64,000 nt of DNA, taken from Sideroxyarcus sp. GTDB lineage: Bacteria; Pseudomonadota; Gammaproteobacteria; Burkholderiales; Gallionellaceae. Positions 1-64,000 of the stretch are shown here, piece after piece. The position numbers and the translations under genes are program-made. Below the pieces are notes generated by a model. The model was not told where the DNA came from and did no database searches. It saw only the letters and a list, made by a program, of their open reading frames with translations. Within the stretch, counting starts at the first letter, position 1. Every line of letters begins with the position of its first letter. The stretch lies in NCBI GenBank assembly GCA_030651895.1, contig JAUSBR010000009.1, positions 1 through 64,000 on the forward strand. The letters are read 5' to 3'.

Positions 1-516
1 GCCCACCCCAAGCTGCTCAACCCGGTGATCGACTTCGCCGCCCTGCCCGCCGATGCACCCTGGTGGCAGGTGGATGCCGTCATCTGCACCCTGGGCACCA
101 CGATCAAGACCGCCGGCTCGCAGGCCGCCTTTGCCGCGGTGGACCGCGACCTGCCGATCGAGGTGGGCCGGCTGGCCCGGGCCGCCGGTGCCAGCCGCTA
201 CGCGCTCAACTCCTCGCTGGGCGCCAGCGCCGGCGGCAACTTCTACCTGCGCACCAAGGCGCAGGCCGAAGACGGCCTCCGCGCCCTGGGCTACCCGGTC
301 TACACCGTGGTGCGCCCTTCGCTGATCGACGCCGAGCGCCAGGACTCGCGCCCGGGCGAGCGCATCGGCCTGGCCATCGCGCGCGCGCTGCGCCCGCTGA
401 TCCCGCGCCGTTACCGGGCCGTGCCGGCGACACGCATCGCCCAGGCCCTGCTCGCTGGCGTGCTGCGCGGGCAGCCGGGTGAAGACATCGTCGAATCGGA
501 ACGGTTGCAAGCCTGA
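1..516 (+). CDS. NAD(P)-binding SDR-type oxidoreductase, C-terminal part
   Basis: The frame is open to the left edge, so only the C-terminal ~171 residues are present. The fragment looks like an atypical short-chain dehydrogenase of the HTATIP2/YwnB type. It shows a strand ending VICTLGTTIKTAG, then SSLGASAGGNFYLRTKAQAE, which contains a YxxxK pair (YLRTK), and a VVRPSLI strand. The N-terminal glycine-rich nucleotide-binding loop lies outside the window. The substrate cannot be predicted. The gene is separated from the following diguanylate cyclase by 170 bases in which nothing else was recognised. The family call is fairly secure; the exact function is not. Confidence 0.75.
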   Translation, partial: AHPKLLNPVIDFAALPADAPWWQVDAVICTLGTTIKTAGSQAAFAAVDRDLPIEVGRLARAAGASRYALNSSLGASAGGNFYLRTKAQAEDGLRALGYPVYTVVRPSLIDAERQDSRPGERIGLAIARALRPLIPRRYRAVPATRIAQALLAGVLRGQPGEDIVESERLQA

Positions 517-686
517 AAGCGAGACCTGGCGCCGATGTGACTTCTGCATCATTTTGTCGTCCGGCGAAGCCGGGCCAACTCGACGCGGCCAGGGATAAGC
601 ATTAAAGTCTGCGTATATTTCAGGGACTTTGTGCAGAGCGCCGCAGGCGCGCGCCATAACAAGAGCAAGTCGTTAGGAGTTCTGGT

Positions 687-2219
687 TTGCAGCGTCTGAA
701 AGACTGGCTGCTCGCGCAGTCGAGCGGGGTCAACCACCGCATCGTCTACGGGCTGGTAGGTAGCTTGCTACTTTGCCTCTGGGGCTTCGTCGGCTTCTGG
801 TCCTGGTGGGAGCGTAGCAGCACTCTCTCGGCCAATGCGCAGCTGCTCAAGCAGCTCAATACCGCCGTCCACGAGCAGACCCGCAACCTCTTCAAGCAGG
901 CGGAAACCTCCCTCGCCGTGGCGAACCTCTGGATGGCCGAGCACCCTGACCAGGATCCCGGCAAGGCCCCGGGTTTCATCCGGCTGGTCGAGAACCTGCG
1001 TCAGGCTTCCGACAAGCTGATCGACATCCGCATGGTCACGCGTGATGGGACGCTGCGCTACATCCCCGACCGGGGCCAGGCGAACCGGACCCATGTCGCA
1101 GACCGCGACTACTTCCAGGCCCAGTTCAACGAGAAAACCCGCGGCCTCTACGTGGCCCAACCCGTGATCAGCCGCGTCACCGGCAAGCTGGGCATCCCCA
1201 TTTCGATACCGGTGACGAAGGCCGGCGGCGACATCGCCGTCCTTTTCGCCGCCATCGAACTCGACCGTCTTGCCGGCACCTTTGAAGCAGAGCGCATCCA
1301 GCCCCGGGGCACCATCACCATCCTGCGAACCGATGGCCTCTTCATGTTCCGCAGCCCCATGGATGACAAGATCATCGGCTCCTCCGTGGCGCAGAGCGCG
1401 ATGTGGCAGCAGCACATGGGCACCACGCCGGGCGGTTTCTATCAGGCCGAAGTCAGTCCGGTCGACGGCCGGTCGCGCGCGGTGGCCTACACCCGCGTGC
1501 AAGACTACCCGCTGGTGGTGGCGGTCACCGCCTCGCTGGACGATCTGCTGCGCGCCTGGCGCATGCACACCCTGATCCTGGTTTCTGTAGCGCTGCTCAT
1601 CTCGATCGTCTGCGTGCTGCTTGGCATCACCCTGCTGCGCAGCATGCGTGGCGAGGCGGCCGTGCGCAGCACGCTGGAACACCTGATGCTGACCGACCCG
1701 TTGACCGGGGTCGGCAACCGCCGCATGCTGGAGCTGCGGCTGGACGACGAGATCCTGCGCGCCCAGCGCTACCGCCGAGCCCTCACGGCCGTCTACTTTG
1801 ACCTGGACCATTTCAAGCGGGTCAACGACACCTACGGCCACCATGGCGGTGATGCCGCCCTGTTCGCGATGGGCCATCTGCTCAAGTCAGCGCTGCGCGA
1901 TCTGGATGTCGTCGCGCGCTATGGCGGCGAAGAATTCATGGTGCTCTGTATCAACACCGGCATCGACGGCGCCGCGTTGGTGGCCGAACGTCTGCGCCAT
2001 CTGGTCGAATCGCATCCGATCGAGGTCGCCGATGCCTCCGGTACCAGCCAAACGATCAAGATCAGCATCAGCATAGGTGCAGCCGGATTGGGCGGCGGAA
2101 TCGACAACAAGGCGGCGTTGGTCCAGGCCGCAGACAAAGCGCTGTACCGTGCAAAACAGGAAGGCCGCAATCGCGTTGTCGTTGCCGAATCGATTCCGGC
2201 AAGCAGCGAGGCGATCTGA
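687..2219 (+). CDS. Membrane diguanylate cyclase (Cache-type sensor + GGDEF)
   Basis: Predicted to make cyclic di-GMP from two GTP at the inner membrane. An N-terminal membrane segment (about residues 20-42) is followed by a ~240-residue periplasmic Cache-like domain, a second membrane helix (about 293-316) and a GGDEF domain. The active site is GGEEF at 413-417 and the product-inhibition site RxxD is present (R404-D407), so feedback inhibition is expected. The chosen start is TTG at 687, with the Shine-Dalgarno AGGAG at 675-679 at good spacing; no in-frame ATG fits as well. The stop lies two bases before the next gene, so the exonuclease gene is probably co-transcribed. The ligand is unknown. 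Confidence 0.93.
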   Translation: MQRLKDWLLAQSSGVNHRIVYGLVGSLLLCLWGFVGFWSWWERSSTLSANAQLLKQLNTAVHEQTRNLFKQAETSLAVANLWMAEHPDQDPGKAPGFIRLVENLRQASDKLIDIRMVTRDGTLRYIPDRGQANRTHVADRDYFQAQFNEKTRGLYVAQPVISRVTGKLGIPISIPVTKAGGDIAVLFAAIELDRLAGTFEAERIQPRGTITILRTDGLFMFRSPMDDKIIGSSVAQSAMWQQHMGTTPGGFYQAEVSPVDGRSRAVAYTRVQDYPLVVAVTASLDDLLRAWRMHTLILVSVALLISIVCVLLGITLLRSMRGEAAVRSTLEHLMLTDPLTGVGNRRMLELRLDDEILRAQRYRRALTAVYFDLDHFKRVNDTYGHHGGDAALFAMGHLLKSALRDLDVVARYGGEEFMVLCINTGIDGAALVAERLRHLVESHPIEVADASGTSQTIKISISIGAAGLGGGIDNKAALVQAADKALYRAKQEGRNRVVVAESIPASSEAI

Positions 2220-2221
2220 TC

Positions 2222-2884
2222 GTGACCAAAAAACACGCCCCTTCCAAACCCGACATCGCGCTGATGGAACCCTTCATCGGCCTCACGCTTGAACACATCC
2301 GCGTGCCCGCGAACAAAGCAGAGTTCGCCGCTGCCGCCGCCGCGATTAGGGCGGCAGGCATCGTCGGCTTCGACACCGAATCCAAACCCACCTTCGCCGT
2401 CGGCGAGGTGAGCGACGGGCCGCATGTAGTGCAGTTCGCGCTGCACGACAAAGCCTATCTGTTCCAGGTCCACCGCAAGGAGGGACATCACGATCTCGTC
2501 GAGCTGCTGCAATCGGACGAGGTGATCAAGGTCGGCTTCGGACTGCGCTCGGACCGCAAACATATCCGCGCGAAATTCGGCGTCGAGTTCGGCGGCGTGG
2601 TCGATCTCAATACCGTGTTCAACAAGGACGGTTACCAGAAAGAGATGGGCGTGCGCAATGCGGTGGCGCAGCTGTTCAAACAGCGCTTCGCCAAGTCGAA
2701 GAAGATCACCACCACCGACTGGTCACAGCATCAACTGAGCGATCCGCAGATACTGTACGCGGCGAACGATGCGTATGCGGCGCTCAAGGTGCTGGAAGCG
2801 CTCAAACTGCCACGCGCAGAGTTGCCGATCATGGGCGCCAACGACCCCGAACAAAATACGGACAACGCCGAACTATCGGAGTAG
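2222..2884 (+). CDS. DnaQ-fold 3'-5' exonuclease domain protein
   Basis: A 220-residue protein with the RNase D/WRN-type DEDDy exonuclease fold. The acidic residues are visible as FDTESKP (DxE), an Asp in the VGFGLRSD segment and YAANDAYA (YxxxD). No HRDC or helicase domain follows, so this is the stand-alone exonuclease type rather than full RNase D; the RNA or DNA substrate is unknown. The start is GTG at 2222, two bases after the cyclase stop, which suggests translational coupling. The frame ends in an acidic, low-complexity tail. Confidence 0.85.
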   Translation: MTKKHAPSKPDIALMEPFIGLTLEHIRVPANKAEFAAAAAAIRAAGIVGFDTESKPTFAVGEVSDGPHVVQFALHDKAYLFQVHRKEGHHDLVELLQSDEVIKVGFGLRSDRKHIRAKFGVEFGGVVDLNTVFNKDGYQKEMGVRNAVAQLFKQRFAKSKKITTTDWSQHQLSDPQILYAANDAYAALKVLEALKLPRAELPIMGANDPEQNTDNAELSE

Positions 2885-2931
2885 CATGATTCTCGCAGTT
2901 CTTTCCTTAACCACGTATAAGGAGTCGGATC

Positions 2932-3069
2932 ATGCCCAAGACACACAACACCCATAGAGACGGTAAGAAGAAGCCGCTGATGACAGCGAAGGAGAAGCGC
3001 ATGGCGAAGCACGCGAAGAAGCACGACCACGATGTGCAGCCATTTATCACTCCGGTGACGACGCACTAG
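2932..3069 (+). CDS. Small basic, histidine-rich protein
   Basis: A 45-residue frame starting ATG at 2932 with a strong Shine-Dalgarno (ATAAGGAG) about 7 bases upstream. The product has Lys/His-rich stretches (GKKKPLMTAKEKRMAKHAKK) and no membrane segment or signal peptide. It sits between the exonuclease gene and a rho-independent terminator, as a last gene of the operon would. The function is not recognised; the charge suggests nucleic-acid or metal contact, but this is only inference. Confidence 0.65.
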   Translation: MPKTHNTHRDGKKKPLMTAKEKRMAKHAKKHDHDVQPFITPVTTH

Positions 3070-3092
3070 GCGGTTGGCAGTAGCAGATGAAC

Positions 3093-3120
3093 AAAGCCCG
3101 GCTTGCCGGGCTTTTTCTTT
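3093..3120 (+). terminator. Rho-independent terminator
   Basis: A GCCCGGC...GCCGGGC stem with a short loop is followed by a T-rich run (TTTTTCTTT). It ends the operon of the diguanylate cyclase, exonuclease and small basic protein. The same 7-bp stem recurs at four other terminators in the window. Confidence 0.9.
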
Positions 3121-3126
3121 GGTGCA

Positions 3127-3299
3127 CTCCCTTCCCCCGCAGGCGGGGGAAGGGTTGGGGATGAGGGGCGTTCGGTATAAGCGACAGGCGGCTTTTATTC
3201 ACCACCCCTCACCCCAACCCCTCTGGTGGAACTACTAGCCATTCGACTAAGGCAGCAAGCTGCCAAGTCGCTGGTTATCCCGCTTGCGGGCGAGGGGCT
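3127..3299. repeat. Composite palindromic repeat (family B), copy 1, interrupted
   Basis: The layout is a hairpin CCCCCGC/GCGGGGG, the sequence TTGGGGATGAGGGG, a ~35-nt spacer, CCCCTCACCCCAACCCCTCT, then a second hairpin CCCGC/GCGGG. A second copy in the opposite orientation is at 6129-6245 and even shares the spacer. Here the junction before the second hairpin is interrupted by the 49-nt hairpin at 3231-3279. It fills most of the gap between the terminator and dbpA. Confidence 0.85.
3231..3279. repeat. 49-nt hairpin repeat, copy 1
   Basis: This segment is identical over 49 bases to 20593-20641. It folds as three nested stems: AGCCA/TGGTT (one G-T pair), CGAC/GTCG and GGCAGC/GCTGCC with an AA loop. 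In both places it lies directly after the CCCTCT end of a family B repeat arm, so it looks like a small mobile hairpin that inserts into, or belongs to, that repeat. Confidence 0.9.
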
Positions 3300-3310
3300 A
3301 TGATTGGTAA

Positions 3311-4738
3311 TCAATCCTCCAGCGCCCGCACCTTCACTGTCTTGCCCTTCACTTTACCCGCCGACAATCTCTTCACCGCCTCGCGAGCGATGTCGCGCGC
3401 GACGGCAACGTAAGTCGACATATCGGTGACGGTGATCTTGCCGACTTGTTCGCGGGTGAATCCGGCTTCGCCGGTCAGCGCGCCCAGCACGTCGCCGGGG
3501 CGGATCTTTTCTTTGCGGCCGCCGAGGATCTGCAGCGTGACCATGGGGGGTACCAGCGGTCCTTTCTTTTCGTTGATCAGCGAATCCATCGGGTGCCATT
3601 CGGGTTCGATCCCCATCGCCTTGGCGATGTTGGAGACACGGCTCATGTCGGCGGGTGAGCACAGGCTCAGCGCCCAGCCTTCCTGATCCGCGCGGCCGGT
3701 GCGGCCGATGCGGTGGATATGGATCTCGGGATCGGGTGTGACATCGACGTTGATCACGGCTTCCAATTGGGAAATATCCAGACCACGCGCAGCCACATCG
3801 GTCGCCACCAGCACCGAACAACTGCGGTTGGCGAACTGGATGAGCACCTGGTCGCGTTCTCGCTGTTCCATATCACCGTTCAGCGTCAGCGCGTGTATGC
3901 CCTTGGCATGCAGGATGTCCACCAGATCGCGGCATTGCTGCTTGGTGTTGCAGAAGGCCAGCGTGCTGACGGGGCGGTAGTGCTTGAGCAGGACGGACAC
4001 GGCCTGCAGACGGTCCTCGTGTTTGATCTCGTAGAAGCGCTGGCGGATCTTGCTGCCCTCGTGCTGTTCCAGCAGCTTCACTTCCTGCGGCTTGCGCATG
4101 AACTTCTGCGCCAGCCGCGCGATGCCCTCGGGATAGGTAGCCGAGAACAGCAGGGTCTGGCGCTGGGCCGGACACTTCTTCACCACGAAAGAGATGTCAT
4201 CGTAGAAGCCCATGTCCAGCATGCGGTCGGCCTCGTCCAGCACCAGCGTGTTGATCGCATCCAGTTTAAGATTGCCGCGCTCAATGTGATCCATGATACG
4301 GCCCGGTGTGCCGACGACGATGTGCGCGCCGTGTTCCAGGCTGTCGGCCTGCGGGCGCAAGGTGCTGCCGCCGACCAGCGACAATATCTTGATGTTGTCG
4401 GCAAAGCGCGCCAGACGGCGCAACTCCGTTGTCACCTGATCGGCCAGCTCGCGCGTGGGGCACAGCACCATGGCCTGCACGCCAAAGTGGCGCGGGTTGA
4501 GCTTGGTGAGCAGCGGCAAGCCAAATGCCGCCGTCTTGCCGCTACCGGTCTTGGCCTGCGCGATGAGGTCGTGCCCGGCCAGCGTGACCGGCAGGCTGGC
4601 CGCCTGGATCGGCGTCATGGTGCGGTATTCGAGCTGTTGCAGGTTCGCCAGCAGCGCGGGCGACAGCGGAAGTTCGTTGAAGGAGCGGCCACCGGTGTCG
4701 GCGGCGGGTGCGGAAGAAGGTGCGTTGGATTTGGTCAT
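3311..4738 (-). CDS. dbpA: ATP-dependent RNA helicase DbpA
   Basis: A 475-residue DEAD-box helicase acting in late 50S ribosome assembly, where DbpA is activated by hairpin 92 of 23S rRNA. The Q motif (TPIQ), Walker A AKTGSGKT, PTRELA, DEAD (LDEADRML), SAT (FSATYP) and motif VI (HRIGRTGR) are present. The C-terminal ~75 residues (KIRPGDVLGALTGEAGFTR onward) match the DbpA-type RNA-binding domain that distinguishes it from other DEAD-box proteins. The N-terminus has a short Ser/Ala-rich extension. It is transcribed convergently to the cyclase operon and upstream repeats separate the two. Length is normal for the family. Confidence 0.95.
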   Translation of the reverse strand: MTKSNAPSSAPAADTGGRSFNELPLSPALLANLQQLEYRTMTPIQAASLPVTLAGHDLIAQAKTGSGKTAAFGLPLLTKLNPRHFGVQAMVLCPTRELADQVTTELRRLARFADNIKILSLVGGSTLRPQADSLEHGAHIVVGTPGRIMDHIERGNLKLDAINTLVLDEADRMLDMGFYDDISFVVKKCPAQRQTLLFSATYPEGIARLAQKFMRKPQEVKLLEQHEGSKIRQRFYEIKHEDRLQAVSVLLKHYRPVSTLAFCNTKQQCRDLVDILHAKGIHALTLNGDMEQRERDQVLIQFANRSCSVLVATDVAARGLDISQLEAVINVDVTPDPEIHIHRIGRTGRADQEGWALSLCSPADMSRVSNIAKAMGIEPEWHPMDSLINEKKGPLVPPMVTLQILGGRKEKIRPGDVLGALTGEAGFTREQVGKITVTDMSTYVAVARDIAREAVKRLSAGKVKGKTVKVRALED

Positions 4739-4769
4739 GCGTGATTATCCTCGCCTGCGGCGAGTCTTG

Positions 4770-5417
4770 CTAATGTTTCGCGGGTTTGATGGCCTGCAAG
4801 GCTTCTTCTGCGATCTCGCGCACTTCCTCGTTGGCATCGTCGAGACAGGTCTCGATATATGTCCTTGCCGCCGCGCTGCCGGTGAGTCCGAGCAGATGGC
4901 AGGCATCGGCCCGCACGCGATGATCGGGATGGAAAGTGAGTTCGCCCAGCTTGGGCAACAGCGCCTGCAGTTCGGAGGTGTGGGAATAAGCTTCCAGCAG
5001 CGCGCTCACGCCCAGACGTATCGAGATATTGGCTTCGGGATTGGCGATGATGGTGAGCAGCGACTTGAGCCGCTGCGTGTCCGCCGCGATAAAGGCCACG
5101 GCCTGCTTGTAGCCGCCCTCCGTCAGCAGATGCTCGACGTAATGCGCGATGCCCTCCTCCCCGCTCGCCCACTCGGCCCACTGCTTCAGCTCGCTGGCGC
5201 TCTGCGCGCCGGTGAGCGTAAAGGCACCCAGGCGCAGCCAGGGCGCGCTGCGCACCTCATACTCCGCGGCCTGCTCGGGATGGGCAGCGATGTTCACGAC
5301 CGTCAGTTTTCCGATCTGCGACTGCTTCAACATCTCGCTCAGTGACTGCAGCACGGCAGGACAATGCCGGCAGACGGGTGTGATGAAGAGCAGTGCGTCG
5401 GGTGGGGTTGGAGACAT
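4770..5417 (-). CDS. Thioredoxin-fold protein fused to HEAT-like repeats
   Basis: A 215-residue protein with no signal peptide. The N-terminal ~80 residues form a thioredoxin-like domain with a CxxC pair in TPVCRHCPAV and a cis-Pro candidate in SAPWLRLG. From about residue 100 the protein becomes helical, with HEAT/PBS-lyase-like repeats (ADACHLLGLTGSAAARTYIE, DANEEVREIAEEALQAI). The fusion suggests a disulfide or glutaredoxin-like function docked to a protein partner, but the partner is unknown. The start MSPTPPD at 5417 has AAGGA six bases upstream; an ATG seven codons earlier has none. It ends 31 bases before dbpA on the same strand. Confidence 0.75.
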   Translation of the reverse strand: MSPTPPDALLFITPVCRHCPAVLQSLSEMLKQSQIGKLTVVNIAAHPEQAAEYEVRSAPWLRLGAFTLTGAQSASELKQWAEWASGEEGIAHYVEHLLTEGGYKQAVAFIAADTQRLKSLLTIIANPEANISIRLGVSALLEAYSHTSELQALLPKLGELTFHPDHRVRADACHLLGLTGSAAARTYIETCLDDANEEVREIAEEALQAIKPAKH

Positions 5418-5452
5418 GGTCGATCCTTCAGAAACCATTTAACAATCCGTTC

Positions 5453-5567
5453 GTGGTGAGCCTGTCGAACCATGAATGGCTCTCCGACAAATATGCCCTG
5501 AGCGCCGTTCGTTCCTTCGACTTGCCTTTAGTCCTGAGCCTGTCGAAGGGGCAGGACGAACGGGGTA
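5453..5567. repeat. Palindromic intergenic repeat (family A)
   Basis: Degenerate copies of the repeat core GTCCTGAGCCTGTCGAAGG and its inverted partner. The clearest arm pair, 5502-5566, runs from CCGTTCGTTCCTTCGAC to GGGGCAGGACGAACGG. It fills the gap between the thioredoxin/HEAT gene and yjbQ. Related copies lie at 8136-8388, 17565-17600, 18032-18090, 21594-21622, 31133-31239 and inside mfd at 61961-62065. Confidence 0.8.
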
Positions 5568-5593
5568 AAGGGCTCAGGGTGAACAGGGAGAAA

Positions 5594-6013
5594 TCACTCA
5601 CCTTGTACGGTGACCATGATACGCCGACTGCCGCCGTGGTTGCGATGCTCGCACAGGTAAATCCCCTGCCAGGTTCCCAACTTTAGCCTGCCGTCGCAGA
5701 CCGGGATGTTCAGGCTGGCACCGAGCAGGCTGGACTTGATATGCGCGGGCAGGTCGTCGGAACCCTCGTCCTGATGCTGGTAATACGGTTCGTCCTCGCG
5801 CACGGCGCGGTTGAAGAAGCTCTCGAAATCCTGCCGCACGGTAGGGTCGGCGTTCTCGTTGAGCGTGAGAGAGGCCGAGGTGTGCAGGATGAACACGTTC
5901 ATCATGCCGACCTTGAAGTTGCGCAGCTCCGGCAGTTCGCGCAGCAGCTCGTCGGTGACGAGGTGGAAGCCGCGCGGGCGGGGTTTGAGGGTGATCTCTT
6001 TTTGTAGCCACAT
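5594..6013 (-). CDS. yjbQ: YjbQ/UPF0047 family protein (secondary thiamine-phosphate synthase-type)
   Basis: A 139-residue single-domain protein of the YjbQ family, which shows weak thiamine-phosphate synthase activity in other bacteria but whose main role is unsettled. The family signatures are visible: LHTSASLTLNENADPTVRQD, HIKSSLLGASLNIPVCDGRL and GTWQGIYLCEHRNHGGSRRI. The conserved His, Asn, Glu and second His residues that form the anion pocket are present. Length is full. It stands alone between repeats and a terminator. Family assignment is firm; physiological role is not. Confidence 0.92.
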   Translation of the reverse strand: MWLQKEITLKPRPRGFHLVTDELLRELPELRNFKVGMMNVFILHTSASLTLNENADPTVRQDFESFFNRAVREDEPYYQHQDEGSDDLPAHIKSSLLGASLNIPVCDGRLKLGTWQGIYLCEHRNHGGSRRIMVTVQGE

Positions 6014-6053
6014 GGCACTTACCTTTGCTCGTTATCCACGCGGTACTTTAGCA

Positions 6054-6078
6054 AAGAAAAAGCCCGGCGGTGCCGGGC
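6054..6078 (-). terminator. Rho-independent terminator, minus strand
   Basis: The stem GCCCGGC/GCCGGGC at 6062-6078 is followed, on the minus strand, by TTTTTCTTT. It probably ends the transcript of the sulfide:quinone oxidoreductase-like gene and its small downstream partner before reading into yjbQ. Confidence 0.8.
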
Positions 6079-6128
6079 TTCTCCTTTTACATACTCTCCT
6101 GTCACTCCATAGTCTTACTGTCTCACAA

Positions 6129-6245
6129 GCCCCTCTCCCGCAAGCGGGAGAGGGGTTGGGGTGAGGGGTGGCGAGCATAACCGCCTGTCGCATTTACTGA
6201 ACGCCCCTCATCCCCTGCCCTTCCCCCGCCTGCGGGGGAAGGGAG
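6129..6245. repeat. Composite palindromic repeat (family B), copy 2, intact
   Basis: Opens with the hairpin CCCGCAAGCGGGAGAGGGG, continues with TTGGGGTGAGGGG, a spacer containing CCGCCTGTCGC, then CCCCTCATCCCCTGCCC and the hairpin CCCCCGCCTGCGGGGG. It is the reverse complement of copy 1 at 3127-3299 without the 49-nt insertion. No gene lies in this gap. Confidence 0.85.
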
Positions 6246-6296
6246 TCGAGCGCAATGACTTTGATGTACGTCAGGAATTTTTATGACACAGCATGC

Positions 6297-6458
6297 TTAG
6301 TGATGCGACTTCGCCAGCAGCTTGATCATCTTGATGTTGATGCTCACGAAACGCCAGAGCTGCCACAGGATGCAAGTGCGCATGAAGCGGGTGAACCCTG
6401 TCGGTGCCGGGGGATAGTAAGCCTGTTGGTACGGCTCTTTGTTGGTGATATTGCCCAT
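6297..6458 (-). CDS. Small membrane-associated protein downstream of the SQR-like gene
   Basis: A 53-residue frame beginning MGNITNKEPYQQAYYPPAPT, followed by an amphipathic or membrane-spanning helix (ILWQLWRFVSINIKMIKLLA) and ending KSHH. A Shine-Dalgarno GAGGAA stands seven bases before the ATG. It begins 28 bases after the SQR-like stop on the same strand, so it is probably co-transcribed. A membrane anchor or small subunit for the flavoprotein is a reasonable guess, but the family is not recognised. Confidence 0.65.
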   Translation of the reverse strand: MGNITNKEPYQQAYYPPAPTGFTRFMRTCILWQLWRFVSINIKMIKLLAKSHH

Positions 6459-6486
6459 GTTCTGTTCCTCGTAAATTTGTAGTCGA

Positions 6487-7959
6487 TCAATCCGGCAGCA
6501 AAGACCAGCCCGGACGCAGTTTCGCCTGATAGATGAAAGTATGGTGCAGCAGGTACTTCATCCAGTGACCGGCCAGGCCGATCTCGCCGAAGGTCAGGTC
6601 GATGTCGCGACCGAACTCGGGATACTTCTCGTAGTCAGGCACGACCGGGAACACGGTCATCGTCGCCGCCGTACCCTTGAGGATGTGCGAACCGGTGGAA
6701 GCCACGCAGGCTGCGCCCATCTCGGACATCGAGGCGGTGTGCGTGGGCTTCTCGGCACCATTCAGCATGTCGCGGATGCTCATCGCCACGGCCTTGGCCA
6801 TCGCGGCGGAAGGCATGCCGGTGCGCGGTGCGGTGGGGTTGATCGGCGTGCCGTTTGCGCTTTGCATCGGCTTGCTGATCAGGTGCGGCACGGCGAAAGC
6901 GATGCCGATGGCGAAGATGTTGCGGTGCGTCGGTGTCTGGTAAGTGCGCGGCCAATCCTTTGCGCTCCACTCCATGAAGGGGCGCGGTGTGTAGTCGGCA
7001 TCCACCTTCATGAAACCGTTGGGCAGGAACATCTGCGCGGTGATGTCTTCTTCCGCCTTGCTGAAAGCCTTGAGGCCCACACCCGCGAACGGCGGGATCA
7101 GCATGGAGAAGTCGAACTCCAGTTCATGGAAGGTGCCGTCCAAAGTCTCGTAATGGATCTTGCCGGCTTCCACTTTCTTCACGTGCGCGCGGGTGATCCA
7201 CTCGATGCCGCGCTCGACCATCAGCGATTCGGCAAAGGTCTTGCCGTTGGTGATGTAGCCGCCGCGCTTGATGTGCACGCCGCCCATACCGAAATCGCCC
7301 AGCTCGTATTCGTTGCTGATCCACACGATGCGCGCCATGTTGCGCACGCCCGCTTCGCGCAGCACATGGTCCACGTTGTAGATATATTCGAACGCAGCGC
7401 CCTGGCAGGTGCACATGCCGTGACCGGTGCCGATGACGACCGTCTTGCGCTCGCCCTTCTTCATCGCGGCGATGCACTCTTGCAGCTTCTCGTTGGCTTC
7501 CTTCTCGTTGGCTTCCTTCGCGTGGCCGTAGGTGCACACGGAAACGGTGTGGCCGTGGTCGGGACCCAGACCTTCGGTCGCGCCGAAGTTCAGCTTCGGC
7601 CCGGTGGCGTTGATCAGGTAATCGTAGGAGATGTTCTCGACCACACCGGCCTTGTCAGCACGGGTGTATTCGACCGTCACGAAAGGTTTGGCGCTATCGG
7701 CGCTGCCATCGGGATGAACCGACACGGCCTTGGCCTGGCGGAAATCCACATTGGTCTTGCCATACAGCTCGGCGAGATCGAATGTCACATCCTTCTCGGT
7801 CATCTGCCCGACACCGACCCAGATGTTGGAAGGGATCCAGTTCCATTTCGAATTGGGTGCCACCACGATGATCTCGTGCTCTTTGCCCACCCACTTGTTC
7901 AGATAGCGAGCTGCGGTATGTCCTGATATACCCGCGCCCAAAATGACGATACGTGACAT
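6487..7959 (-). CDS. Sulfide:quinone oxidoreductase-like flavoprotein
   Basis: A 490-residue FAD protein of the pyridine nucleotide-disulfide/SQR superfamily. It has an N-terminal Rossmann motif GAGISG (residues 8-13), the second dinucleotide-type motif VVIGTGHGMC and the IFAIGIAFAVP segment near the C-terminus that contacts FAD. Candidate redox cysteines are C142, C162, C183 and C185. SQR oxidises sulfide to polysulfide and passes electrons to quinone at the membrane; a paralogous substrate is possible because the cysteine pattern is not the textbook one. Residues 149-158 contain an in-frame tandem duplication (KEANEKEANEK). An operator-like sequence lies upstream at 8033-8055. A small membrane protein gene follows. 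Confidence 0.75.
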   Translation of the reverse strand: MSRIVILGAGISGHTAARYLNKWVGKEHEIIVVAPNSKWNWIPSNIWVGVGQMTEKDVTFDLAELYGKTNVDFRQAKAVSVHPDGSADSAKPFVTVEYTRADKAGVVENISYDYLINATGPKLNFGATEGLGPDHGHTVSVCTYGHAKEANEKEANEKLQECIAAMKKGERKTVVIGTGHGMCTCQGAAFEYIYNVDHVLREAGVRNMARIVWISNEYELGDFGMGGVHIKRGGYITNGKTFAESLMVERGIEWITRAHVKKVEAGKIHYETLDGTFHELEFDFSMLIPPFAGVGLKAFSKAEEDITAQMFLPNGFMKVDADYTPRPFMEWSAKDWPRTYQTPTHRNIFAIGIAFAVPHLISKPMQSANGTPINPTAPRTGMPSAAMAKAVAMSIRDMLNGAEKPTHTASMSEMGAACVASTGSHILKGTAATMTVFPVVPDYEKYPEFGRDIDLTFGEIGLAGHWMKYLLHHTFIYQAKLRPGWSLLPD

Positions 7960-8032
7960 CTTCTCTCCTTCGGTGAATCCGGTTCAATTAAACAGGTGCC
8001 GGGGCGTATCGCCCCTGACAAGCGCGCGCATC

Positions 8033-8055
8033 ATAATATAAGCATGTTCTAATAT
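8033..8055 (-). promoter_or_regulatory. Operator-like sequence in the SQR-like gene promoter
   Basis: Read on the minus strand, the 23-nt segment begins ATATTAGAACATGCTTATAT. It matches 17 of 23 positions of the trxC site at 31287-31309, including the first nine bases. It lies between a TTGCAT hexamer (possible -35) and a TATATT/TTATGA-like -10, where a repressor would act. A sulfide- or redox-responsive ArsR-family repressor is a plausible reader; no such regulator gene is in the window. Confidence 0.45.
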
Positions 8056-8095
8056 GCAACCCTTTGATTTGACCCGCGCACCGAGACCAAGCCTC

Positions 8096-8388
8096 CACGC
8101 AGCTTGGATTTCCGTGGAGAGCCACCGCCCCCAATTCCGTTCGTCCTGAGCCTGTCGAAGGATTGAACGGCGCGCCACCCCCAAGCAAGCCTGCGCAGGT
8201 TGGTATTCTTTGGAGAGATGCCGAACAGATATTCCGTTCGTCCTGACCCTTCGACAGGCTCAGGACTAAAGGCATGTCGAAGGATTGAACGGCACACCGC
8301 CCCATGCCCACCAGCGGGTTGGATTTCCGTGGAGAGCCACCGCCCCCTCAACCCCGTTCGTCCTGAGCCTGTCGAAGGATTGAACGGC
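8096..8388. repeat. Three tandem composite repeat units (family A)
   Basis: The 468-base gap between the SQR-like and radical SAM genes holds about three degenerate units of ~110 bases. A unit combines GGATTTCCGTGGAGAGCCAC with the family A palindrome CCGTTCGTCCTGAGCCTGTC and the tail GAAGGATTGAACGG. Palindrome copies are at 8136-8170, 8233-8292 (a longer inverted version) and 8353-8388. No open frame or RNA gene was seen among them. Confidence 0.8.
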
Positions 8389-8428
8389 GCTCCGCCCCAG
8401 CAATCCCCCCCTCCCGTTACAATGCATC

Positions 8429-9310
8429 ATGAACCTGCTCTACGACCAACCCCTCTACCGCCCACCCTCCGAAGGCGACAACCTGATCATCCAGGCTACG
8501 CTGGGCTGCAGTTTCAACCAATGCAGCTTCTGCGCCATGTATCGCAGCAAGCAGTATGTCGAACGCCCGCTTGATAACGTGTTCGCCGACATCAGCCAAG
8601 CCGCCGCCGATTGGCCGGAAGCGCAGCGCGTATTCCTGGCCGATGGCGATGCGCTGGCGCTCCCGACCGAACACCTGCTCGCCATCCTGCGCGAACTGGC
8701 CGCGACATTCCCGCGTCTGACGCGCGTCTCCTGCTATGCCACACCCGGCAACCTCCAGCGCAAGAGCGCCGAAGAACTGACTCTGTTGCGTGAACACAAA
8801 CTCACCCTGCTCTACTTCGGCATCGAATCCGGCTCCGACCTCATCCTGAAAAAGATCACCAAGGGCGCCACGCAACGGCGCATGGCCGAAGTGCTGACCA
8901 AGGCACACGCCAGCGGCATGAAAGTCTCCGCCACCGTCATCCTCGGGCTGGGCGGCATCACACACAGCGACGAACACATAGACGGCACCATCGCCCTGCT
9001 CAACAGCTCACCCGTCACCTACCTCTCCACACTGCAACTGTATCTGGACGAAAGCATCATCGAAGAATTCCAGCGCAAGTTCGGTGAGCCGTTCCAGATG
9101 CCGGACGACCTGGCCATATTGAAAGAACAGGAAAGACTCATCAGCGGCCTCAACCCGCCACAACCGATCATCTTCCGCAGCAACCATGCCAGCAATGCAC
9201 TGGCACTCGCCGGGAACCTGCCCAGGGACAAAGAGAAACTGCTGTTGCAACTGCGCGAAGCAATGGCCGGGCATCGGCCGCTACGGCCGGTTTACATGCG
9301 CGGTCTTTGA
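8429..9310 (+). CDS. Radical SAM protein, CX4CX2C type
   Basis: A 293-residue radical SAM enzyme that would bind a 4Fe-4S cluster through C27, C32 and C35 (GCSFNQCSFC). The CX4CX2C spacing is known from one COG1032-like branch and differs from the usual CX3CX2C. YFGIESGSD and a glycine-rich VILGLGGITHSDEH strand fit the SAM-binding TIM barrel. No B12, TRAM or MTTase domain is present. The substrate is unknown; paralogues are often mislabelled coproporphyrinogen oxidase. It is a single gene, directly downstream of the repeat block. Confidence 0.85.
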   Translation: MNLLYDQPLYRPPSEGDNLIIQATLGCSFNQCSFCAMYRSKQYVERPLDNVFADISQAAADWPEAQRVFLADGDALALPTEHLLAILRELAATFPRLTRVSCYATPGNLQRKSAEELTLLREHKLTLLYFGIESGSDLILKKITKGATQRRMAEVLTKAHASGMKVSATVILGLGGITHSDEHIDGTIALLNSSPVTYLSTLQLYLDESIIEEFQRKFGEPFQMPDDLAILKEQERLISGLNPPQPIIFRSNHASNALALAGNLPRDKEKLLLQLREAMAGHRPLRPVYMRGL

Positions 9311-9433
9311 AGCTTTAGGCCATATTTCCACCTCGAAGAAGCAGTAGCCTGCGCGGCCTCCAAGCATCGGGAACTGCTATAATTCGCAGCAACGAAGCCC
9401 GCCAAACTGGCGAGTTGTTTTGGGGAGAAAACG

Positions 9434-9592
9434 ATGAAAGTCAGCACCAGCCTGAACCAGAAAATCGCCCAAGCTGTCCTGACCTCAATGCAGATCGAAG
9501 GCTGCAAGCCGGTACAATCCGCTGCAGTCAAAAAGCAGGCAAAAGCCCTGATGGAACAGCACCATGTTCAAGTATCAGGTCATCGCAAGTAA
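9434..9592 (+). CDS. Small VbhA-like antitoxin, orphan
   Basis: A 52-residue protein starting ATG at 9434 with a GGGGAGAAAACG ribosome site. The segment LTSMQIEGCKP contains SxxxEG, which matches the inhibitory [S/T]xxxE[G/N] helix that VbhA/FicA-type antitoxins insert into the active site of Fic AMP-transferases. No Fic toxin gene (HxFx(D/E)GNGR motif) was found nearby. It is therefore an orphan antitoxin or an unrelated small protein with a chance motif. It precedes a real toxin-antitoxin pair by 64 bases. Confidence 0.5.
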   Translation: MKVSTSLNQKIAQAVLTSMQIEGCKPVQSAAVKKQAKALMEQHHVQVSGHRK

Positions 9593-9656
9593 TACTTGGC
9601 TCTAGAATAACCGGGAGTTGTCCGTAATAGTTTTCGTCAGCCATACGAAAGGAAAC

Positions 9657-9881
9657 ATGATGAACAGAATCGACGTTCCTATTGCACAGCTTTCATTCAC
9701 CCAAAAATTGGATTTAATGGAAATGCTGTGGGCAGACATGGCAGGCAACGAAAATAATCTGGAATCTCCGGCATGGCATGGTGCGATCCTTAATGATCGC
9801 GAAGCTGCCCTGAATGCAGGCAAGGTAACCGTTTCAAACTGGGAAGAAGCCAAAGAAAGAATCAAGAAAAACGTCGCATGA
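9657..9881 (+). CDS. Addiction module antitoxin of the ParE/RelE-type pair
   Basis: A 74-residue protein with the form of the addiction module antitoxins found next to ParE-like toxins: an N-terminal segment LSFTQKLDLMEMLWADM, then a central WHGAILNDREAALNAG and a C-terminal helix SNWEEAKERIKKNV. Two adjacent ATGs (9657 and 9660) follow the ribosome site AAAGGAAA; the first is used here. The stop overlaps the toxin start as ATGA. It is expected to neutralise the toxin and repress the operon. Confidence 0.85.
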   Translation: MMNRIDVPIAQLSFTQKLDLMEMLWADMAGNENNLESPAWHGAILNDREAALNAGKVTVSNWEEAKERIKKNVA

Positions 9882-10171
9882 GGATAAAGATCCTCAGCGC
9901 CGCAGAGTGCGATCTCGAAGAAGGCCACCGGTTCTACGAAACACAAGCCGACGGTCTCGGCAATTATTTCCTGGACACGCTCTACTCCGACATTGACTCA
10001 CTGGCCTACTTTGCGGGCATACACCGCGTAGTGCTGGGCTACCACCGGTTACTCTCCAAACGTTTCCCATTCGCTGTTTATTATCGTGTCGCTAACGACG
10101 AAGTCATCGTATTCGCTGTTCTTGATTGCCGTCGAAATCCAAGCTGGATAAGGAAAAAGCTATCCAAGTGA
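9878..10171 (+). CDS. ParE/RelE superfamily toxin
   Basis: A 97-residue toxin of the RelE/ParE fold: helical N-terminus (AAECDLEEGHRFYETQA), then a beta sheet ending FAVYYRVANDEVIVFAVLDC and RRNPSWIRKKL. The core YYRV...VIVFAVLDCRRNP is typical of plasmid-stabilisation family members. Whether it attacks gyrase or mRNA cannot be decided from the sequence. It is translated with its antitoxin through a 4-base overlap and is part of the accessory region that leads to the RT island. Confidence 0.88.
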   Translation: MRIKILSAAECDLEEGHRFYETQADGLGNYFLDTLYSDIDSLAYFAGIHRVVLGYHRLLSKRFPFAVYYRVANDEVIVFAVLDCRRNPSWIRKKLSK

Positions 10172-10205
10172 TGCGCAAGGAAGACATCACATCGCGCTCT
10201 ATGGC

Positions 10206-10380
10206 GTGGGTAACAGAGTGTTTCTGCAAGCAGGCAAGCGCAACTTCCAACGATTCCTCGACGATTTCATATTCCAACTGGATGCTGCGGAATGGAAAGC
10301 TTTAAGGTCACAAATTGTGACCTTAAACGAAAAACCCGCCGGGCGCGGCGGACGGCGGTACGCCCCCTACGCGGATGCTC
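10206..10380 (+). pseudogene. Remnant of an ORF6N-domain gene
   Basis: The frame reads RNFQRFLDDFIFQL, then DAAEWKALRSQIVTLNEK and GRGGRRYAPYA. This closely resembles the core of ORF6N domains (typically ...FMFQLT..E...LRSQIVT...GGRRYLPYAFTE). The N-terminal half of the domain is missing and the usual FTEQG continuation is replaced by unrelated sequence, so the gene looks truncated at both ends. ORF6N proteins are usually phage- or island-borne. No other phage gene is present. Confidence 0.7.
10301..10327. repeat. 27-bp perfect palindrome
   Basis: Two 13-base arms (TTTAAGGTCACAA and its exact complement) flank one central A. It lies inside the ORF6N remnant, across the codons for ALRSQIVTL. 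A perfect 13-bp dyad is longer than expected by chance and could be an operator. The coding constraint of the RSQIVT motif explains part of the symmetry. Confidence 0.85.
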
Positions 10381-10620
10381 GCACAAAGGGGGGTGGCCTA
10401 ACGGACAATCCAGAATCAAACCAGCCCTTTCGTCGCATTGACATAGCCCGCCCTGCCCCCTACAGTTCGAACCTCTTGCAACTCTACCGAATGCACATCC
10501 CGCCACATGAATGGCGCGAGGCTCACGGCAGAATCCCCAGAACAGTGAGGCTGGCGCAGGACAAGAACCCGCAATGACGGGTACTAGCCAGCACACGACT
10601 GTTCGCAAAAGGGGAAGCAC

Positions 10621-11451
10621 TTGTCTCAACCGCAAGCCAACAACCAGAACCCGCTCTCCGCCAGCGAACCCTGGAACCTCGTCGCCGACGGCTACGCCGA
10701 GACCACCATGCTCGTGTTCGAGCAATTCGCCGACGAAGCCATCGCCGCCAGCAACCTCAAACCGAACTCCACCGTACTCGATGTCGCCTGTGGCCCCGGC
10801 ACACTCGCGCTCAGGCTTGCGCAGCATGCCGAACAAGTCCACGGCATCGACTTCTCCGAAGCCATGCTCGCCGTCTTCCGCAACAAGATCGAACAAGCCG
10901 GACACCGCAACATCGCCCTGCACTGCGGCGATGCGCAGACCCTGCCCTATGCGGATGCAAGCTTCGACGCCGCCTTCTCGCTGTTCGGCCTCATGTTCTT
11001 CCCCGACAGGCAAAAGGGCTTCGCCGAAATCCACCGCACCCTCAAACCGGGCGGCAGCATCGCCATCACCAGTTGGGCGCCCGTGGACCAATCGCCCGCC
11101 ATGCAAACCATGTTCGGCGCACTGCGCGCCATCAAGCCCGACCTGCCGCAACCGCAACGCTCCGTCACCACACTGGAGAACCCCGAACGCTTCAAACAAG
11201 AGATGGAAGAAGCCGGATTCCGCAACATCGAGATACGCAGCGTCACCAAAGCCTTCCCCACCGGCAGCACCGGCGAATTCTGGGACAACATGGTCAAGGG
11301 CAGCGCACCGATTCAGATGATGAAGAAGGGATTGGGTGAAGCGTTGTGGCGCGAGAAAGAAAAGCTCGCGCTGGCCTGGCTGGAGGAGACACTGCCTACG
11401 CTGAAGGGGCCGCTGACTTCGGATGCTTGGTTGGGGGTGGGGGTGAAGTGA
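10621..11451 (+). CDS. Class I SAM-dependent methyltransferase
   Basis: A 276-residue methyltransferase of the UbiE/BioC-like type. Motif I is VLDVACGPGTLALRLA, the acidic loop is VHGIDFSEAML and a later motif is RTLKPGGSIAITSW. The C-terminal part has no recognisable extra domain. The start is TTG at 10621 preceded by AGGGGAAG; no ATG is positioned better. It ends 28 bases before the primase-like gene of the RT island, but its base composition resembles the chromosome more than the island does. It may supply the island's promoter by read-through. Substrate unknown. Confidence 0.8.
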   Translation: MSQPQANNQNPLSASEPWNLVADGYAETTMLVFEQFADEAIAASNLKPNSTVLDVACGPGTLALRLAQHAEQVHGIDFSEAMLAVFRNKIEQAGHRNIALHCGDAQTLPYADASFDAAFSLFGLMFFPDRQKGFAEIHRTLKPGGSIAITSWAPVDQSPAMQTMFGALRAIKPDLPQPQRSVTTLENPERFKQEMEEAGFRNIEIRSVTKAFPTGSTGEFWDNMVKGSAPIQMMKKGLGEALWREKEKLALAWLEETLPTLKGPLTSDAWLGVGVK

Positions 11452-11479
11452 TAACTGCAAAAAAACTGTGGGCACCTGA

Positions 11480-12532
11480 ATGCCCTACGCCCGCATGAAT
11501 TTATCCTCAATAAGGGAGATTCCAGTAATCGAGGTAGCCACTCGCCTTGGCATTCAAGTACGTGGCACCAAGGCCATGTGCTTCTCCGGGCACGACAAGA
11601 ATTCACCAAGTTTATCCTTTCATAAGGCCCACAATACTTGGCGATGCTTTGGTGCATGCGGCAAGCATGGTGACACCATCGCATTGGTTATGGAGAAGGA
11701 AGGTGTGGACTTCAAGTCCGCTGTTGAGTGGCTTGCTCAAAACTTTGCTATCGATGTTGAGCCAGGCCGTCGTGGTCAGCGCAGGCAAACGCGTTCATGC
11801 ATAACCAAGAAAAGTACAATCATGGCAGCACCACTGCCAGAGTCAGAATATATTGCGGACCCTGAGTTGTATGCGTGGTTTATCAGCAAGTGCGATTTAG
11901 TCACAAGCGCAGCTGGGATCAAATATCTCGATTCTCATGGCATCTCATCAGAGACTGCTCAACGGTTTAACATCCGTCAGTTGAGTAAGCCTGGATATGC
12001 GTTGCAAAAGCTAGTGGAGACATGGGGCGAGCAACGAGTTTGCAGCAGTGGAATTGCCTGGTGCAAAGATGGTCACGCAGACAGGTTGATTTGGAACTCA
12101 TACGCGCTTTTATTCCCCTTCTACAACGATGGGCAGATCACGTACATTCAAGCCCGGATGATTGGCGGAGACAAAAAATTCCTAAACCTACGTGGCATTG
12201 TTAAACCGTTATTCAACATAGATCGACTTAGCGGACTTCAGCCAGGTCATACGGTACATCTCTGCGAAGGCGTTCCTGATGCAATCGCTCTTGAGTCTCA
12301 GAATCTAATCGGAATCGGCATTTTAGGTGCTACATCATTTCGAGCTGAGTGGGTGGATCGGTTCCTGAAATTCAGGGTAATCGTCCTCGGCGACGGCGAC
12401 CAAGCAGGCGCGAAATTTGCGAGTGACATTTCCCGATTCTTCATGGAACGCGGCAAGCCGGTGCAATGTATGTCGCTACCGAAGGGGAAGGATGTTGCGG
12501 ATGTGTTAGCTCAGGGAGGTAGTGCCAAATGA
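11480..12532 (+). CDS. CHC2 zinc-finger / Toprim primase-like protein
   Basis: A 350-residue DnaG-type primase fragment without helicase-interaction domain. The N-terminal zinc finger has C34, H38, C56 and C60 around SPSLSF and WRCFGAC. The central region carries a partial primase core (LLFPFYNDGQITYIQAR). The Toprim domain shows E263 in HLCEGVPDAIAL and D305/D307 in VIVLGDGDQAG, so the metal-binding residues for nucleotidyl transfer are intact. A stop immediately precedes the ATG at 11480. The gene ends in a 4-base ATGA overlap with the reverse transcriptase, so the two are translationally coupled. Base composition is AT-richer than in the flanks. Likely partner in a defence or retroelement system; not the housekeeping primase. 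Confidence 0.85.
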   Translation: MPYARMNLSSIREIPVIEVATRLGIQVRGTKAMCFSGHDKNSPSLSFHKAHNTWRCFGACGKHGDTIALVMEKEGVDFKSAVEWLAQNFAIDVEPGRRGQRRQTRSCITKKSTIMAAPLPESEYIADPELYAWFISKCDLVTSAAGIKYLDSHGISSETAQRFNIRQLSKPGYALQKLVETWGEQRVCSSGIAWCKDGHADRLIWNSYALLFPFYNDGQITYIQARMIGGDKKFLNLRGIVKPLFNIDRLSGLQPGHTVHLCEGVPDAIALESQNLIGIGILGATSFRAEWVDRFLKFRVIVLGDGDQAGAKFASDISRFFMERGKPVQCMSLPKGKDVADVLAQGGSAK

Positions 12533-15500
12533 GTTTTTTGCAATTAGTTACCGATCAATTGAACCTACGGTGGGCTTGGGAAAAGGTACGACGAGCTTCA
12601 GTGCCGGGAGACGTCTGGATTGACGAAATCGAACTGGCAGAATTTGAACTCGAATTGGAGCGCAATCTCCAAAGCATCGCCGCTGAGATTCGAAAGGGAC
12701 GCTATCGTCTACGCCCCCTTCGCCCAATGGCTTTCCCCAAGAACCCCTCGAAAGAAGGCGAACAGCGAGTGCGACAGTATTTCAATGTAGCCGTTCGCGA
12801 CCAAATCGCATGGACAGCGGTTGTAAACGTAATTGGTCCATATCTTGACCCGCAGATGCCTGCGTGGAGTTATGGGAACCGCCTGTTCCGCAGCATCTGG
12901 GTAGATACAGATAACGACGGGATACACCGTCGGAAGATTGGCAGGTATCGCCACACGTCCGGACAAATTTACCTCCCGTTTGGACAAAGCTGGCCTGTAT
13001 TTCGGCGACATGTGTTTCTCACCACGATGGCAATGAATGCCAAAGCGGGATCAGCGTCAACTGATCAGATGACGCAAGAGGATTCGGAGGAGCTAGACCT
13101 GCAGACGCGGTTAAAGGATGAACACCGCTGCCCTTTCGTTCAGAAAGAGTATTGGGTTAGCAAGAAGCCAGCAGATAGTAAAGAAAGTCTGTTCTGGTGC
13201 AGCGTCGATTTGGAAAAGTTCTATCCTTCACTAAAGCTCGCGGTCGTTCGCCAGAACATAATCGACTATCTCCCTGCCGATATCAAAGTCGATGCTGCGA
13301 ACCTGATCGATTCGATGATGAAATTCAAATTGGACACCGAGGAATGGGCCAAAAAAGAACTTGCAGAAATTGGCCTAAAAGCCAACCAACGTTCCTTTAA
13401 TGCAATCCCAACGGGCCTTTTTGTGGCTGGCTTCCTTGCGAATGTGGGGCTTCTCAAAGTGGATCTCGCGGTTGCAGAACGGCTGAAATCCCTGAATGTC
13501 GCCCATTTTCGCTTTGTTGATGACCATATTGTCTTGGCATACAGCTTTGACGACCTCGTTAACTGGATAGATGAGTATGTAGGCTTATTGGCTGATTCGG
13601 GTACGGGTGCAAGAGTCAATCCAGAAAAGATCGAACCAGAAGCTCTTGCAACATATTTTTCTTCCAGAAGGAAATCCAGAAAGAGTCTACGCGACGACTT
13701 TGACAGCGCTGCGAAGGCATGTAAATTAAACCCGCAATTTCCAACACCACTGATGACTAAGACACTCGCGCTCGTGTCCGCAATCGCGAGAATTGAGTTC
13801 GATTTGCTTGATGAAGGTGAGCTAATTGCTCTGACAGATCAGCTCGAACATATGCTCTTAGTTGACTTGCCTGAAGCAGAGATACCTGAGAAGACACGGC
13901 TTTCCTTCGCAGCTACCAGGCTTGTCAGATTGGCAGAGTGTCGCCTCTCAAGTAATGCAAGTTTGGTGCAACTCGCCTGCCAAGGACAGTACCTAGACGC
14001 AAACTTGGCCGACAAGGACCTATCAACTGAACAGCGGCAAAATCTGGCAGCGGAATTAAAAGACAACCAAGACAAATTGCAGAAACAACATCTTGCACTC
14101 GAACGAGAAGTTCGTAGGGCATTTGGCCTATTGCGCAAAGTCCTTCAGGAACGCCCTGACCGAGTTAGGCTTTGGACAAGAGCGATTCTTATGTGTCGCC
14201 AGACTGGTGTTATGGGTTTAAAAGATATTTTCGATGACATCCTTCGAGTAAAAAACGAAATCAACAACTCTTTGGCTGCTTCCTTGGCCGCTGAATACTT
14301 ACTCGCAAACACCTACTCGCTGTTAGGTTCCGAAGCAATCATTGCAGCACGACTTCTTGTCGACCCCAATGTCGCGGAATGGCGGAGAAAAGCCGCACGC
14401 TCTTTCCTGACAGATATTTCGAATGTGCCTCTAAACGAGCCGCCATCTTTTGGGCGACGCTGGTTTCTGCATACCAGTTGGAAACAATTCTGCTTCGGCA
14501 TATTTTGTGCGGATTTAATCATCAAGTCGACTTTGCCAGAAAATGATTGCTACAGATTGGTATTGCCTGCCAAAGTAATCGCGGAAGGTGAGCTGTGTCT
14601 AGTCGACAATACAGTTACGGAGCAATTCCAGAGTTTGGCGTGGTGGGCAGCAAAACCAGCTTTGCGGGAGCTATCTAGCCACGCGCCAAGCTGGGTCATA
14701 GAAATTGGCCGCCTATTACCGCCATCGTACAAATCTTTCGCATTCTGGCGCTTCTTCCCATTCGACGCTCCAGAGGCAGTGCTGCTGAGCATGAGTACTA
14801 ACAGGAAACATTCGCAAAATGTAGCTCAGATGGCGGGCTGGTGGTACGACGCACTTAGTGCAAGGGGAGATTTCGCGAAAAGTCTAATGTTAAAAGAGCG
14901 CTCGCCCGAAATTGCCAGTGCCGTGAGGAATCTCCAATCTGCGAGCAATTCGCGTTTTGTATCACTGCACGAGTGGTGCGATGATATTAGAAAGATTTAT
15001 GAACAAGACCCTTCAGATCCCAGAGCCAGTGAGTGGACTGCTCTAGAAATCGTCCGGCAGATATGTAAGCTCATAACTGACTCACAGCCATTTAGTACTG
15101 AGTATGCCGCGAAACAGAAAAACATACGTACCACCCCTCTATGCTTGCATCCTGCGAATTTTCGCGTTCCTAGAGAATGGCTGGAATTGGAATCGCTCAC
15201 GTGGGGCGACTGGGTAGATGCAATTTGCGACAACCAGTCGGCTGTACAAATAGCAAAAGTACCGGATGACCTCCATGTAATAGATTTTCGCTATGCGCCG
15301 GTCTCGAGTCCGGAGAATGCTCTCTTCGATTCTGTTAATCCTGTTCGCGGCCTTGGCTTGCTGCTTTATGGGCTGTTGCGCCACGACTTCAGCTTACCTT
15401 CTGTTTGGAACGGGCCAGGTCACGCCGATGTGCTGAACCTACTACCTCGGCATTTGCTAAGTGAAATGACATATTCATCGTTGACGCTAGGAGTCTTGCA

Positions 15501-15789
15501 GGGATGTTTACAACCACGTGCTATGGAGAACCTATTCTTCCTCGTGGAGGAATCCTTGGGGATTTACCTTGACGATGACTCCGGTCATGATCCGATAAAA
15601 TTCATTGATGCCAAACAAGTACGCCATGCAATTGAGAAGTGCAAATCCACTCTGGAAAAAAACCAACTTTCTACAATTAACCATCGAGCGAGACAATTGA
15701 CGCCAATAAGCATTCGACTTTTGTCCAAGCCGAACTGGACAAAGGCATTCGGTGACTTACAAGATGAAGGCGGGGCGAATGAGCACTAA
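12529..15789 (+). CDS. Large reverse transcriptase of the UG/defence-associated type
   Basis: A 1086-residue protein. The RT palm and fingers occupy roughly residues 40-400. Motif A is SVDLEKFYPSL (catalytic D227), motif B is NAIPTGLFVAGFLANV (residues 291-306) and the catalytic box is FRFVDDHIV (D331, D332), so the usual YxDD reads FVDD. About 690 C-terminal residues are mostly helical and carry no domain I recognise. No maturase, endonuclease or DGR features are present. The shape fits the UG/Abi group of host-beneficial RTs, several of which block phage. It overlaps the upstream primase-like gene by 4 bases and the downstream nitrilase gene by 11, an arrangement expected of one functional unit. 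AT-richer than its surroundings, so probably acquired. Confidence 0.88.
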   Translation: MSFLQLVTDQLNLRWAWEKVRRASVPGDVWIDEIELAEFELELERNLQSIAAEIRKGRYRLRPLRPMAFPKNPSKEGEQRVRQYFNVAVRDQIAWTAVVNVIGPYLDPQMPAWSYGNRLFRSIWVDTDNDGIHRRKIGRYRHTSGQIYLPFGQSWPVFRRHVFLTTMAMNAKAGSASTDQMTQEDSEELDLQTRLKDEHRCPFVQKEYWVSKKPADSKESLFWCSVDLEKFYPSLKLAVVRQNIIDYLPADIKVDAANLIDSMMKFKLDTEEWAKKELAEIGLKANQRSFNAIPTGLFVAGFLANVGLLKVDLAVAERLKSLNVAHFRFVDDHIVLAYSFDDLVNWIDEYVGLLADSGTGARVNPEKIEPEALATYFSSRRKSRKSLRDDFDSAAKACKLNPQFPTPLMTKTLALVSAIARIEFDLLDEGELIALTDQLEHMLLVDLPEAEIPEKTRLSFAATRLVRLAECRLSSNASLVQLACQGQYLDANLADKDLSTEQRQNLAAELKDNQDKLQKQHLALEREVRRAFGLLRKVLQERPDRVRLWTRAILMCRQTGVMGLKDIFDDILRVKNEINNSLAASLAAEYLLANTYSLLGSEAIIAARLLVDPNVAEWRRKAARSFLTDISNVPLNEPPSFGRRWFLHTSWKQFCFGIFCADLIIKSTLPENDCYRLVLPAKVIAEGELCLVDNTVTEQFQSLAWWAAKPALRELSSHAPSWVIEIGRLLPPSYKSFAFWRFFPFDAPEAVLLSMSTNRKHSQNVAQMAGWWYDALSARGDFAKSLMLKERSPEIASAVRNLQSASNSRFVSLHEWCDDIRKIYEQDPSDPRASEWTALEIVRQICKLITDSQPFSTEYAAKQKNIRTTPLCLHPANFRVPREWLELESLTWGDWVDAICDNQSAVQIAKVPDDLHVIDFRYAPVSSPENALFDSVNPVRGLGLLLYGLLRHDFSLPSVWNGPGHADVLNLLPRHLLSEMTYSSLTLGVLQGCLQPRAMENLFFLVEESLGIYLDDDSGHDPIKFIDAKQVRHAIEKCKSTLEKNQLSTINHRARQLTPISIRLLSKPNWTKAFGDLQDEGGANEH

Positions 15790-16708
15790 ATTGGAATACG
15801 ACGAGTACCTGCCAGTAGGCATCATCCAAACTACTGTAAATTCATTGCTAGCTTGGCCTCGAAATACTTCATTTCCGCAAATGTCGTCACCGCAAGACGC
15901 GCACGTATGGCAGGAAATCTGCAAGGCTATGAGGGCATTTAAGGACGGAGATGATGCACCCAAGTTGGTTGTTCTTCCAGAGTTGACCCTGCCTCGAACA
16001 CGACTCAATGACTTTGAGAAGCTGGTTGCCAGCCTTAATGTCATTGCATTTGTTGGTGTTGACTATCGATTAGATCGTACAGCAAAGCGTGTATGGAATG
16101 AGGGTATGGTATTCATCCCTAATCGTTTCTGGGAAGGGAAGCGCTCACGTGGTTGCACGCGCGTTGCTTTTGGCAAGACGCATGCAGCACCAGCAGAAAG
16201 TGCTGCGCTTGAAGGGCTCTCCCCTCCGTGGTCATATCGCGGGGACGACAAGGTCTACATTTTTGACGCGGAACATCTTGGTCGAATTGGCGTGAGCATT
16301 TGCTACGACTTTATGGACCTTGAACGCGCAGTCTTGTATCGCGGACGCGTACATCACCTTTTTGTGTTGGCTTATAACAAAGACCTGGGAATGTTTAGAT
16401 CTCTAGCAGACTCCCTATCACGGACGGTCTATTGCAATGTTGTTGTATGCAACACTGGATTCTATGGAGGGTCCGTTGCTGTCGCGCCTTATCACGCAGC
16501 ATACAAAAGGACCCTTTATTCTCACGATGGAAACGGACTCTTCACCACGCAGGTTATTAATTTGCCTGTCAGAGGAGTTGAGCAAGCTTTGAATGGAATA
16601 AATAAGCCGGTTAAGTCAAAAGAGCGAGCTGAGAAGATTTTCAAAGACCCCCCTCCTGGATTAATCAAACACGTTGACTACACTTTGACCAAAAAAGTGC
16701 TTAAGTAA
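15779..16708 (+). CDS. Carbon-nitrogen hydrolase (nitrilase superfamily), RT-associated
   Basis: A 309-residue nitrilase-fold protein with the full catalytic triad: E68 in LVVLPELTLP, K133 in VAFGKTHAAPAE and C175 in IGVSICYDF. The start ATG at 15779, with GAAGG upstream, overlaps the RT stop; in-frame ATGs at 15752 and 15764 are alternatives. In the known DRT type 1 (UG1) antiphage systems a nitrilase domain is fused to the C-terminus of the RT; here it is a separate, coupled gene. The substrate is unknown for all RT-linked nitrilases I know of. A terminator follows after 72 bases. Confidence 0.88.
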   Translation: MSTKLEYDEYLPVGIIQTTVNSLLAWPRNTSFPQMSSPQDAHVWQEICKAMRAFKDGDDAPKLVVLPELTLPRTRLNDFEKLVASLNVIAFVGVDYRLDRTAKRVWNEGMVFIPNRFWEGKRSRGCTRVAFGKTHAAPAESAALEGLSPPWSYRGDDKVYIFDAEHLGRIGVSICYDFMDLERAVLYRGRVHHLFVLAYNKDLGMFRSLADSLSRTVYCNVVVCNTGFYGGSVAVAPYHAAYKRTLYSHDGNGLFTTQVINLPVRGVEQALNGINKPVKSKERAEKIFKDPPPGLIKHVDYTLTKKVLK

Positions 16709-17061
16709 TCGTCAGAATTGCACGGGGTGAATCAATCAGAGTGATATGGGATCAGCATCGAAATACTTTCTATGAAAAATGCCCGGCATCGCCGGGCTTC
16801 TTCTTTTCAGTGTACTAAACGCCCCCCCGCCGAGCGCTGTGCACAGATCGCGCCAATCTTCGCCATAACCAATTATATTGAGCACCAATATCAGGACGTC
16901 GAAGTGCGCCTGAAAGCCCTGCACCGCAACAACCATCACCCGCGTCAGGCCATGGAAACTGTGGCAAAGTCTACCGGATACCCGCCTTAACCGGCCCGCA
17001 TCCATTACACTCTCGCCCTCAAGTCCGTCTCGGACGCACGCTAACTCTGCAAAGGTTCACC
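16709..17061. other. Gap after the RT island
   Basis: This 353-base stretch contains the terminator at 16781-16806. A possible 72-codon frame starting at 16772 runs through the terminator and has no supporting ribosome site. No RNA gene, repeat or attachment site was recognised. It is the right boundary between AT-richer island sequence and GC-rich chromosome. Confidence 0.6.
16781..16806 (+). terminator. Rho-independent terminator of the RT island
   Basis: The stem GCCCGGC/GCCGGGC with an ATC loop is followed by TTCTTCTTTT. The stem is identical to that of four other terminators in the window, so it may belong to the host chromosome rather than to the incoming island. Confidence 0.8.
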
Positions 17062-17562
17062 ATGTACCCCGTTTACGACGACGATGCCGCCCTGCTGTTG
17101 TCCCTCACCGTTGCGGCCAAGCGTCGCCCGGCCGCGCTGGACGAGATCATCACCGCGCTGGCCATGGCCCAGCAGGGCGAGATTCCGGCCAAGTCCAAAC
17201 TGGTGGACGCGTTTGCGCGCATGGGTGTTTGTGGCCTGATCGCCGAGGCAGAGGGTTGCTATACCCTATCTGCCGAGGCACAGGCGATGATGACGGGGCA
17301 GCGCGCCAAGGACGACAGCGCCACCCGGCTGGCCCGCCTCAAGCAACAGCTCGCCAACTTTGATCCCAAGGACAAGCACCCAAGTATTCAGGTCACCCAG
17401 GAGCAGTTGCTGGCGGCGATTCAGAGCTACAAGGCGGCTCAACACAGCCCACAGGGCAAGAACATACAGACCGACAAGCCCAAGTCGAAGAGCAGCTGGA
17501 TTCCAAAGAAGGAACTGGTGCAGGGTAGACAGCACCTGTCCTCCAAACGTCGCAAACCGTAA
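17062..17562 (+). CDS. Hypothetical protein, winged-helix-like N-terminus
   Basis: A 166-residue protein of unknown function, starting ATG with AAAGG upstream. The first ~75 residues are helical and could form a winged-helix-like fold (DEIITALAMAQQGEIPAKSK, then MGVCGLIAEAEGCYTLSAEA). The C-terminal third is rich in Lys, Gln and Ser and likely disordered. No catalytic motif is visible. A family A repeat follows directly after the stop, and the next gene is equally uncharacterised. Confidence 0.6.
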   Translation: MYPVYDDDAALLLSLTVAAKRRPAALDEIITALAMAQQGEIPAKSKLVDAFARMGVCGLIAEAEGCYTLSAEAQAMMTGQRAKDDSATRLARLKQQLANFDPKDKHPSIQVTQEQLLAAIQSYKAAQHSPQGKNIQTDKPKSKSSWIPKKELVQGRQHLSSKRRKP

Positions 17563-17564
17563 CG

Positions 17565-17600
17565 GCACCCTTCGACAGGCTCAGGGCGAACGGCGAACGG
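17565..17600. repeat. Palindromic repeat (family A), short copy
   Basis: Carries CCCTTCGACAGGCTCAGGGC followed by GAACGGCGAACGG, the inverted form of the repeat core. It lies immediately after the preceding stop codon. Confidence 0.75.
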
Positions 17601-17664
17601 AAAAGACTAAAGGGGCTCGAATAGAATTCCCTGCCACACTGCTCCCCTTGAATGAAACCACTCC

Positions 17665-18090
17665 ATGACCGAACCCCAAGCCCCCACCGCCCCTGAGACC
17701 GAGCGCGGCGTGCTGGTCGCGCTGATCTTCGCCCTAGTGGCGGAGCGTCTGCGCGTGCATTACGAGCACGGGCAATGGCTCACCCAGGCGCAGTGCAGCA
17801 CTCTCGCCGCAGACTGGCTGGCACGCAGCAAGCGCAAGCTATTGCTGGCGCAGCGTCAGCACCTTGCCGGCTTGAGCGACCATCTGGCGCGGCAGCTTGC
17901 CGAATCCACCACGCGCGAGGCAGGGATGTATGTCAGCCATGAGCTGCAAGAGGCGTTGGATCCCCGCTACCAGTCCGAGCTGGGGCAGTCTGTGATGGCC
18001 GAATGTGCTCGCATGCTGGATGAGAATCCGCAACCCTTCGACATTGCCTTTAGTCCTGAGCGAAGTCGAAGGGTCAGGGCGAACGGATAA
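17665..18090 (+). CDS. Hypothetical protein with repeat-derived C-terminus
   Basis: A 141-residue soluble, mainly helical protein of unknown function. The first ~122 residues look like normal coding sequence. The last ~19 residues ([18 protein letters not shown]) are translated from a family A palindromic repeat, so the original stop was replaced when the repeat arrived. Tails of this wording are known from unrelated proteobacterial proteins that end in the same repeat. The start ATG at 17665 has no strong ribosome site. It may be co-transcribed with the preceding hypothetical gene. Confidence 0.55.
   Translation: MTEPQAPTAPETERGVLVALIFALVAERLRVHYEHGQWLTQAQCSTLAADWLARSKRKLLLAQRQHLAGLSDHLARQLAESTTREAGMYVSHELQEALDPRYQSELGQSVMAECARMLDENPQPFDIAFSPERSRRVRANG
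18032..18090. repeat. Family A repeat forming the end of a coding frame
   Basis: The sequence from CCCTTCGACATTGCC through TTTAGTCCTGAGCG to AGGGCGAACGGATAA is a family A repeat. It supplies the last ~19 codons and the stop of the 17665 gene. Confidence 0.85.
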
Positions 18091-18177
18091 GTTTGAAGTT
18101 TCCTTTTCTTAGCGCAAACAGCTCTCCGATCTTCAAGCCGCAAACCGGTTGACCATCCCCTGCATGCATCCGCTGCT

Positions 18178-18804
18178 TCAGTGCAAAGCTCTGTCCAGTT
18201 CGTTGGCGAAGTCGTGATTCACGTCGCGGTGCAGGCATTCATCGGCACGCACCGCGATGATCACTTCTCGCAGGCGTGCATCGGGTGCGAGTTTCCAGTA
18301 GGCGATGGCGATCTCCGGCGCTGCCACGTTGGCGTAGGTTCCGTCTTCCACACCGGCCAGATACTGGCTGTAGCTGTGGACGGCTTCTTCTTCCAGATAT
18401 CCCACGACCCGATGGGCGGTTCTGGGCGAGATCAGATATAGCAGAAAGTAAACCATGTAGAAAACAACCTGCACGATGCGCACCAACAGCTTCTCGAACC
18501 ATGTCGGTTTGGCAATATGCATGAAAGTCAACAAGTGCTGGCGTTCATTCTCGGCCTCGTCGAGAAGCGTGTGTATCCAGCCGCTATCCGTTTTCATACG
18601 GCGCAGAGAACGCAAATGCTGCAGCGTGCCACCCACCATGCCGGGCAATGCCGCGACTGTTTCCAACACGATCGCGCGATGTCCATAGCGTTTGGAAAAG
18701 AAGGCGTCGGCGCAGAACCGCAGGAAGCGGATGAAACCGAAAGCGATCCTGTCGCGCAGGTTCTTTGGCGCGTAATGAGAATCAAGCGTGAGCGAATCAG
18801 GCAT
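18178..18804 (-). CDS. Alternative oxidase (di-iron ubiquinol oxidase)
   Basis: A 208-residue AOX, which passes electrons from ubiquinol to oxygen at the inner membrane without pumping protons. All four di-iron motifs are recognisable: LETVA (E48), NERQH (E87, H90), LEEEAVHSY (E139) and RADECLHRDVNH (E189, H192). The second and fourth motifs differ slightly from the common NERMHL and RADEAHH. Two amphipathic hydrophobic stretches fit monotopic membrane binding. The start ATG at 18804 has AGGA upstream; a GTG at 18873 would add 23 residues. It is divergent from the Cache-PAS gene. AOX is patchily distributed in bacteria and may help under nitric oxide, sulfide or metal stress. Confidence 0.92.
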   Translation of the reverse strand: MPDSLTLDSHYAPKNLRDRIAFGFIRFLRFCADAFFSKRYGHRAIVLETVAALPGMVGGTLQHLRSLRRMKTDSGWIHTLLDEAENERQHLLTFMHIAKPTWFEKLLVRIVQVVFYMVYFLLYLISPRTAHRVVGYLEEEAVHSYSQYLAGVEDGTYANVAAPEIAIAYWKLAPDARLREVIIAVRADECLHRDVNHDFANELDRALH

Positions 18805-19063
18805 TTCAAAATCCTGTTGTGCGTTCTGTACCAAAACCAGGGGAGAGCCCTTGGTGCCGCCACTAAGGTGCACCAGGTTTGATTTCGAAACAGTACGCTA
18901 ACCCACCCAGACGATTAAGTGATTTGGGGTCGGCTTCGAAATGCCTTCCACGATAGACAAGCCCGGCCATCAAAGGTAACGGGGGAGAATTGTCTTGAAG
19001 TACACTATTGGGACAGCTAACACTTGTCGTACCAACGCCCACATCAACGCAAGAGAGACACCA

Positions 19064-20476
19064 ATGCCAAACACCAGTAATGAACATCGCCCCGGCCGGT
19101 TTATGAAGTATTTGGCACCCTTGCTGGTGTTTGTGCTGCTGGCCTACGCGGCTTTCCTTGTCTCGCAGTCCTGGCGCGCGGCCAAAGCTGAGCAGGCGCG
19201 CCAGATGTCGATCATCGCGGCGCTGACCGGAAATGCCGTCGATCTCTATTTCACCCAGTTGAAGGTCGGCATGATGAATCTGGGGGCGGACTTGTCTGTG
19301 TCGAACCAGAAGCCCGATCTCGACCGTGCCTCTGCGTTGCTCAACCGTTTTCAGGGGCAGCACACCGAGTTGCGCAATGTGATGCTGATCCGCGCCGATG
19401 GGCAGATATTGCTGACCGGTGCGAACACCAGCCGCAGGGGGCTGCCCACACTTGCCGGTGACCCCGCATTCAAGAAGATACTGGACGAGCTGCAGCCCAG
19501 CCCGCACTTTGCGATCGGCCAACCCGTGATGGGGACCTTTGACAAGCGCTGGGTGATCGCGGCGCGCTATGCCTTTAGCGACCACTCGGGCAAGCTGGCC
19601 TACATCATCAGCGCCAATCTGCCGATGGATATGCTGCAACGCTACTGGGTGGATTCCATCACACCCGGGATCACGGCGCTGGGGCTGTTGCGCGACGACG
19701 GATATCTGGTGAGCATGTATCCCGAACCGGATGCGGCCACGCAGGACCTGCTGTATGGCCAGCCGGCCCAGGGGGCGAAGACGGCACCTCCGCGTGCGAA
19801 CAAGCAGCCCGTGCAAGAGCAGATCGAGATCAGCAACGAGGTCACCGGGACGACGAGTTTGATGGTGCTGCACCGCCTGCAGAACTATCCGCTCACGCTG
19901 TTCGTGGAGATGCCGGTGACGGAGATCCAGACGGCATGGTGGCGCGATATGCATGCGCCCTACTTCCTGATGGCGCTGGTGCTGGCTTGCACTTTCGCTT
20001 TTTACAGCCTGAAGTCGCAGCGCCGCGCGTGGTCTGCAGAGAAGCGCCGCAAGGAGCTGCAGCGCAGCTACGAACACGCCCTGCGCGACCGCAACCCGAA
20101 CGAGGTCTTCATGTTCGATACCGACACCCTGCAGATCACCTCGGCCAACGAGCATGCGCTGGAAGATCTGGGCTATACGCTGGCGCAGTTGCAGCAGATG
20201 ACCCTGCTTTCCCTGCATCCGGAATCGGGCATCGAGTCGTTTGCAGAAAAGATTGAACCGTTGCGCCGCGGCGAGCAGGAGTCGGTCATCTACCAGACCG
20301 TGCAGGCACGCGCGGATGGCAGCAGCTATCCGGTGGAGGTGACCCTGCAATTGATCAAGGCGGATGACGGGGTCGAAAGATTCCTGGCGCTCGTGCAGGA
20401 CATCAGTGCGCTGAAGCAGGCGGAGGAGAATTTAAGGAAGTTCAATGCGCCGGTGGAACGGCGCAAAGAAAGATAG
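19064..20476 (+). CDS. Membrane Cache-PAS sensor lacking an output domain
   Basis: A 470-residue protein with an N-terminal membrane helix (YLAPLLVFVLLAYAAFLV), a periplasmic double-Cache-like sensor (~200 residues, with RNVMLIRADGQILLTG and LNYPL-type elements), a second membrane helix (YFLMALVLACTFAFYSL) and one cytoplasmic PAS/PAC domain (EVFMFDTDTLQITSANEHAL). After the PAC end (ISALKQAEENLRKF) the frame stops within 12 residues. No GGDEF, EAL, kinase or methyl-acceptor domain follows. It may have lost its output domain where the family B repeats now stand, or act by protein contact. The start at 19064 has AGAGAG upstream. Confidence 0.82.
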   Translation: MPNTSNEHRPGRFMKYLAPLLVFVLLAYAAFLVSQSWRAAKAEQARQMSIIAALTGNAVDLYFTQLKVGMMNLGADLSVSNQKPDLDRASALLNRFQGQHTELRNVMLIRADGQILLTGANTSRRGLPTLAGDPAFKKILDELQPSPHFAIGQPVMGTFDKRWVIAARYAFSDHSGKLAYIISANLPMDMLQRYWVDSITPGITALGLLRDDGYLVSMYPEPDAATQDLLYGQPAQGAKTAPPRANKQPVQEQIEISNEVTGTTSLMVLHRLQNYPLTLFVEMPVTEIQTAWWRDMHAPYFLMALVLACTFAFYSLKSQRRAWSAEKRRKELQRSYEHALRDRNPNEVFMFDTDTLQITSANEHALEDLGYTLAQLQQMTLLSLHPESGIESFAEKIEPLRRGEQESVIYQTVQARADGSSYPVEVTLQLIKADDGVERFLALVQDISALKQAEENLRKFNAPVERRKER

Positions 20477-20491
20477 GCAAGCGCTGGGGGT

Positions 20492-20775
20492 CTCCCTTCT
20501 CCCGCAGGCGGGAGAAGGGTTGGGGATGAGGGACTGTGCGCTGAACAAAACGATATTCAACTCAACTCCCCTCACCCTAACCCTCTGATGAAACTACTAG
20601 CCATTCGACTAAGGCAGCAAGCTGCCAAGTCGCTGGTTATCAGGTCGAACGGTGTTTTTCCCCTCGCCCGCAAGCGGGAGAGGGGTTGGGGTGAGGGATG
20701 TCGAGACACAGCAAATATTGCTAATGTTCACAGCCCCTCATCCCCTGCCCTTCCCCCGCTTGCGGGGGAAGGGAG
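20492..20775. repeat. Composite palindromic repeat (family B), double copy
   Basis: The 351-base gap after the Cache-PAS gene holds two family B units. The first (TTCTCCCGCAGGCGGGAGAA to CTCACCCTAACCCTCT) ends at the 49-nt hairpin. The second (CCCGCAAGCGGGAGAGGGG to CCCCCGCTTGCGGGGG) is intact. No gene was seen between them. Confidence 0.85.
20593..20641. repeat. 49-nt hairpin repeat, copy 2
   Basis: Identical to 3231-3279. As in copy 1, it directly follows a family B arm ending CCCTCT plus a short variable linker (here GATGAA, there GGTGGA). Confidence 0.9.
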
Positions 20776-20827
20776 CAAGTCAAGTTCGGTGTGTCTGCGT
20801 GGAACTTGGTTTTACTAAGGTGACCTT

Positions 20828-21157
20828 ATGAAAAGCGTATATGAAGCTTCCTCCGGGCTGGATGCCCACATGATCCTGAACCTGCTTGAGCAGCGCGGCA
20901 TCTCGGGACGTGTGGAGGGCGAGTATCTGCAGGGCGGTATCGGGGAACTTGCGGCGATGGGGTTCGTGCGCGTGCTGGTTGCCGATGAGGACCAAGCTGC
21001 GGCCAAGCAGATCATCGGCGAGTGGGAAGCGATACAACCGCCCGTTGCAGACCCCGAACCGGAATCCGGCAAATCGATAGCGATGCGCAACTTCATTTCC
21101 GGTGTCTTCGTGGGGGCGCTGGTGATGTACTGGATATTGAAGGTACTTGCAGTCTGA
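20828..21157 (+). CDS. DUF2007-domain membrane protein
   Basis: A 109-residue protein. The first ~70 residues match the DUF2007 (putative signal-transducing) fold: MKSVYEASSGLDAHMILNLL, VEGEYLQGGIGEL and FVRVLVADEDQAAAKQII. The C-terminus is one membrane helix (GVFVGALVMYWILKVLAV). The family resembles ferredoxin-like or PII-type folds, but its ligand is unknown. A GGTGACCTT ribosome site lies just upstream of the ATG. It precedes another small conserved gene. Confidence 0.75.
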   Translation: MKSVYEASSGLDAHMILNLLEQRGISGRVEGEYLQGGIGELAAMGFVRVLVADEDQAAAKQIIGEWEAIQPPVADPEPESGKSIAMRNFISGVFVGALVMYWILKVLAV

Positions 21158-21244
21158 GGTTTCGCCGCTTGCCAAAAAATATTTCGCGCCCGCGCGCGAT
21201 AATTCCAGTAAAGTTATTTCCTGCATTCACACCGGTAGATATCC

Positions 21245-21520
21245 ATGAACACAGAAGAGTTAAGCAAGGAACAACAGATCCTGCGCCTGATGCGCAAGAC
21301 GCTGGGCAACGTGGTCAAGGACGCCACCCCGCTAGGTGGCCGCCCCAACCCGCTGACCGCGAGCACCATCCAGGACATCAAGGATTGTTTCACCCTGATC
21401 TCGGAGCGGGAACGGGAACTGGCCGACATGCTCGGCTTCGACCACTCAAAACCCTATTACACGGACGGCGAACAACCTAATTCGAACGTACTCAATTTTG
21501 TGAAGCCTTCTAAAGAGTAG
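21245..21520 (+). CDS. Conserved hypothetical protein
   Basis: A 91-residue acidic protein starting MNTEELSKEQQILRLMRKTL and containing TASTIQDIKDCFTLISERER, a helical pattern found in a small betaproteobacterial protein sometimes labelled segregation and condensation protein A. That label is not supported by any ScpA motif seen here. No membrane segment. The gene is followed by a bidirectional terminator. Confidence 0.65.
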   Translation: MNTEELSKEQQILRLMRKTLGNVVKDATPLGGRPNPLTASTIQDIKDCFTLISERERELADMLGFDHSKPYYTDGEQPNSNVLNFVKPSKE

Positions 21521-21540
21521 TACGTGACACGCAGCAAAAT

Positions 21541-21568
21541 AAAAAGCCCGGCGATGCCGGGCTTTTTA
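21541..21568. terminator. Bidirectional rho-independent terminator
   Basis: AAAAAGCCCGGC, a GAT loop, then GCCGGGCTTTTTA. The A-run and T-run on both sides allow it to serve the conserved hypothetical gene on the plus strand and the hybrid kinase on the minus strand, which converge here. Confidence 0.9.
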
Positions 21569-21593
21569 TTGCTGGGGTAAGACAATGATTTAT

Positions 21594-21622
21594 TCCGTTC
21601 GCCCTGAGCCTGTCGAAGGGTC
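21594..21622. repeat. Palindromic repeat (family A), half copy
   Basis: CCGTTCGCCCTGAGCCTGTC followed by GAAGGG: one arm of the family A repeat, located between the terminator and the kinase stop codon. Confidence 0.75.
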
Positions 21623-21625
21623 CGG

Positions 21626-23815
21626 CTAAGGCAGCACCCTGGTGATATGTTCCTTGATCTTCGCCGGCAACAGTCGAAGTTGGACGACGATGTTGCGCGC
21701 ATTTTCCAGATTGCCGTCGAGGGCGTTGTCTTCCAGTGCCTGGCACAGATCGGCGAATCCTTTCGCCCCGACCATCCTGGCCGGGGTCTTGCTGCGGTGT
21801 CCCAGCGCGCCCAGTGCGGGCAGGTCTTCACGTTGCAGCGCGGCGTCGATGTCGGTCATATCCTTCTGCAGCGACACCAGGAATTTGCCAGTGCGCTCGG
21901 CGATCTTTTTTCGATCACCGCCTGCCGTCTCGACCAGCACCGACAGATCGATGATCTGCGGGTCGCCTTTCAATGCCGCTTTTGTATCTTCGCTGACATC
22001 GAGCTGGAACGCCTGCACTTCGACGGTCGCCCCACCTGTGGCGGCTTCCTTGCGCCCCAGCCACTTGGCGATGGTGGTGAAGAGCGTCTGGTAATTGAAA
22101 GGCTTGATGATGACGTCGTCCATACCGGCGGCCAGATACCGCTCGCGGTCTTCTCTGGATGCGTTGGCAGTCAGGGCGATCACCCGCACCTGTTTGATGG
22201 CGGGATCTTTGCGGATCAGTTGGACCGCTTCGACACCGTCCATCACCGGCATCTGCACGTCCATCAGCACGCAGTCGAAGCGTTGCCGTCGGATCAGTTC
22301 TATCGCTTCTTTGCCATTGCCGCTGGTGGTCACTTCGGCGCCGGCACCCTGTAGAAATTCGACCGCCACTTCGAGGTTGAAGTCGTTGTCGTCGACCAGC
22401 AGAAGGTGCGAGCCCTTGAGCTTGGCGAGTACACCCGATTCGTTCTTTGCGCTCTCTGGCGCCTGCGGCTCGGCGGGATGGACGCCTTCTGTCATCTTCA
22501 GCGTGAACCAGAAGGTGCTGCCCTGCGCGGGGAAACTGTCGACCCCGATCGTGCCGCCTTCCATCATTTCGACGAGCTGCTTGCTGATGACCAGGCCCAG
22601 CCCTGTCCCGCCGTATTTGCGCGTGGTGGAGCAATCCACCTGCTGGAAAGGCTGGAACAGTTGGGCGATCTCGTCCCTGCTCATACCTACGCCGGTGTCC
22701 TGCACCTCGAAGCGCAGCACGGCTTGATTCCTGTCTTCGCCGAGCCGTTGGATGCGGACATTGACTTCGCCTTTGTCGGTGAACTTGATGGCGTTGCTGG
22801 CCAGGTTGGTCAGCACCTGGCATAGCCGCCGCGGGTCGCCGCGCAAATAAGGCGGAACGGCGGGATCGATGTGAAAGTTCAGCTTGAGGTCTTTGTCCTC
22901 GGCTTTTTTGGCAAGCAGGTTGTTCAGTGTCTCGATGACCATGGCCAGTTCGAAATCGACCACATCGATGGACAGCTTGCCCGCATCGATCTTGGAGATA
23001 TCCAGAATGTCGTCGATGATGCCCAGCAGGTGCTCGCCGGAAAGTTGAATCTTTCTGAGGTATTCACGCTGCCGCGGATTCTGCTCGGCCTTGAATGCCA
23101 ATTGCGCCATGCCGAGGATGCTGTTCATCGGTGTGCGTATCTCGTGACTCATATTTGCCAGGAACGCATCTTTGGCACGCACCGCCGCTTCGGCCTTCTT
23201 CACCAGATGGCTCTTCTCCAGTTCCACCGTGATCGATTCGATCAGTAACTCGTTGAAGTAGCGCGAACTGCGCATCACACCGCCGAGGAAGACGATGAGC
23301 GTGATACCGAGCACATAGTGGACCGGCGTGGAGGCATCGATAAAGGTGATGACCGTGCCGCCGATGATGATCGGGAAAGCGAAGGCGCGGAACGCGCTCC
23401 TGAACGTGGACAGGATGGATACCGCCCCGGCCACCATGCCCGCCAGCACCAGCACCGCCAGGAATCGATACGAGTCTTCGTTGCCCCACATGATCGCGCT
23501 GCATCCGATGATCCACAACACACCCTGCACCCCGATCAGCCGGATATATCGGTGTGCCCAGTGGATGGCTTCGGTGTCGGAGGGTTTGGCGGCCTGATAT
23601 TGCTGCGACAGGTGATAGCGCAGATAGGTGTTGATGGCCATCAGGAACAGCCAGCCCAGGATGATGGGGCCGGGACGGCTGATATAACCGAGATAGGCGG
23701 TCGGCGCCGCCGCCAGCATCGTGATCACCTGGCCCAACTTTGCGTTGCGGTAGAGCAAGGCCGTTTGTCTTGCGTGAACGGCGGGGTTGATACTTGAAAC
23801 GACAGGTATGGACAT
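21626..23815 (-). CDS. Hybrid sensor histidine kinase (7TM-like, HisKA, HATPase, REC, Hpt)
   Basis: A ~729-residue phosphorelay protein. Several N-terminal membrane helices (about residues 20-190) act as the sensor region. They are followed by a HisKA domain with the phospho-His in MSHEIRTPMNS, a HATPase with DPRRLCQVLTNLASNAIKF and GGTGLGL, a receiver with LVDDNDFN and the phospho-Asp in VLMDVQMPVMDG, and a C-terminal Hpt-like domain whose histidine is in LGHRSKTPAR. The full internal relay resembles BarA/ArcB-type kinases. The start is uncertain: 23815 (MSIPVV) is used, and an upstream ATG at 23887 would add 24 residues. No cognate regulator lies next to it. Confidence 0.9.
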   Translation of the reverse strand: MSIPVVSSINPAVHARQTALLYRNAKLGQVITMLAAAPTAYLGYISRPGPIILGWLFLMAINTYLRYHLSQQYQAAKPSDTEAIHWAHRYIRLIGVQGVLWIIGCSAIMWGNEDSYRFLAVLVLAGMVAGAVSILSTFRSAFRAFAFPIIIGGTVITFIDASTPVHYVLGITLIVFLGGVMRSSRYFNELLIESITVELEKSHLVKKAEAAVRAKDAFLANMSHEIRTPMNSILGMAQLAFKAEQNPRQREYLRKIQLSGEHLLGIIDDILDISKIDAGKLSIDVVDFELAMVIETLNNLLAKKAEDKDLKLNFHIDPAVPPYLRGDPRRLCQVLTNLASNAIKFTDKGEVNVRIQRLGEDRNQAVLRFEVQDTGVGMSRDEIAQLFQPFQQVDCSTTRKYGGTGLGLVISKQLVEMMEGGTIGVDSFPAQGSTFWFTLKMTEGVHPAEPQAPESAKNESGVLAKLKGSHLLLVDDNDFNLEVAVEFLQGAGAEVTTSGNGKEAIELIRRQRFDCVLMDVQMPVMDGVEAVQLIRKDPAIKQVRVIALTANASREDRERYLAAGMDDVIIKPFNYQTLFTTIAKWLGRKEAATGGATVEVQAFQLDVSEDTKAALKGDPQIIDLSVLVETAGGDRKKIAERTGKFLVSLQKDMTDIDAALQREDLPALGALGHRSKTPARMVGAKGFADLCQALEDNALDGNLENARNIVVQLRLLPAKIKEHITRVLP

Positions 23816-23930
23816 GCTCAGCACCCTATTTGCGAAAACCACATTAGAACTACTCTCGCCCGTTGCCCTGTCCTCCCAGCAGAACACATACCCGCGAATT
23901 GTACATGGTCAATTGCGCGGATGTGCAACG

Positions 23931-24329
23931 TCAGTGCGTTGCCTGCGGTATGTAGAATTTGACCGTCTTGCGCGAGCGCGGATGCCGCTTGTGTGTGACC
24001 ACGCCCTTGAGTATCTCCAGCCCCTTGATGGCGGTATCGGGATAAGCCGGGTTGAGTGCGACGAGCCGCCAGCCGCCTTTCTCGTCGCCCTTGAGCTGGC
24101 GGAAGATGAAGTCTTCCTTCGCCACTTCGGCGATCACGAACGCTCCATCCGTTGCCGGTCTGCCCATTTCGATGACCAGAATCTCGCCCTCGATGAACTC
24201 GGGCTCCATGCTGTCGCCCAGCACCATCAGCGCGACCAGTTCATTGCCGGAGCAGTTGCTGTCTTCCATGGTGTCCTGCGGCGGTGTGGCGGAAACGACG
24301 GGGATGTTGATCGGCTTGCGCGTGGACAT
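23931..24329 (-). CDS. S24/LexA-like protein without DNA-binding domain
   Basis: A 132-residue protein consisting almost only of a peptidase S24-like fold. The nucleophile motif LGDSMEPEFIEGEILVIE is clear. At the place of the general-base lysine (yvKRL in family members) the sequence reads FIFRQLKGD, so the lysine appears to be arginine. No helix-turn-helix precedes it. Autocleavage is therefore doubtful, and the protein might act as a cleaved-product-like or substrate-binding fold. The start MSTRKPIN at 24329 has TTGGAA upstream. It is divergent from the RlmN-type gene. Confidence 0.7.
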   Translation of the reverse strand: MSTRKPINIPVVSATPPQDTMEDSNCSGNELVALMVLGDSMEPEFIEGEILVIEMGRPATDGAFVIAEVAKEDFIFRQLKGDEKGGWRLVALNPAYPDTAIKGLEILKGVVTHKRHPRSRKTVKFYIPQATH

Positions 24330-24433
24330 GAAAAGATTTCCAAGGTTGAAGGGAGCGGATGATAGCGCCAAATCGCAGCGCATGGACAGGCTCGCGGCAC
24401 GGCCCTTGCCGCATCCTGGGTTAGAATCAGGCG

Positions 24434-25450
24434 ATGCGCATCTTCCAACTTCGCCAACGCCTGCAAGACCTCGGTGCCAAGCCATGCCACGAAGACCGTC
24501 TGTTGCGCGGCTGGAGCCAGGTGAGTTCGTACGACCGCAAGCACAGCCCCGCCGCGACTTTCTTTCCCGCTGCAATGCGCAAGGAGTTGCCTGCCATCGA
24601 GGCGGAGTTGAACGGGCTGGCGCGTCTGCACGGCGAGTATCCCGCCGACGCCGAGGTGGCGCGCTTGCTGGTTGAACTGCACGACGGCCAGATGGTGGAG
24701 AGTGTGCTGCTGCCGCGCGGCGGACTTTGCGTTTCGACCCAGGTGGGTTGTGCGGTGGGTTGCGTGTTCTGCATGAGCGGCCGCAACGGCCTGCTGCGCC
24801 AGCTCGGTAGCGCCGAGATCGTGGCGCAGGTGGTGCTGGCGCGCAAACGACGCGCGGTGAGCAAGGTGGTGTTCATGGGCATGGGCGAACCGGCACACAA
24901 TCTCGACAATGTGCTGGAGGCGATCGATGTGCTGGGGATGCAGGGCAATATCGGGCACAAGGAACTGGTGTTTTCCACGGTGGGGGATGTGCGGGTGTTT
25001 GAACGCCTGCCGCTTGGAACGGTGAAACCCGCCCTCGCGCTCTCTTTGCATACCACCGATGCAGCATTGCGCGCCAAGCTGCTGCCGAATGCGCCGCAAA
25101 TCGCCGTGGAAGAGCTGGTGGAACGGTGCGAGGCATATGCGCGCGCGACCGGTTATCCGACCCAATACCAGTGGACGCTGATCGAGGGGGTGAACGACAG
25201 CGATGCCGAGATGGCGCGCATCGCACGGCTGCTTGCCGGCAAATACGCGGTGATGAATTTCATTCCTTTCAACGAGATAGACGGTCTGTCCTATCGCCGC
25301 CCCGCGTCCGAACGCATCGCGGACATCAGCCGCGCCCTGAACCGGCAAGGCATCTACACCCGCATCCGCGATTCGGCCGGGCAGGAGGTGGAGGGGGCAT
25401 GCGGGCAATTGCGGGCCAGGACGGCCAAAACGGGGACAAACGCCTCTTGA
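24434..25450 (+). CDS. RlmN/Cfr-family rRNA methyltransferase
   Basis: A 338-residue radical SAM enzyme of the dual-Cys RlmN type, expected to methylate C2 of an adenine in 23S rRNA (and possibly tRNA). The catalytic Cys C99 (GLCVSTQVGC), the cluster ligands C106, C110 and C113 (GCAVGCVFC) and the methyl-carrying C323 (EGACGQL) are all present. GMGEP and SLHTTD are family motifs. The N-terminal domain is short. Betaproteobacteria usually have a longer RlmN elsewhere (near ndk), so this may be a second, specialised copy. It is followed by the GEMM riboswitch leader of the next gene. Confidence 0.85.
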   Translation: MRIFQLRQRLQDLGAKPCHEDRLLRGWSQVSSYDRKHSPAATFFPAAMRKELPAIEAELNGLARLHGEYPADAEVARLLVELHDGQMVESVLLPRGGLCVSTQVGCAVGCVFCMSGRNGLLRQLGSAEIVAQVVLARKRRAVSKVVFMGMGEPAHNLDNVLEAIDVLGMQGNIGHKELVFSTVGDVRVFERLPLGTVKPALALSLHTTDAALRAKLLPNAPQIAVEELVERCEAYARATGYPTQYQWTLIEGVNDSDAEMARIARLLAGKYAVMNFIPFNEIDGLSYRRPASERIADISRALNRQGIYTRIRDSAGQEVEGACGQLRARTAKTGTNAS

Positions 25451-25520
25451 AAAAACCCCTTGCGGAGGCTGGGAAAATGGGTTGATAATGCCCGCAAGTT
25501 TTGAAATAAGTAGTACTTAA

Positions 25521-25612
25521 AAGGCAAACCTATTGAAAAGTAGGGGCGCAAAGTTTCCGGTCTAAGGAGCCCAGACGGCTCTACGACAGCGGGACTGCCG
25601 GTAGCCACGCAG
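25521..25612 (+). promoter_or_regulatory. Cyclic di-GMP-I riboswitch (GEMM)
   Basis: The leader of the nucleotide cyclase gene holds the conserved GEMM core. AAGGCAAACC is followed by a stem CCTATT/AGTAGG capped by a GAAA tetraloop, then GGCGCAAAG, then CCGGTCTAAGG and a closing CTGCCGGTAG. These match the c-di-GMP-I consensus (CAAACC...GAAA...ACGCAAAG...CCGGCCTAA) in order and spacing. The coding start is about 90 bases downstream, with a strong GGAGG ribosome site. No terminator stem was clear, so control may be at translation. Confidence 0.85.
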
Positions 25613-25699
25613 CCATAATGGTTCCCGTTAGCCCTCAGCATCGTCCACCTGATCTTTTGCATCTCTCTTTCCGGTAGCGTTGCGGAAAGTGGAGGAATC

Positions 25700-27040
25700 A
25701 TGCAACTCAACATCAAAAGCGGCGAACTCTGGCTTCTGATCATCGTTTCGCTGATGGCACTCGGTGCCAATCTCCCTGCCGAGATGATCGGCAGTCTTGT
25801 CGATCGCAATCTGCTGCTGATAGCGCTGACGGTGACCGTCTTCGTTTCGCTGTTCCGCTATCTCAAGCTGATGCTGTTCCTCACCGTTTCGGTGCTGGCC
25901 ATCGGCGCCAACCTGCCGGACCAACTGGCCTTCCAGCTCGGTATCAGCCGGACCGCAATGATCGTGGCATCCGGCTTGCTGGTGGCGATGTCGTTGGTGT
26001 ACAAACTGTATTACCAGCGCAAACAGGAAAGCGAGACCACAGATGAGCACGAGTTCGAATCGACCATGGAAGTGCCCGTGGCTGGCAGCCATCTGCGTGA
26101 CACCATCGATTCCAGGTTCTCGGTCCTCTCTGCCATCAGCACCGGCGACTTTGCCGCCCTGCACCAGTTGCTCGTCTCGGATGTGGAAGTCAATTTCAGC
26201 CAGGAAGGGCATATTCCCCTCTTCCTCGCCATCGAAAAGGGCAATGTCGACCTGGTCCTGCTACTGCTGATCCACGGCGCGAAGCTCCGGATAAAGAACC
26301 ACCACGGACTGACCCCCACCGAATTCGCCTTGAAGCTCCGCTTCGCTCGTATCGCGAAGATCCTGCATTACGCAGAGACCCAGAACATGTCCATCCAGAA
26401 CCGGGCTGTCTACTCGTCGCAACAGACGCGGAAGATGGCGGTCCTGTTCGCCGATATCAGCGGCAGCACCGCGCTGTACGAACAGCTGGGCAATGAGACA
26501 GCGCTGAACATGATCACGGGAACGCTGAATCTGCTGAAGCAGGAAGTCGCCCGGCACAAGGGCACCCTGATCAAAACGATCGGCGACGAGATCATGTGCA
26601 CCTTCCCGAACGCCTTGCGCGCGGCCCAGGCTGCCCGCGCCATGCATCTTGTGGTCGACGCGAAGAAACCCGGCGGCGAGCATCCCATCACTGTCCGCAT
26701 CGGCCTCCATTTCGGCGATGTCATTCTAAAGGCCAACGATGTATTCGGCGACACCGTGAACGTTGCCGCCCGTATCGCATCGATCACCAGAGCGCGGCAG
26801 ACCATGACCACACAAGAGCTCATCGATGCCCTGCCAGCGGATTTCGTCCACAAGGCGATTCCGATCGCCCGCGCATCCTTCCGCGGCAAGCAAGACACGA
26901 TGACTGTCTTCCAACTGCTTTGGGAGACAGAAGATTCGACACCGAGCCGGATCGGCGACGCGACACTGCGCAGATTGAAAGCGAGCAACGAGGAACTGTC
27001 GGGAACGCAGCACGTCGATCTTGCGCAAACGCGCAGCTGA
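25700..27040 (+). CDS. Membrane ankyrin-repeat class III nucleotidyl cyclase
   Basis: A 446-residue protein. Three or so N-terminal membrane helices (residues ~8-100) are followed by ankyrin-like repeats (~140-225: EGHIPLFLAIEKGNVDLVLL, HHGLTPTEFALK) and a class III cyclase domain (~245-410). The metal-binding Asp is in LFADISGSTAL, a second lies in KTIGDEIM, and the transition-state Asn and Arg are in VFGDTVNVAARIAS. The lysine before TIGDE and the Asp of GDTVN favour ATP, hence cAMP, over GTP. Translation starts at ATG 25700 after AGTGGAGGAATC. Expression is likely controlled by c-di-GMP through the riboswitch. Confidence 0.88.
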   Translation: MQLNIKSGELWLLIIVSLMALGANLPAEMIGSLVDRNLLLIALTVTVFVSLFRYLKLMLFLTVSVLAIGANLPDQLAFQLGISRTAMIVASGLLVAMSLVYKLYYQRKQESETTDEHEFESTMEVPVAGSHLRDTIDSRFSVLSAISTGDFAALHQLLVSDVEVNFSQEGHIPLFLAIEKGNVDLVLLLLIHGAKLRIKNHHGLTPTEFALKLRFARIAKILHYAETQNMSIQNRAVYSSQQTRKMAVLFADISGSTALYEQLGNETALNMITGTLNLLKQEVARHKGTLIKTIGDEIMCTFPNALRAAQAARAMHLVVDAKKPGGEHPITVRIGLHFGDVILKANDVFGDTVNVAARIASITRARQTMTTQELIDALPADFVHKAIPIARASFRGKQDTMTVFQLLWETEDSTPSRIGDATLRRLKASNEELSGTQHVDLAQTRS

Positions 27041-27063
27041 ACGCTCTCCAAGCGGCACTTACA

Positions 27064-27095
27064 ATAAAAAGCCCGGCATTGCCGGGCTTTTTTAT
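27064..27095. terminator. Bidirectional rho-independent terminator
   Basis: AATAAAAAGCCCGGC, ATT loop, GCCGGGCTTTTTTATT. It serves the cyclase gene (plus) and the clpB-27115 pair (minus), which converge here. Confidence 0.9.
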
Positions 27096-27114
27096 TGCCG
27101 AATCGGATACGGAT

Positions 27115-27414
27115 TCATTTCTCCTCTTTGGGATCGACCACGCGGATCACTTCGCCCTCGAACACGTCGTCATTGCTCGCCTTGGCCCCGGGCATAACGC
27201 CTTGCTGCGAGGCTTCGCGCAGCCGTTTGCGCAGCTCGCGCGTCTTCCACCACAGCCAAGCCCAGCCCAGCGTGCCGAGGATGACAATGACGACGAGCAA
27301 CACGGCCGAGAACATCAGGACCAAGGCAAGCACGGCCACTGTGATGACCAACGCTACCAGCTTGCGCAATGGGCCGGGAGGAGTTGGAGAACCCGATATG
27401 TATTTGATCTGCAT
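27115..27414 (-). CDS. Small membrane protein downstream of clpB
   Basis: A 99-residue protein with two adjacent hydrophobic helices (LVALVITVAVLALVLMFSAV and VVIVILGTLGWAWLWW), a basic segment (KTRELRKRLREAS) and an acidic C-terminus (FEGEVIRVVDPKEE). It follows clpB after 28 bases on the same strand, so heat-shock co-expression is likely. No known family was recognised; the late EGEVIRV segment recurs in short membrane proteins of unknown role. Confidence 0.7.
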   Translation of the reverse strand: MQIKYISGSPTPPGPLRKLVALVITVAVLALVLMFSAVLLVVIVILGTLGWAWLWWKTRELRKRLREASQQGVMPGAKASNDDVFEGEVIRVVDPKEEK

Positions 27415-27442
27415 TCAGTCAGTCCGTGTTGTATTGCTTTGA

Positions 27443-30028
27443 TTAGCCCTTATCGAACTTCATCACCCCGCCCTTGCAGTCCACGTTGATGGTGTCCTTG
27501 GCGGCGAAATGCCCTTCGAGCAGTTGCTTGGCGAGCGGATTTTCCAGTTGTGCCTGGATGGCGCGCTTGAGCGGTCTTGCACCGTACACCGGGTCGAAAC
27601 CCGCGTTGGCGATTTCGGCCAGCGCGGATTCGCTGACGGTCAGTTTCATTTCCATCGCGGCCAGGCGTTTTTCCAGATACTGCAACTGGATGCGCGCGAT
27701 GGACTTGATGTTCTTCTCGTCCAGCGCATGGAACACCACCACCTCGTCGATACGGTTGATGAACTCGGGTCGGAAGTAGCTCTTCACTTCGCCCATCACG
27801 GCCAGCTTCACCACCTGGTAATCGTCGCCGGACATCTGCTGGATCATCTGCGAACCCAGATTGGAGGTCATCACAATCACGGTGTTCTTGAAGTCCACAG
27901 TGCGGCCCTGACCGTCGGTCATGCGGCCGTCGTCCAGCGCTTGCAGCAACACGTTGAACACGTCCGGGTGCGCCTTCTCCACTTCATCCAGCAGGATGAC
28001 GGAATAAGGCTTGCGGCGCACGGCCTCGGTCAAACCGCCGCCTTCTTCATAGCCCACATAGCCGGGCGGCGCACCGATCAGGCGTGCCACGGAATGTTTC
28101 TCCATGTATTCGCTCATGTCGATGCGGATGAGATGGTCTTCCGAGTCGAACATGAAGCCGGCCAACGCCTTGCACAGCTCGGTCTTGCCCACGCCGGTGG
28201 GGCCGAGGAACAGGAACGAACCGTAGGGACGATTCGGATCGGACAGGCCTGAGCGCGAACGGCGGATGGCGTCGGACACCAGACGCACGGCTTCGTCCTG
28301 CCCCACCACGCGCTCGTGCAGTTTGTCTTCCATGTGCAGCAGCTTTTCGCGCTCGCCCGTCATCATCTTGCTCACGGGAATGCCCGTGGCACGGCTCACC
28401 ACTTCGGCGATTTCTTCCGCGCCGACCTGGGTGCGCAACAATCTGTTCTTGCTCGCGCCTCCTTCGGCCTCGCGCTGGGCGGCTTCTTTCAGCTTTGCTT
28501 CGAGTTGCGGCAGCTTGCCGTACTGGATCTCTGCCACTTTCTCCAGTTTGCCTTCGCGCTGCAGTCTGACGATCTCGGCACGCGCGTTCTCGATCTCTTC
28601 CTTCACGTTGGCCGCGCCTTGTGCTGCGCCCTTCTCGGCCTTCCATATCTCTTCAAGGTCGGCGTACTCGCGCTCCAGTATCTTGATTTCGCTTTCGATC
28701 AGGGCATGGCGCTTCTTCGAGCCTTCATCCTTCTCTTTCTTCACCGCTTCGCGCTCGATCTTCAACTGGATCATGCGGCGTTCGAGTTTATCCATCACCT
28801 CGGGCTTGGAGTCGATCTCCATCTTCATGCGCGAAGCGGCCTCGTCGATGAGGTCGATGGCCTTGTCCGGCAGGAAGCGGTCGGTGATGTAACGGTGCGA
28901 CAACTCGGCCGCGGCAACGATGGCGGGGTCGGTGATCACCACCCCGTGATGCACTTCATATTTCTCTTTCAAACCGCGCAGGATGGCGATGGTGGATTCC
29001 ACGGAGGGCTCGTCCACCAATACTTTTTGGAAGCGACGTTCCAGTGCGGCATCCTTTTCGATGTACTTGCGGTATTCATCCAGCGTGGTCGCGCCCACGC
29101 AATGCAACTCGCCGCGCGCCAGTGCGGGCTTGAGCATGTTGCCCGCATCCATCGCGCCTTCAGCCTTGCCCGCGCCGACCATGGTGTGCAGTTCGTCGAT
29201 GAAGACAATGATCTTGCCTTCTTCCTGAGCGATCTCTTTGAGCACGTTCTTCAGGCGCTCCTCGAACTCGCCGCGATATTTCGCCCCGGCCAGCAAGGCG
29301 GCCATATCCAGACTCAGAACCTTTTTGTTCCTGAGCGAATCCGGCACTTCGCCGTTGATGATGCGCTGCGCCAATCCTTCGACAATCGCGGTCTTGCCCA
29401 CGCCGGGTTCGCCGATGAGCACCGGGTTGTTCTTGGTGCGGCGTTGCAGCACCTGGATGGCGCGGCGGATCTCGTCGTCGCGGCCGATAACGGGATCGAG
29501 CTTGCCTTGGCGTGCGCGCTCGGTCAGGTCGACGCAGTATTTCTTCAACGACTCGCGCTGGCCTTCAGCTTCCTGCGAACCCACCGACTCGCCGCCACGC
29601 ACGGCATTGATGGCGGTTTCCAGCGGAGCACGCGTGACACCATGCTGTTTGAGCAGACGACCGCATTCGCCTTTGTCGCCTGTCAGCGCCAGTAAAAACA
29701 TCTCCGAGGCGATGAACTGGTCGCCGCGTTTCTGCGCTTCTTTATCAGTCAGATTGAACAGATTGCCCAGATCGCGGCCGACCTGCACTTCGCCGCTATG
29801 GCCTTCCACTTTGGGCAGGCGCGACACGGCATCGTTAAGGGCAGTCTTGAGCGCATTGGTATTGCCGCCCGCACGGGCCAACAGCGAACCTGCCCCGCTA
29901 TCGGCATCATTGAGCAGAGCCAGCAACAGGTGCTGCGGCTCGATGAACTGGTTGTCGCCGCCAACGGCCAGACTCTGGGCATCGGACAGGGCTTGTTGCA
30001 ATTTGGTGGTGAACTTATCGAAACGCAT
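27443..30028 (-). CDS. clpB: ClpB disaggregase
   Basis: An 861-residue Hsp100 chaperone that extracts proteins from aggregates together with DnaK. It has the N-terminal double Clp repeat domain, AAA-1 with Walker [10 protein letters not shown], the long coiled-coil middle domain (~400-530, [19 protein letters not shown]) that distinguishes ClpB from ClpA/C, and AAA-2 with GPTGVGKTE and a sensor arginine in [10 protein letters not shown]. There is no ClpP-binding loop. Length is normal. A GAGGAG ribosome site lies before the ATG, and the 5' leader contains a long palindromic element and a sigma-32 promoter. Confidence 0.97.
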
Positions 30029-30043
30029 AATGCACTCCTCAAA

Positions 30044-30183
30044 ATGGCCTTCGCATAACTACTGCGCTTGATGATCCTTCGTTGGAGCGAGGCTCAAAAT
30101 CCTCATGTATAAAGCATACATTCCGGTTTTTCGCCTCGCTCCGCCTCGTCTGACCTGCGCTCGTAACGTTATGCGAAGGTCAT
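30044..30183. repeat. 140-nt palindromic element in the clpB leader
   Basis: The ends are a 16-bp inverted repeat with one mismatch (ATGGCCTTCGCATAAC at 30044 and GTTATGCGAAGGTCAT at 30168). Inside lie a perfect GGAGCGAGGC/GCCTCGCTCC pair and a central ATGTAT/ATACAT pair, giving three nested stems. It ends a few bases from the clpB Shine-Dalgarno. A MITE-like insertion or a structured regulatory leader are both possible. Confidence 0.85.
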
Positions 30184-30204
30184 TTGAATATCGGTCTGAG
30201 GGCT

Positions 30205-30232
30205 AAATGGGGCGACTCGCGGCGATTTCAAC
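30205..30232 (-). promoter_or_regulatory. Sigma-32 (heat-shock) promoter for clpB
   Basis: On the minus strand GTTGAAA (30232-30226), a 13-base spacer and CCCCATTT (30212-30205) match the RpoH consensus CTTGAAA-N11-16-CCCCATNT closely. Transcription would start about 170 bases before the clpB ATG and run through the palindromic element. Confidence 0.8.
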
Positions 30233-30279
30233 CCCCCTGCACTTCCCTTATACTACGCCGTCAATTCAGGGAATGTTCG

Positions 30280-31125
30280 ATGCCACACACCAATCTTGCC
30301 CAGCACATCCACACCAATGTCCGCGCCGCCCTTGATGAGGACATCGGTAACGGCGACCTGACCGCTCAACTGATCGCCGAGCATACCCAGGCCCGCGCCA
30401 CGGTGATCACGCGCGAGGCGGCCGTGATCTGCGGCACGCTGTGGTTCGAGGACTGTTTCCTCACGCTAGACCCGGACTGTAAGGTCAACTGGAAAGTACA
30501 GGAAGGCCAACTCGTGGAAGCGAACCAGATGCTGTGCGAGATTCACGGCGACGCGCGCGCGATGCTCTCGGCCGAGCGTCCGGCGCTGAATTTTTTGCAG
30601 ACGCTCTCGGCTGTCGCCACTCAGACACGGCATTATGTGGAGGCGACCAAAGGCCTGCCAACAAAGATCATGGACACGCGCAAGACGCTGCCCGGCCTGC
30701 GCATGGCACAGAAATATGCGGTGAAGGTGGGCGGCGGACATAATCAGCGCGTCGGCCTGTTCGACGGCGTGCTGATCAAGGAGAACCACATCGCGGCGGC
30801 AGGCGGCATCAGCGAGGTGATGGAACTGGCTTTTCAGACCACACCGCCGCATGTCCCGATCCAGATCGAGGTGGAGACAATGGCCGAGCTGGACGAGGCA
30901 TTGCTGGCGGGTGCCAAACTCATCCTGCTCGACAATTTTTCGCTGGCGGATATGCATCTCGCGGTGACCCATGCGGCAAAGCGCGCCGAGTTGGAAGCCT
31001 CGGGCGGCATCACACTGGAGAATGTGCGCCGCGTGGCCGAGACCGGGGTGGATCGCATCTCCATCGGGGCGCTCACGAAGGATATCAAGGCCGTCGATCT
31101 GTCGATGCGCGTCGAGCTGCCCTGA
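30280..31125 (+). CDS. nadC: Nicotinate-nucleotide pyrophosphorylase (carboxylating)
   Basis: A 281-residue quinolinate phosphoribosyltransferase converting quinolinate and PRPP to nicotinate mononucleotide in NAD synthesis. Family motifs are DEDIGNGDLTAQL near the N-terminus, RKTLPGLRMAQKYAVKVGGG with the basic active-site residues, LIKENH, QIEVET, ILLDNF and ASGGITLENV. The start ATG at 30280 follows CAGGGAA; the frame is open another 32 codons upstream, but that part lies over the sigma-32 promoter. It is divergent from clpB and followed by family A repeats. Confidence 0.96.
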   Translation: MPHTNLAQHIHTNVRAALDEDIGNGDLTAQLIAEHTQARATVITREAAVICGTLWFEDCFLTLDPDCKVNWKVQEGQLVEANQMLCEIHGDARAMLSAERPALNFLQTLSAVATQTRHYVEATKGLPTKIMDTRKTLPGLRMAQKYAVKVGGGHNQRVGLFDGVLIKENHIAAAGGISEVMELAFQTTPPHVPIQIEVETMAELDEALLAGAKLILLDNFSLADMHLAVTHAAKRAELEASGGITLENVRRVAETGVDRISIGALTKDIKAVDLSMRVELP

Positions 31126-31132
31126 AAACTGG

Positions 31133-31239
31133 CCGTTCGCCCTGAGCCTGTCGAAGGGTGAATGTCCAAAGCCCTGCGCGCCGCTCGTTCCTTCGACTGC
31201 CTTTAGTCCTGAGCCAATCAAAGGGGCAGGACGAACGGT
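31133..31239. repeat. Palindromic repeats (family A), two copies
   Basis: 31133-31158 carries CCGTTCGCCCTGAGCCTGTC plus GAAGGG. 31181-31239 is a longer inverted pair (CTCGTTCCTTCGACTGCC to GGGGCAGGACGAACGG). They separate nadC from the trxC promoter. Confidence 0.8.
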
Positions 31240-31262
31240 TCAAAGACCCGTGAATTCCAGAC

Positions 31263-31291
31263 TTGAAATTTCGCCGCACCCTCCATATATT
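31263..31291 (+). promoter_or_regulatory. Sigma-70 promoter of trxC
   Basis: TTGAAA at 31263-31268, a 17-base spacer and TATATT at 31286-31291. The operator-like dyad overlaps its -10 and start region, a position suited to repression. Confidence 0.6.
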
Positions 31292-31309
31292 AGAATATAC
31301 TAATTTTCT
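31287..31309 (+). promoter_or_regulatory. Operator-like dyad upstream of trxC
   Basis: Contains the perfect dyad ATTAG-AATATA-CTAAT (31289-31304). It shares 17 of 23 bases with the site at 8033-8055 in the SQR-like promoter. The form resembles operators of ArsR-family redox or sulfide repressors, but this is inference. Confidence 0.5.
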
Positions 31310-31318
31310 GGAGGTAAC

Positions 31319-31753
31319 ATGAGCGACCCGAAACATATCGTCTGCCCGCATTGCGATGCGGTGAACCGAGTCCCCGCCGACAAACTCGCTGCGCAACCCA
31401 CCTGCGGCAAGTGCAAGCAGCCTTTGTTCACGGCGCACCCGGTGGAACTGAACGAGGGCAATTTCATGCGCCATATCGGCAACAGCGATATCCCGGTGCT
31501 GGTGGATTTCTGGGCCCCCTGGTGTGGCCCGTGCAAGATGATGGCCCCCGCCTTCGAGCAGGCCACACAACAGCTTGAGCCGGCCATGCGCGTGGTCAAG
31601 CTCAATACCGAAGAAGCGCAACAGCTTGCCGCGCAATACAACATCCGCAGCATCCCGACGCTGGCGCTGTTCAAGGGTGGACGCGAAACGGCACGCCAAG
31701 CCGGGGCGATGGACGCAGCCAACATCGTGGCGTGGGCGAGATCGAAAGCATGA
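31319..31753 (+). CDS. trxC: Thioredoxin 2 (TrxC)
   Basis: A 144-residue zinc-containing thioredoxin that reduces protein disulfides in the cytoplasm, often under oxidative stress. The N-terminal zinc finger is VCPHC plus CGKC; the thioredoxin domain has the standard active site WCGPC, and SIPTLALF contains the cis-Pro. The ribosome site CTGGAGGTAAC stands before the ATG. A diverged tandem copy follows 71 bases downstream. Regulation by the dyad at 31287 is likely. Confidence 0.95.
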   Translation: MSDPKHIVCPHCDAVNRVPADKLAAQPTCGKCKQPLFTAHPVELNEGNFMRHIGNSDIPVLVDFWAPWCGPCKMMAPAFEQATQQLEPAMRVVKLNTEEAQQLAAQYNIRSIPTLALFKGGRETARQAGAMDAANIVAWARSKA

Positions 31754-31824
31754 TCGGTCTGTTGCTCGCTTGATATTATCCAAGACACTCCCGATAATAA
31801 GGTCTCTGATCTCCGGGAACTCCC

Positions 31825-32259
31825 ATGAGCGACTCGATACATATCGTCTGCCCCCATTGTGATGGCGTGAACAGTGTTTCGACGGACGCGCTTTCCGGGA
31901 ACATCGTCTGCGACAAGTGCAGGCAGCCGCTCTTTACCGCCCATCCGGTCGAGTTGAACGAGGGCAACTTCATGCTGCATATCTCGCGCAACGATATCCC
32001 GGTGCTGGTGGATTTCTGGTCACCGTCGTGCGGCCCGTGCAGAATGATGGCGCCAGCCTATGATAAAGTCGCCCAACGTATGGAGCCCGGATTGCGCGTT
32101 GCCAAACTGAACACGGAAGAAGCAGAGCAGATCGTCGCGCAATACGACATCCAATATATCCCGACCATCGTATTGTTCAAGGATGGGCGGGAAGTGGCTC
32201 GCAGAGCTGGCGCGATCGATGCCGTCTATCTTGAAGCATGGGTGAAAGCAAAATCATGA
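31825..32259 (+). CDS. TrxC paralogue with SCGPC active site
   Basis: A 144-residue tandem duplicate of the preceding trxC, about two-thirds identical by eye and with the same layout (zinc finger VCPHC and CDKC, cis-Pro in YIPTIVLF). The active site reads FWSPSCGPC: both redox cysteines are kept, but the conserved tryptophan before them is serine. This should alter redox potential or partner choice. Its own leader has a GATATTATC...GATAATA pair instead of the upstream operator. The stop overlaps a possible start of the small lipoprotein gene. Confidence 0.9.
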   Translation: MSDSIHIVCPHCDGVNSVSTDALSGNIVCDKCRQPLFTAHPVELNEGNFMLHISRNDIPVLVDFWSPSCGPCRMMAPAYDKVAQRMEPGLRVAKLNTEEAEQIVAQYDIQYIPTIVLFKDGREVARRAGAIDAVYLEAWVKAKS

Positions 32260-32270
32260 ATGGAATAACG

Positions 32271-32444
32271 ATGAGATACCTGTTCGCAATCCTCGCAACA
32301 CTGGCCCTGACTGCATGCGCCGATCCGGAACGCAATCTGTACGAAGGCATCAAGAGCAGCAACGAAGCCAAGCGCCCGCCCAACGAGCGCGCGATGACAC
32401 CCGCACCGGCTTACGACGACTACAAGAAAGAACGCGAACAGTAG
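32271..32444 (+). CDS. Small lipoprotein
   Basis: A ~57-residue protein with a short signal peptide MRYLFAILATLALTAC ending in a lipobox (LTAC), so it is predicted to be lipidated and held in the inner or outer membrane. The mature part is hydrophilic and Pro/Lys-rich (SSNEAKRPPNERAMTPAPAY). The start at 32271 has TGGAATAACG upstream; an ATG at 32256 overlapping the thioredoxin stop is an alternative. Probably co-transcribed with the TrxC paralogue. Function unknown. Confidence 0.75.
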   Translation: MRYLFAILATLALTACADPERNLYEGIKSSNEAKRPPNERAMTPAPAYDDYKKEREQ

Positions 32445-32450
32445 TTTCAG

Positions 32451-33053
32451 TCAGGCTGGCTTGCGTGCCACCAGGTCGATCAGCGCTGACATGCCGCTGT
32501 GGCCGGAGCCTTCGCGGATGAGGCTGTCGTGTTCGTGCAGTTGCAGGATGTCCATATCGGCAAAGGCCTTGGCCAGCATAGCTTCCGTGTAGAGGTTCTC
32601 GACCTGCGATGGCCCGCCGGTCTTGTATTCCAATTGGCGCGGCGTGTAGCCTTGCAGCAGGAGCAAACCGCCCGGCTTGAGGCAACGCTTGATGGCGGCG
32701 AACATCTGCTCGCGCTCGGGCGAGGTGACGAACTGGATGAAAATCGCCACGACCACGTCGTAGTTATCCTCCCCCCAGTCCCATTGCAGCAGATCGACCT
32801 GTTCGAACAGCATCGCCACACCGCGCTGTTGTGCCAGCTTCTTCGCCTTGGCCTGCGCGACATGCGAACCATCCGCCGACAACACTTCCAACCCCTGTTC
32901 TGCCAGCCACACGCCGTTGCGTCCTTCGCCGTCGGCCACCGCCAGACATCTCATTCCCGGTTTGAGCAGCGCCTTTTGCGAGACCAGAAATGCGTTCGGT
33001 TCTGTGCCGTAGAAGAAATCCTCGCCCGCATATCTTTCGTTCCAGATGCTCAT
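32451..33053 (-). CDS. Class I SAM-dependent methyltransferase (TehB-like)
   Basis: A 200-residue methyltransferase. It begins MSIWNERYAGEDFFYGTEPN, typical of the thiopurine/tellurite-type group, followed by motif I CLAVADGEGRNGVWLAEQG, an acidic SADGSHVA and RCLKPGGLLLLQGY. The start at 33053 has GAGGACGAT upstream and overlaps the stop of the AEC transporter by four bases, so they are translationally coupled. Substrate unknown. Confidence 0.85.
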   Translation of the reverse strand: MSIWNERYAGEDFFYGTEPNAFLVSQKALLKPGMRCLAVADGEGRNGVWLAEQGLEVLSADGSHVAQAKAKKLAQQRGVAMLFEQVDLLQWDWGEDNYDVVVAIFIQFVTSPEREQMFAAIKRCLKPGGLLLLQGYTPRQLEYKTGGPSQVENLYTEAMLAKAFADMDILQLHEHDSLIREGSGHSGMSALIDLVARKPA

Positions 33054-33955
33054 ATCGTCCTCAACAGTAACCACCACGCGCTCAGCGTGATGAAGGAAAG
33101 TATCAATCCCACTGCCACCATCAGATTCGCCAGCGCCGGATCGAGGTCGTGCTCGCTCGCCACGATGGAGGCAGTGATCATCGACGGCATGGCCGCCTCG
33201 AAGATGGTGACCTGGATGGCCAGGCCCTGTGCGCCGAGCATCTGCACATACAGGAGATAGATCGCCAGCGGGGCGAGGAAGAGTTTGAACGTCAGCCCAA
33301 GCGCAAGATTGCGCTTGTGTTCGGCGATATGCCCGAGGCGCAACTGCATGCCGACCGACAGCAGTGCCAGCGGCGCGAGCGTGTCGCCCAGCCGCTTCAG
33401 CAAGGTGGTGAACCACGGCGCATATTCGACCGGGATCAGCAGCAGCGCGATGGCCAGCGAGATGAACGGCGGGAACAGCGCGATGCGCTTGACGATCTCC
33501 GCTGCCGTTGGTCTGCCGGAGGAGTAGATGCCGGCGACGGTGATGCCAAGCACGGAGAGCGCGAAGAAGGAACCGAGCTGGTCGGCGACGATGGCAGTGG
33601 CCAACCCTTCGGTGCCGAAATAAGCCTCGACCATGGGCAGGCCGAAGAACGAAGTGTTGCCGAGGCCGCCCACCAGCATCAGCGCGCCGACCGTGGCGCG
33701 CGGCAGTTGCAGCCATCTGCCCAGCAACCAGAAGAACGCCGCCGAGAGGCCAAACACGATCCACGCCATCGCCGCGATCAGCACGACGTCGCCGGAGATG
33801 TGCAGCTCGTGGATGTACAACAGCGTCAGCGCGGGCAGCGAGACGTGGATGATGAAGCTGTTGAGCGTGGCGGGCGCATTGTCCGGCATGCGCCGGTAGC
33901 GGCGCAGTGCCATGCCGGCGATGAAACAGAGGATGAGTAGGATGAGATTATTCAT
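33050..33955 (-). CDS. AEC family transporter
   Basis: A 301-residue inner-membrane protein with about ten helices in two related halves, typical of the auxin efflux carrier-like family (MLVGGLGNTSFFGLPMVEAY, VTIFEAAMPSMITASIVASE). Family members export small organic acids or amino-acid derivatives. Its stop overlaps the downstream methyltransferase start. No clear Shine-Dalgarno precedes the ATG; instead a short dyad lies there. Substrate unknown. Confidence 0.9.
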   Translation of the reverse strand: MNNLILLILCFIAGMALRRYRRMPDNAPATLNSFIIHVSLPALTLLYIHELHISGDVVLIAAMAWIVFGLSAAFFWLLGRWLQLPRATVGALMLVGGLGNTSFFGLPMVEAYFGTEGLATAIVADQLGSFFALSVLGITVAGIYSSGRPTAAEIVKRIALFPPFISLAIALLLIPVEYAPWFTTLLKRLGDTLAPLALLSVGMQLRLGHIAEHKRNLALGLTFKLFLAPLAIYLLYVQMLGAQGLAIQVTIFEAAMPSMITASIVASEHDLDPALANLMVAVGLILSFITLSAWWLLLRTI

Positions 33956-33958
33956 GGG

Positions 33959-33973
33959 GTGTCATTTTGACAC
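33959..33973. promoter_or_regulatory. Short dyad before the AEC transporter
   Basis: A perfect 6-3-6 inverted repeat (GTGTCA-TTT-TGACAC) ends four bases before the ATG, where a ribosome site would be. It could be an operator or a small hairpin. The evidence is symmetry only. Confidence 0.3.
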
Positions 33974-34027
33974 AGGCCGCCCGTCTCCAGAGTACCTTGG
34001 GAATTGGCACTCTCTATATTTGTAGTG

Positions 34028-36178
34028 CTAAACAATCGGGAACGTATCGGCAGGCAGCCCAGCCGCATGTCGCTGCCACATAGACTGGTAGGCTGCCTCC
34101 AGGTTGCGCACCTGGCGTTCGGTATCGAACAGCGGCATGGAAAGACGATTGTCGGCCAGTTTGGCCCTGATCTGCGCCAGCTCAGTTGGATGGGTGGCGA
34201 AATAACATGCGCGCTCTTCGTATTGCTGCGGGCTGGCTGTGATCATTTCTTCCAGGCCGAGGGCAGTCAACTGGCTGGCGGCCACGCGCGAGGCCATGGT
34301 TCCACCCGGACAAGTCAGAACCGGCAAACCCGCCCATAACGCTTCGGCTGCCGTTGTGTGAGCATTGCAAAATGTCGTATCCAGAAACAGATCGGCGATA
34401 CGATAACGCGCAAGATGCTCCGCATTCGGCATCGAGGGTGCGAACACCAGTCGATCCGGGTTTACCCCGCGCGCTTCGGCCTCCCTGCGCAGATTGGTGA
34501 CAACCACCTCGCCGCCTTTGTAAAGCCACAACACGCTGCCGGCCACGCGCTTCAGCACACGCATCCAGATGTCGAAGTCCACGGGGGTGATCTTGTAGTT
34601 GGTGTTGTGGCAGCAGAATACGAAACCCTGTGCTGGCAAACCCAATTCCTCGCGCGCGAGTTGCCGCGGGGAAATCTCCTGCCGGTTGTCAAACATGCAA
34701 TAGCTGTTGGGGAAATATGCGATACATTCGGAAAAGGTGCCCGCAGATGCTGCCGGAATGACGACTCGGTCCGCCAGGAAGTAGTCGATGCAATCCGCTC
34801 CGGTCGTCTGCGGGTATCCCAGATAGCAGACCTGAAGTGGGGCCGGCCGCATGGAAAAAATCTCCGGGCGCGAGAACTTGGTATAGCCGGCCAGGTCGAT
34901 CAGGATGTCGATGCCATCGCCATGGATCGTCTCTGCAGCCTTGCGATCATCCAGCCCGCTAAGCTCTCTGAAAACATCGCAACCGTGCTCTATGTCGCGC
35001 CGGACATCGCTGCCATCCCCGGGATGCAGCGAGTATCCATAGACCTCGAATCGGTCGCGGTCATGCAGCGCATACAAGCGGCGTGTCAGTGTTGCGGTCG
35101 GGTGAATCCTGAAATCCGGCGATACATAGCCTATCTTCAACTTGCCGTTGGATTTTCCGTCATGGACGAATGGCGGAAACAGCGCAGTCTTTTGCGCGAT
35201 CCGTGCCGCGACACATTTTGCGAGCGTTTGACTGGCAGCAGCGGAAACAGGCAAGGCAACAGCGCGAAACGCCAATGCAGGCTCGGCAATTTCGCAGGGG
35301 TGACCGAGCGTGCTTTCAATCAATGATTCGAAGTCTGTCGAAAGATTGGTCCAATTTTCCCAGTCGCAGGAATCCAGTCGCAAGACTTCCTTGAGCAGGT
35401 AAATCACCCTGGGGGTGAAATCGTGCAATTCTCCCTCAGCCAACCGGGCGGCATTGCTGATGCACTGCTCAAATACCACCGGGTCAATGGCTTTGGCTGT
35501 CAGAAACTCCTGCTGTGCCTGATCGAACCGTTGCAACATGGCGAGTGCAAGCCCCGCGGCGAAATGAGCCTTGGCGAAATTCGGGTCAATTGAAACGGAG
35601 CGCTCGTAAGCGGAAAGTGCTTCTCCCCAACGGCTCAAAGCCAGCAGAACTTCACCCAGATTGAATTGGGCATGTTCCCAGTCAGGGTGCAGATTCACCA
35701 GTTGCCGGTTATTGTTCAACGCTTCTTGCAACCGGCCCAGCCTGATCAGCAAGACGCCGCGGTTCAGCAGTGCGGGCGAAAATTCCGGATGGTGTTTGAG
35801 CGCGAGTTCATAGCGTTCAAGCGCTGCGCGCGGGTCGCCCATCCGTTCCAGCAGCACCCCCAGATTCAGCAGCAATTGCGCATCATCGGGGGCCAGATGC
35901 AGCGCCTTACGGTAAACATGCAAAGCTTCCTGCAGTCGGCCGAGGTCGCACAATACAGAACCCTTGGCGCATCTGGCCTGAATATGGCGTGGCCCTATGG
36001 CAAGTGCGCGCTCCAGCGCCTGCAGGGCGTCTTCGAGTTTATTGGCTTGATGATTGCACGCGCCCAGCAGAAACCAGGCATGTGCATCGCGGGGAGTTTT
36101 TTCACACTGCTCGACAAGCACAGGCAGGGCCTGCTGAATCTTGCCTTGTTCCAGCAACTGCGCGGCGAGGTTCAGCAT
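34028..36178 (-). CDS. TPR-containing O-GlcNAc transferase (SPINDLY-type)
   Basis: A 716-residue cytoplasmic glycosyltransferase. The N-terminal ~260 residues are tetratricopeptide repeats (LGRLQEALHVYRKALHLAPD and similar). The C-terminal half is a Glyco_transf_41 domain (IGYVSPDFRIHPTATLTRRL, DILIDLAGYTKFSRPEIFSM, LRVGLPVLTCPGG-like segment). Homologues add O-GlcNAc or fucose to Ser/Thr. It is the last gene of a tight operon (33-base gaps) after a FecR/TbpB-like exported protein and a Slam-like secretion barrel, so one of these may be its target. Substrate assignment is inference. Confidence 0.88.
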   Translation of the reverse strand: MLNLAAQLLEQGKIQQALPVLVEQCEKTPRDAHAWFLLGACNHQANKLEDALQALERALAIGPRHIQARCAKGSVLCDLGRLQEALHVYRKALHLAPDDAQLLLNLGVLLERMGDPRAALERYELALKHHPEFSPALLNRGVLLIRLGRLQEALNNNRQLVNLHPDWEHAQFNLGEVLLALSRWGEALSAYERSVSIDPNFAKAHFAAGLALAMLQRFDQAQQEFLTAKAIDPVVFEQCISNAARLAEGELHDFTPRVIYLLKEVLRLDSCDWENWTNLSTDFESLIESTLGHPCEIAEPALAFRAVALPVSAAASQTLAKCVAARIAQKTALFPPFVHDGKSNGKLKIGYVSPDFRIHPTATLTRRLYALHDRDRFEVYGYSLHPGDGSDVRRDIEHGCDVFRELSGLDDRKAAETIHGDGIDILIDLAGYTKFSRPEIFSMRPAPLQVCYLGYPQTTGADCIDYFLADRVVIPAASAGTFSECIAYFPNSYCMFDNRQEISPRQLAREELGLPAQGFVFCCHNTNYKITPVDFDIWMRVLKRVAGSVLWLYKGGEVVVTNLRREAEARGVNPDRLVFAPSMPNAEHLARYRIADLFLDTTFCNAHTTAAEALWAGLPVLTCPGGTMASRVAASQLTALGLEEMITASPQQYEERACYFATHPTELAQIRAKLADNRLSMPLFDTERQVRNLEAAYQSMWQRHAAGLPADTFPIV

Positions 36179-36211
36179 TCATCAATGCCTGATTTCGAGA
36201 AAGCGGGCGAC

Positions 36212-37567
36212 CTAATTTTTTGCGAAGGCAGCAACGCCCTGGATGCTATCAAACCCGCTGACTCCAGCGCCAGTGATCGAGTAGGACACCCCTGCCCGCG
36301 AGGCATTGGCTCCAGCAAAGAAACCGTTGATCGATGTGCTGCAGCCTGAGAAACAACCATTGGTGCTGCTGGTACTGATGAACCCGGTAAAGGTCGACGC
36401 GCCAGCGTTTATTGATGCCGAACCGTTGATTCCGTATGAATCCGCGGCATTCGCCACTGTCATATTCACACCGACCGATGCTGCTCCGAAATCGACCGCA
36501 AGGTTCCCATTGACGCTGTAACCGCTCGATCCATCAGTCGCCGTCGGGCTGGTGTAGCCCATCAAGCTGTAGGTGGCAGTGCCTGACGCCGGCATGGCTG
36601 CGGTCGGAATGCCCACCACGTAATCGAACACGCCATTCGTCAGCGGGTACGTTCCTGCTGTATCACCCACCCAGCGCCCCCAGCCAATGATGCCATCAGT
36701 GGCCGAGAAGGAGACCGTGGCAGAACCCAGTTCCCCCGTTGCAGCCCCGTCCGGATACCAGAGGTATGCAGTCAACTGGCTGGAGGTTGAGAATGTGCCC
36801 GTCACATCTATTTTCAGATCGGCGGATATCCCCTCGTTCGCAGTATATGCATTTGCCATCACATAGCCGGAGCCCGATACCAAGCTGGGCAAGACGCCCA
36901 GACCACCCGAACTGTCGCGCTCGTCGGCCACGGAGAAAGTGGGGTCCTGCAACCCGCTTGGCGGCGTGTAAGGCTGCACGTCAGTCAAAGTCGGCGCGGT
37001 ATTAAAGTCGGCCACGAATGCCGAACCGCCAGCAGTGACCACTAGCAGTCCCGCGTTGTTGTTCAGAGAGATCGCGCCTTCCCCGACATTCACGAACAAG
37101 CCATCGTCACGCAACTCCATGTTATATCCGGTACCGCGAATGCCGATGGTTGCCGCGGGTGTCTTGACCCGATAGGCCTGCTTATTGGCATGACCGATCA
37201 CACCGGTGACCGCTCTGAAACCGCCCTTCAACAGACTGAAAAAACCCTTTTCCTCGCCATCCGCTTTGTTCTTGTACTTGAATTCATCCACCCGGAACTG
37301 GGTATTGGGTTGAAGCGAAATGAAACCTCCGTCCGCAAAGCGAACCTGTGCACGCGCGCCGGCTGCCGTACTGATCGTCTCACCGGCATCGATCTCGGCG
37401 CCTTTTGCAAGCGGTCGCCGACTGCCATTCGCCGCGACCGACTCCACAGTACCGATCGCAAAATCCACACGACCGGAAGCTGCATATCCGGACACCGGGA
37501 AAGCGGCCGAGATCGTCGCCAGCAAGATCGCCTGACGGGTGAGTTTGAAACGTTTATTGGGCATCAT
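36212..37567 (-). CDS. Exported FecR-domain / TbpB-like beta-barrel protein
   Basis: A 451-residue exported protein. A Sec signal peptide (LLATISAAFPVSGYAASG) without a lipobox is followed by a FecR domain (~35-190: GTVESVAANGSRRPLAKGAE, TPAATIGIRGTGYNM). The C-terminal ~200 residues are Gly/Ser/Thr-rich beta structure ending in SINGFFAGANASRAGVSYSI, which resembles the closing strand of TbpB-type barrels (GFFGPNA...GG). Such barrels are typical cargo of Slam translocators, one of which is encoded 33 bases upstream. A cell-surface or secreted binding protein is likely; the ligand is unknown. The FecR part need not mean iron sensing. Confidence 0.8.
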   Translation of the reverse strand: MMPNKRFKLTRQAILLATISAAFPVSGYAASGRVDFAIGTVESVAANGSRRPLAKGAEIDAGETISTAAGARAQVRFADGGFISLQPNTQFRVDEFKYKNKADGEEKGFFSLLKGGFRAVTGVIGHANKQAYRVKTPAATIGIRGTGYNMELRDDGLFVNVGEGAISLNNNAGLLVVTAGGSAFVADFNTAPTLTDVQPYTPPSGLQDPTFSVADERDSSGGLGVLPSLVSGSGYVMANAYTANEGISADLKIDVTGTFSTSSQLTAYLWYPDGAATGELGSATVSFSATDGIIGWGRWVGDTAGTYPLTNGVFDYVVGIPTAAMPASGTATYSLMGYTSPTATDGSSGYSVNGNLAVDFGAASVGVNMTVANAADSYGINGSASINAGASTFTGFISTSSTNGCFSGCSTSINGFFAGANASRAGVSYSITGAGVSGFDSIQGVAAFAKN

Positions 37568-37600
37568 GTTCGCTCTCCGCTATACAAGACAAGGAACGGG

Positions 37601-39004
37601 TTAATAAAAATCGCGGCGCAGACCGACAGAGATGATGCTGCGCTTATAGTCGCTGATGGCGATATTTGATTTGTTCTTGGTGTAGCCGAATTGGGGGGTG
37701 AGCGTCCAGAGCTTGTCCATCACATAACGGACCCCCAGTTTCAGGTCAGTCTGGGTATCTTTGCGGGCAACCAGAAAGATAGGATCCTCGCCACCGTGGC
37801 GGCGCGACTCGACACTCACCGAGCCAAACAGTTTGGTCTCCGGGTAGACATTCAACTCACCGCCTGCTCTTACCCCGTAAAGCTTGTGTCCGAGATAGGG
37901 AACACCGGCCTGTTTTTCCTTCTCCCGGCCTGCATAAAGGCCTGCATAGACAGCCGGTGCATAGTCGCCCCCCATCACGCCGGCATAAGCCGCACCCAGC
38001 ACATAGCGACTGGCATCACGCATTGACTGGTCCGGATATTTCAAATCGGTATATTGAAAATAGCTGCTGGCCTGACTGCTGTTCTTCAAATCGCGTTGCC
38101 ACTGCACAGTCATGCCGGTGCCGTTGCGATACCGTTTATTGTCAACGCTGAAGCTCTGAACCTGCAAGGCGGCCGAATAATTGTCCACCCCTCTGGTCAA
38201 GTTGAGGCCGACGTTGCCATCCACCCCGCCGGTGTTGAAACTGTTCTGAGTCGAATACATGCGCTGGTTAATGTTCGCACCGCCGAACAGCAGTAAATCT
38301 GAAGAAATCGCATGGCGAACATTTGCACCGCCGCTGACGGTTGAAAAACTATCCCGCGTTTCTACACCGCTGGCACTCAGGGTTGCGATCGCTCCGCCGA
38401 AGGCCGGGATAGCAACCTGATTATTGGCCGTTGCGCTGTTGACGTTACTGTCGTTACCAATTGAGACATCAAGATATCCGCTCAGCACCGTGTCTTTTCC
38501 ATCCCGCCCCTGATTGATGGCGTCCAGGAATTTCTGGATGGTGGCATTCACTTCTTTGGGCGGGTTCTGACTCTGGACGGATTCAAACTCCTTCTTTGCC
38601 GCGACCTTTTCTCCGGAGGCAAAATAAGCCCGAGCAATCTCGGCACGCGCCTGCAAATGCTTTGGCTGGACAGCCAGAACGCGCTCCAGCGCAAATATTG
38701 CCAAGGTCGGCTTGCCGCTATCCAGCGCCGCGATACCCAGCAGGTAATCGTAATCCGGATCTCCGGCACGTATGGATTGTTCAGGTTCCAGCAACGCGTA
38801 AGCTTCCGCCGCCATGCCGGATTTGATCAGCTTGTCCGCATCTTGAAGCAGTTTCTGCCGTGAAGCGGCTTCCGCTTGACGTCCGGCTTCGGCAGAAGCC
38901 TTGATGCTGTCGCTCTGGCTAACCGCATCCTGGGCATGCGCGACACCCACTATCAGCAATAAACCTGACAAGGCGCAACATGACAACTTCATGAATCTCA
39001 TCAT
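37601..39004 (-). CDS. Slam-like outer membrane translocator (TPR + DUF560 barrel)
   Basis: A ~467-residue protein with a signal peptide (LSCCALSGLLLIVGVAHAQ), periplasmic TPR-like helices (~80-180: IFALERVLAVQPKHLQARAE), then a C-terminal outer-membrane barrel ending in F-Y (IISVGLRRDFY), a proper C-terminal beta signal. This order is that of surface lipoprotein assembly modifier (Slam) proteins, which move TbpB-like proteins to the cell surface. The downstream gene encodes such a barrel. The start MMRFMKL at 39004 is used; 39058 would add 18 residues. Confidence 0.8.
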   Translation of the reverse strand: MMRFMKLSCCALSGLLLIVGVAHAQDAVSQSDSIKASAEAGRQAEAASRQKLLQDADKLIKSGMAAEAYALLEPEQSIRAGDPDYDYLLGIAALDSGKPTLAIFALERVLAVQPKHLQARAEIARAYFASGEKVAAKKEFESVQSQNPPKEVNATIQKFLDAINQGRDGKDTVLSGYLDVSIGNDSNVNSATANNQVAIPAFGGAIATLSASGVETRDSFSTVSGGANVRHAISSDLLLFGGANINQRMYSTQNSFNTGGVDGNVGLNLTRGVDNYSAALQVQSFSVDNKRYRNGTGMTVQWQRDLKNSSQASSYFQYTDLKYPDQSMRDASRYVLGAAYAGVMGGDYAPAVYAGLYAGREKEKQAGVPYLGHKLYGVRAGGELNVYPETKLFGSVSVESRRHGGEDPIFLVARKDTQTDLKLGVRYVMDKLWTLTPQFGYTKNKSNIAISDYKRSIISVGLRRDFY

Positions 39005-39266
39005 CCCAGCCCCCCGATATTGTACGGTTAGTATGGAGTCCCCATTCATCAGGATCAATAGAACATACTGAACCCAGCTTCAGATAAATAATTCAATCTG
39101 CCTTGCTGGCAAAGTACAACTATCCAAGGATGATTTCAACAGAAATAACGTTACTAATGATTCCACCTAAACCATTGTTACCAACGCTTGTAATTCAGGC
39201 GAAATGACCACGATATACAGTTGTAAGCCAACAACATGATCGTTGGCTATATTCCGGAGTAGTTAG

Positions 39267-40700
39267 CTATAACGGCACGTTCGCCGTAATGAAAGCTTTG
39301 AGCTTCGCCAGATCCGCATCCATCACTTCACAACGCTGCGGCAGATCCTCGATACCTTCCATCGCTGCTGGACGTTCCGGTTGGCAGCCCAATGCTTCCT
39401 GGATGGTCTCAGCGAACTTGGCTGGCAGTGCGGTCTCCAGGCAGATCAGCGGCAGGCTGGGGCGGCGCTGCTCCAGGCCCACTTTCAGGCCGTCGGCGGT
39501 ATGCGTGTCTATCATCACGCCGTATTCTTCCCACACCTCGCGGATCGTCTTCAGGCGGTCCTGATGCGTGCTCTTGCCGGAGGCGAAATCGAACTTTGCC
39601 AGCGCGTGCCAGTAGTCGGTGCCCTTGATGTCGAAGGAACCGCCCGCATCGACCTTGCTCCAGAACTCGCGCACCTTGGCGCCATCGCGACCGACCAGGT
39701 CGAACACGAAGCGCTCGAAGTTGGAGGCCTTGCTGATGTCCATCGAGGGACTACTGGTCTCGTAGGTGTGGTCGGTGCCGCGCGGGCGATAGACGCCGGT
39801 GCGGAAGAACTCGTCGAGCACATCGTTCTCGTTCGTCGCGAGGATGAGTTGGCCGATGGGCAGGCCCATCATGCGCGCGATGTGGCCGGCGCAGATGTTG
39901 CCGAAGTTGCCGGACGGCACCGAGAACGCGACGTGCTCGTCGTTGCTCTTGGTCGCGGCGAAGTAACCCTTGAAGTAATACACAATCTGCGCCGACACGC
40001 GCCCCCAATTGATGGAATTGACCGTGCCGATCTTGTACTTGGCCTTGAAGGCGTGGTCGTTGGAGACCGCCTTCACCATATCTTGAGCATCATCGAAGAA
40101 ACCGTTGATGGCGATGTTATGGATGTTAGGGTCCTGCAGCGAATACATCTGCGCGCGCTGGAACGCGCTCATCTTGCCGTTCGGCGAGAGCATGAACACG
40201 CGGATGCCCTTTTTGCCGCGCATTGCGTATTCGGCGGCGGAACCGGTGTCACCCGAGGTCGCACCGAGGATGTTCAGCTCTTCCTTCTGCTTCGCCAGCG
40301 CATACTCGAACAGGTTGCCCAGCAACTGCATCGCCATGTCCTTGAACGCCAGCGTCGGGCCGTTGGAAAGCTCCTGAAGGTATACGCCTTCACTCAGCTT
40401 GCGCAGGGGCGTGATCTGCGTGGCATCCGAATCGGCGCGGCCGTTGCTGTAAACCTGCGCGGTGTAGGTCTTGCTGATGATGGCTTTGAGGTCGGCCGCC
40501 GGGATGTCGGTGGCGAACTTGGACAGCACGGCAAAGGCGAGGTCGGCGTACGACAGCTTGCGCCAGGCATCCAGCTCGGCGCGCGTTACCTGTGGATATT
40601 GCTCGGGCAAGTACAAGCCGCCGTCTGGCGCGAGGCCGCCCAGCAGGATCTCGGTGAAGGTCTTGGCGGGCGCGTTGCCGCGGGTGGAGATGTATTTCAT
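39267..40700 (-). CDS. thrC: Threonine synthase
   Basis: A 477-residue PLP enzyme converting O-phosphohomoserine to threonine. The PLP lysine is in TLAFKDMAMQ, and the phosphate-binding sequence LGATSGDTGSAAEY is present. The N-terminus MKYISTRGNAPAKTF is typical. It starts three bases after the hom stop on the same strand, so the last two threonine-branch genes are co-translated. Confidence 0.97.
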   Translation of the reverse strand: MKYISTRGNAPAKTFTEILLGGLAPDGGLYLPEQYPQVTRAELDAWRKLSYADLAFAVLSKFATDIPAADLKAIISKTYTAQVYSNGRADSDATQITPLRKLSEGVYLQELSNGPTLAFKDMAMQLLGNLFEYALAKQKEELNILGATSGDTGSAAEYAMRGKKGIRVFMLSPNGKMSAFQRAQMYSLQDPNIHNIAINGFFDDAQDMVKAVSNDHAFKAKYKIGTVNSINWGRVSAQIVYYFKGYFAATKSNDEHVAFSVPSGNFGNICAGHIARMMGLPIGQLILATNENDVLDEFFRTGVYRPRGTDHTYETSSPSMDISKASNFERFVFDLVGRDGAKVREFWSKVDAGGSFDIKGTDYWHALAKFDFASGKSTHQDRLKTIREVWEEYGVMIDTHTADGLKVGLEQRRPSLPLICLETALPAKFAETIQEALGCQPERPAAMEGIEDLPQRCEVMDADLAKLKAFITANVPL

Positions 40701-40703
40701 TAT

Positions 40704-42023
40704 TTATTTTCCAAGTTCTTCCAGACGCAGCTTGGTCACCTTGCCCGCCACCACACCCAATGCCTCGATCTTCTTGATCGCCGCATTGATGCGCTTCTCG
40801 CGCGTCTGGTGCGTCAGCATGATGAGGTCGGTCTGCTCTTCGCCTTCTTCCGGTTCCTTCTGGATCACGGCATCGATGGAGATCTGTTCGTCGGCGAGGA
40901 TGCGCGTGATGTCGGCCAGCACGCCCGGCTTGTCCTGCACGCGCAGGCGCAGATAGTAGCTGGTGATGACTTCATCCATCGGCAGCACCTTGATATCGGC
41001 CATCGCGTTCGGCTGGAACGCCAGATGCGGCACGCGGTTCTGCGGATCGGAAGTCGCCATGCGTGTCACGTCCACCAGGTCGGCGATCACCGCGCTGGCG
41101 GTGGGTTCCGCGCCGGCGCCCTTGCCATAGTAAAGCGTGGAGCCGACGGCATCACCCTGCACCAGCACGGCGTTCATCGCGCCTTCGACGTTGGCGATCA
41201 GGCGTTTGGACGGGATCAAAGTTGGATGCACGCGCAGCTCGACGCCTTCGTCGGTACGTTTGGTGATGCCGAGCAGCTTGATGCGGTAGCCGAGTTGTTC
41301 GGCATATTTGATATCCGTCGCATCCAGCTTGGAGATGCCCTCGATATAAGCCTTGTCGAACTGCATCGGGATGCCGAACGCGAGCGAAGAAAGAATCGTG
41401 ATCTTGTGCGCCGCATCCACACCTTCGATGTCGAAGGTCGGGTCGGCTTCGGCATAGCCCAGACGTTGCGCCTCTTTCAGCACGGTGTCGAAGCTCAGGC
41501 CCTTGTCGCGCATCTCGGACAGGATGAAGTTGGTGGTGCCGTTGATGATGCCCGCGATCCATTCGATGCGATTGGCGGAGAGACCTTCGCGCAGTGCCTT
41601 GATGATGGGGATACCGCCGGCCACGGCCGCCTCGAAGGCAACCATCACGCCCTTGTCCTGCGCGGCCTTGAAGATCTCGTTGCCGTGCACGGCCAGTAGC
41701 GCCTTGTTGGCGGTGACCACATGTTTGCCGTTGGCGATGGCCTTGAGCACCAGTTCTTTGGCCACGCCGTAGCCGCCAATGAGTTCGATGACGATATCGA
41801 CTTCGGGATCGGCCACCACGGAGAAGGCATCGTCGGTCACGCGGCAGGTGCCGCCGGTGACTTTCTTCGCCATTTCCACGTTCTTGTCCGCCACCACGGT
41901 GATGCGGATGGGACGACCGGCACGGCGGGTGATCTCTTCCGCGTTGCGTTGCAGCACGGTGAAGGTGCCGCCGCCGACGGTGCCGATGCCGAGAAGACCT
42001 ACATTGATTGGTTTGATGCTCAT
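40704..42023 (-). CDS. hom: Homoserine dehydrogenase
   Basis: A 439-residue enzyme reducing aspartate semialdehyde to homoserine. It has an N-terminal NAD(P) domain (VGLLGIGTVGGGTF), the catalytic core (GIINGTTNFILSEM, AEADPTFDIEG) and a C-terminal ACT domain (YLRLRVQDKPGVLADITRIL) for feedback inhibition by threonine. There is no aspartokinase fusion. The start MSIKPIN at 42023 has AAGAGAG upstream. The first part of the leader contains a family C palindrome, and alaT lies upstream. Confidence 0.97.
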   Translation of the reverse strand: MSIKPINVGLLGIGTVGGGTFTVLQRNAEEITRRAGRPIRITVVADKNVEMAKKVTGGTCRVTDDAFSVVADPEVDIVIELIGGYGVAKELVLKAIANGKHVVTANKALLAVHGNEIFKAAQDKGVMVAFEAAVAGGIPIIKALREGLSANRIEWIAGIINGTTNFILSEMRDKGLSFDTVLKEAQRLGYAEADPTFDIEGVDAAHKITILSSLAFGIPMQFDKAYIEGISKLDATDIKYAEQLGYRIKLLGITKRTDEGVELRVHPTLIPSKRLIANVEGAMNAVLVQGDAVGSTLYYGKGAGAEPTASAVIADLVDVTRMATSDPQNRVPHLAFQPNAMADIKVLPMDEVITSYYLRLRVQDKPGVLADITRILADEQISIDAVIQKEPEEGEEQTDLIMLTHQTREKRINAAIKKIEALGVVAGKVTKLRLEELGK

Positions 42024-42041
42024 GACTCTCTTTCGCTTGTT

Positions 42042-42102
42042 GTAGGGTGGGCATGTGTGCCCACCGTTTATCCGCGTGGGCACAAATACGTGCCCACCCT
42101 AC
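42042..42102. repeat. Palindromic repeat (family C) between alaT and hom
   Basis: Perfect 12-bp arms GTAGGGTGGGCA and TGCCCACCCTAC, with a second inner GTGCCCAC/GTGGGCAC pair. Repeats of this wording are widespread in proteobacteria. On the minus-strand transcript it lies between alaT and hom and could attenuate or stabilise the message. Confidence 0.85.
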
Positions 42103-42105
42103 TTT

Positions 42106-43356
42106 TTAATTCGTTCCGTGCTGCTTGCGATAATGTTCGAGGAAGCGCGCGATGCGATGGATGGCCTCGGTGAGGTCGTCCGAATTGGGCAGGAACACAA
42201 TGCGGAAGTGATCGGTTTGCTTCCAGTTGAAACCGCTGCCCTGCACGATCAGCACCTTTTCCGCTTCGAGCAGTTCGAGAATGAACTTCTGGTCGTTCTC
42301 TATCGGGTACATCTTGGGATCGAGCCTGGGGAACAGGTACAGGGCGGCCTTGGGTTTGACGCAAGTCACGCCGGGAATCGCGGTGAGCAGGTTGTAGGCC
42401 AGCTCGCGCTGGCGGTACAAACGCCCGCCGGGCGCGACCAGGTCGTTGATGCTCTGGTAGCCGCCGAGCGCGGTCTGAATCGCGTACTGTCCCGGCACGT
42501 TGGAACACAGGCGCATCGAGGCCAGGATGTTCAGACCGTCGATGTAGTCCTGCGCGTTCTTCTTCGCGCCGGAGATGACCATCCAGCCGGAACGGTAGCC
42601 GCAGGCGCGATAGTTCTTCGACAGGCCGTTGAGCGTGACGAACAGCACATCGTCAGCCATGGAAGCCATGGAAGTGTGCGTCGCGCCGTCGTACAGCACC
42701 TTGTCGTAGATCTCATCTGCGAAGACGATGAGGTTGTGCTCGCGCGCGAGCTGGATGATCTCTTTCAGGATCTCGTCGGAATACACCGCGCCCGTCGGAT
42801 TGTTGGGATTGATGACGACAATCGCCTTGGTGTTCGGCGTGATCTTGCTGCGCATATCCTTGAGGTCGGGATTCCACTCGTTGGCCTCGTCGCAGATGTA
42901 ATGGCGCGGCGTGCCCCCTGCCAATGTCACTGCCGCCGTCCACAGCGGATAGTCGGGCGCCGGAACCAGCACTTCGTCGCCGGGATTGAGCAGGCCCTGC
43001 ATGGACATGACAATGAGCTCGGAGGCGCCGTTGCCGATGAAGATGTCGTCGATGGTGACGCCCTGGATCTTCTTCAACTGGGTGTAATGCATGATCGCCT
43101 TGCGCGCGGCGAACAGACCCTTGGAATCGGAATAGCCGGACGAGTTCGGCAGATTCAGGATCACGTCCTGCTGCACCTCTTCCGGCGCGTCGAAACCGAA
43201 CGGCGCGAGATTGCCGATGTTCAGCTTGATGATGCGTTGCCCCTCTTCCTCCATCTGCTTCGCTCGCGCCATGACCGGGCCGCGGATGTCGTAGCAGACA
43301 TTCGCCAGCTTGGTGGATTTCAGCACGGGCGTTGGAGTATCTTTTTCGTGTTTCAC
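42106..43356 (-). CDS. alaT: Alanine aminotransferase AlaT-type
   Basis: A 416-residue fold-type I aminotransferase making alanine from pyruvate and glutamate. It shows NIGNLAPFGFDAPEEV, the Asn of NPNNPTGAVY, the PLP Tyr of ADEIYDKVLY, the PLP lysine in GLSKNYRACGYRSGW and the substrate Arg of HFRIVFLPN. In this clade alaT commonly precedes hom and thrC. The gene is divergent from the Mth938-like gene. Confidence 0.93.
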   Translation of the reverse strand: MKHEKDTPTPVLKSTKLANVCYDIRGPVMARAKQMEEEGQRIIKLNIGNLAPFGFDAPEEVQQDVILNLPNSSGYSDSKGLFAARKAIMHYTQLKKIQGVTIDDIFIGNGASELIVMSMQGLLNPGDEVLVPAPDYPLWTAAVTLAGGTPRHYICDEANEWNPDLKDMRSKITPNTKAIVVINPNNPTGAVYSDEILKEIIQLAREHNLIVFADEIYDKVLYDGATHTSMASMADDVLFVTLNGLSKNYRACGYRSGWMVISGAKKNAQDYIDGLNILASMRLCSNVPGQYAIQTALGGYQSINDLVAPGGRLYRQRELAYNLLTAIPGVTCVKPKAALYLFPRLDPKMYPIENDQKFILELLEAEKVLIVQGSGFNWKQTDHFRIVFLPNSDDLTEAIHRIARFLEHYRKQHGTN

Positions 43357-43455
43357 TTGGAGGCTTCCTCATCTGCCGAGCCGGTGCGGATGGTAGAATC
43401 CACCGCATACAGACAAGGCGTTGCAAAGGCCGCGATTCTACCGCGCCGCCGCTAT

Positions 43456-43848
43456 ATGCCGCAAATGGAGAACCCTGCTTTGGCACTGCATCTGAACACG
43501 GATACCAACATGTATCTCTTCACCGGACACGGCGAAGGTTATGTCGCGGTCAACGACAGGCGCTTCCGGCAACCGCTGGTAGTCATGGCACAGGGCGTCC
43601 GTACCGACTGGCCCGCCAGCGATTTCGCCTCGCTCGAACCCGCGCATTTCAGCTACTTCCTTGATCTCAAGCCGGAAGTGGTACTGCTGGGCACCGGCGC
43701 GAAGCAGCAGTTCGCCCATCCCGGCCTTTACCGCGAGCTCATCCAGGCCGGCATCAGCATCGAATTCATGAACACCCCGGCCGCCTGCCGTACCTACAAC
43801 ATCCTCGTCGCCGAAGACCGTAAAGTGGTTGCGGCAGTCTTGATATAA
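43456..43848 (+). CDS. Mth938-like domain protein
   Basis: A ~130-residue single-domain protein of the Mth938/NDUFAF3 type (VLLGTGAKQQFAHPGLYREL, GISIEFMNTPAACRTYNILV). In bacteria this small fold is widespread but uncharacterised; the mitochondrial relative assists complex I assembly. Starts at 43456 or 43465 are both possible and no strong ribosome site is seen. The stop lies nine bases before the MoxR ATPase gene. Confidence 0.88.
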   Translation: MPQMENPALALHLNTDTNMYLFTGHGEGYVAVNDRRFRQPLVVMAQGVRTDWPASDFASLEPAHFSYFLDLKPEVVLLGTGAKQQFAHPGLYRELIQAGISIEFMNTPAACRTYNILVAEDRKVVAAVLI

Positions 43849-43857
43849 GGAAACCGA

Positions 43858-44775
43858 ATGGCCCATCCCCTGCACGCCGTCATCGCCCAGACCGAACAAG
43901 TCATCCTCGGCAAACCCCGCCAGATCAGGCTCGCCCTTACCTGCCTGCTGGCGCGCGGGCATCTGCTCATCGAAGACCTGCCCGGCGTCGGCAAGACCAC
44001 ACTGGCGCACGTACTGGCCAAAACCCTCGGCCTGCAATTCCAGCGCATCCAGTTCACCAGCGACATGCTGCCCGCCGACATCCTCGGTGTCTCCATCTAC
44101 CAGCGCGACAGCGGCGAATTCAAGTTCCACGCCGGCCCCATCTTCGCGCAGATGATCCTCGCCGACGAAGTGAACCGTGCCACCCCCAAGACGCAGAGCG
44201 CATTGCTGGAAGCGATGGAGGAGCAGCAGGTCACCAGCGAGGGCGAGACGCGCCCGCTGCCGACGCCGTTCTTCGTCATCGCCACGCAGAACCCCACCAA
44301 CCAGATTGGCACTTTTCCCTTGCCGGAATCGCAACTCGACCGTTTCCTGATGCGCATCCAACTCGGCTACCCCGACGCGCAGGCCGAGCGCGGCCTGCTC
44401 GCCGGCATCGAGCGGCGCGATCTGATTGCAAACCTCAAACCGCAGATGGAGACCGCCGAGTTGATGGCGCTGCAAAAGCAGGTCAGGCAGGTGCTGGTCT
44501 CGCCCGCCTTGCTCGACTACGCGCAAGCCATCCTGCGCCACACGCGCGAATCGGCACGCTATGTACATGGCCTCTCGCCCCGTGCGGGACTCTCGCTGCT
44601 CGCCGCCGCCCGCGCCTGGGCCCTGCTCGACGGCCGCAATGCCGCCATCCCGGAAGACATCCAGGCCGTGCTCCCCGGTGTCGCCAGCCACCGCCTGCAA
44701 AGCGTGCAGGATGTGCACACCTCCGACGGCGACAAGCTGGCGCGCGAGCTGATCGAGGCGGTCGCCATCCCCTAG
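43858..44775 (+). CDS. MoxR-family AAA+ ATPase
   Basis: A 305-residue AAA+ ATPase: Walker A EDLPGVGKTTLA, Walker B MILADEVNRATP, sensor 1 IATQNPT and the arginine finger in LDRF. MoxR proteins act as chaperones in activating or assembling metalloenzymes or envelope complexes. The next two genes (DUF58 and transglutaminase-like) are its standard neighbours, supporting a shared envelope or protein-maturation function. Confidence 0.95.
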   Translation: MAHPLHAVIAQTEQVILGKPRQIRLALTCLLARGHLLIEDLPGVGKTTLAHVLAKTLGLQFQRIQFTSDMLPADILGVSIYQRDSGEFKFHAGPIFAQMILADEVNRATPKTQSALLEAMEEQQVTSEGETRPLPTPFFVIATQNPTNQIGTFPLPESQLDRFLMRIQLGYPDAQAERGLLAGIERRDLIANLKPQMETAELMALQKQVRQVLVSPALLDYAQAILRHTRESARYVHGLSPRAGLSLLAAARAWALLDGRNAAIPEDIQAVLPGVASHRLQSVQDVHTSDGDKLARELIEAVAIP

Positions 44776-44826
44776 CGAGCATGGCAATCATGCCTTCAAT
44801 TTCCAAGCTCGCTCCCTCACCTGTGC

Positions 44827-44907
44827 GTAGTTGTTGCCGACTTGTCGGCTTTACAACTACGGCCTACCCCTTGCGGGTGCAATCCTCTCCCGCAAGCGGG
44901 CGAGGAG
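44827..44907. repeat. Two hairpins between moxR and the DUF58 gene
   Basis: 44827-44860 folds as GTAGTTGT/ACAACTAC around GCCGAC/GTCGGC. 44884-44907 is a family B hairpin (CTCTCCCGCAAGCGGGCGAG). Both are intact palindromes inside an operon, where they could process or stabilise the transcript. Confidence 0.75.
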
Positions 44908-44943
44908 GCGAACGAAGCACTGCGCGCAAGCATCTCTAATCCT

Positions 44944-45894
44944 GTGCTCCGCTCATTCAGACAAAAGTTCCGCAACTGGGCATTCCGCCGCACCGTCGAG
45001 ACCGGCACGGTGGTGCTCAACCAGCGCCGCATCTACATCCTGCCCACGCGGCAGGGTTTCGCTTTTGCGTTCGTGCTGGTGCTGATGTTGCTGGGCGACA
45101 TCAACTACAACCTGAACCTGGGTTATGTGCTCACCTTTTTACTCGCCACCACCGGCGGCATCAGCATGCTGCATGCCTTTCGCAACATGGCGCAGATCGA
45201 GATCCATGCCGGGCAGATAGAGCCCGTGTTCGCCGGGGAGACAGCGCGCTTCGTGTTCCATTTCAACAACCCCGGTAGTCTGGAGCGCCACCAGATCCAT
45301 CTGCATGACGACGACGGTCACCATGTCGTATTTGATCTGCCCGCACAGTCTTCCACACCGGTGCAATTCGACATTCCCGCCCCGCAGCGCGGCTGGCTGG
45401 ATAGCGGGCGGCTGACGCTGCACACCGAATTCCCGCTCGGACTGTTCCATGCCTGGAGCTATATCCATTTCGATGTGCGCTGTCTCGTCTATCCCACACC
45501 GGCCGCACCGCAGCCCTTGCCAGCCGCCGCAACGCAGGACGGTAGCGGCAAACTGCCGGCTCGGGGCGACGAGGATTTCGCCGGTCTGCGCAACTATGTG
45601 GCGGGCGACGCGATGCCGCGCATCGCGTGGAAGGCGCTGGCGCGCGAACAGGGTCTGCAGGTGAAGCAATTCTCTGCTTATCAGGGACAGGAGTTGTGGC
45701 TGGACTGGTCGCAACTGCCCGACATCGCGCCGGAAAGGAAACTGGAACTGCTCACCCGCTGGGTGCTGGATGCGGATGTGCAGGGGTTGCAGTACGGCCT
45801 GCGTTTGCCAGGTGGCGATGTGATGCCGCAACATAATGCGGCGCACCGCGCGGAGTGTCTGCGGCGGCTGGCGTTGTTCGGCGGGGAGGAATGA
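44944..45894 (+). CDS. DUF58 domain protein
   Basis: A ~316-residue membrane-anchored protein: two adjacent N-terminal helices (FAFAFVLVLMLLGDINYNLN, TFLLATTGGISML), a beta-rich middle and the DUF58 signature LPARGDEDFAGLRNYVAGDA with RIAWKALARE. The start is not certain: GTG 44944 (VLRSFRQKF) fits homologues, while TTG 44842 would translate the upstream hairpins. It lies between the MoxR and transglutaminase genes as in most proteobacteria. The stop overlaps the next start. Confidence 0.88.
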   Translation: MLRSFRQKFRNWAFRRTVETGTVVLNQRRIYILPTRQGFAFAFVLVLMLLGDINYNLNLGYVLTFLLATTGGISMLHAFRNMAQIEIHAGQIEPVFAGETARFVFHFNNPGSLERHQIHLHDDDGHHVVFDLPAQSSTPVQFDIPAPQRGWLDSGRLTLHTEFPLGLFHAWSYIHFDVRCLVYPTPAAPQPLPAAATQDGSGKLPARGDEDFAGLRNYVAGDAMPRIAWKALAREQGLQVKQFSAYQGQELWLDWSQLPDIAPERKLELLTRWVLDADVQGLQYGLRLPGGDVMPQHNAAHRAECLRRLALFGGEE

Positions 45895-47828
45895 TGAAAC
45901 TCAACGCCCCGCTCACCTTCGGCCTCATTGCCTGCATCCTGCTGGTGAGTGCGCCGCATGCGGAGCATCTGCCCTTGTGGATCAGCACGGTTTGCGTGGC
46001 ACTGCTGGCCTGGCGCGCCTATCTCACCTGGGGCGGCTATCCGCTGCCTGCACGCTGGCTGCTGCTGAGCGTCACCGTCGCCTGCGTGCTGGCCATCGCG
46101 GTCACTTTCCGCACCCTGTTCGGCCGCGAGGTCGGCGTCGCGCTGCTGATTCTGCTGTCCACGCTGAAACTGCTGGAACTGAAAGCCGTGCGCGATGCCA
46201 CGGTGCTTATCTATCTTTCCTGCTTCATCATCATCACCAACTTCTTCTATTCGCAGAGCATCCCCACCGCGATGTTCATGCTGCTCACGCTGCTGGTCAT
46301 CATGGCGACCTGGGTGCACATGCAGACCGGCACGCTCGCGCTCAGGCCAAGGCTGCGCATCGCGATCGTTTTGCTGCTGCAGGCCATCCCGCTGTCGCTC
46401 ATCATCTTCGTGTTGTTCCCGCGCGTGCAGGGACCGCTATGGGGCATGCCGCAGGATGCCTACGCCACCAGCGGGCTGTCCGACACCATGGCACCGGGCA
46501 GCGTGAGCAAGTTGTCGCTGTCCGACGCGGTCGCCTTCCGGGTGGCCTTCAACGACACTGTGCCGTTGCGCGAGCAGATGTACTGGCGCGGACCGGTGCT
46601 GTGGGATTACGACGGCATGACCTGGACACGCGGCAACAACGCCACATTGCGCCAACCAACGCTCTCCGACACTTCGCTGCCGGTGGACTATACCGTCACG
46701 CTGGAGCCGCACAACAAGCGCTGGCTGTTCGCCATGGATATGCCGGCGAAGATATCGATCTCCGCCGAGATGGCGCCGGATTTCCAGTTGCTTAGCCGAA
46801 GACCGGTGACTGCGCGAACCCGCTACGACGCGAGCTCGCTGCTGTCCTATCGCGCCAGCCTGGAGGAGCCGCCGCAGCAATTGCAGCGCGCGCTGACTTT
46901 GCCGCAAGGCTACAACCCTCAGGCCCGCAGGCTCGCCGCGGAGTGGCGCGTGCAGAGCGACAGCCCGGAAGCGCTGATACGCACCGCGCTCGCCTATTTC
47001 AACCAGCAGGAGTTCGAGTACACACTGGAACCGCCGCCACTCGGCATCAATGGTGTGGATGAATTCCTGTTCGAGACGAAAAAAGGATTCTGCGAACACT
47101 ATGCCGGCAGCTTCGTGGTGTTGATGCGCGCAGCCGGCATTCCGGCGCGCGTAGTGACGGGTTATCAGGGCGGCGAATTCAACGAGCTCGGCGGCTATTT
47201 CATCATCCGCCAAGCCGATGCCCACGCCTGGGCGGAGGTATGGCTGCGTGAGCGCGGCTGGGTACGCGTCGACCCCACCGCCGCGATCTCGCCCGAGCGC
47301 ATCCAGAACGGGCTGTCTTCCGCGCTGCCGGACAATGCCGCGCTGCCCTTCATGGCGCGCAACCCGCCGGAATGGTTGCGCAGCATGCGTCTGAACTGGG
47401 ACGCACTCTCCAACCAGTGGAACCAGTGGGTGCTCGGCTACAACACCGAGCGCCAGTTCGCCTTCCTCACCCGCATGGGCATGGAAGAGATCACCTGGCA
47501 GAAGATGGCGCTCAACATGCTGGCCGGCATCGCGCTGCTGGTGGGCGTCTTCACCCTCGTCATGCTGCGCCGCCTCGCCGCACGCCGGACCGACGCGGTG
47601 CAGGCCGCCTGGCTAAAGGTGTGCCGCAAACTGGAGAAGGCCGGACTGCCGCGCGCGCCGCATGAAGGGCCGATGGACTATGCCGCGCGCATCGCCGCCG
47701 CCCATCCCGACCTGGCCGAAGACATCTACGACATCGCCGCGCGTTACGCCTCGCTGCGCTACGGCGGCGAAGCCGAGCAGGACGGCCTGCCCGCTTTCAA
47801 GGATGCGGTGCGCGCCTTCAAGCTATAA
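45894..47828 (+). CDS. TgpA-type transglutaminase-like membrane protein (DUF3488)
   Basis: A ~644-residue protein with about six N-terminal membrane helices (DUF3488), a periplasmic transglutaminase core and one C-terminal helix (MLAGIALLVGVFTLVML). The Cys-His-Asp triad is visible as KGFCEHYAGSF, DAHAWAEVW and RVDPTA. TgpA is essential in some pseudomonads, but its reaction is not settled. ATGs at 45891 and 45894 follow GGGGAGGA and overlap the DUF58 stop. Operon: MoxR, DUF58, TgpA. Confidence 0.93.
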   Translation: MKLNAPLTFGLIACILLVSAPHAEHLPLWISTVCVALLAWRAYLTWGGYPLPARWLLLSVTVACVLAIAVTFRTLFGREVGVALLILLSTLKLLELKAVRDATVLIYLSCFIIITNFFYSQSIPTAMFMLLTLLVIMATWVHMQTGTLALRPRLRIAIVLLLQAIPLSLIIFVLFPRVQGPLWGMPQDAYATSGLSDTMAPGSVSKLSLSDAVAFRVAFNDTVPLREQMYWRGPVLWDYDGMTWTRGNNATLRQPTLSDTSLPVDYTVTLEPHNKRWLFAMDMPAKISISAEMAPDFQLLSRRPVTARTRYDASSLLSYRASLEEPPQQLQRALTLPQGYNPQARRLAAEWRVQSDSPEALIRTALAYFNQQEFEYTLEPPPLGINGVDEFLFETKKGFCEHYAGSFVVLMRAAGIPARVVTGYQGGEFNELGGYFIIRQADAHAWAEVWLRERGWVRVDPTAAISPERIQNGLSSALPDNAALPFMARNPPEWLRSMRLNWDALSNQWNQWVLGYNTERQFAFLTRMGMEEITWQKMALNMLAGIALLVGVFTLVMLRRLAARRTDAVQAAWLKVCRKLEKAGLPRAPHEGPMDYAARIAAAHPDLAEDIYDIAARYASLRYGGEAEQDGLPAFKDAVRAFKL

Positions 47829-47858
47829 TCCGCGCCTGTCCAACCGAGCACGCCCGCC

Positions 47859-48299
47859 ATGCAGATCACCCGAAGACTTGAATTCGATGCCGGTCACCGC
47901 ATCCCCAACCACAACAGCCAGTGCAAGCATCTGCACGGCCACCGCTACGCCATCGAGATCACTTTGTCGGGCGAGATCATCACCGCCGCGGGTGTTTCGG
48001 AAGAAGGGATGGTGATGGATTTTTCGGATGTGAAACATATCGCCAAGGAGCGCGTGGTCGATGTCTGGGATCACGCCTTCCTGGTGTACCGCGGGGACAA
48101 GGCGGTGCTGGACTTTCTGAACACGCTGCCGGGCCACAAGACGGTGGTGCTGGATGTCATACCGACGGCGGAGAATCTGGCCAAGGTCGCCTTCGATCTG
48201 CTGCACGATGCCTACCGCGACACTTTCGGCAACCATCTCAGACTTGAACGCGTGCGTCTGTTCGAGACGCCGAACAACTGGGCCGATTACACGCGCTAG
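47859..48299 (+). CDS. queD: 6-carboxy-tetrahydropterin synthase QueD
   Basis: A 146-residue enzyme of the 6-pyruvoyl-tetrahydropterin synthase family, making 6-carboxy-tetrahydropterin from dihydroneopterin triphosphate for queuosine. The zinc histidines are in FDAGHR and HLHGHRY; the catalytic Cys is in the NSQCKHLHGH stretch. MVMDFSDVK and WDHAFL are family motifs. It follows the TgpA-type gene by 30 bases and may share its transcript. No preQ1 riboswitch was seen. Confidence 0.94.
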   Translation: MQITRRLEFDAGHRIPNHNSQCKHLHGHRYAIEITLSGEIITAAGVSEEGMVMDFSDVKHIAKERVVDVWDHAFLVYRGDKAVLDFLNTLPGHKTVVLDVIPTAENLAKVAFDLLHDAYRDTFGNHLRLERVRLFETPNNWADYTR

Positions 48300-48306
48300 T
48301 CGGCTT

Positions 48307-48498
48307 TCAATATACGGCGCCTCGCTCTTCGGCGTCGTTCAGGACTGCAAGCAAATCCACATCTGCAGTAGACATCGAGCAACTGGCTATGACGACCGCG
48401 GCACACAGGTTCCTGCCTGACGCGCCTTCATCATGTGCATGCTGGCGAATCTCACGCACCAACGCGGGAGCGGCACCATTTTCAGAGTATGGCTGCAT
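48307..48498 (-). CDS. Possible small protein downstream of ppk2
   Basis: A 63-residue frame (MQPYSENGAAPALVREIRQH to LNDAEERGAVY) whose ATG lies inside the ppk2 end (17-base overlap) behind GGCGAAAAAG. Composition looks coding (charged helices), but no family is recognised. It fills the otherwise empty gap between queD and ppk2. Confidence 0.4.
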   Translation of the reverse strand: MQPYSENGAAPALVREIRQHAHDEGASGRNLCAAVVIASCSMSTADVDLLAVLNDAEERGAVY

Positions 48499-49648
48499 CT
48501 TTTTCGCCGCGTTCATACACCACATGTGCACGCCCGACCAGCAAGGGATCGACCGGACCGATGCGGCCAAGGTCCTTGTTCGAATACAGCATCTTGTGCA
48601 GTACATAGCGCATCGCATTCAGACGCGCCCGCTTTTTGCAGTCCGATTTGATAACAGTCCATGGTGTGTCGGCAGTGTCGGTATGGAAGAACATAGCTTC
48701 CTTTGCCTTGGTGTAACTGTCCCACTTGTCCAGCGAGGCAAGATCGATCGGTGACAGCTTCCAGTGTTTGAGCGGATGAACCTTGCGCTCCTTGAAACGC
48801 CGCCGCTGCTCTTCACGACTGACAGAGAACCAGAACTTGATCAGGTGAATCCCGCTACGCACCAGATTGCGCTCGAACTCGGGTGCCTGTCGCATGAATT
48901 CGTTGTACTCGTCCGGTGTGCAGAACCCCATGACCTGCTCGACCCCAGCGCGGTTGTACCAGGAGCGATCAAATAGCACGATCTCGCCGGCAGTGGGCAG
49001 CTCCTGCACGTAGCGCTGGAAATACCATTGCCCGCGCTCAACATCAGAGGGTTTTTCCAGGGCGATGACACGCGCACCGCGCGGATTGAGATGCTCCATG
49101 AAGCGCTTGATCGTGCCCCCTTTGCCTGCCGCATCCCGCCCCTCGAACAGGATCACCACCTTTTGCCCGGTTTCCTTCACCCAAGCCTGCAGCTTCAGCA
49201 ATTCCACCTGCAGCTGGAATTTCTGCTTCTCGTAACTCTTGCGTGAAAGCAGGTTGCGGTAGGGATAGCCGCCGCTGCGCCAATCATCGGCCAATTCTTC
49301 GTCCGGATGATCCGCGTTCTTCCTGGTCAGCACCGGATGTCGCATCAACTCGGCGCGAAGTCTCACCGCTTCGTCAGGTGATGCTTCTTCCAGGATCACC
49401 GTGAGCGCCTTGCTCAAGGCATCGGTATCGCCCGGATCGATCATCGAGAGGATGCCATGCATCGCGGCAGACTGCGCGCCGTGGGCGGCACTCACTGCCT
49501 GATCCACCGTAAAGTCCTCTATCGCTGCGCGAGTCAGCTTCGGCGGGATATCCCCAGCCGAAACCTCTCGGGTGGCCGATCTGCGGCGAGGTGCCGCTGT
49601 GGATGCACTTTGCGTTGCCGCAGCCGAAGTTCTACTCGATTTTTCCAT
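48482..49648 (-). CDS. ppk2: Polyphosphate kinase 2
   Basis: A ~388-residue PPK2-family kinase transferring phosphate between polyphosphate and nucleotides. It has Walker A FEGRDAAGKGGTIKRF, the lid FDRSWYNRAGVE and HLIKFWFSVSREEQRRRF. The ~130-residue N-terminal extension is Ala/Ser-rich at first and then helical. Starts at 49648 (MEKSSRT) or 49699 are possible. The gene is divergent from the HD-GYP gene. Confidence 0.93.
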   Translation of the reverse strand: MEKSSRTSAAATQSASTAAPRRRSATREVSAGDIPPKLTRAAIEDFTVDQAVSAAHGAQSAAMHGILSMIDPGDTDALSKALTVILEEASPDEAVRLRAELMRHPVLTRKNADHPDEELADDWRSGGYPYRNLLSRKSYEKQKFQLQVELLKLQAWVKETGQKVVILFEGRDAAGKGGTIKRFMEHLNPRGARVIALEKPSDVERGQWYFQRYVQELPTAGEIVLFDRSWYNRAGVEQVMGFCTPDEYNEFMRQAPEFERNLVRSGIHLIKFWFSVSREEQRRRFKERKVHPLKHWKLSPIDLASLDKWDSYTKAKEAMFFHTDTADTPWTVIKSDCKKRARLNAMRYVLHKMLYSNKDLGRIGPVDPLLVGRAHVVYERGEKDAAIL

Positions 49649-49848
49649 TTGTATTCTTTCGCTTGATATTTCATTCACATGCATTGCGGGTCGTGCCATC
49701 CGATACAGACACGATATTTTCGAGTCTTATGCTAGCGGAACATCGACATAAATCACATTGGCCTTTGGCCCAATAGACGAAGACCTCCATTCCCGATAAA
49801 AGCACTACGAAACTCAACAAGACTACGATTTAAACCATAAAGGATTGT

Positions 49849-51054
49849 ATGGACTCAGAGATTGAATTCAATCGAACCGACATACTGGCCCAACTGAACA
49901 ACAACGGATCACTCTCGGAAAAGATCCTTGCCATCCATGATGCTGCCCACAGTTGCTGCGATTTCATTCACCGCATCTCGGTCGCGATCTATGACCCCAA
50001 GCTCGACCTGCTGAAGACACTGGTTCACAGCACCGACGACGGGAATCCGCTCCCGTCCTATCAGGCCAGACTGGCCGACATCCCATCGCTGCACAGAATA
50101 TCCCTGAGCGGAAAACCACGAGTCATCCATGACCTTGCCGCCTTCTCGGGCAGAGAACAGCCGCATACCAGGCGAATCGTGGAGCACGGCTTCCGCTCCA
50201 GCTACACCACCCCCATGTACATGAATGAACAACTCACGGGGTTCATCTTCTTCAACTCGCGTCTGCCCAATGTCCTGAACGAGCCCACCCTCTCCCATCT
50301 GGACATGATGGCCAGACTGATCTCTTTGCTGATCGGTATGGAACTCAACCTAGTGACGATGATGCAGGGCGCGCTCAGGACGGCGGCAAGTTTTTCCAGT
50401 TACAGGGACCCCGAAACCGGGGCACACCTGGACCGCATGTCGCACTTCTCCAGGCTGATCGCATGCGAGATCGCCAAAGACCGCGGGCTCACCGATGAAT
50501 TTGCCGAAGCCATCTTGTGGGCGGCCCCCATGCACGATATCGGCAAGATAGCCATCCCGGACCACATCCTCCTAAAGCCGGGCAAATTCACGCCTGACGA
50601 ATTCGAATCGATGAAGACGCACACGACCAAGGGAAGGGAAATCATCGACAGCATGCTGCGCAACTTCAATCTGGGCAACGCCAGCCTCGCTCCGGTGATG
50701 ACCAGTATCGCCGAGTATCACCATGAGAACTTTGACGGCAGCGGCTATCCTTGCGGCCTGAAAGGCGAGGCGATTCCGATCGAGGCACGCATCATCGCAA
50801 CGGCAGATGTATTCGATGCCCTGACATCCAGACGCTGCTACAAACCGGCATGGGACAATGCCTCTGCGTTTGCCGAGATTGACGCGTTATCCAAATGGAA
50901 GCTGGACAGGAGATGCGTGGAGATACTGCTCGACAATCAGCCGGCAATCACGGAGATCCAGACACGATTCCGGGACGAAGCCGAAGTGGCTCATCGTGAA
51001 GATCGGGGCCGCCCTGACTCAAAATGGCAGGACAGGGCTACACAGAGTGCTTGA
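49849..51054 (+). CDS. GAF-HD-GYP cyclic di-GMP phosphodiesterase
   Basis: A 401-residue cytoplasmic protein. A GAF-like N-terminal domain (~20-170) is followed by an HD-GYP domain. The metal ligands H229-D230 are in PMHDIGKIAIPD, and HHENFDGSGYP (291-301) carries the GYP motif with its signature glycines, so linear c-di-GMP hydrolysis is expected. Its last 17 bases overlap the end of the convergent CBS-GGDEF gene, pairing a hydrolase with a synthase of the same messenger. The Asp-, Glu- and Arg-rich C-terminal tail has no further domain. Confidence 0.92.
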   Translation: MDSEIEFNRTDILAQLNNNGSLSEKILAIHDAAHSCCDFIHRISVAIYDPKLDLLKTLVHSTDDGNPLPSYQARLADIPSLHRISLSGKPRVIHDLAAFSGREQPHTRRIVEHGFRSSYTTPMYMNEQLTGFIFFNSRLPNVLNEPTLSHLDMMARLISLLIGMELNLVTMMQGALRTAASFSSYRDPETGAHLDRMSHFSRLIACEIAKDRGLTDEFAEAILWAAPMHDIGKIAIPDHILLKPGKFTPDEFESMKTHTTKGREIIDSMLRNFNLGNASLAPVMTSIAEYHHENFDGSGYPCGLKGEAIPIEARIIATADVFDALTSRRCYKPAWDNASAFAEIDALSKWKLDRRCVEILLDNQPAITEIQTRFRDEAEVAHREDRGRPDSKWQDRATQSA

Positions 51055-52393
51055 GAACCCGCTCGACCTCCACCCTGTTGCGTCCTTTTTTCTTTGCGCT
51101 GTACAAAGCCCGATCGGCACGGTCCAGCAAGGCAGACTCATCTTCCTCAGGGGCATACTCGGATAGCCCAAGGCTGATGGTAAGCCGGATGCCGTTCACC
51201 AGTTCCAGACGTTCGATGGAGGAACGCAGCCGGTTGCAGAATCCGACCGCCACCTCCGTAGGTGTATTGCTCAGCATTATGGCGAACTCCTCGCCCCCCC
51301 AACGCACTGCGGTATCCACCTTGCGGATCGATCTGTTTATCTCGGTACTGAGCAGCTTCAACACCGCATCGCCAACCAGATGTCCGTGCGTGTCGTTGAT
51401 CTGCTTGAAGAAATCGATATCCAGCATCACCAGCGAGAACGGCGCTGCACCATATCGCCTGACGCGCTCACGCTCTTCATCCATCCTTACTTGCAGCAGT
51501 CTCCGGTTGCCCAGCCCCGTCAGTACGTCGGTGACGGAAAGATGCTCCAGACTGCGCGCCTTCTCTTCAAGCATGTCCACCAGCTCATGCAGTTCCGACG
51601 AGTGGTTCTTCAGGATGTTGATCCATGCACCATATGCATAGCTGATGAGTTCGCTCTGCGATATGACCCCGACCAGTTGGCCGGTCTCGTCCACCACGAT
51701 CGCCCGCTTGATCCGATATTGCTTGAGCTGAAGCATGGCGTCGTTGACAGAAGCGAAACGCGGCGTGGTGATGACGGGGGTAGCCATGTATGACGACAAC
51801 GGCTTGCTCACATCATCCCCGGAAGAAATGATCCCGAACACATCCTTGGTAGTCACGATGCCGATGGGCCTGCCCTCGTCGACAACGATGATGGCATCCT
51901 CCGCCTTGCGGAAATGATGCATGACATCTTCGAGTATCCAGTCAGATGTGAACATGACCGGCTCGCTCCGGATGATCATGTCCCCGATCTTCTTCCTCTC
52001 CAGCAATATGGCAGGATCGATCGAAGACAGGATATCGGTGCGCGTCACGATCCCGACCAGATTTTGGTGGGGGTCCACCACGCCCAGATGGGAATCGCCA
52101 GTGCTCTCCAGATGCTCCAGCACCACCAGCAACTTCTCCTTCTCCGGAATGCAATTCAGTCGCCTGACCGGAAAGTCGGAGAGCACGGTATCGTAGGCGC
52201 CGCCGCCATGTACAAAATCCAGCAGATCTTCCACCGTGAAGATATGGCGCTCTCCGGCAATCTCAATGATGACACTGCTGACCTTGTTCCTGTCCATCAG
52301 CATGGCGGCATCCCGCACGCTGATACCCGGATCACAGCGCAGGATCGTCTTCTGGGCGATTGACCCGATGCTTGGGAAGGCGGCATGCTTCAT
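51038..52393 (-). CDS. CBS-domain diguanylate cyclase
   Basis: A 451-residue soluble protein with four CBS motifs forming two Bateman modules (~5-270), a coiled linker and a C-terminal GGDEF domain. The active site is GGEEF at 366-370 with the inhibitory RxxD site at R357-D360. CBS modules usually bind adenine nucleotides, suggesting energy-state control of c-di-GMP synthesis. The start ATG at 52393, just after GGAGGT, overlaps the LuxR-type gene stop as ATGA, so the regulator and cyclase are coupled. Confidence 0.93.
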   Translation of the reverse strand: MKHAAFPSIGSIAQKTILRCDPGISVRDAAMLMDRNKVSSVIIEIAGERHIFTVEDLLDFVHGGGAYDTVLSDFPVRRLNCIPEKEKLLVVLEHLESTGDSHLGVVDPHQNLVGIVTRTDILSSIDPAILLERKKIGDMIIRSEPVMFTSDWILEDVMHHFRKAEDAIIVVDEGRPIGIVTTKDVFGIISSGDDVSKPLSSYMATPVITTPRFASVNDAMLQLKQYRIKRAIVVDETGQLVGVISQSELISYAYGAWINILKNHSSELHELVDMLEEKARSLEHLSVTDVLTGLGNRRLLQVRMDEERERVRRYGAAPFSLVMLDIDFFKQINDTHGHLVGDAVLKLLSTEINRSIRKVDTAVRWGGEEFAIMLSNTPTEVAVGFCNRLRSSIERLELVNGIRLTISLGLSEYAPEEDESALLDRADRALYSAKKKGRNRVEVERVLKHSV

Positions 52394-53082
52394 ACCTCCT
52401 CCTTGTTCCTGTCCGCACGGACGGGTGAGACTTCCTCGATCTTGCGGGCGGCCTGCCTGTATCGTTCGTATCTGCGTACGAAATCCGCGATCGTGCCTGA
52501 TTGCGTCTTCTCCATCACTTTCGCACGATGCGCCTTGACTGTCTTCAGCGTGATGCCAAGCATCCCGGCAATCTCCAGATTGGCGCATCCCCTGCCGACC
52601 AATACGGCCACTTCGTGCTCCCGGTTCGTCAGTAGCGCGAACGTTCCTACCGCACTCCTGTCCTCGGACTCCTCGCTGACCTTGTTCGCATAACGGGTAA
52701 ACGCAGCTTCAATCTGGACTCGGATCGATTCCAGCGTGAAAGGCTTTCTCACGAATTCGCCCTGGAAGGAATTCATCAACTGCCCCGTGGAGGAATTCGC
52801 CGCAGGTGTGCCGACGCATATCTTGGGTATCGGGCGGATATGCTCACTCGCGTACCATTCAGCGTCCGGCGGCAACGACCTGACATCGATCACCAGGCAG
52901 AATGCGCCGGAAGCGACCGGGTCTCCCCCGGCCCGTGCGTTGAGCCACTTGGCAAGACTCCAGCAATCCGGAAAAGTCATTGCGGCAAAACCAGCCTGCC
53001 CGGCGATGCGCGCGATCCCTTTGAAGGTCGCGGCGTCCCCATCGATAACGACCACCACCCTTGCCAGCTCGGCATTCACCAC
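52390..53082 (-). CDS. Response regulator with LuxR-type DNA-binding domain
   Basis: A 230-residue FixJ/NarL-like protein. The N-terminal receiver is partly degenerate (acidic VVVIDGD, likely phospho-Asp in CLVIDVRSL, Lys in EFVRKPFT). The C-terminal LuxR helix-turn-helix is typical: LTNREHEVAVLVGRGCANLE, then LGITLKTVKAHRAKVMEK. No kinase is adjacent. It is the first gene of a pair with the CBS-GGDEF cyclase (4-base overlap), which it may control or serve. Confidence 0.88.
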   Translation of the reverse strand: MVNAELARVVVVIDGDAATFKGIARIAGQAGFAAMTFPDCWSLAKWLNARAGGDPVASGAFCLVIDVRSLPPDAEWYASEHIRPIPKICVGTPAANSSTGQLMNSFQGEFVRKPFTLESIRVQIEAAFTRYANKVSEESEDRSAVGTFALLTNREHEVAVLVGRGCANLEIAGMLGITLKTVKAHRAKVMEKTQSGTIADFVRRYERYRQAARKIEEVSPVRADRNKEEV

Positions 53083-53109
53083 TTCCCCTCCTCCACCTTC
53101 AGACTACGC

Positions 53110-53601
53110 TCACTTGGGTTCTTGGGCCTTCAGGTTTTTATTGTAGTTCACATACACATACACGGGGATACCAAGATCGCCGAGATGTTTGGAGATCAAC
53201 GGCCGGACTTCTTGCCATTCCAATCCGCCCACACCGCATGCCAGCTTGGGCAAAGCAATACTGGCAGCATTTTCTTTCTGGACGAAGTTCCGCAATGCAT
53301 GTAGCGCGTGGTTGACATCACTGACCGTGGCACGCCCGGGCTTTCTGCCATGATCGTAAGCTGGCGCTTGCGTAAACAAATGGGCCAGCACCCGCGTTTG
53401 CCCCAGCCTCCAGGCCATAAAGCTTCCAGGCTTGGGATGCATGGTCTGGCAAAAATGCCGGAAGGCCTTGTACATCTCGGGTAGTGATTCCCGTAATTGC
53501 AAGGCTAAACCCTGGTGGAAGTCATCATTCGGAGAGATGCCATGCGCGATGACATGCGCGTCACTGAGCAGGATATCTCCGGTCATTTCATGGATCATCA
53601 T
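53110..53601 (-). CDS. Stand-alone macro domain protein
   Basis: A 163-residue macro domain of the TARG1/ALC1-like branch. MTGDILLSDAHVIAHGISPN binds the adenosine side, and IALPKLACGVGGLEWQEV forms the ADP-ribose phosphate loop. Such proteins bind or remove ADP-ribose from nucleotides or modified proteins or DNA. No ADP-ribosyltransferase (for example DarT) is nearby, so the substrate is unknown. It stands 27 bases upstream of the LuxR-type gene on the same strand. Confidence 0.85.
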   Translation of the reverse strand: MMIHEMTGDILLSDAHVIAHGISPNDDFHQGLALQLRESLPEMYKAFRHFCQTMHPKPGSFMAWRLGQTRVLAHLFTQAPAYDHGRKPGRATVSDVNHALHALRNFVQKENAASIALPKLACGVGGLEWQEVRPLISKHLGDLGIPVYVYVNYNKNLKAQEPK

Positions 53602-53887
53602 TCACTCCTAAGTCATGGTATGGATGTTGCCATTCACGCCAGGAACTTGTGCACGCCGGCGATTCCTTTTCCGGACTCCCGCAAGACATCGAAACGGGGC
53701 CTCCGGCGCTGTGGCAGCGCCGATTTCAGAATTTGGGAATGCTAGCTAAATAACCCAGGTCGGGATATTGGACCAAAGCCCAATACGCCCTCTTTGACTC
53801 CCTGAAAATCGGGGAAATACATGTGCCGGAAAAAAGACCCTGCTGGAAAGAAGTAGTGCCGGCTCAAGTGGCGGACAGCTGGGCGGA

Positions 53888-54856
53888 TCACGACTTGCCG
53901 TAGGTCCCCACCACCACACGGTCGCGCCCTGCTTCCTTGGCCTCATACAAAGCATGGTCGGCGGCCCGCAACAGCACCTCCAGCGCTACACCTTTCCCGG
54001 GCTGAACCGAAGCGACACCGCAACTGATCGTGACATGGCGGTTCGCCGTGGCATGCGGGATACCCAGATCGGCCACATGCTGGCGCACGTTCTCCGCCAC
54101 CCAACGCGCACCGTCGGCATCGGTCTCACCCAGCACCAGCACGAACTCCTCGCCACCATAGCGTGCAGCCAAGTCGGAGGCGCGCGGCGCAGCACGCGCC
54201 ACCTGTCCGGCCACCGCACGCAGACAATCGTCACCAGCCTGATGCCCGAACTGGTCGTTGTATAACTTGAAGCTGTCGATGTCTATCATCACCAGCGCCA
54301 TGGGCTTATTCATCCGCTCGCAACGGCGCCATTCGCGCAACGACAACTCGTCGAACATGCGGCGGTTGGAGATACCGGTGAGCCCGTCGGTGGTCGACAG
54401 GCGCTGCAGCTCCTTGTTGGCGGCATTCAACTGGTGCGAGACGTCAACCAGATCGCGCTGCATCTCGACCAGCCGGCGCATGGCGCGCACCTTGGCATGC
54501 AGCACCACTTCGCTGACCGGCTTCATCAGATAATCGTCGCCGCCGACCTCGATGCCACGCGCGAGATCGTCGTCCTTGGTCATACTGGTGAGGAAGATGA
54601 TGGCGGTCCAGTCGTCCTTCTGTTCGCTCGCTCGGATCTGTTTGGCGATGTCGAAACCGTCGATGTCGGGCAACTGCGCATCCAGCAGAATGATGTCCGG
54701 CTTTTCCTTGCGGTACTGGGCGATGGCGTCCTGCCCCGTCTCGGCGGTCAGCGGCTGAGTGATCCCCATGCGTTCGAGGAAATTGCACAGCACCTTGAGG
54801 GTGACCTTGCTGTCCTCAACCACCAGCACTTTGAGTGCCTCTGTCCTTTTTTTCAT
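53888..54856 (-). CDS. Receiver-GGDEF response regulator (PleD-like)
   Basis: A 322-residue diguanylate cyclase regulated by phosphorylation. The receiver has D15, the phospho-acceptor D59 (IILLDAQLPDIDG) and K112 (YLMKPVS). It is followed by a short helical linker and a GGDEF domain with GGEEF at 234-238 and an inhibitory site at R225-D228. Its kinase is not adjacent. The 286-base gap downstream (53602-53887) to the macro gene holds no recognised feature. It follows the large Cache-PAS-GGDEF gene on the same strand, 154 bases apart. Confidence 0.95.
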   Translation of the reverse strand: MKKRTEALKVLVVEDSKVTLKVLCNFLERMGITQPLTAETGQDAIAQYRKEKPDIILLDAQLPDIDGFDIAKQIRASEQKDDWTAIIFLTSMTKDDDLARGIEVGGDDYLMKPVSEVVLHAKVRAMRRLVEMQRDLVDVSHQLNAANKELQRLSTTDGLTGISNRRMFDELSLREWRRCERMNKPMALVMIDIDSFKLYNDQFGHQAGDDCLRAVAGQVARAAPRASDLAARYGGEEFVLVLGETDADGARWVAENVRQHVADLGIPHATANRHVTISCGVASVQPGKGVALEVLLRAADHALYEAKEAGRDRVVVGTYGKS

Positions 54857-55010
54857 GTCCGGGCTTTTTGGGATTTTGGGCTATTATAAATCCTAACGCC
54901 GCAGCGCAGTCACAACATATCAAGCAGCACGGTCTGTTGCTCAAGTTCAGCTTGCGATCACGCTCGGGGAAGACGTTCTTGCACCGCTGCCGAAAGCGGA
55001 ATTCTCCGAA

Positions 55011-57887
55011 CTACTGCGTGCCACCGAGCAGTTTTCCGGCCATCGATTCCCAGTAGCGCTGCAGATCAGGATCGTGATAGCGCACTGCGTTGCGCCCCGC
55101 GCTCTTGGCCTGATACATCGCCAGATCGGCATACTTCAGCAGATCCTCCATCGATTCGGTATTGCCCTGAAACAGGCTGATGCCGATGCTGGGCGAGCTG
55201 TCGTGTTCGCACTCTTTCAATTGATAGGGCAGTGCCAGCGCCTCGCGTATCTTCTCCGCCACCAATCCGGCCTTGAGCGACGCATCCTCGCGCTCGCTGC
55301 TGATGTTCTCCAGCAACACGACGAACTCGTCGCCGCCCAGCCGCGCCACGGTATCGATCTCGCGCACGCAGGACTTGATGCGCTGCGCCACCTCGACCAG
55401 CAGCAGGTCGCCGTAATCGTGCCCCCGGGTGTCGTTCAGTTGTTTGAAATTGTCCAGATCGATGAACAGGATCGCGCCGTGGTCGCCGTAACGGGCTGAC
55501 GATGCCAGCGCCGCCTGGAAGCGCTCGAGGAACAAGCGGCGGTTGGGCAGTCTGGTCAGGGCATCGTAGAACGCCAGGCTGCGTATCTCTTCCTCTTCCT
55601 GCTTGCGCACGGTGATGTCGCTGAAGATGGCCACATACTGCACGGTCTTGCCGTGTTCGTTCTTCACGGCAGTGATCGCCATCCATTTCGGATAGATCTC
55701 GCCGTTCTTGCGCCGGTCCCATATCTCCCCGGCCCACGCGCCGGTCTCATTCAGTTGCCGCCACATCGCCGCATAGAACGACTTGTCGTGACGGCCGGAG
55801 CGCATCATGCCCGGATTATTGCCGAGTACCTCGTCGGCGGAATAACCGGTGATCTCGGTGAATGCGCGGTTGACACGGATGATGTTGATCCGCGCATCGG
55901 TGATGAGGATGGCGTCATGCGTCTCGAAAGTGGCCGCGGCGATGCGCAACTCTTCCTCGGCACGCTTGCGCGCCGAGATATCGCGCACGAACGCGACGAA
56001 CTGCTGGGACTCGTTCATGAAGGTGGTGGACACCTCAACATCGATCACATGACCGTGCTTGTGGCGATGGCGCGTCTCGAACACATCGTATCCCACGGCG
56101 ATGATCTTGGTGATATGCACCAGCACCTCCTCGCGCGATTGCTCCCGCGCTTCCAACTGACTGATGTGCATGCCTTTCAATTCTTCGACCGAATAGCCTG
56201 ACAGCTCCGCGTAAGCCTCGTTCGCCTCCTGCAGATTGCCCTCCGCATCAGTCAGCCAGTAGCCGTCATGCGCCGTCTCGATCACCACTTTGTGCCTGCT
56301 CATCACCGCCTCGGCCCGGCGTTGCTCGGTGATGTCGCGCCCCAGACCGATCACGAGCGGTGTCTCTCCGCGCACGACGAAACGGCCGGTGAAGTGATAC
56401 GGTGTCGCCGTACCGTCCCTGGACAGCAGTATCGCCTCTACCGAGGCACTACCCAGCTCCAGCGCTTGCTGGATGGCGTTCTCGATCTTGACCTTGTTCT
56501 CGCCCTTGAAGAATTCCAGCGCAGAACGGTTGGCCAGCTCTTCCGGGGCGCACTGCAGCACCTGCTCCAGGTTGCGATTCCACATCTGGAAGCGCCCCTG
56601 TGTGTCGAGCATGTAAAAAACGCCGGGCAGCGATTCGATCAGCTCCTTGCGGAACGCGCTCTCGCGCTCGATCTGGTCGCCGCTAAGCAACTTGTCGAGC
56701 ATGATGTTCAAGGCTTCCGCCAACTCACCGACCTCGCCGCCGCCTTTTTTCGGCAGGCGGATATTGCGATTCCCGGCGGCGATCTCCATCGCGGCTGCGG
56801 TGATGCGCTTGAGCGGGGCAAAGGTGTAACGCAGCATCAGCATGAACAGCAGACTCACCGCCAGCATCACGAACACCGCCTGCACGATGTTCGGCAAGGG
56901 AATGCCGGTCACCTGGCGCGAGACCAGCCGTTCGGGGACGTGATAGGCCAGCAACAGGAAACGCGAGGGATCGCTGGCGTCGAAGAACACCCGCTCCGCC
57001 GCCAGATAGCCGGAGTTCGCGCTGTCCACCGCATGGAAGGAGAGTTTGTTCAGCTTCGACTGCGATTCGAACATCGGTTCGAGCGAGGGAAAATCGTCGG
57101 TGATCTTTCTACTGCTGCCCAGCTCGAACTCGAACGCGCGCTGCGCTTCCGGATGATGCAGATAATGCCCGTACTGGTCGGCGATGAGCGCCTGCACCCC
57201 GGGAGGCAAACCGGTCGACGACAGATCGAACAGCGGGCCCAGGTCCTTGTTGATCACCACCATGCCGAACACGCGACCGCTCGCGTCGAACACCGTCGTC
57301 ACCGCGCGCAGGGTGGGACGATGCGGCACTTCGATCTTGCCATGCTCCTTGTTGAGATCGAATTCGGACAGTTGCACGCGCCCGGCGGTCAGCATCAGTC
57401 CGTCTCTGAAATATTCCTGGTCGCCTTTGGCTTGCAGGGAATCATGCGGAACCGCTTCGACGCGACCGTCGCGCCGCTCCACCCGCACCAGCTCCATACC
57501 CTCGCCTGCCGCGCCGATGTAGCGCACCTGATAGTAGTCGGGGTGCGCGCGCAGGAAGGCGGCGAAGATCTCCTGCAGGCGCGCTTCCCATGTGGCATAG
57601 CTGTTCTTGTCGCGCGGATCGAGGCCGTAATTGGCGCTGGCGCGGATGAGGCCCGTGATGGGAGGTGTGTTGGCGAGGAACACCACATCCTGCCGCAACA
57701 CCTCGATGGATTGTCCCAAACGCACCTTTTCAACATGCAACGCTGTCTCCAGGTCGGCATTGCGATCGCTCAGAAAGTTCTGGTGCAACTGGTCGTTCTC
57801 TTTGCCTATCCACAGCAAACCGCCCCCCAGCACCAGCAGCAATGCCGCCAGCGTGATGCGCGTGGAGAGTCCGATGCCGAGTCTCAC
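55011..57887 (-). CDS. Large Cache-HAMP-PAS-PAS-PAS-GGDEF diguanylate cyclase
   Basis: A ~958-residue membrane cyclase. Membrane helix 1 (LAALLLVLGGGLLW), a ~300-residue periplasmic double-Cache domain, helix 2 (IVQAVFVMLAVSLLFMLML), a HAMP linker, three PAS/PAC domains and a GGDEF domain follow in order. The active site is GGDEF at 851-855 and the RxxD site is present (REID). The GTG at 57887, behind CAAAGGATGAACCC, overlaps the udg stop as GTGA and is preferred to an ATG at 57926. It may be the last gene of the long ispD-to-udg operon. Signal unknown. Confidence 0.93.
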   Translation of the reverse strand: MRLGIGLSTRITLAALLLVLGGGLLWIGKENDQLHQNFLSDRNADLETALHVEKVRLGQSIEVLRQDVVFLANTPPITGLIRASANYGLDPRDKNSYATWEARLQEIFAAFLRAHPDYYQVRYIGAAGEGMELVRVERRDGRVEAVPHDSLQAKGDQEYFRDGLMLTAGRVQLSEFDLNKEHGKIEVPHRPTLRAVTTVFDASGRVFGMVVINKDLGPLFDLSSTGLPPGVQALIADQYGHYLHHPEAQRAFEFELGSSRKITDDFPSLEPMFESQSKLNKLSFHAVDSANSGYLAAERVFFDASDPSRFLLLAYHVPERLVSRQVTGIPLPNIVQAVFVMLAVSLLFMLMLRYTFAPLKRITAAAMEIAAGNRNIRLPKKGGGEVGELAEALNIMLDKLLSGDQIERESAFRKELIESLPGVFYMLDTQGRFQMWNRNLEQVLQCAPEELANRSALEFFKGENKVKIENAIQQALELGSASVEAILLSRDGTATPYHFTGRFVVRGETPLVIGLGRDITEQRRAEAVMSRHKVVIETAHDGYWLTDAEGNLQEANEAYAELSGYSVEELKGMHISQLEAREQSREEVLVHITKIIAVGYDVFETRHRHKHGHVIDVEVSTTFMNESQQFVAFVRDISARKRAEEELRIAAATFETHDAILITDARINIIRVNRAFTEITGYSADEVLGNNPGMMRSGRHDKSFYAAMWRQLNETGAWAGEIWDRRKNGEIYPKWMAITAVKNEHGKTVQYVAIFSDITVRKQEEEEIRSLAFYDALTRLPNRRLFLERFQAALASSARYGDHGAILFIDLDNFKQLNDTRGHDYGDLLLVEVAQRIKSCVREIDTVARLGGDEFVVLLENISSEREDASLKAGLVAEKIREALALPYQLKECEHDSSPSIGISLFQGNTESMEDLLKYADLAMYQAKSAGRNAVRYHDPDLQRYWESMAGKLLGGTQ

Positions 57888-58627
57888 GGGTTCATCCTTT
57901 GTACGGCGAAACACAGGTCCTGCCACGCTTTGGCTTTTTCGGCCGGACTGCGCAGCAGGTAGGCGGGGTGATAGGTAACGATCAGAGGCACGCCCCGATA
58001 TTCATGCACCGTGCCGCGCAGGGAACCCAGCGTGGCGTCGCGCCCCAGCAGTGAAGTCGCGGCTGTCTTGCCCAGCGCGACGATGAGCTTGGGTTTGATC
58101 AGCGCGATCTGCTGCTGCAGATAGGGCAGGCAGGTGGCGATCTCGTCCGGCTCGGGGTTGCGGTTGTCGGGTGGACGGCATTTGACGATGTTGGCGATGT
58201 AGACGTTGGCACCGCGCTTGAGTTTGATCGCGGCCAGCATGTTGTCGAGCAACTTGCCTGCCTGACCGACAAAGGGTTCGCCCTGCGCATCCTCGTCCGC
58301 ACCGGGACCTTCGCCCACGAATAGCCAGTCGGCGTTCTCGTCGCCGACGCCGAACACCGTCTGCGTGCAGCCCGCACGAAGTTTGCAGGCGGCGCAATCG
58401 CGCACTTGCTGTTTGAGGGCGGGCCAGTCAGTCGCGACGGCTGCCTGCTCCGTCCGAGCTGCCGGAGCGACCACTACCGGCGCAACCGGAAGCGATTCGG
58501 CGACTGGCACTTCCCTTGCCGCAACGACAGGCGCAGCCTCATGTTCCGCCGCCACGGACGCGTCGCGCCGTACCCAGAGCGGGTACAGATTCAACTCGCG
58601 CAATACGTTTTCGTCTCTTATATTCAA
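57884..58627 (-). CDS. udg: Uracil-DNA glycosylase, family 4 type
   Basis: A 247-residue 4Fe-4S uracil-DNA glycosylase removing uracil from DNA. Cluster cysteines are visible as CAACKLRAGC plus later CRPP and ATCLPYL. GEGPGADEDAQGEPFVGQAG, GKTAATSLLGRDA and TYHPAYLLR are the active-site motifs. An Ala/Val-rich linker (~25-65) separates a short N-terminal segment common in betaproteobacteria. It overlaps rimI upstream and the diguanylate cyclase downstream by four bases each. Confidence 0.95.
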   Translation of the reverse strand: MNIRDENVLRELNLYPLWVRRDASVAAEHEAAPVVAAREVPVAESLPVAPVVVAPAARTEQAAVATDWPALKQQVRDCAACKLRAGCTQTVFGVGDENADWLFVGEGPGADEDAQGEPFVGQAGKLLDNMLAAIKLKRGANVYIANIVKCRPPDNRNPEPDEIATCLPYLQQQIALIKPKLIVALGKTAATSLLGRDATLGSLRGTVHEYRGVPLIVTYHPAYLLRSPAEKAKAWQDLCFAVQRMNP

Positions 58628-59061
58628 AGGTCCCGCCCCATCAGGATCGCATCCTCGCGACCATTCTCTGCCGGATAATAATCACGGCGCAATCCGATAT
58701 CTGAAAAACCCGCCTTGCGGTATAGCGCGATCGCCGCCGCATTGGAGGCTCGCACCTCCAGCACCATGCGCTGCATGTTCTGGCGCCGCGCCAGCGCCAT
58801 CATCTCTTCCAGCAACTTGCGTCCCCGGCCATGCCGCTGTTGCCCAGCTGCGATGGCGATATCGAGCAGCTCCGCCTCGTCCACCGCCAACATCAGCACG
58901 GCATAGCCCAGCATCCGGCCTTCGTTCTCGTACACCTTGCAGACATACTTGCTGCGCAGGGCATCGCTGAAATTCCCCGCCGTCCACGGATGTGCATGTA
59001 CCTCGCGTTCGATGCGCAACACGGCATCCAGATCCGCCTCGCTCATGTCGCGCAATATCAT
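58624..59061 (-). CDS. rimI: Ribosomal protein S18 alanine N-acetyltransferase
   Basis: A 145-residue GNAT acetyltransferase of the RimI type, acetylating the N-terminal Ala of S18. The acetyl-CoA loop is QQRHGRGRKLLEE, preceded by LLDIAIA, and ALYRKAGFSDIGLRRDYYP is the typical C-terminal part. It overlaps tsaB and udg by four bases each, and its position beside tsaB is typical. Confidence 0.93.
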   Translation of the reverse strand: MILRDMSEADLDAVLRIEREVHAHPWTAGNFSDALRSKYVCKVYENEGRMLGYAVLMLAVDEAELLDIAIAAGQQRHGRGRKLLEEMMALARRQNMQRMVLEVRASNAAAIALYRKAGFSDIGLRRDYYPAENGREDAILMGRDL

Positions 59062-59735
59062 GCGTTCCGCTCACTGGTCTTCAGCGCCACCTTGTCGCGC
59101 AGATAAAGCGGCAAGGCCAGCGCCGCATCCACGGCATTACCTCTGGCAAATTCACCCGCTGCAAGCCGGACGACAGAACTGGCTTGCGGCACGGCTTGCG
59201 CATCCATTCCGCACAGCGACTTGCCGTAACGCGCCTGCAATGCCTCACCGGCAACCGAGAAACCGCTGCCGACACCGAACCAGCCGTCCCCTGCCAGCGC
59301 AGGCGCGACGTCCGCCTTGCACAGACAAGGTGCTATCGCTTCCGTCCACTCGCCGTTGCGTCTCTCGTAAGCCGCCAGATACAGCTCGCCCATGCGCGCA
59401 TCCAGCGCGGCGATGATCTTATCTTTGCCGGAAGCCCCGGCCAGTGCTTGCAGCGTGCATACGCCCACCACACCGACATCGGCACCGAGTGCCAGACCTT
59501 GAGCCACCCCGCAGGCGATGCGCACCCCGGTGAAAGAACCGGGCCCCTTGCCGTAGGCGATGCCATCGACCTGTTTGACTTTGATACCCGCATCTTTCAG
59601 CAACGCATCCAGCATCGCCATCAATACTTCGGAATGTTTCTGTCCGACCAACTCGCAACGCTCGCTCACCTTACCGTCCTGCCACAGGGCGACAGAACAA
59701 TATTCGGTGGAAGTCTCGACAGCGAGTATCTTCAT
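59058..59735 (-). CDS. tsaB: tRNA threonylcarbamoyladenosine biosynthesis protein TsaB
   Basis: A 225-residue ASKHA-fold partner of TsaD in t6A37 tRNA modification. The N-terminal [37 protein letters not shown] and ALDARMGELYLAAYE are characteristic. The start codon overlaps the ispF stop by one base and the stop overlaps rimI by four. Confidence 0.95.
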   Translation of the reverse strand: MKILAVETSTEYCSVALWQDGKVSERCELVGQKHSEVLMAMLDALLKDAGIKVKQVDGIAYGKGPGSFTGVRIACGVAQGLALGADVGVVGVCTLQALAGASGKDKIIAALDARMGELYLAAYERRNGEWTEAIAPCLCKADVAPALAGDGWFGVGSGFSVAGEALQARYGKSLCGMDAQAVPQASSVVRLAAGEFARGNAVDAALALPLYLRDKVALKTSERNA

Positions 59736-60205
59736 CAGACCAGCAGCAACGCCACCGCCTGCGCGCCGATGCCTTCGCCGCGTCCGGTGTAGCCAAGATG
59801 TTCGGTGGTGGTCGCCTTCACGTTCACCGCAGTCTGCTCAATGCCCAGATCGGCGGCGATGTTGGCGACCATCTGGGGGATGTGCGGTGCCATCCTTGGC
59901 GCTTGCGCGATAATGGTGGCATCCACGTTACCGACACGGAACCCGGATTCCCTGATCTTGCCCGCCACCACGCGCAGCAGCAGACGGCTGTCGATGTCCT
60001 TGTATTTCGCATCGGTGTCGGAGAAATGCTTGCCGATATCGCCCAGCGCCGCGGCACCCAGTATCGCGTCGCAAATGGCATGCAGCAAGACGTCGGCATC
60101 GGAGTGGCCGAGCAGGCCTTTTTCGTGCGGGATATCCACGCCGCCGATGATGAGCTTGCGGCCCGCGACCAACTGGTGAACGTCGAAACCTTGGCCAATC
60201 CTCAT
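59735..60205 (-). CDS. ispF: 2-C-methyl-D-erythritol 2,4-cyclodiphosphate synthase
   Basis: A 156-residue MEP-pathway enzyme. Metal ligands are in [12 protein letters not shown], and [20 protein letters not shown], then [20 protein letters not shown] are diagnostic. The start at 60205 has AAGGA about eight bases upstream; an ATG at 60211 overlapping the ispD stop would add two residues. It follows ispD directly. Confidence 0.97.
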
Positions 60206-60207
60206 TT

Positions 60208-60882
60208 TCATTCCTTCAGTAGTAATTCTGCCAACTCGATGTCCTGCGGATAAGTGACCTTGAAATTGCTGCTGTCGCTGCCCACCAGTTTCGGTTGCAG
60301 CCCCATCGCTTCGATGGCCGAAGCTTCGTCGGTGACGGTGTTGCAGCGCACCAGCGCTTCCGCCAACAGACCGGCGCGGAACATCTGCGGCGTCTGCGCC
60401 TGCCACAGCCCTTCGCGCGGCTCGGTGTGGGCGATGCGCTGCTGCGAGTCGGCACGCTTGAGCGTATCCGCCACCGGCACGGCGAGGATGCCGCCGACCG
60501 CATCGTTGCGCAGTTCGGCGATCATGCGCGACAACAGGTGCTGGGTCAGGCAGGGCCGCGCCGCATCGTGCACCAGCACCCAATCGTCCGCTTCCAACCC
60601 GGATACCAACAGTCCGTTGGCCACGCTCTCGGCGCGGGTCGCGCCGCCGCAATACAGCGGTGCCAGCTTGCCCTCGCAATGTGACCAGTCGTAGCGCGCG
60701 AAATACTCGTCGCCCGGAGCAAGCACGACGAACACGGTCTTGATATTTGAATTGGCGCACAAAGTGGAAAGCGCGTGCCAGATCATGGGCCGTCCGGCCA
60801 GATCGAGATATTGCTTGGGCAATTCGTTGCCCATGCGGGCGCCGAAACCGGCAGCGGGGACTAAAGCGTGGAATTCGGACAT
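60208..60882 (-). CDS. ispD: 2-C-methyl-D-erythritol 4-phosphate cytidylyltransferase
   Basis: A 224-residue enzyme activating MEP with [23 protein letters not shown] is the nucleotide-binding loop, with [11 protein letters not shown] and [11 protein letters not shown] further on. It opens the ispD-ispF-tsaB-rimI-udg chain and is divergent from mfd with a 69-base shared promoter region. Confidence 0.97.
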
Positions 60883-60951
60883 GGTCGAATTGTAAAACAG
60901 GAGGACGGGCTGCGTGGCTTATAATGTGCACCTTTGCACCGACAGTCCCCC

Positions 60952-63900
60952 ATGCTTTTCCAGTCTTCCCACTCCCGTCCGCGTTACACGAACCTGACAG
61001 GCTCATCCGATGCTCTCGGCCTGGCGCAACTCGCTGCCAAGCAGTCGCCGCTGGTCGTCATCGCGGCCAATGCGCTGGAAGCGCAGCGGCTGGTGGAAGA
61101 GATCCCGTTCTTTGATCCCAAGCTGCGCGTGCATCTGCTGCCGGACTGGGAGACCCTGCCCTACGATCACTTCTCACCGCATCAGGACCTGGTCTCCGAG
61201 CGTCTGGCCACGCTGCACCACATCCGTACCAATGCCAGCGATGTGGTCATCGTGCCGATCACCACCGCCTTGTACCCGTTGCCCCCGGTGTCTTATCTGG
61301 CCGCCTACACCTTCTTCTTAAAGAAGGGCGAACGTCTGGACCTTAATGCCTTCCGCCAGCAGATGACGCTGGCCGGTTACAACCACGTGCAGCAGGTACT
61401 CACCCCCGGCGAATATTGCGTGCGCGGCGGCATTATCGACCTGTTCGCCATGGGCAGCGTGCTGCCCTATCGCCTCGATCTGTTCGACGATGAGATCGAG
61501 TCCATCGCCACTTTCGACGTGGACACCCAGCGCACCCTGTATCCGGTGCCGGAGATCCGCCTGCTGCCCGCGCGCGAATTCCCCATGGACGAGAAGGGTC
61601 AAGCCACCTTCCGCCAGAACTTCCGCGACCGCTTCGAGGGCGACCCGTCCAAGTCGCGCATCTATAAGGACGTAAGCAAGGGTATCGCCCCCTCCGGCAT
61701 CGAGTATTACCTGCCGCTGTTCTTCGAGCAGACCGCCACGCTGTTCGACTACCTGCCCAGGAACGCCACGCTGTGCCTGCACCATGACGTGGACGAGGCC
61801 ATCGCCACCTTCGGCAAGGATGCCGCCTCGCGCTACAACCTGCTGCGCGGCGATCCGCAAAGGCCGTTGCTGGAGACCAAGGAATTGTTTCTGGATGGGG
61901 AGCAGTTTTTTATTCGGGCGAAGGGGTTTGCTCGGGTGGACATCGTCGCCAGCAATCAGCAAACCGTTCGCCCTGAGCTCTCCAACCCCGTTCGTCCTGA
62001 CCCTTCGACCTTGCTCAGGACTAAAGGCGATGTCGAAGGAACGAACGGCGCTCAGCACGAACGGCTTAATCAAGAGTCGGTAGCAAGCACAGCGAAAAAC
62101 ATTACCCCCTGCTCAACGGCCACCATCCCCCCCATCGCCGTAGACCGCAAAGCCGAGGTCCCCACCCACGCCTTCCAAAACTTCCTGGAAGTTTATACCG
62201 GCCGCGTACTCCTTCTCGCCGACAGCCTCGGCCGCCGCGAAATCATGTCCGGCTACCTCAAGGAATACGGCCTGCTGCCCGCCGTATGCGAAGACTACGC
62301 CTCGTTCCTCGCCGTAAAAGACAAGTTCATGCTCGGTGTCGGCCCACTCCAGATCGGATTTGCGCTGCCGGATGACAAACTCGCCATCGTCACCGAGACC
62401 GAACTGTATGCCGCCCAGCCCAGAAGCCGCGCCGCGCGTGCCGCCAAGAAGAGCAACGTGGAAGGCATGTTGCGCGACCTGTCCGAGCTCAAGCCGGGCG
62501 ATCCGGTGGTGCATGAGCAGCACGGCATCGCGCGCTATCAGGGACTGGTCAACCTCGACCTCGGCGAGGGCGAGAACGAATTTTTGCTGCTGGAATATGC
62601 GGGCAGCGACAAGCTCTACGTTCCGGTTTCGCAACTGCACGTCATCAGCCGCTACAGCGGCGGCGCGCCCGAAGCCGCGCCGCTGCACAAACTGGGCAGC
62701 GGCGCGTGGGACAAGGCCAAGCGCCGCGCCATGCAGCAGGTGCGCGACACTGCTGCCGAGCTATTGAACATCTACGCACAGCGCGCCACGCGCAAAGGTC
62801 ACGCCTTCAAGCTCACCTATCACGACTACGAGGCTTTCTCCGCCGGATTCGGTTTCGAGGAAACGGCCGACCAGGCCGCCGCCATCGAAGCGGTGCTGCT
62901 CGACCTGCAATCCGGCAAACCGATGGACCGCCTCATCTGCGGCGACGTGGGCTTCGGCAAAACCGAAGTCGCCTTGCGCGCCGCCTTCGTCGCGGTGATG
63001 GATGGAAAACAGGTCGCGGTGCTGGTACCGACCACACTGCTGGCCGAGCAACACTTCCAGAATTTCTCCGACCGCTTCGCCGACTGGCCGATCAAGATCG
63101 CCGAGCTGTCGCGTTTCCGCTCGGCAAAGGAAGTGACACAGGCACTGAAGGACCTCGCCGATGGCAAGCTCGACATCGTGATCGGAACGCACAAACTGAT
63201 TCAGAAGGACGTGAAGTTCCACAACCTCGGCCTGGTCATCCTCGACGAAGAGCATCGCTTCGGCGTGCAACAGAAGGAACGCCTCAAGGCCTTGCGCGCC
63301 GAAGTCGATGTGCTCACGCTCACCGCCACGCCCATACCACGCACGCTGGCGATGTCGCTGGAAGGCCTGCGCGATTTCTCCGTGATCGCCACCGCGCCGC
63401 AGCGCCGCTTGTCCATCAAGACCTTCGTCGCCGGCTTCAGCCAGGGCATCATCCGCGAAGCCGTGCTGCGCGAACTCAAGCGCGGCGGACAGGTGTACTT
63501 CCTGCACAACGAAGTCGATACCATCAACAATATGCTGGAGAAACTGGAGACGCTGCTGCCGGAAGCACGCATCCGCGTGGCGCACGGCCAGATGGGCGAA
63601 CGCGATCTGGAAGCGGTGATGCGCGACTTCACCCACCAGCGCTTCAACGTGCTGCTGTGCTCCACGATCATCGAAACCGGCATCGACGTACCCACCGCCA
63701 ACACCATCATCATGAACCGCGCCGACCGCTTCGGCCTCGCACAACTGCACCAATTGCGCGGCCGCGTCGGCCGTTCGCACCATCAGGCTTATGCCTACCT
63801 GCTGGTGGACAGCATGGACGGCCTCACCGCGCAGGCGAAGAAACGTCTCGAAGCGATCCAGGCGATGGAACAACTGGGCAGCGGCTTCTTCCTCGCCATG

Positions 63901-64000
63901 CACGACCTGGAGATACGCGGCGCGGGCGAAGTGTTGGGCGAATCGCAAAGCGGCGAGATGCAGGAGATCGGTTTCTCGCTCTACAACGACATGCTGAGCG
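60952..64000 (+). CDS. mfd: Transcription-repair coupling factor Mfd (partial), with repeat insertion
   Basis: About 1016 residues are present; the C-terminal part lies beyond the window. Mfd releases stalled RNA polymerase and recruits UvrA. It has the UvrB-like N-terminal modules, the RNA polymerase-interaction domain ([15 protein letters not shown]) and the RecG-like translocase motifs: [40 protein letters not shown] and RGRVGRSHH. Residues ~337-371, within the linker between FARVDIVAS and [11 protein letters not shown], are translated from a family A repeat. Compared with E. coli Mfd the linker is about 38 residues longer. The frame stays open throughout. Confidence 0.95.
61961..62065. 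repeat. Family A repeat inserted in frame in mfd
   Basis: The segment runs from ACCGTTCGCCCTGAGC through CCCGTTCGTCCTGACCCTTC and TCGAAGGAACGAACGG to GCACGAACGG. It is a compound copy of the family A repeat and encodes a stretch rich in Arg, Pro and Thr. Its length closely matches the extra length of the Mfd linker. Confidence 0.9.

Follow-up and report, generated by a model that had tools for sequence, protein, structure and literature searches.

The 64,000-nucleotide stretch analysed here (the window) carries a complete UG6 system. It is related to DRT1 and has three genes, which encode a DnaG-like primase, a reverse transcriptase (RT) and a stand-alone nitrilase. Its most likely role is phage defence by abortive infection, which we infer would proceed by the four steps proposed below.

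Three overlapping genes encode a primase, a UG6 reverse transcriptase and a nitrilase

In the window's list of open reading frames (ORFs) the three genes all lie on the forward strand and overlap one another (Table 1), by 4 bases between primase and RT and by 11 bases between RT and nitrilase, as had been described in the first-pass annotation of this DNA. Overlaps of exactly these two lengths are also found in the related locus L040, and for this reason we favour the ATG start of the nitrilase (15779) over the upstream GTG at which the ORF list begins it. The trio had also been described as AT-richer than both flanks, and indeed the GC content of 11480-16708 is 0.486, compared with 0.579 in each 5-kb flank and 0.596 in the rest of the window; when a frame of equal length was slid along the DNA in steps of 100, none of its 483 positions outside the island was as low. 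No integrase is encoded among the three island genes.

Table 1. Features of the island and its borders (window coordinates).
Feature	Position	Strand	Basis and remarks
UbiE-like methyltransferase gene, 3' end forming left border of variable site; flank, outside the system	10621..11451	+	Pfam; DNA homology of relatives stops at or near 11452 in most regions
Island without DNA match in same-site relatives	11453..16739		blastn
DnaG-like primase gene: CHC2 zinc finger, RNA-polymerase fold and Toprim, without helicase-binding C-terminus	11480..12532	+	350 aa; PADLOC, Pfam, profile, Foldseek
CHC2 zinc-binding domain	11522..11761	+	C34, H38, C56, C60 invariant, 41/41 rows; Pfam
Toprim domain	12254..12517	+	E263, D267, D305, D307, D338 invariant, 41/41 rows; Pfam
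UG6 RT gene: RT domain, then long all-helical region	12529..15789	+	1086 aa; PADLOC RT_UG6; PDB profile; AlphaFold
RT catalytic Asp D227	13207..13209	+	Invariant, 39/39 rows
RT catalytic D331-D332, motif FVDDH	13519..13524	+	Invariant, 39/39 rows
Stand-alone nitrilase gene	15779..16708 (alternative GTG upstream, 15752)	+	309 aa from ATG; PADLOC; PDB; triad
Terminator-like hairpin in conserved right flank just past island	16781..16797	+	Scan count not above chance (8 found vs 7.1 expected)

The product of the first gene matches the PADLOC model RTasDnaG-like (303.5 bits), as do all 41 of the primases that we aligned (window included; the fused protein of locus L062 omitted), and the Pfam families Zn_ribbon_DnaG (47.8 bits) and Toprim_2 (31.8 bits). 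The DnaG structure 2au3 was recovered both by profile search (E 4.1e-28) and as the top Foldseek match to the structure model (E 5.7e-16; pLDDT 89.7, pTM 0.67), which confirms the core of the DnaG-type primase proposed at first pass. The protein shares with bacterial DnaG the zinc-binding domain and catalytic core seen in 2au3, and C34, H38, C56 and C60 are presumably its zinc ligands; unlike bacterial DnaG, it terminates after Toprim with no helicase-binding domain, and it scores 84.6 bits against the cellular dnaG model, for which 283.6 are needed. Matches to the primase occur in 51 of 72,556 plasmid records. We considered the plasmid CHC2 proteins as RT partners and dropped them, as none of the four annotated records examined from these 51 has an adjoining RT.

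The RT was scored at 861.7 bits by the PADLOC model RT_UG6 over model positions 2-921 of 925, bearing out its earlier placement in the UG/Abi group; the runners-up were the general RT model (72.7 bits), UG21 (44.8), UG19 (42.2), Drt1a (41.9) and UG17 (40.2). All 39 RTs in our alignment match RT_UG6, and 37 of them also match Drt1a. This alignment omits the RTs of L062 (fused), L063, L067 and L070 (frame split), L077 (contig edge) and L082 (decayed). The closest relatives of the window RT, at 66 and 67 % identity, are in metagenome-assembled (MAG) loci labelled Chlorobiota and Verrucomicrobiota, and its AlphaFold model has a pLDDT of 84.0 and a pTM of 0.88.

The nitrilase matches the PADLOC model RTasNitrilase (324.6 bits), and its triad E68, K133 and C175 is invariant in all 42 aligned rows (L067, with a short start, omitted). 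These triad numbers, which were also those of the first-pass annotation, are correct when counted from the ATG rather than the GTG; the active-site residues listed there for the other two proteins (E263/D305/D307 and D227/D331/D332) are likewise present. Against Pfam, the RT scores 22.6 bits with RVT_1 (cut-off 29.6) and the nitrilase 18.6 bits with CN_hydrolase (cut-off 23.2). As both fall below the Pfam cut-offs, their identity rests on the PADLOC models, the invariant residues and profile comparisons.

The trio is conserved as a unit and belongs to a catalogued group

A genome scan recovered 44 related loci, two of which (L048 and L080) are nearly identical to one another and were counted separately. 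The order primase-RT-nitrilase is complete in 40 of the 44, the genes mostly overlapping; of the remainder, L039 and L077 lie at contig ends, L075 has a 27-residue remnant of the primase beside open RT and nitrilase frames, and L082 has a decayed RT fragment. The co-occurrence count thus bears out the prediction that the neighbourhood is conserved. Taken singly, the primase is present in 41 of the 44 loci and a nitrilase gene lies beside the RT in 42, in each of which, as in the window, it is a separate gene; in L062 primase and RT are fused in one protein. Across 37 sets, one of them from the window, the three proteins show concordant pairwise distances (r 0.964, 0.951 and 0.915), values that none of 999 permutations reached.

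As the models RT_UG6, RTasDnaG-like and RTasNitrilase all match, the trio is a member of the catalogued UG/Abi group and not a novel combination. DnaG-like and nitrilase partners were reportedly assigned to UG6 by Mestre in 2022. The first-pass annotation had taken the three-gene combination to be undescribed. This did not hold: the RT is of class UG6, PADLOC already has RT-associated models for both partners, and this described class carries the same pair in the 40 loci, the others being cut by contig ends or decayed. In the available text of PMC8934634 a UG6 RT is listed with a nitrilase as its neighbour, and dnaG is named among the neighbour domains of RTs generally. We conclude that the trio is UG6, a catalogued group of probable virus-defence systems; literature searches turned up no UG6 member that had been tested at the bench.

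UG6 is rare near the host. Among 398 genomes of the phylum the family was matched in 14 (E<=0.001), and among 399 genomes of the order the protein was matched in 15; in each set only the window's own genome exceeded 30 bits. The RT gene, searched with its first 1072 bases, had no match in E. coli genomes.

When flanking genes of the loci were clustered (159 ORFs, at most two per side; L039, L077, L082 and ORFs of at least 1500 aa omitted), a 3'-5' exonuclease gene was found nearby in 18 of the 44 loci. In 13 of these 18 it is of a DnaQ type to which no RT-associated PADLOC model matched. Host nucleases are reported, in the available portions of PMC12483538 and PMC13174585, to restrain RT-made DNA for DRT9 and DRT3, and the recurrent exonuclease fits such a role.

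The island lies at a chromosomal site that holds other defence genes in relatives

It can be seen from blastn comparison (E 1e-5) with 19 relative regions that there is no match between 11483 and 16738, and that homology to some relatives returns at about 16740. In 10 of the 19 relative regions one cargo ORF apiece was scanned, and seven of these ten have PADLOC matches, six of them strong. Ten genes adjoining the island in the window were scanned and no specific defence gene was found. We conclude that the island occupies a defence hotspot behind the methyltransferase gene. This placement, the primase-RT fusion in L062 and the recurrent exonuclease gene are new here.

It is very improbable that the island serves not in defence but as a mobile retroelement or a replication module, copying itself by means of its primase and RT. 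The 51 plasmid records with primase relatives would fit such a module, but an RT adjoins none of the four examined, and the RT itself has no match among 72,556 plasmids and 50,697 phages (E 1e-5). In addition, the nitrilase is DRT1-like and the same site in relatives holds other defence genes; we know of no role for a nitrilase in replication. Neither the RT nor the nitrilase has a match among IMG/VR viral contigs.

The RT and nitrilase resemble those of DRT1

In a profile search of the PDB the best match to the RT was DRT1 (9yfd, E 3.4e-11), the next having an E of 0.035, and 9yfd was also the sole match to the nitrilase at E<=0.1 (E 5.6e-11), in agreement with the earlier suggestion that the nitrilase is a split-off relative of the DRT1 nitrilase domain. 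Comparison of the UG6 profile with one of four DRT1-like RTs gave 99.9 % and E 2e-31 over 731 columns in global mode; when the UG6 profile was compared singly with 35 ORFs from 31 loci the same four ranked top, three of them aligning beyond the RT domain to about residue 470. Used as a single sequence against the PDB, the window RT found only group II intron RTs (E 0.045 or worse) and DRT1 was absent. When the RT model was searched against the PDB with Foldseek, the hits were RT domains from group II introns, DGRs, retrons, Abi and several DRTs, and 9yfd was absent from the listing. Nor did PADLOC single out DRT1 for the window RT, since Drt1a scored below UG21 and UG19. We conclude that, as judged by profile comparison, the RT and nitrilase are related to class 3 DRT1.

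The likeness to DRT1 (UG1, class 3) takes in the RT, part of the helical region and the kind of nitrilase; the differences are that the window has its nitrilase in a gene of its own and a primase besides, and that the priming serine seems unconserved. In its strict wording, class 3 requires a nitrilase or phosphohydrolase domain within the RT protein (PMC13275509, available text), and with its separate nitrilase the window system falls outside it. By comparison, all three genes match UG6 as defined in PADLOC, in the order seen in 40 of the 44 loci, and we saw no essential difference. UG5-nitrilase RTs, for example that of L036, also combine RT and nitrilase, with a 3'-5' exonuclease gene directly downstream in L036, but there the nitrilase is fused, no primase is annotated in 12.6 kb and the RT is only weakly like UG6 (12.9 bits). 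The PADLOC profile of UG29 resembles DnaG at its beginning and an RT in a later part; it differs in being a single profile of 2280 positions, to which the window nitrilase has no match up to E 0.1. Primases of the AE_Prim_S_like type are unrelated to DnaG and Toprim proteins. It is this type that DRT7 (UG10) has (PMC8934634, in part): its RT is likewise joined with a primase domain, there a fused primase-polymerase, and no nitrilase is mentioned in the available part of PMC13213688.

The UG6 column that we judge equivalent to the DRT1 priming serine S402, placed by its distance from the DD motif, lacks a conserved hydroxyl. As UG6 shows no obvious conserved hydroxyl in its place, protein priming of the DRT1 kind should not be taken for granted. 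Equally, the missing serine is no proof of priming by the primase, since, according to the available text of PMC13275509, conservation of this serine does not extend to other class 3 DRTs, of which DRT5 still gave protein-linked DNA.

Search for an RNA element

An alternative that we regard as improbable is that UG6 uses an RNA template hidden upstream, downstream or within the coding region, in the manner of class 2 DRTs. There is little room for a separate non-coding RNA in the window, since only 28 bases separate the methyltransferase gene from the first gene and the genes of the trio overlap. Rfam gave no match inside the island up to E 1, and none in six relative loci except a tRNA. Among seven betaproteobacterial loci, 15 of 21 pairs can be aligned upstream of the primase and 8 of 21 beyond the end of the nitrilase gene, which would favour a hidden RNA, but some of what aligns upstream is, as we read it, probably the genuine beginning of the primase gene, and two alphaproteobacterial sets showed no such upstream conservation (1 of 21 and 0 of 28 pairs). 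A downstream signal in sphingomonads covers the exonuclease gene. A conserved upstream RNA as a general feature is thus unsupported by the alphaproteobacterial alignments and Rfam.

A proposed mechanism for UG6

DRT1 requires both RT and nitrilase activity, makes DNA without a template and acts abortively (PMC13275509, available text). We propose that in a first step the UG6 RT would make single-stranded DNA without a dedicated non-coding RNA. The primase would, as the second step, supply or assist the start, either by making a short RNA as primer or by initiating second-strand synthesis on the DNA that the RT has made. In the third, the RT-DNA complex would recruit or assemble the separate nitrilase, which would serve in place of the nitrilase domain that DRT1 has fused at its C-terminus, and would keep it poised. 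Finally, a phage event that alters the DNA product (a helicase, an end-binding protein or loss of a nuclease) would free the nitrilase, which would attack an essential amide- or amine-bearing molecule so that the infected cell is halted.

The same system might instead operate without the primase priming the RT, which we consider fairly unlikely. The RT would then be protein-primed and template-free like that of DRT1, and the primase would be a sensor or an additional enzyme that might, for instance, synthesise RNA on single-stranded phage DNA or render the RT product double-stranded. When purified, class 3 DRTs yield DNA that is covalently linked to protein (PMC13275509, in part), hydroxyls that are conserved do exist in the UG6 RT (T412 and S417 in 39 of 39 rows, S983 in 38 of 39), and in L075 the RT and nitrilase frames stay open with the primase nearly lost. 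On the other hand, a primase is found in 41 of the 44 loci, with its named residues invariant in 41 rows, and is fused to the RT in L062, and DRT1 itself is described as a single-gene system in the available text of PMC13275509.

Returning to a primase that starts synthesis, we tentatively suggest that UG6 may be an RNA-primed defence RT, in which the DnaG-type primase would take the place of the protein or non-coding RNA that starts synthesis in the DRTs studied to date, and a hybrid strand would control the nitrilase toxin; in many lineages the 3'-5' exonuclease would curb the product until phage infection. The available part of PMC13275509 describes class 3 as the least characterised of the defence RTs. 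As the one gene of DRT1 is here split into three, with a rarely lost primase added, UG6 is a natural dissection in which RT, effector and priming can each be removed separately, and it could show whether a DnaG-type primase can start a bacterial RT, and what the nitrilase targets.

The trio is intact and belongs to the UG6 class

The first-pass annotation had described three overlapping genes, AT-richer than both flanks and with intact active-site residues, and this was borne out. The genes are co-directional and overlap by 4 and 11 bases; their GC content is 0.486 against 0.596 in the rest of the window, and 0/483 equal-size sliding windows clear of the island had a GC content as low. The named residues are present, the nitrilase numbering being valid from the ATG listed in the table. 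We conclude that the trio is real and intact.

Positions of the trio and of other features of the window
Feature	Position	Strand	Match or remark
Gene 1, DnaG-like primase	11480-12532	+	PADLOC RTasDnaG-like, 303.5 bits
Gene 2, UG6 RT	12529-15789	+	PADLOC RT_UG6, 861.7 bits
Gene 3, nitrilase	15779-16708 (ATG at 15779)	+	PADLOC RTasNitrilase, 324.6 bits
Methyltransferase-like gene	10621-11451		
Toxin-antitoxin-like pair	9618-10171		Upstream of methyltransferase
Repeat CTTCGACAGGCTCAGGGCGAAC	5527, 8139, 8249, 8356, 17570, 21597, 31135		7 copies, <=3 mismatches

The RT had also been linked to the UG/Abi group, and comparison with the PADLOC models of that group placed it in UG6: the match covers nearly the whole RT_UG6 model, and the runner-up model scored 72.7 bits. 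Pfam by itself is insufficient to identify the RT and the nitrilase, as both scored under the cut-off (RVT_1, 22.6 bits against 29.6; CN_hydrolase, 18.6 against 23.2). We read the RTas- names of the other two PADLOC models as meaning that both partners have already been modelled as RT-associated genes; these partner models reportedly stem from Mestre and others in 2022. We conclude that the trio belongs to a UG/Abi class already catalogued. In PMC8934634 a nitrilase is listed beside a UG6 RT, and dnaG is named among occasional RT neighbours; our literature searches found no experimental study of UG6.

Conservation of the three genes in relatives

Exact peptide patterns for four conserved stretches of the RT, run against 84,980 species genomes, yielded 44 loci; because exact patterns were used, this set is biased towards relatives carrying the query motifs and is not a census. 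The complete primase-RT-nitrilase order, for which the first-pass annotation had proposed a co-occurrence count, was present in 40/44. Two of the exceptions are cut by a contig boundary (a contig end inside the nitrilase in L039, a contig start inside the RT in L077), L075 retains a 27-residue primase remnant upstream of 9761 with the RT and nitrilase frames open, and L082 is a lone decayed RT fragment. The RT frame is split in 3 of the 40 complete loci (L063, L067 and L070), and in a Proteiniphilum MAG (L062:8711-13114) one open frame of 1467 aa comprises primase and RT.

All 39 aligned RTs, window included, matched RT_UG6, and 41/41 aligned primases matched RTasDnaG-like. Invariant residues were C34, H38, C56 and C60 together with Toprim E263, D267, D305, D307 and D338 over the 41 primases, D227, D331 and D332 over the 39 RTs, and E68, K133 and C175 over 42 nitrilases. 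Distance matrices for 37 sets were correlated (primase-RT 0.964, RT-nitrilase 0.951, primase-nitrilase 0.915), values reached in 0/999 permutations. As judged from their sequences, primase, RT and nitrilase evolve as a unit.

Judged by record title and tree label, most hosts belong to Pseudomonadota (29/39 tree rows); the others include Bacteroidota (3), Campylobacterota (2) and MAGs bearing the labels Verrucomicrobiota and Chlorobiota. The window RT clusters in the tree with those of L039 and L040, two MAGs with the labels Chlorobiota and Verrucomicrobiota, at a support of 100/99 for this group of three; it is 66 and 67 % identical to their RTs, against only 41-42 % for the seven betaproteobacterial RTs in the alignment. 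Horizontal spread of the trio is likely, with the proviso that MAG contig labels can be wrong. When L041, L042, L043, L044, L050, L052 and L079 were compared pairwise, DNA was alignable upstream of the primase in 15/21 pairs and downstream of the nitrilase in 8/21.

Relation to DRT1 and structure of the primase and RT

With a profile of the 39 UG6 RTs, the top PDB chain was DRT1 (9yfd; E 3.4e-11, the second being at 0.035), a defence RT with a fused C-terminal nitrilase domain. Compared in global mode with four DRT1-like RTs, the profile gave 99.9 %, with E 2e-31, across 731 columns; L003, the one of the four scanned with PADLOC, is Drt1a (762.6 bits). In a control, the UG6 profile was compared singly with each of 35 ORFs that carry an RT-like motif, taken from 31 loci. 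The top four places went to the DRT1-like RTs (139, 138, 124 and 120), 3/4 of which aligned beyond the RT domain, up to approximately residue 470. L004 (113) and L013 (108) came next, and most group II intron-like RTs scored below 92. Counting against a special relation to DRT1, the window RT as a single sequence in PADLOC did not set Drt1a apart (UG21 44.8, UG19 42.2, Drt1a 41.9), and a single-sequence PDB search with it did not find DRT1; across the 39 UG6 RTs, Drt1a was matched by 37, UG19 by 27 and UG21 by 19. The DRT1 nitrilase domain was the sole PDB match of the nitrilase at E 0.1 or better.

According to PMC13275509, DRT1 makes template-free, serine-primed DNA and forms filaments, and its abortive defence requires both RT and nitrilase activity. 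The mechanism proposed for the trio is an analogy with DRT1. The UG6 column taken as equivalent to the priming serine, placed by counting from the DD motif, is seemingly not conserved.

The special question raised by UG6 is the role of the primase. In profile comparison it matched Aquifex DnaG over the zinc-binding and catalytic parts (E 4.1e-28), and this DnaG was also the top Foldseek match of the primase model (pLDDT 89.7, pTM 0.67; E 5.7e-16, TM 0.51 by query length). The rmsd to this DnaG was 21.7 across both domains, and to the catalytic cores of other DnaGs 3.3-3.6. Unlike cellular DnaG, the trio primase stops after the Toprim domain, and its score of 84.6 is far below the cellular dnaG cut-off of 283.6. 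The RT model (pTM 0.88, pLDDT 84.0) has a long helical region in addition to the RT domain, and its Foldseek matches were RTs of many kinds.

Exonuclease genes near UG6 loci

Clustering of neighbour genes gave two 3'-5' exonuclease families, DnaQ-type in 13 loci (L045, L047, L048, L049, L051, L053, L055, L056, L060, L063, L064, L078 and L080) and SbcB-type in five (L054, L068, L069, L074 and L075), in total 18/44 loci by tblastn. The DnaQ-type gene lies within 11 bases of the trio in 12/13 loci and at 89 bases in L064; SbcB-type genes lie at 42, 90, 124 and 170 bases, the fifth being 758 bases off, on the opposite strand and beyond another gene. All 13 DnaQ-type proteins matched only the general DEDDh and candidate PDC-S48 models in PADLOC, with no RT-associated model among their matches, and the two scanned of the five SbcB-type proteins matched RTasSbcB (448.5 and 653.7 bits). 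Neither type was found within the 64 kb of the window at E 1e-4. For DRT9 and DRT3, PMC12483538 and PMC13174585 report a nuclease that restrains the DNA made by the RT. Separately, on a Leptospira plasmid (L036:3244-7475), a UG5-like RT-nitrilase fusion gene is followed 11 bases on by a 3'-5' exonuclease gene.

The site of the trio is a defence hotspot

Methyltransferase-like genes were found in 60/60 family genomes at E 0.001, close homologues in only some. Blastn detected no trio-like DNA in 19 regions of relatives (L095-L113). Eight of them (L095, L096, L097, L102, L106, L107, L109 and L111) had both flanks: on the left all or the 3' part of the methyltransferase, on the right homology restarting at 16739-17043 (61 bases only in L097). 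Different DNA, 2.7 to 4.7 kb long, separates the two. In 7/19 regions the 3' end of the methyltransferase recurs farther along as a second, partial copy; the window has no such copy. Elsewhere in the window, the toxin-antitoxin-like pair consists of Unstab_antitox and a ParE-like protein slightly below cut-off, and the interspersed repeat has a chance expectation of no copies.

For 10 of the 19 regions we chose one large ORF each and scanned it with PADLOC; 7/10 matched models, six strongly (AriAB 871 bits in L096; LmuB 699 in L103; PDC-S60 317 and ThsB 163 in L102; Orf5 254 and HEC-06 200 in L106; Hp2 145 in L099; REase_II 135 in L111). The seventh match, in L097, was weak (60 bits), and the ORFs scanned from L095, L105 and L107 had no match. 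Seven of the eight both-flank regions were included, with four strong matches, one weak and two without. The cargo differs in kind (PARIS-, Lamassu-, GmrSD-, TIR- and restriction-like, AriAB belonging to PARIS and LmuB to Lamassu). A comparison scan of 10 window genes outside the island yielded two matches, one generic (methyltransferase) and one weak (repeat). Since varied, PADLOC-matching cargo occupies the site in relatives, the site behind the methyltransferase gene is, on sequence grounds, a defence hotspot. The trio is very probably a defence system, and its hotspot location is the best indirect evidence for that role.
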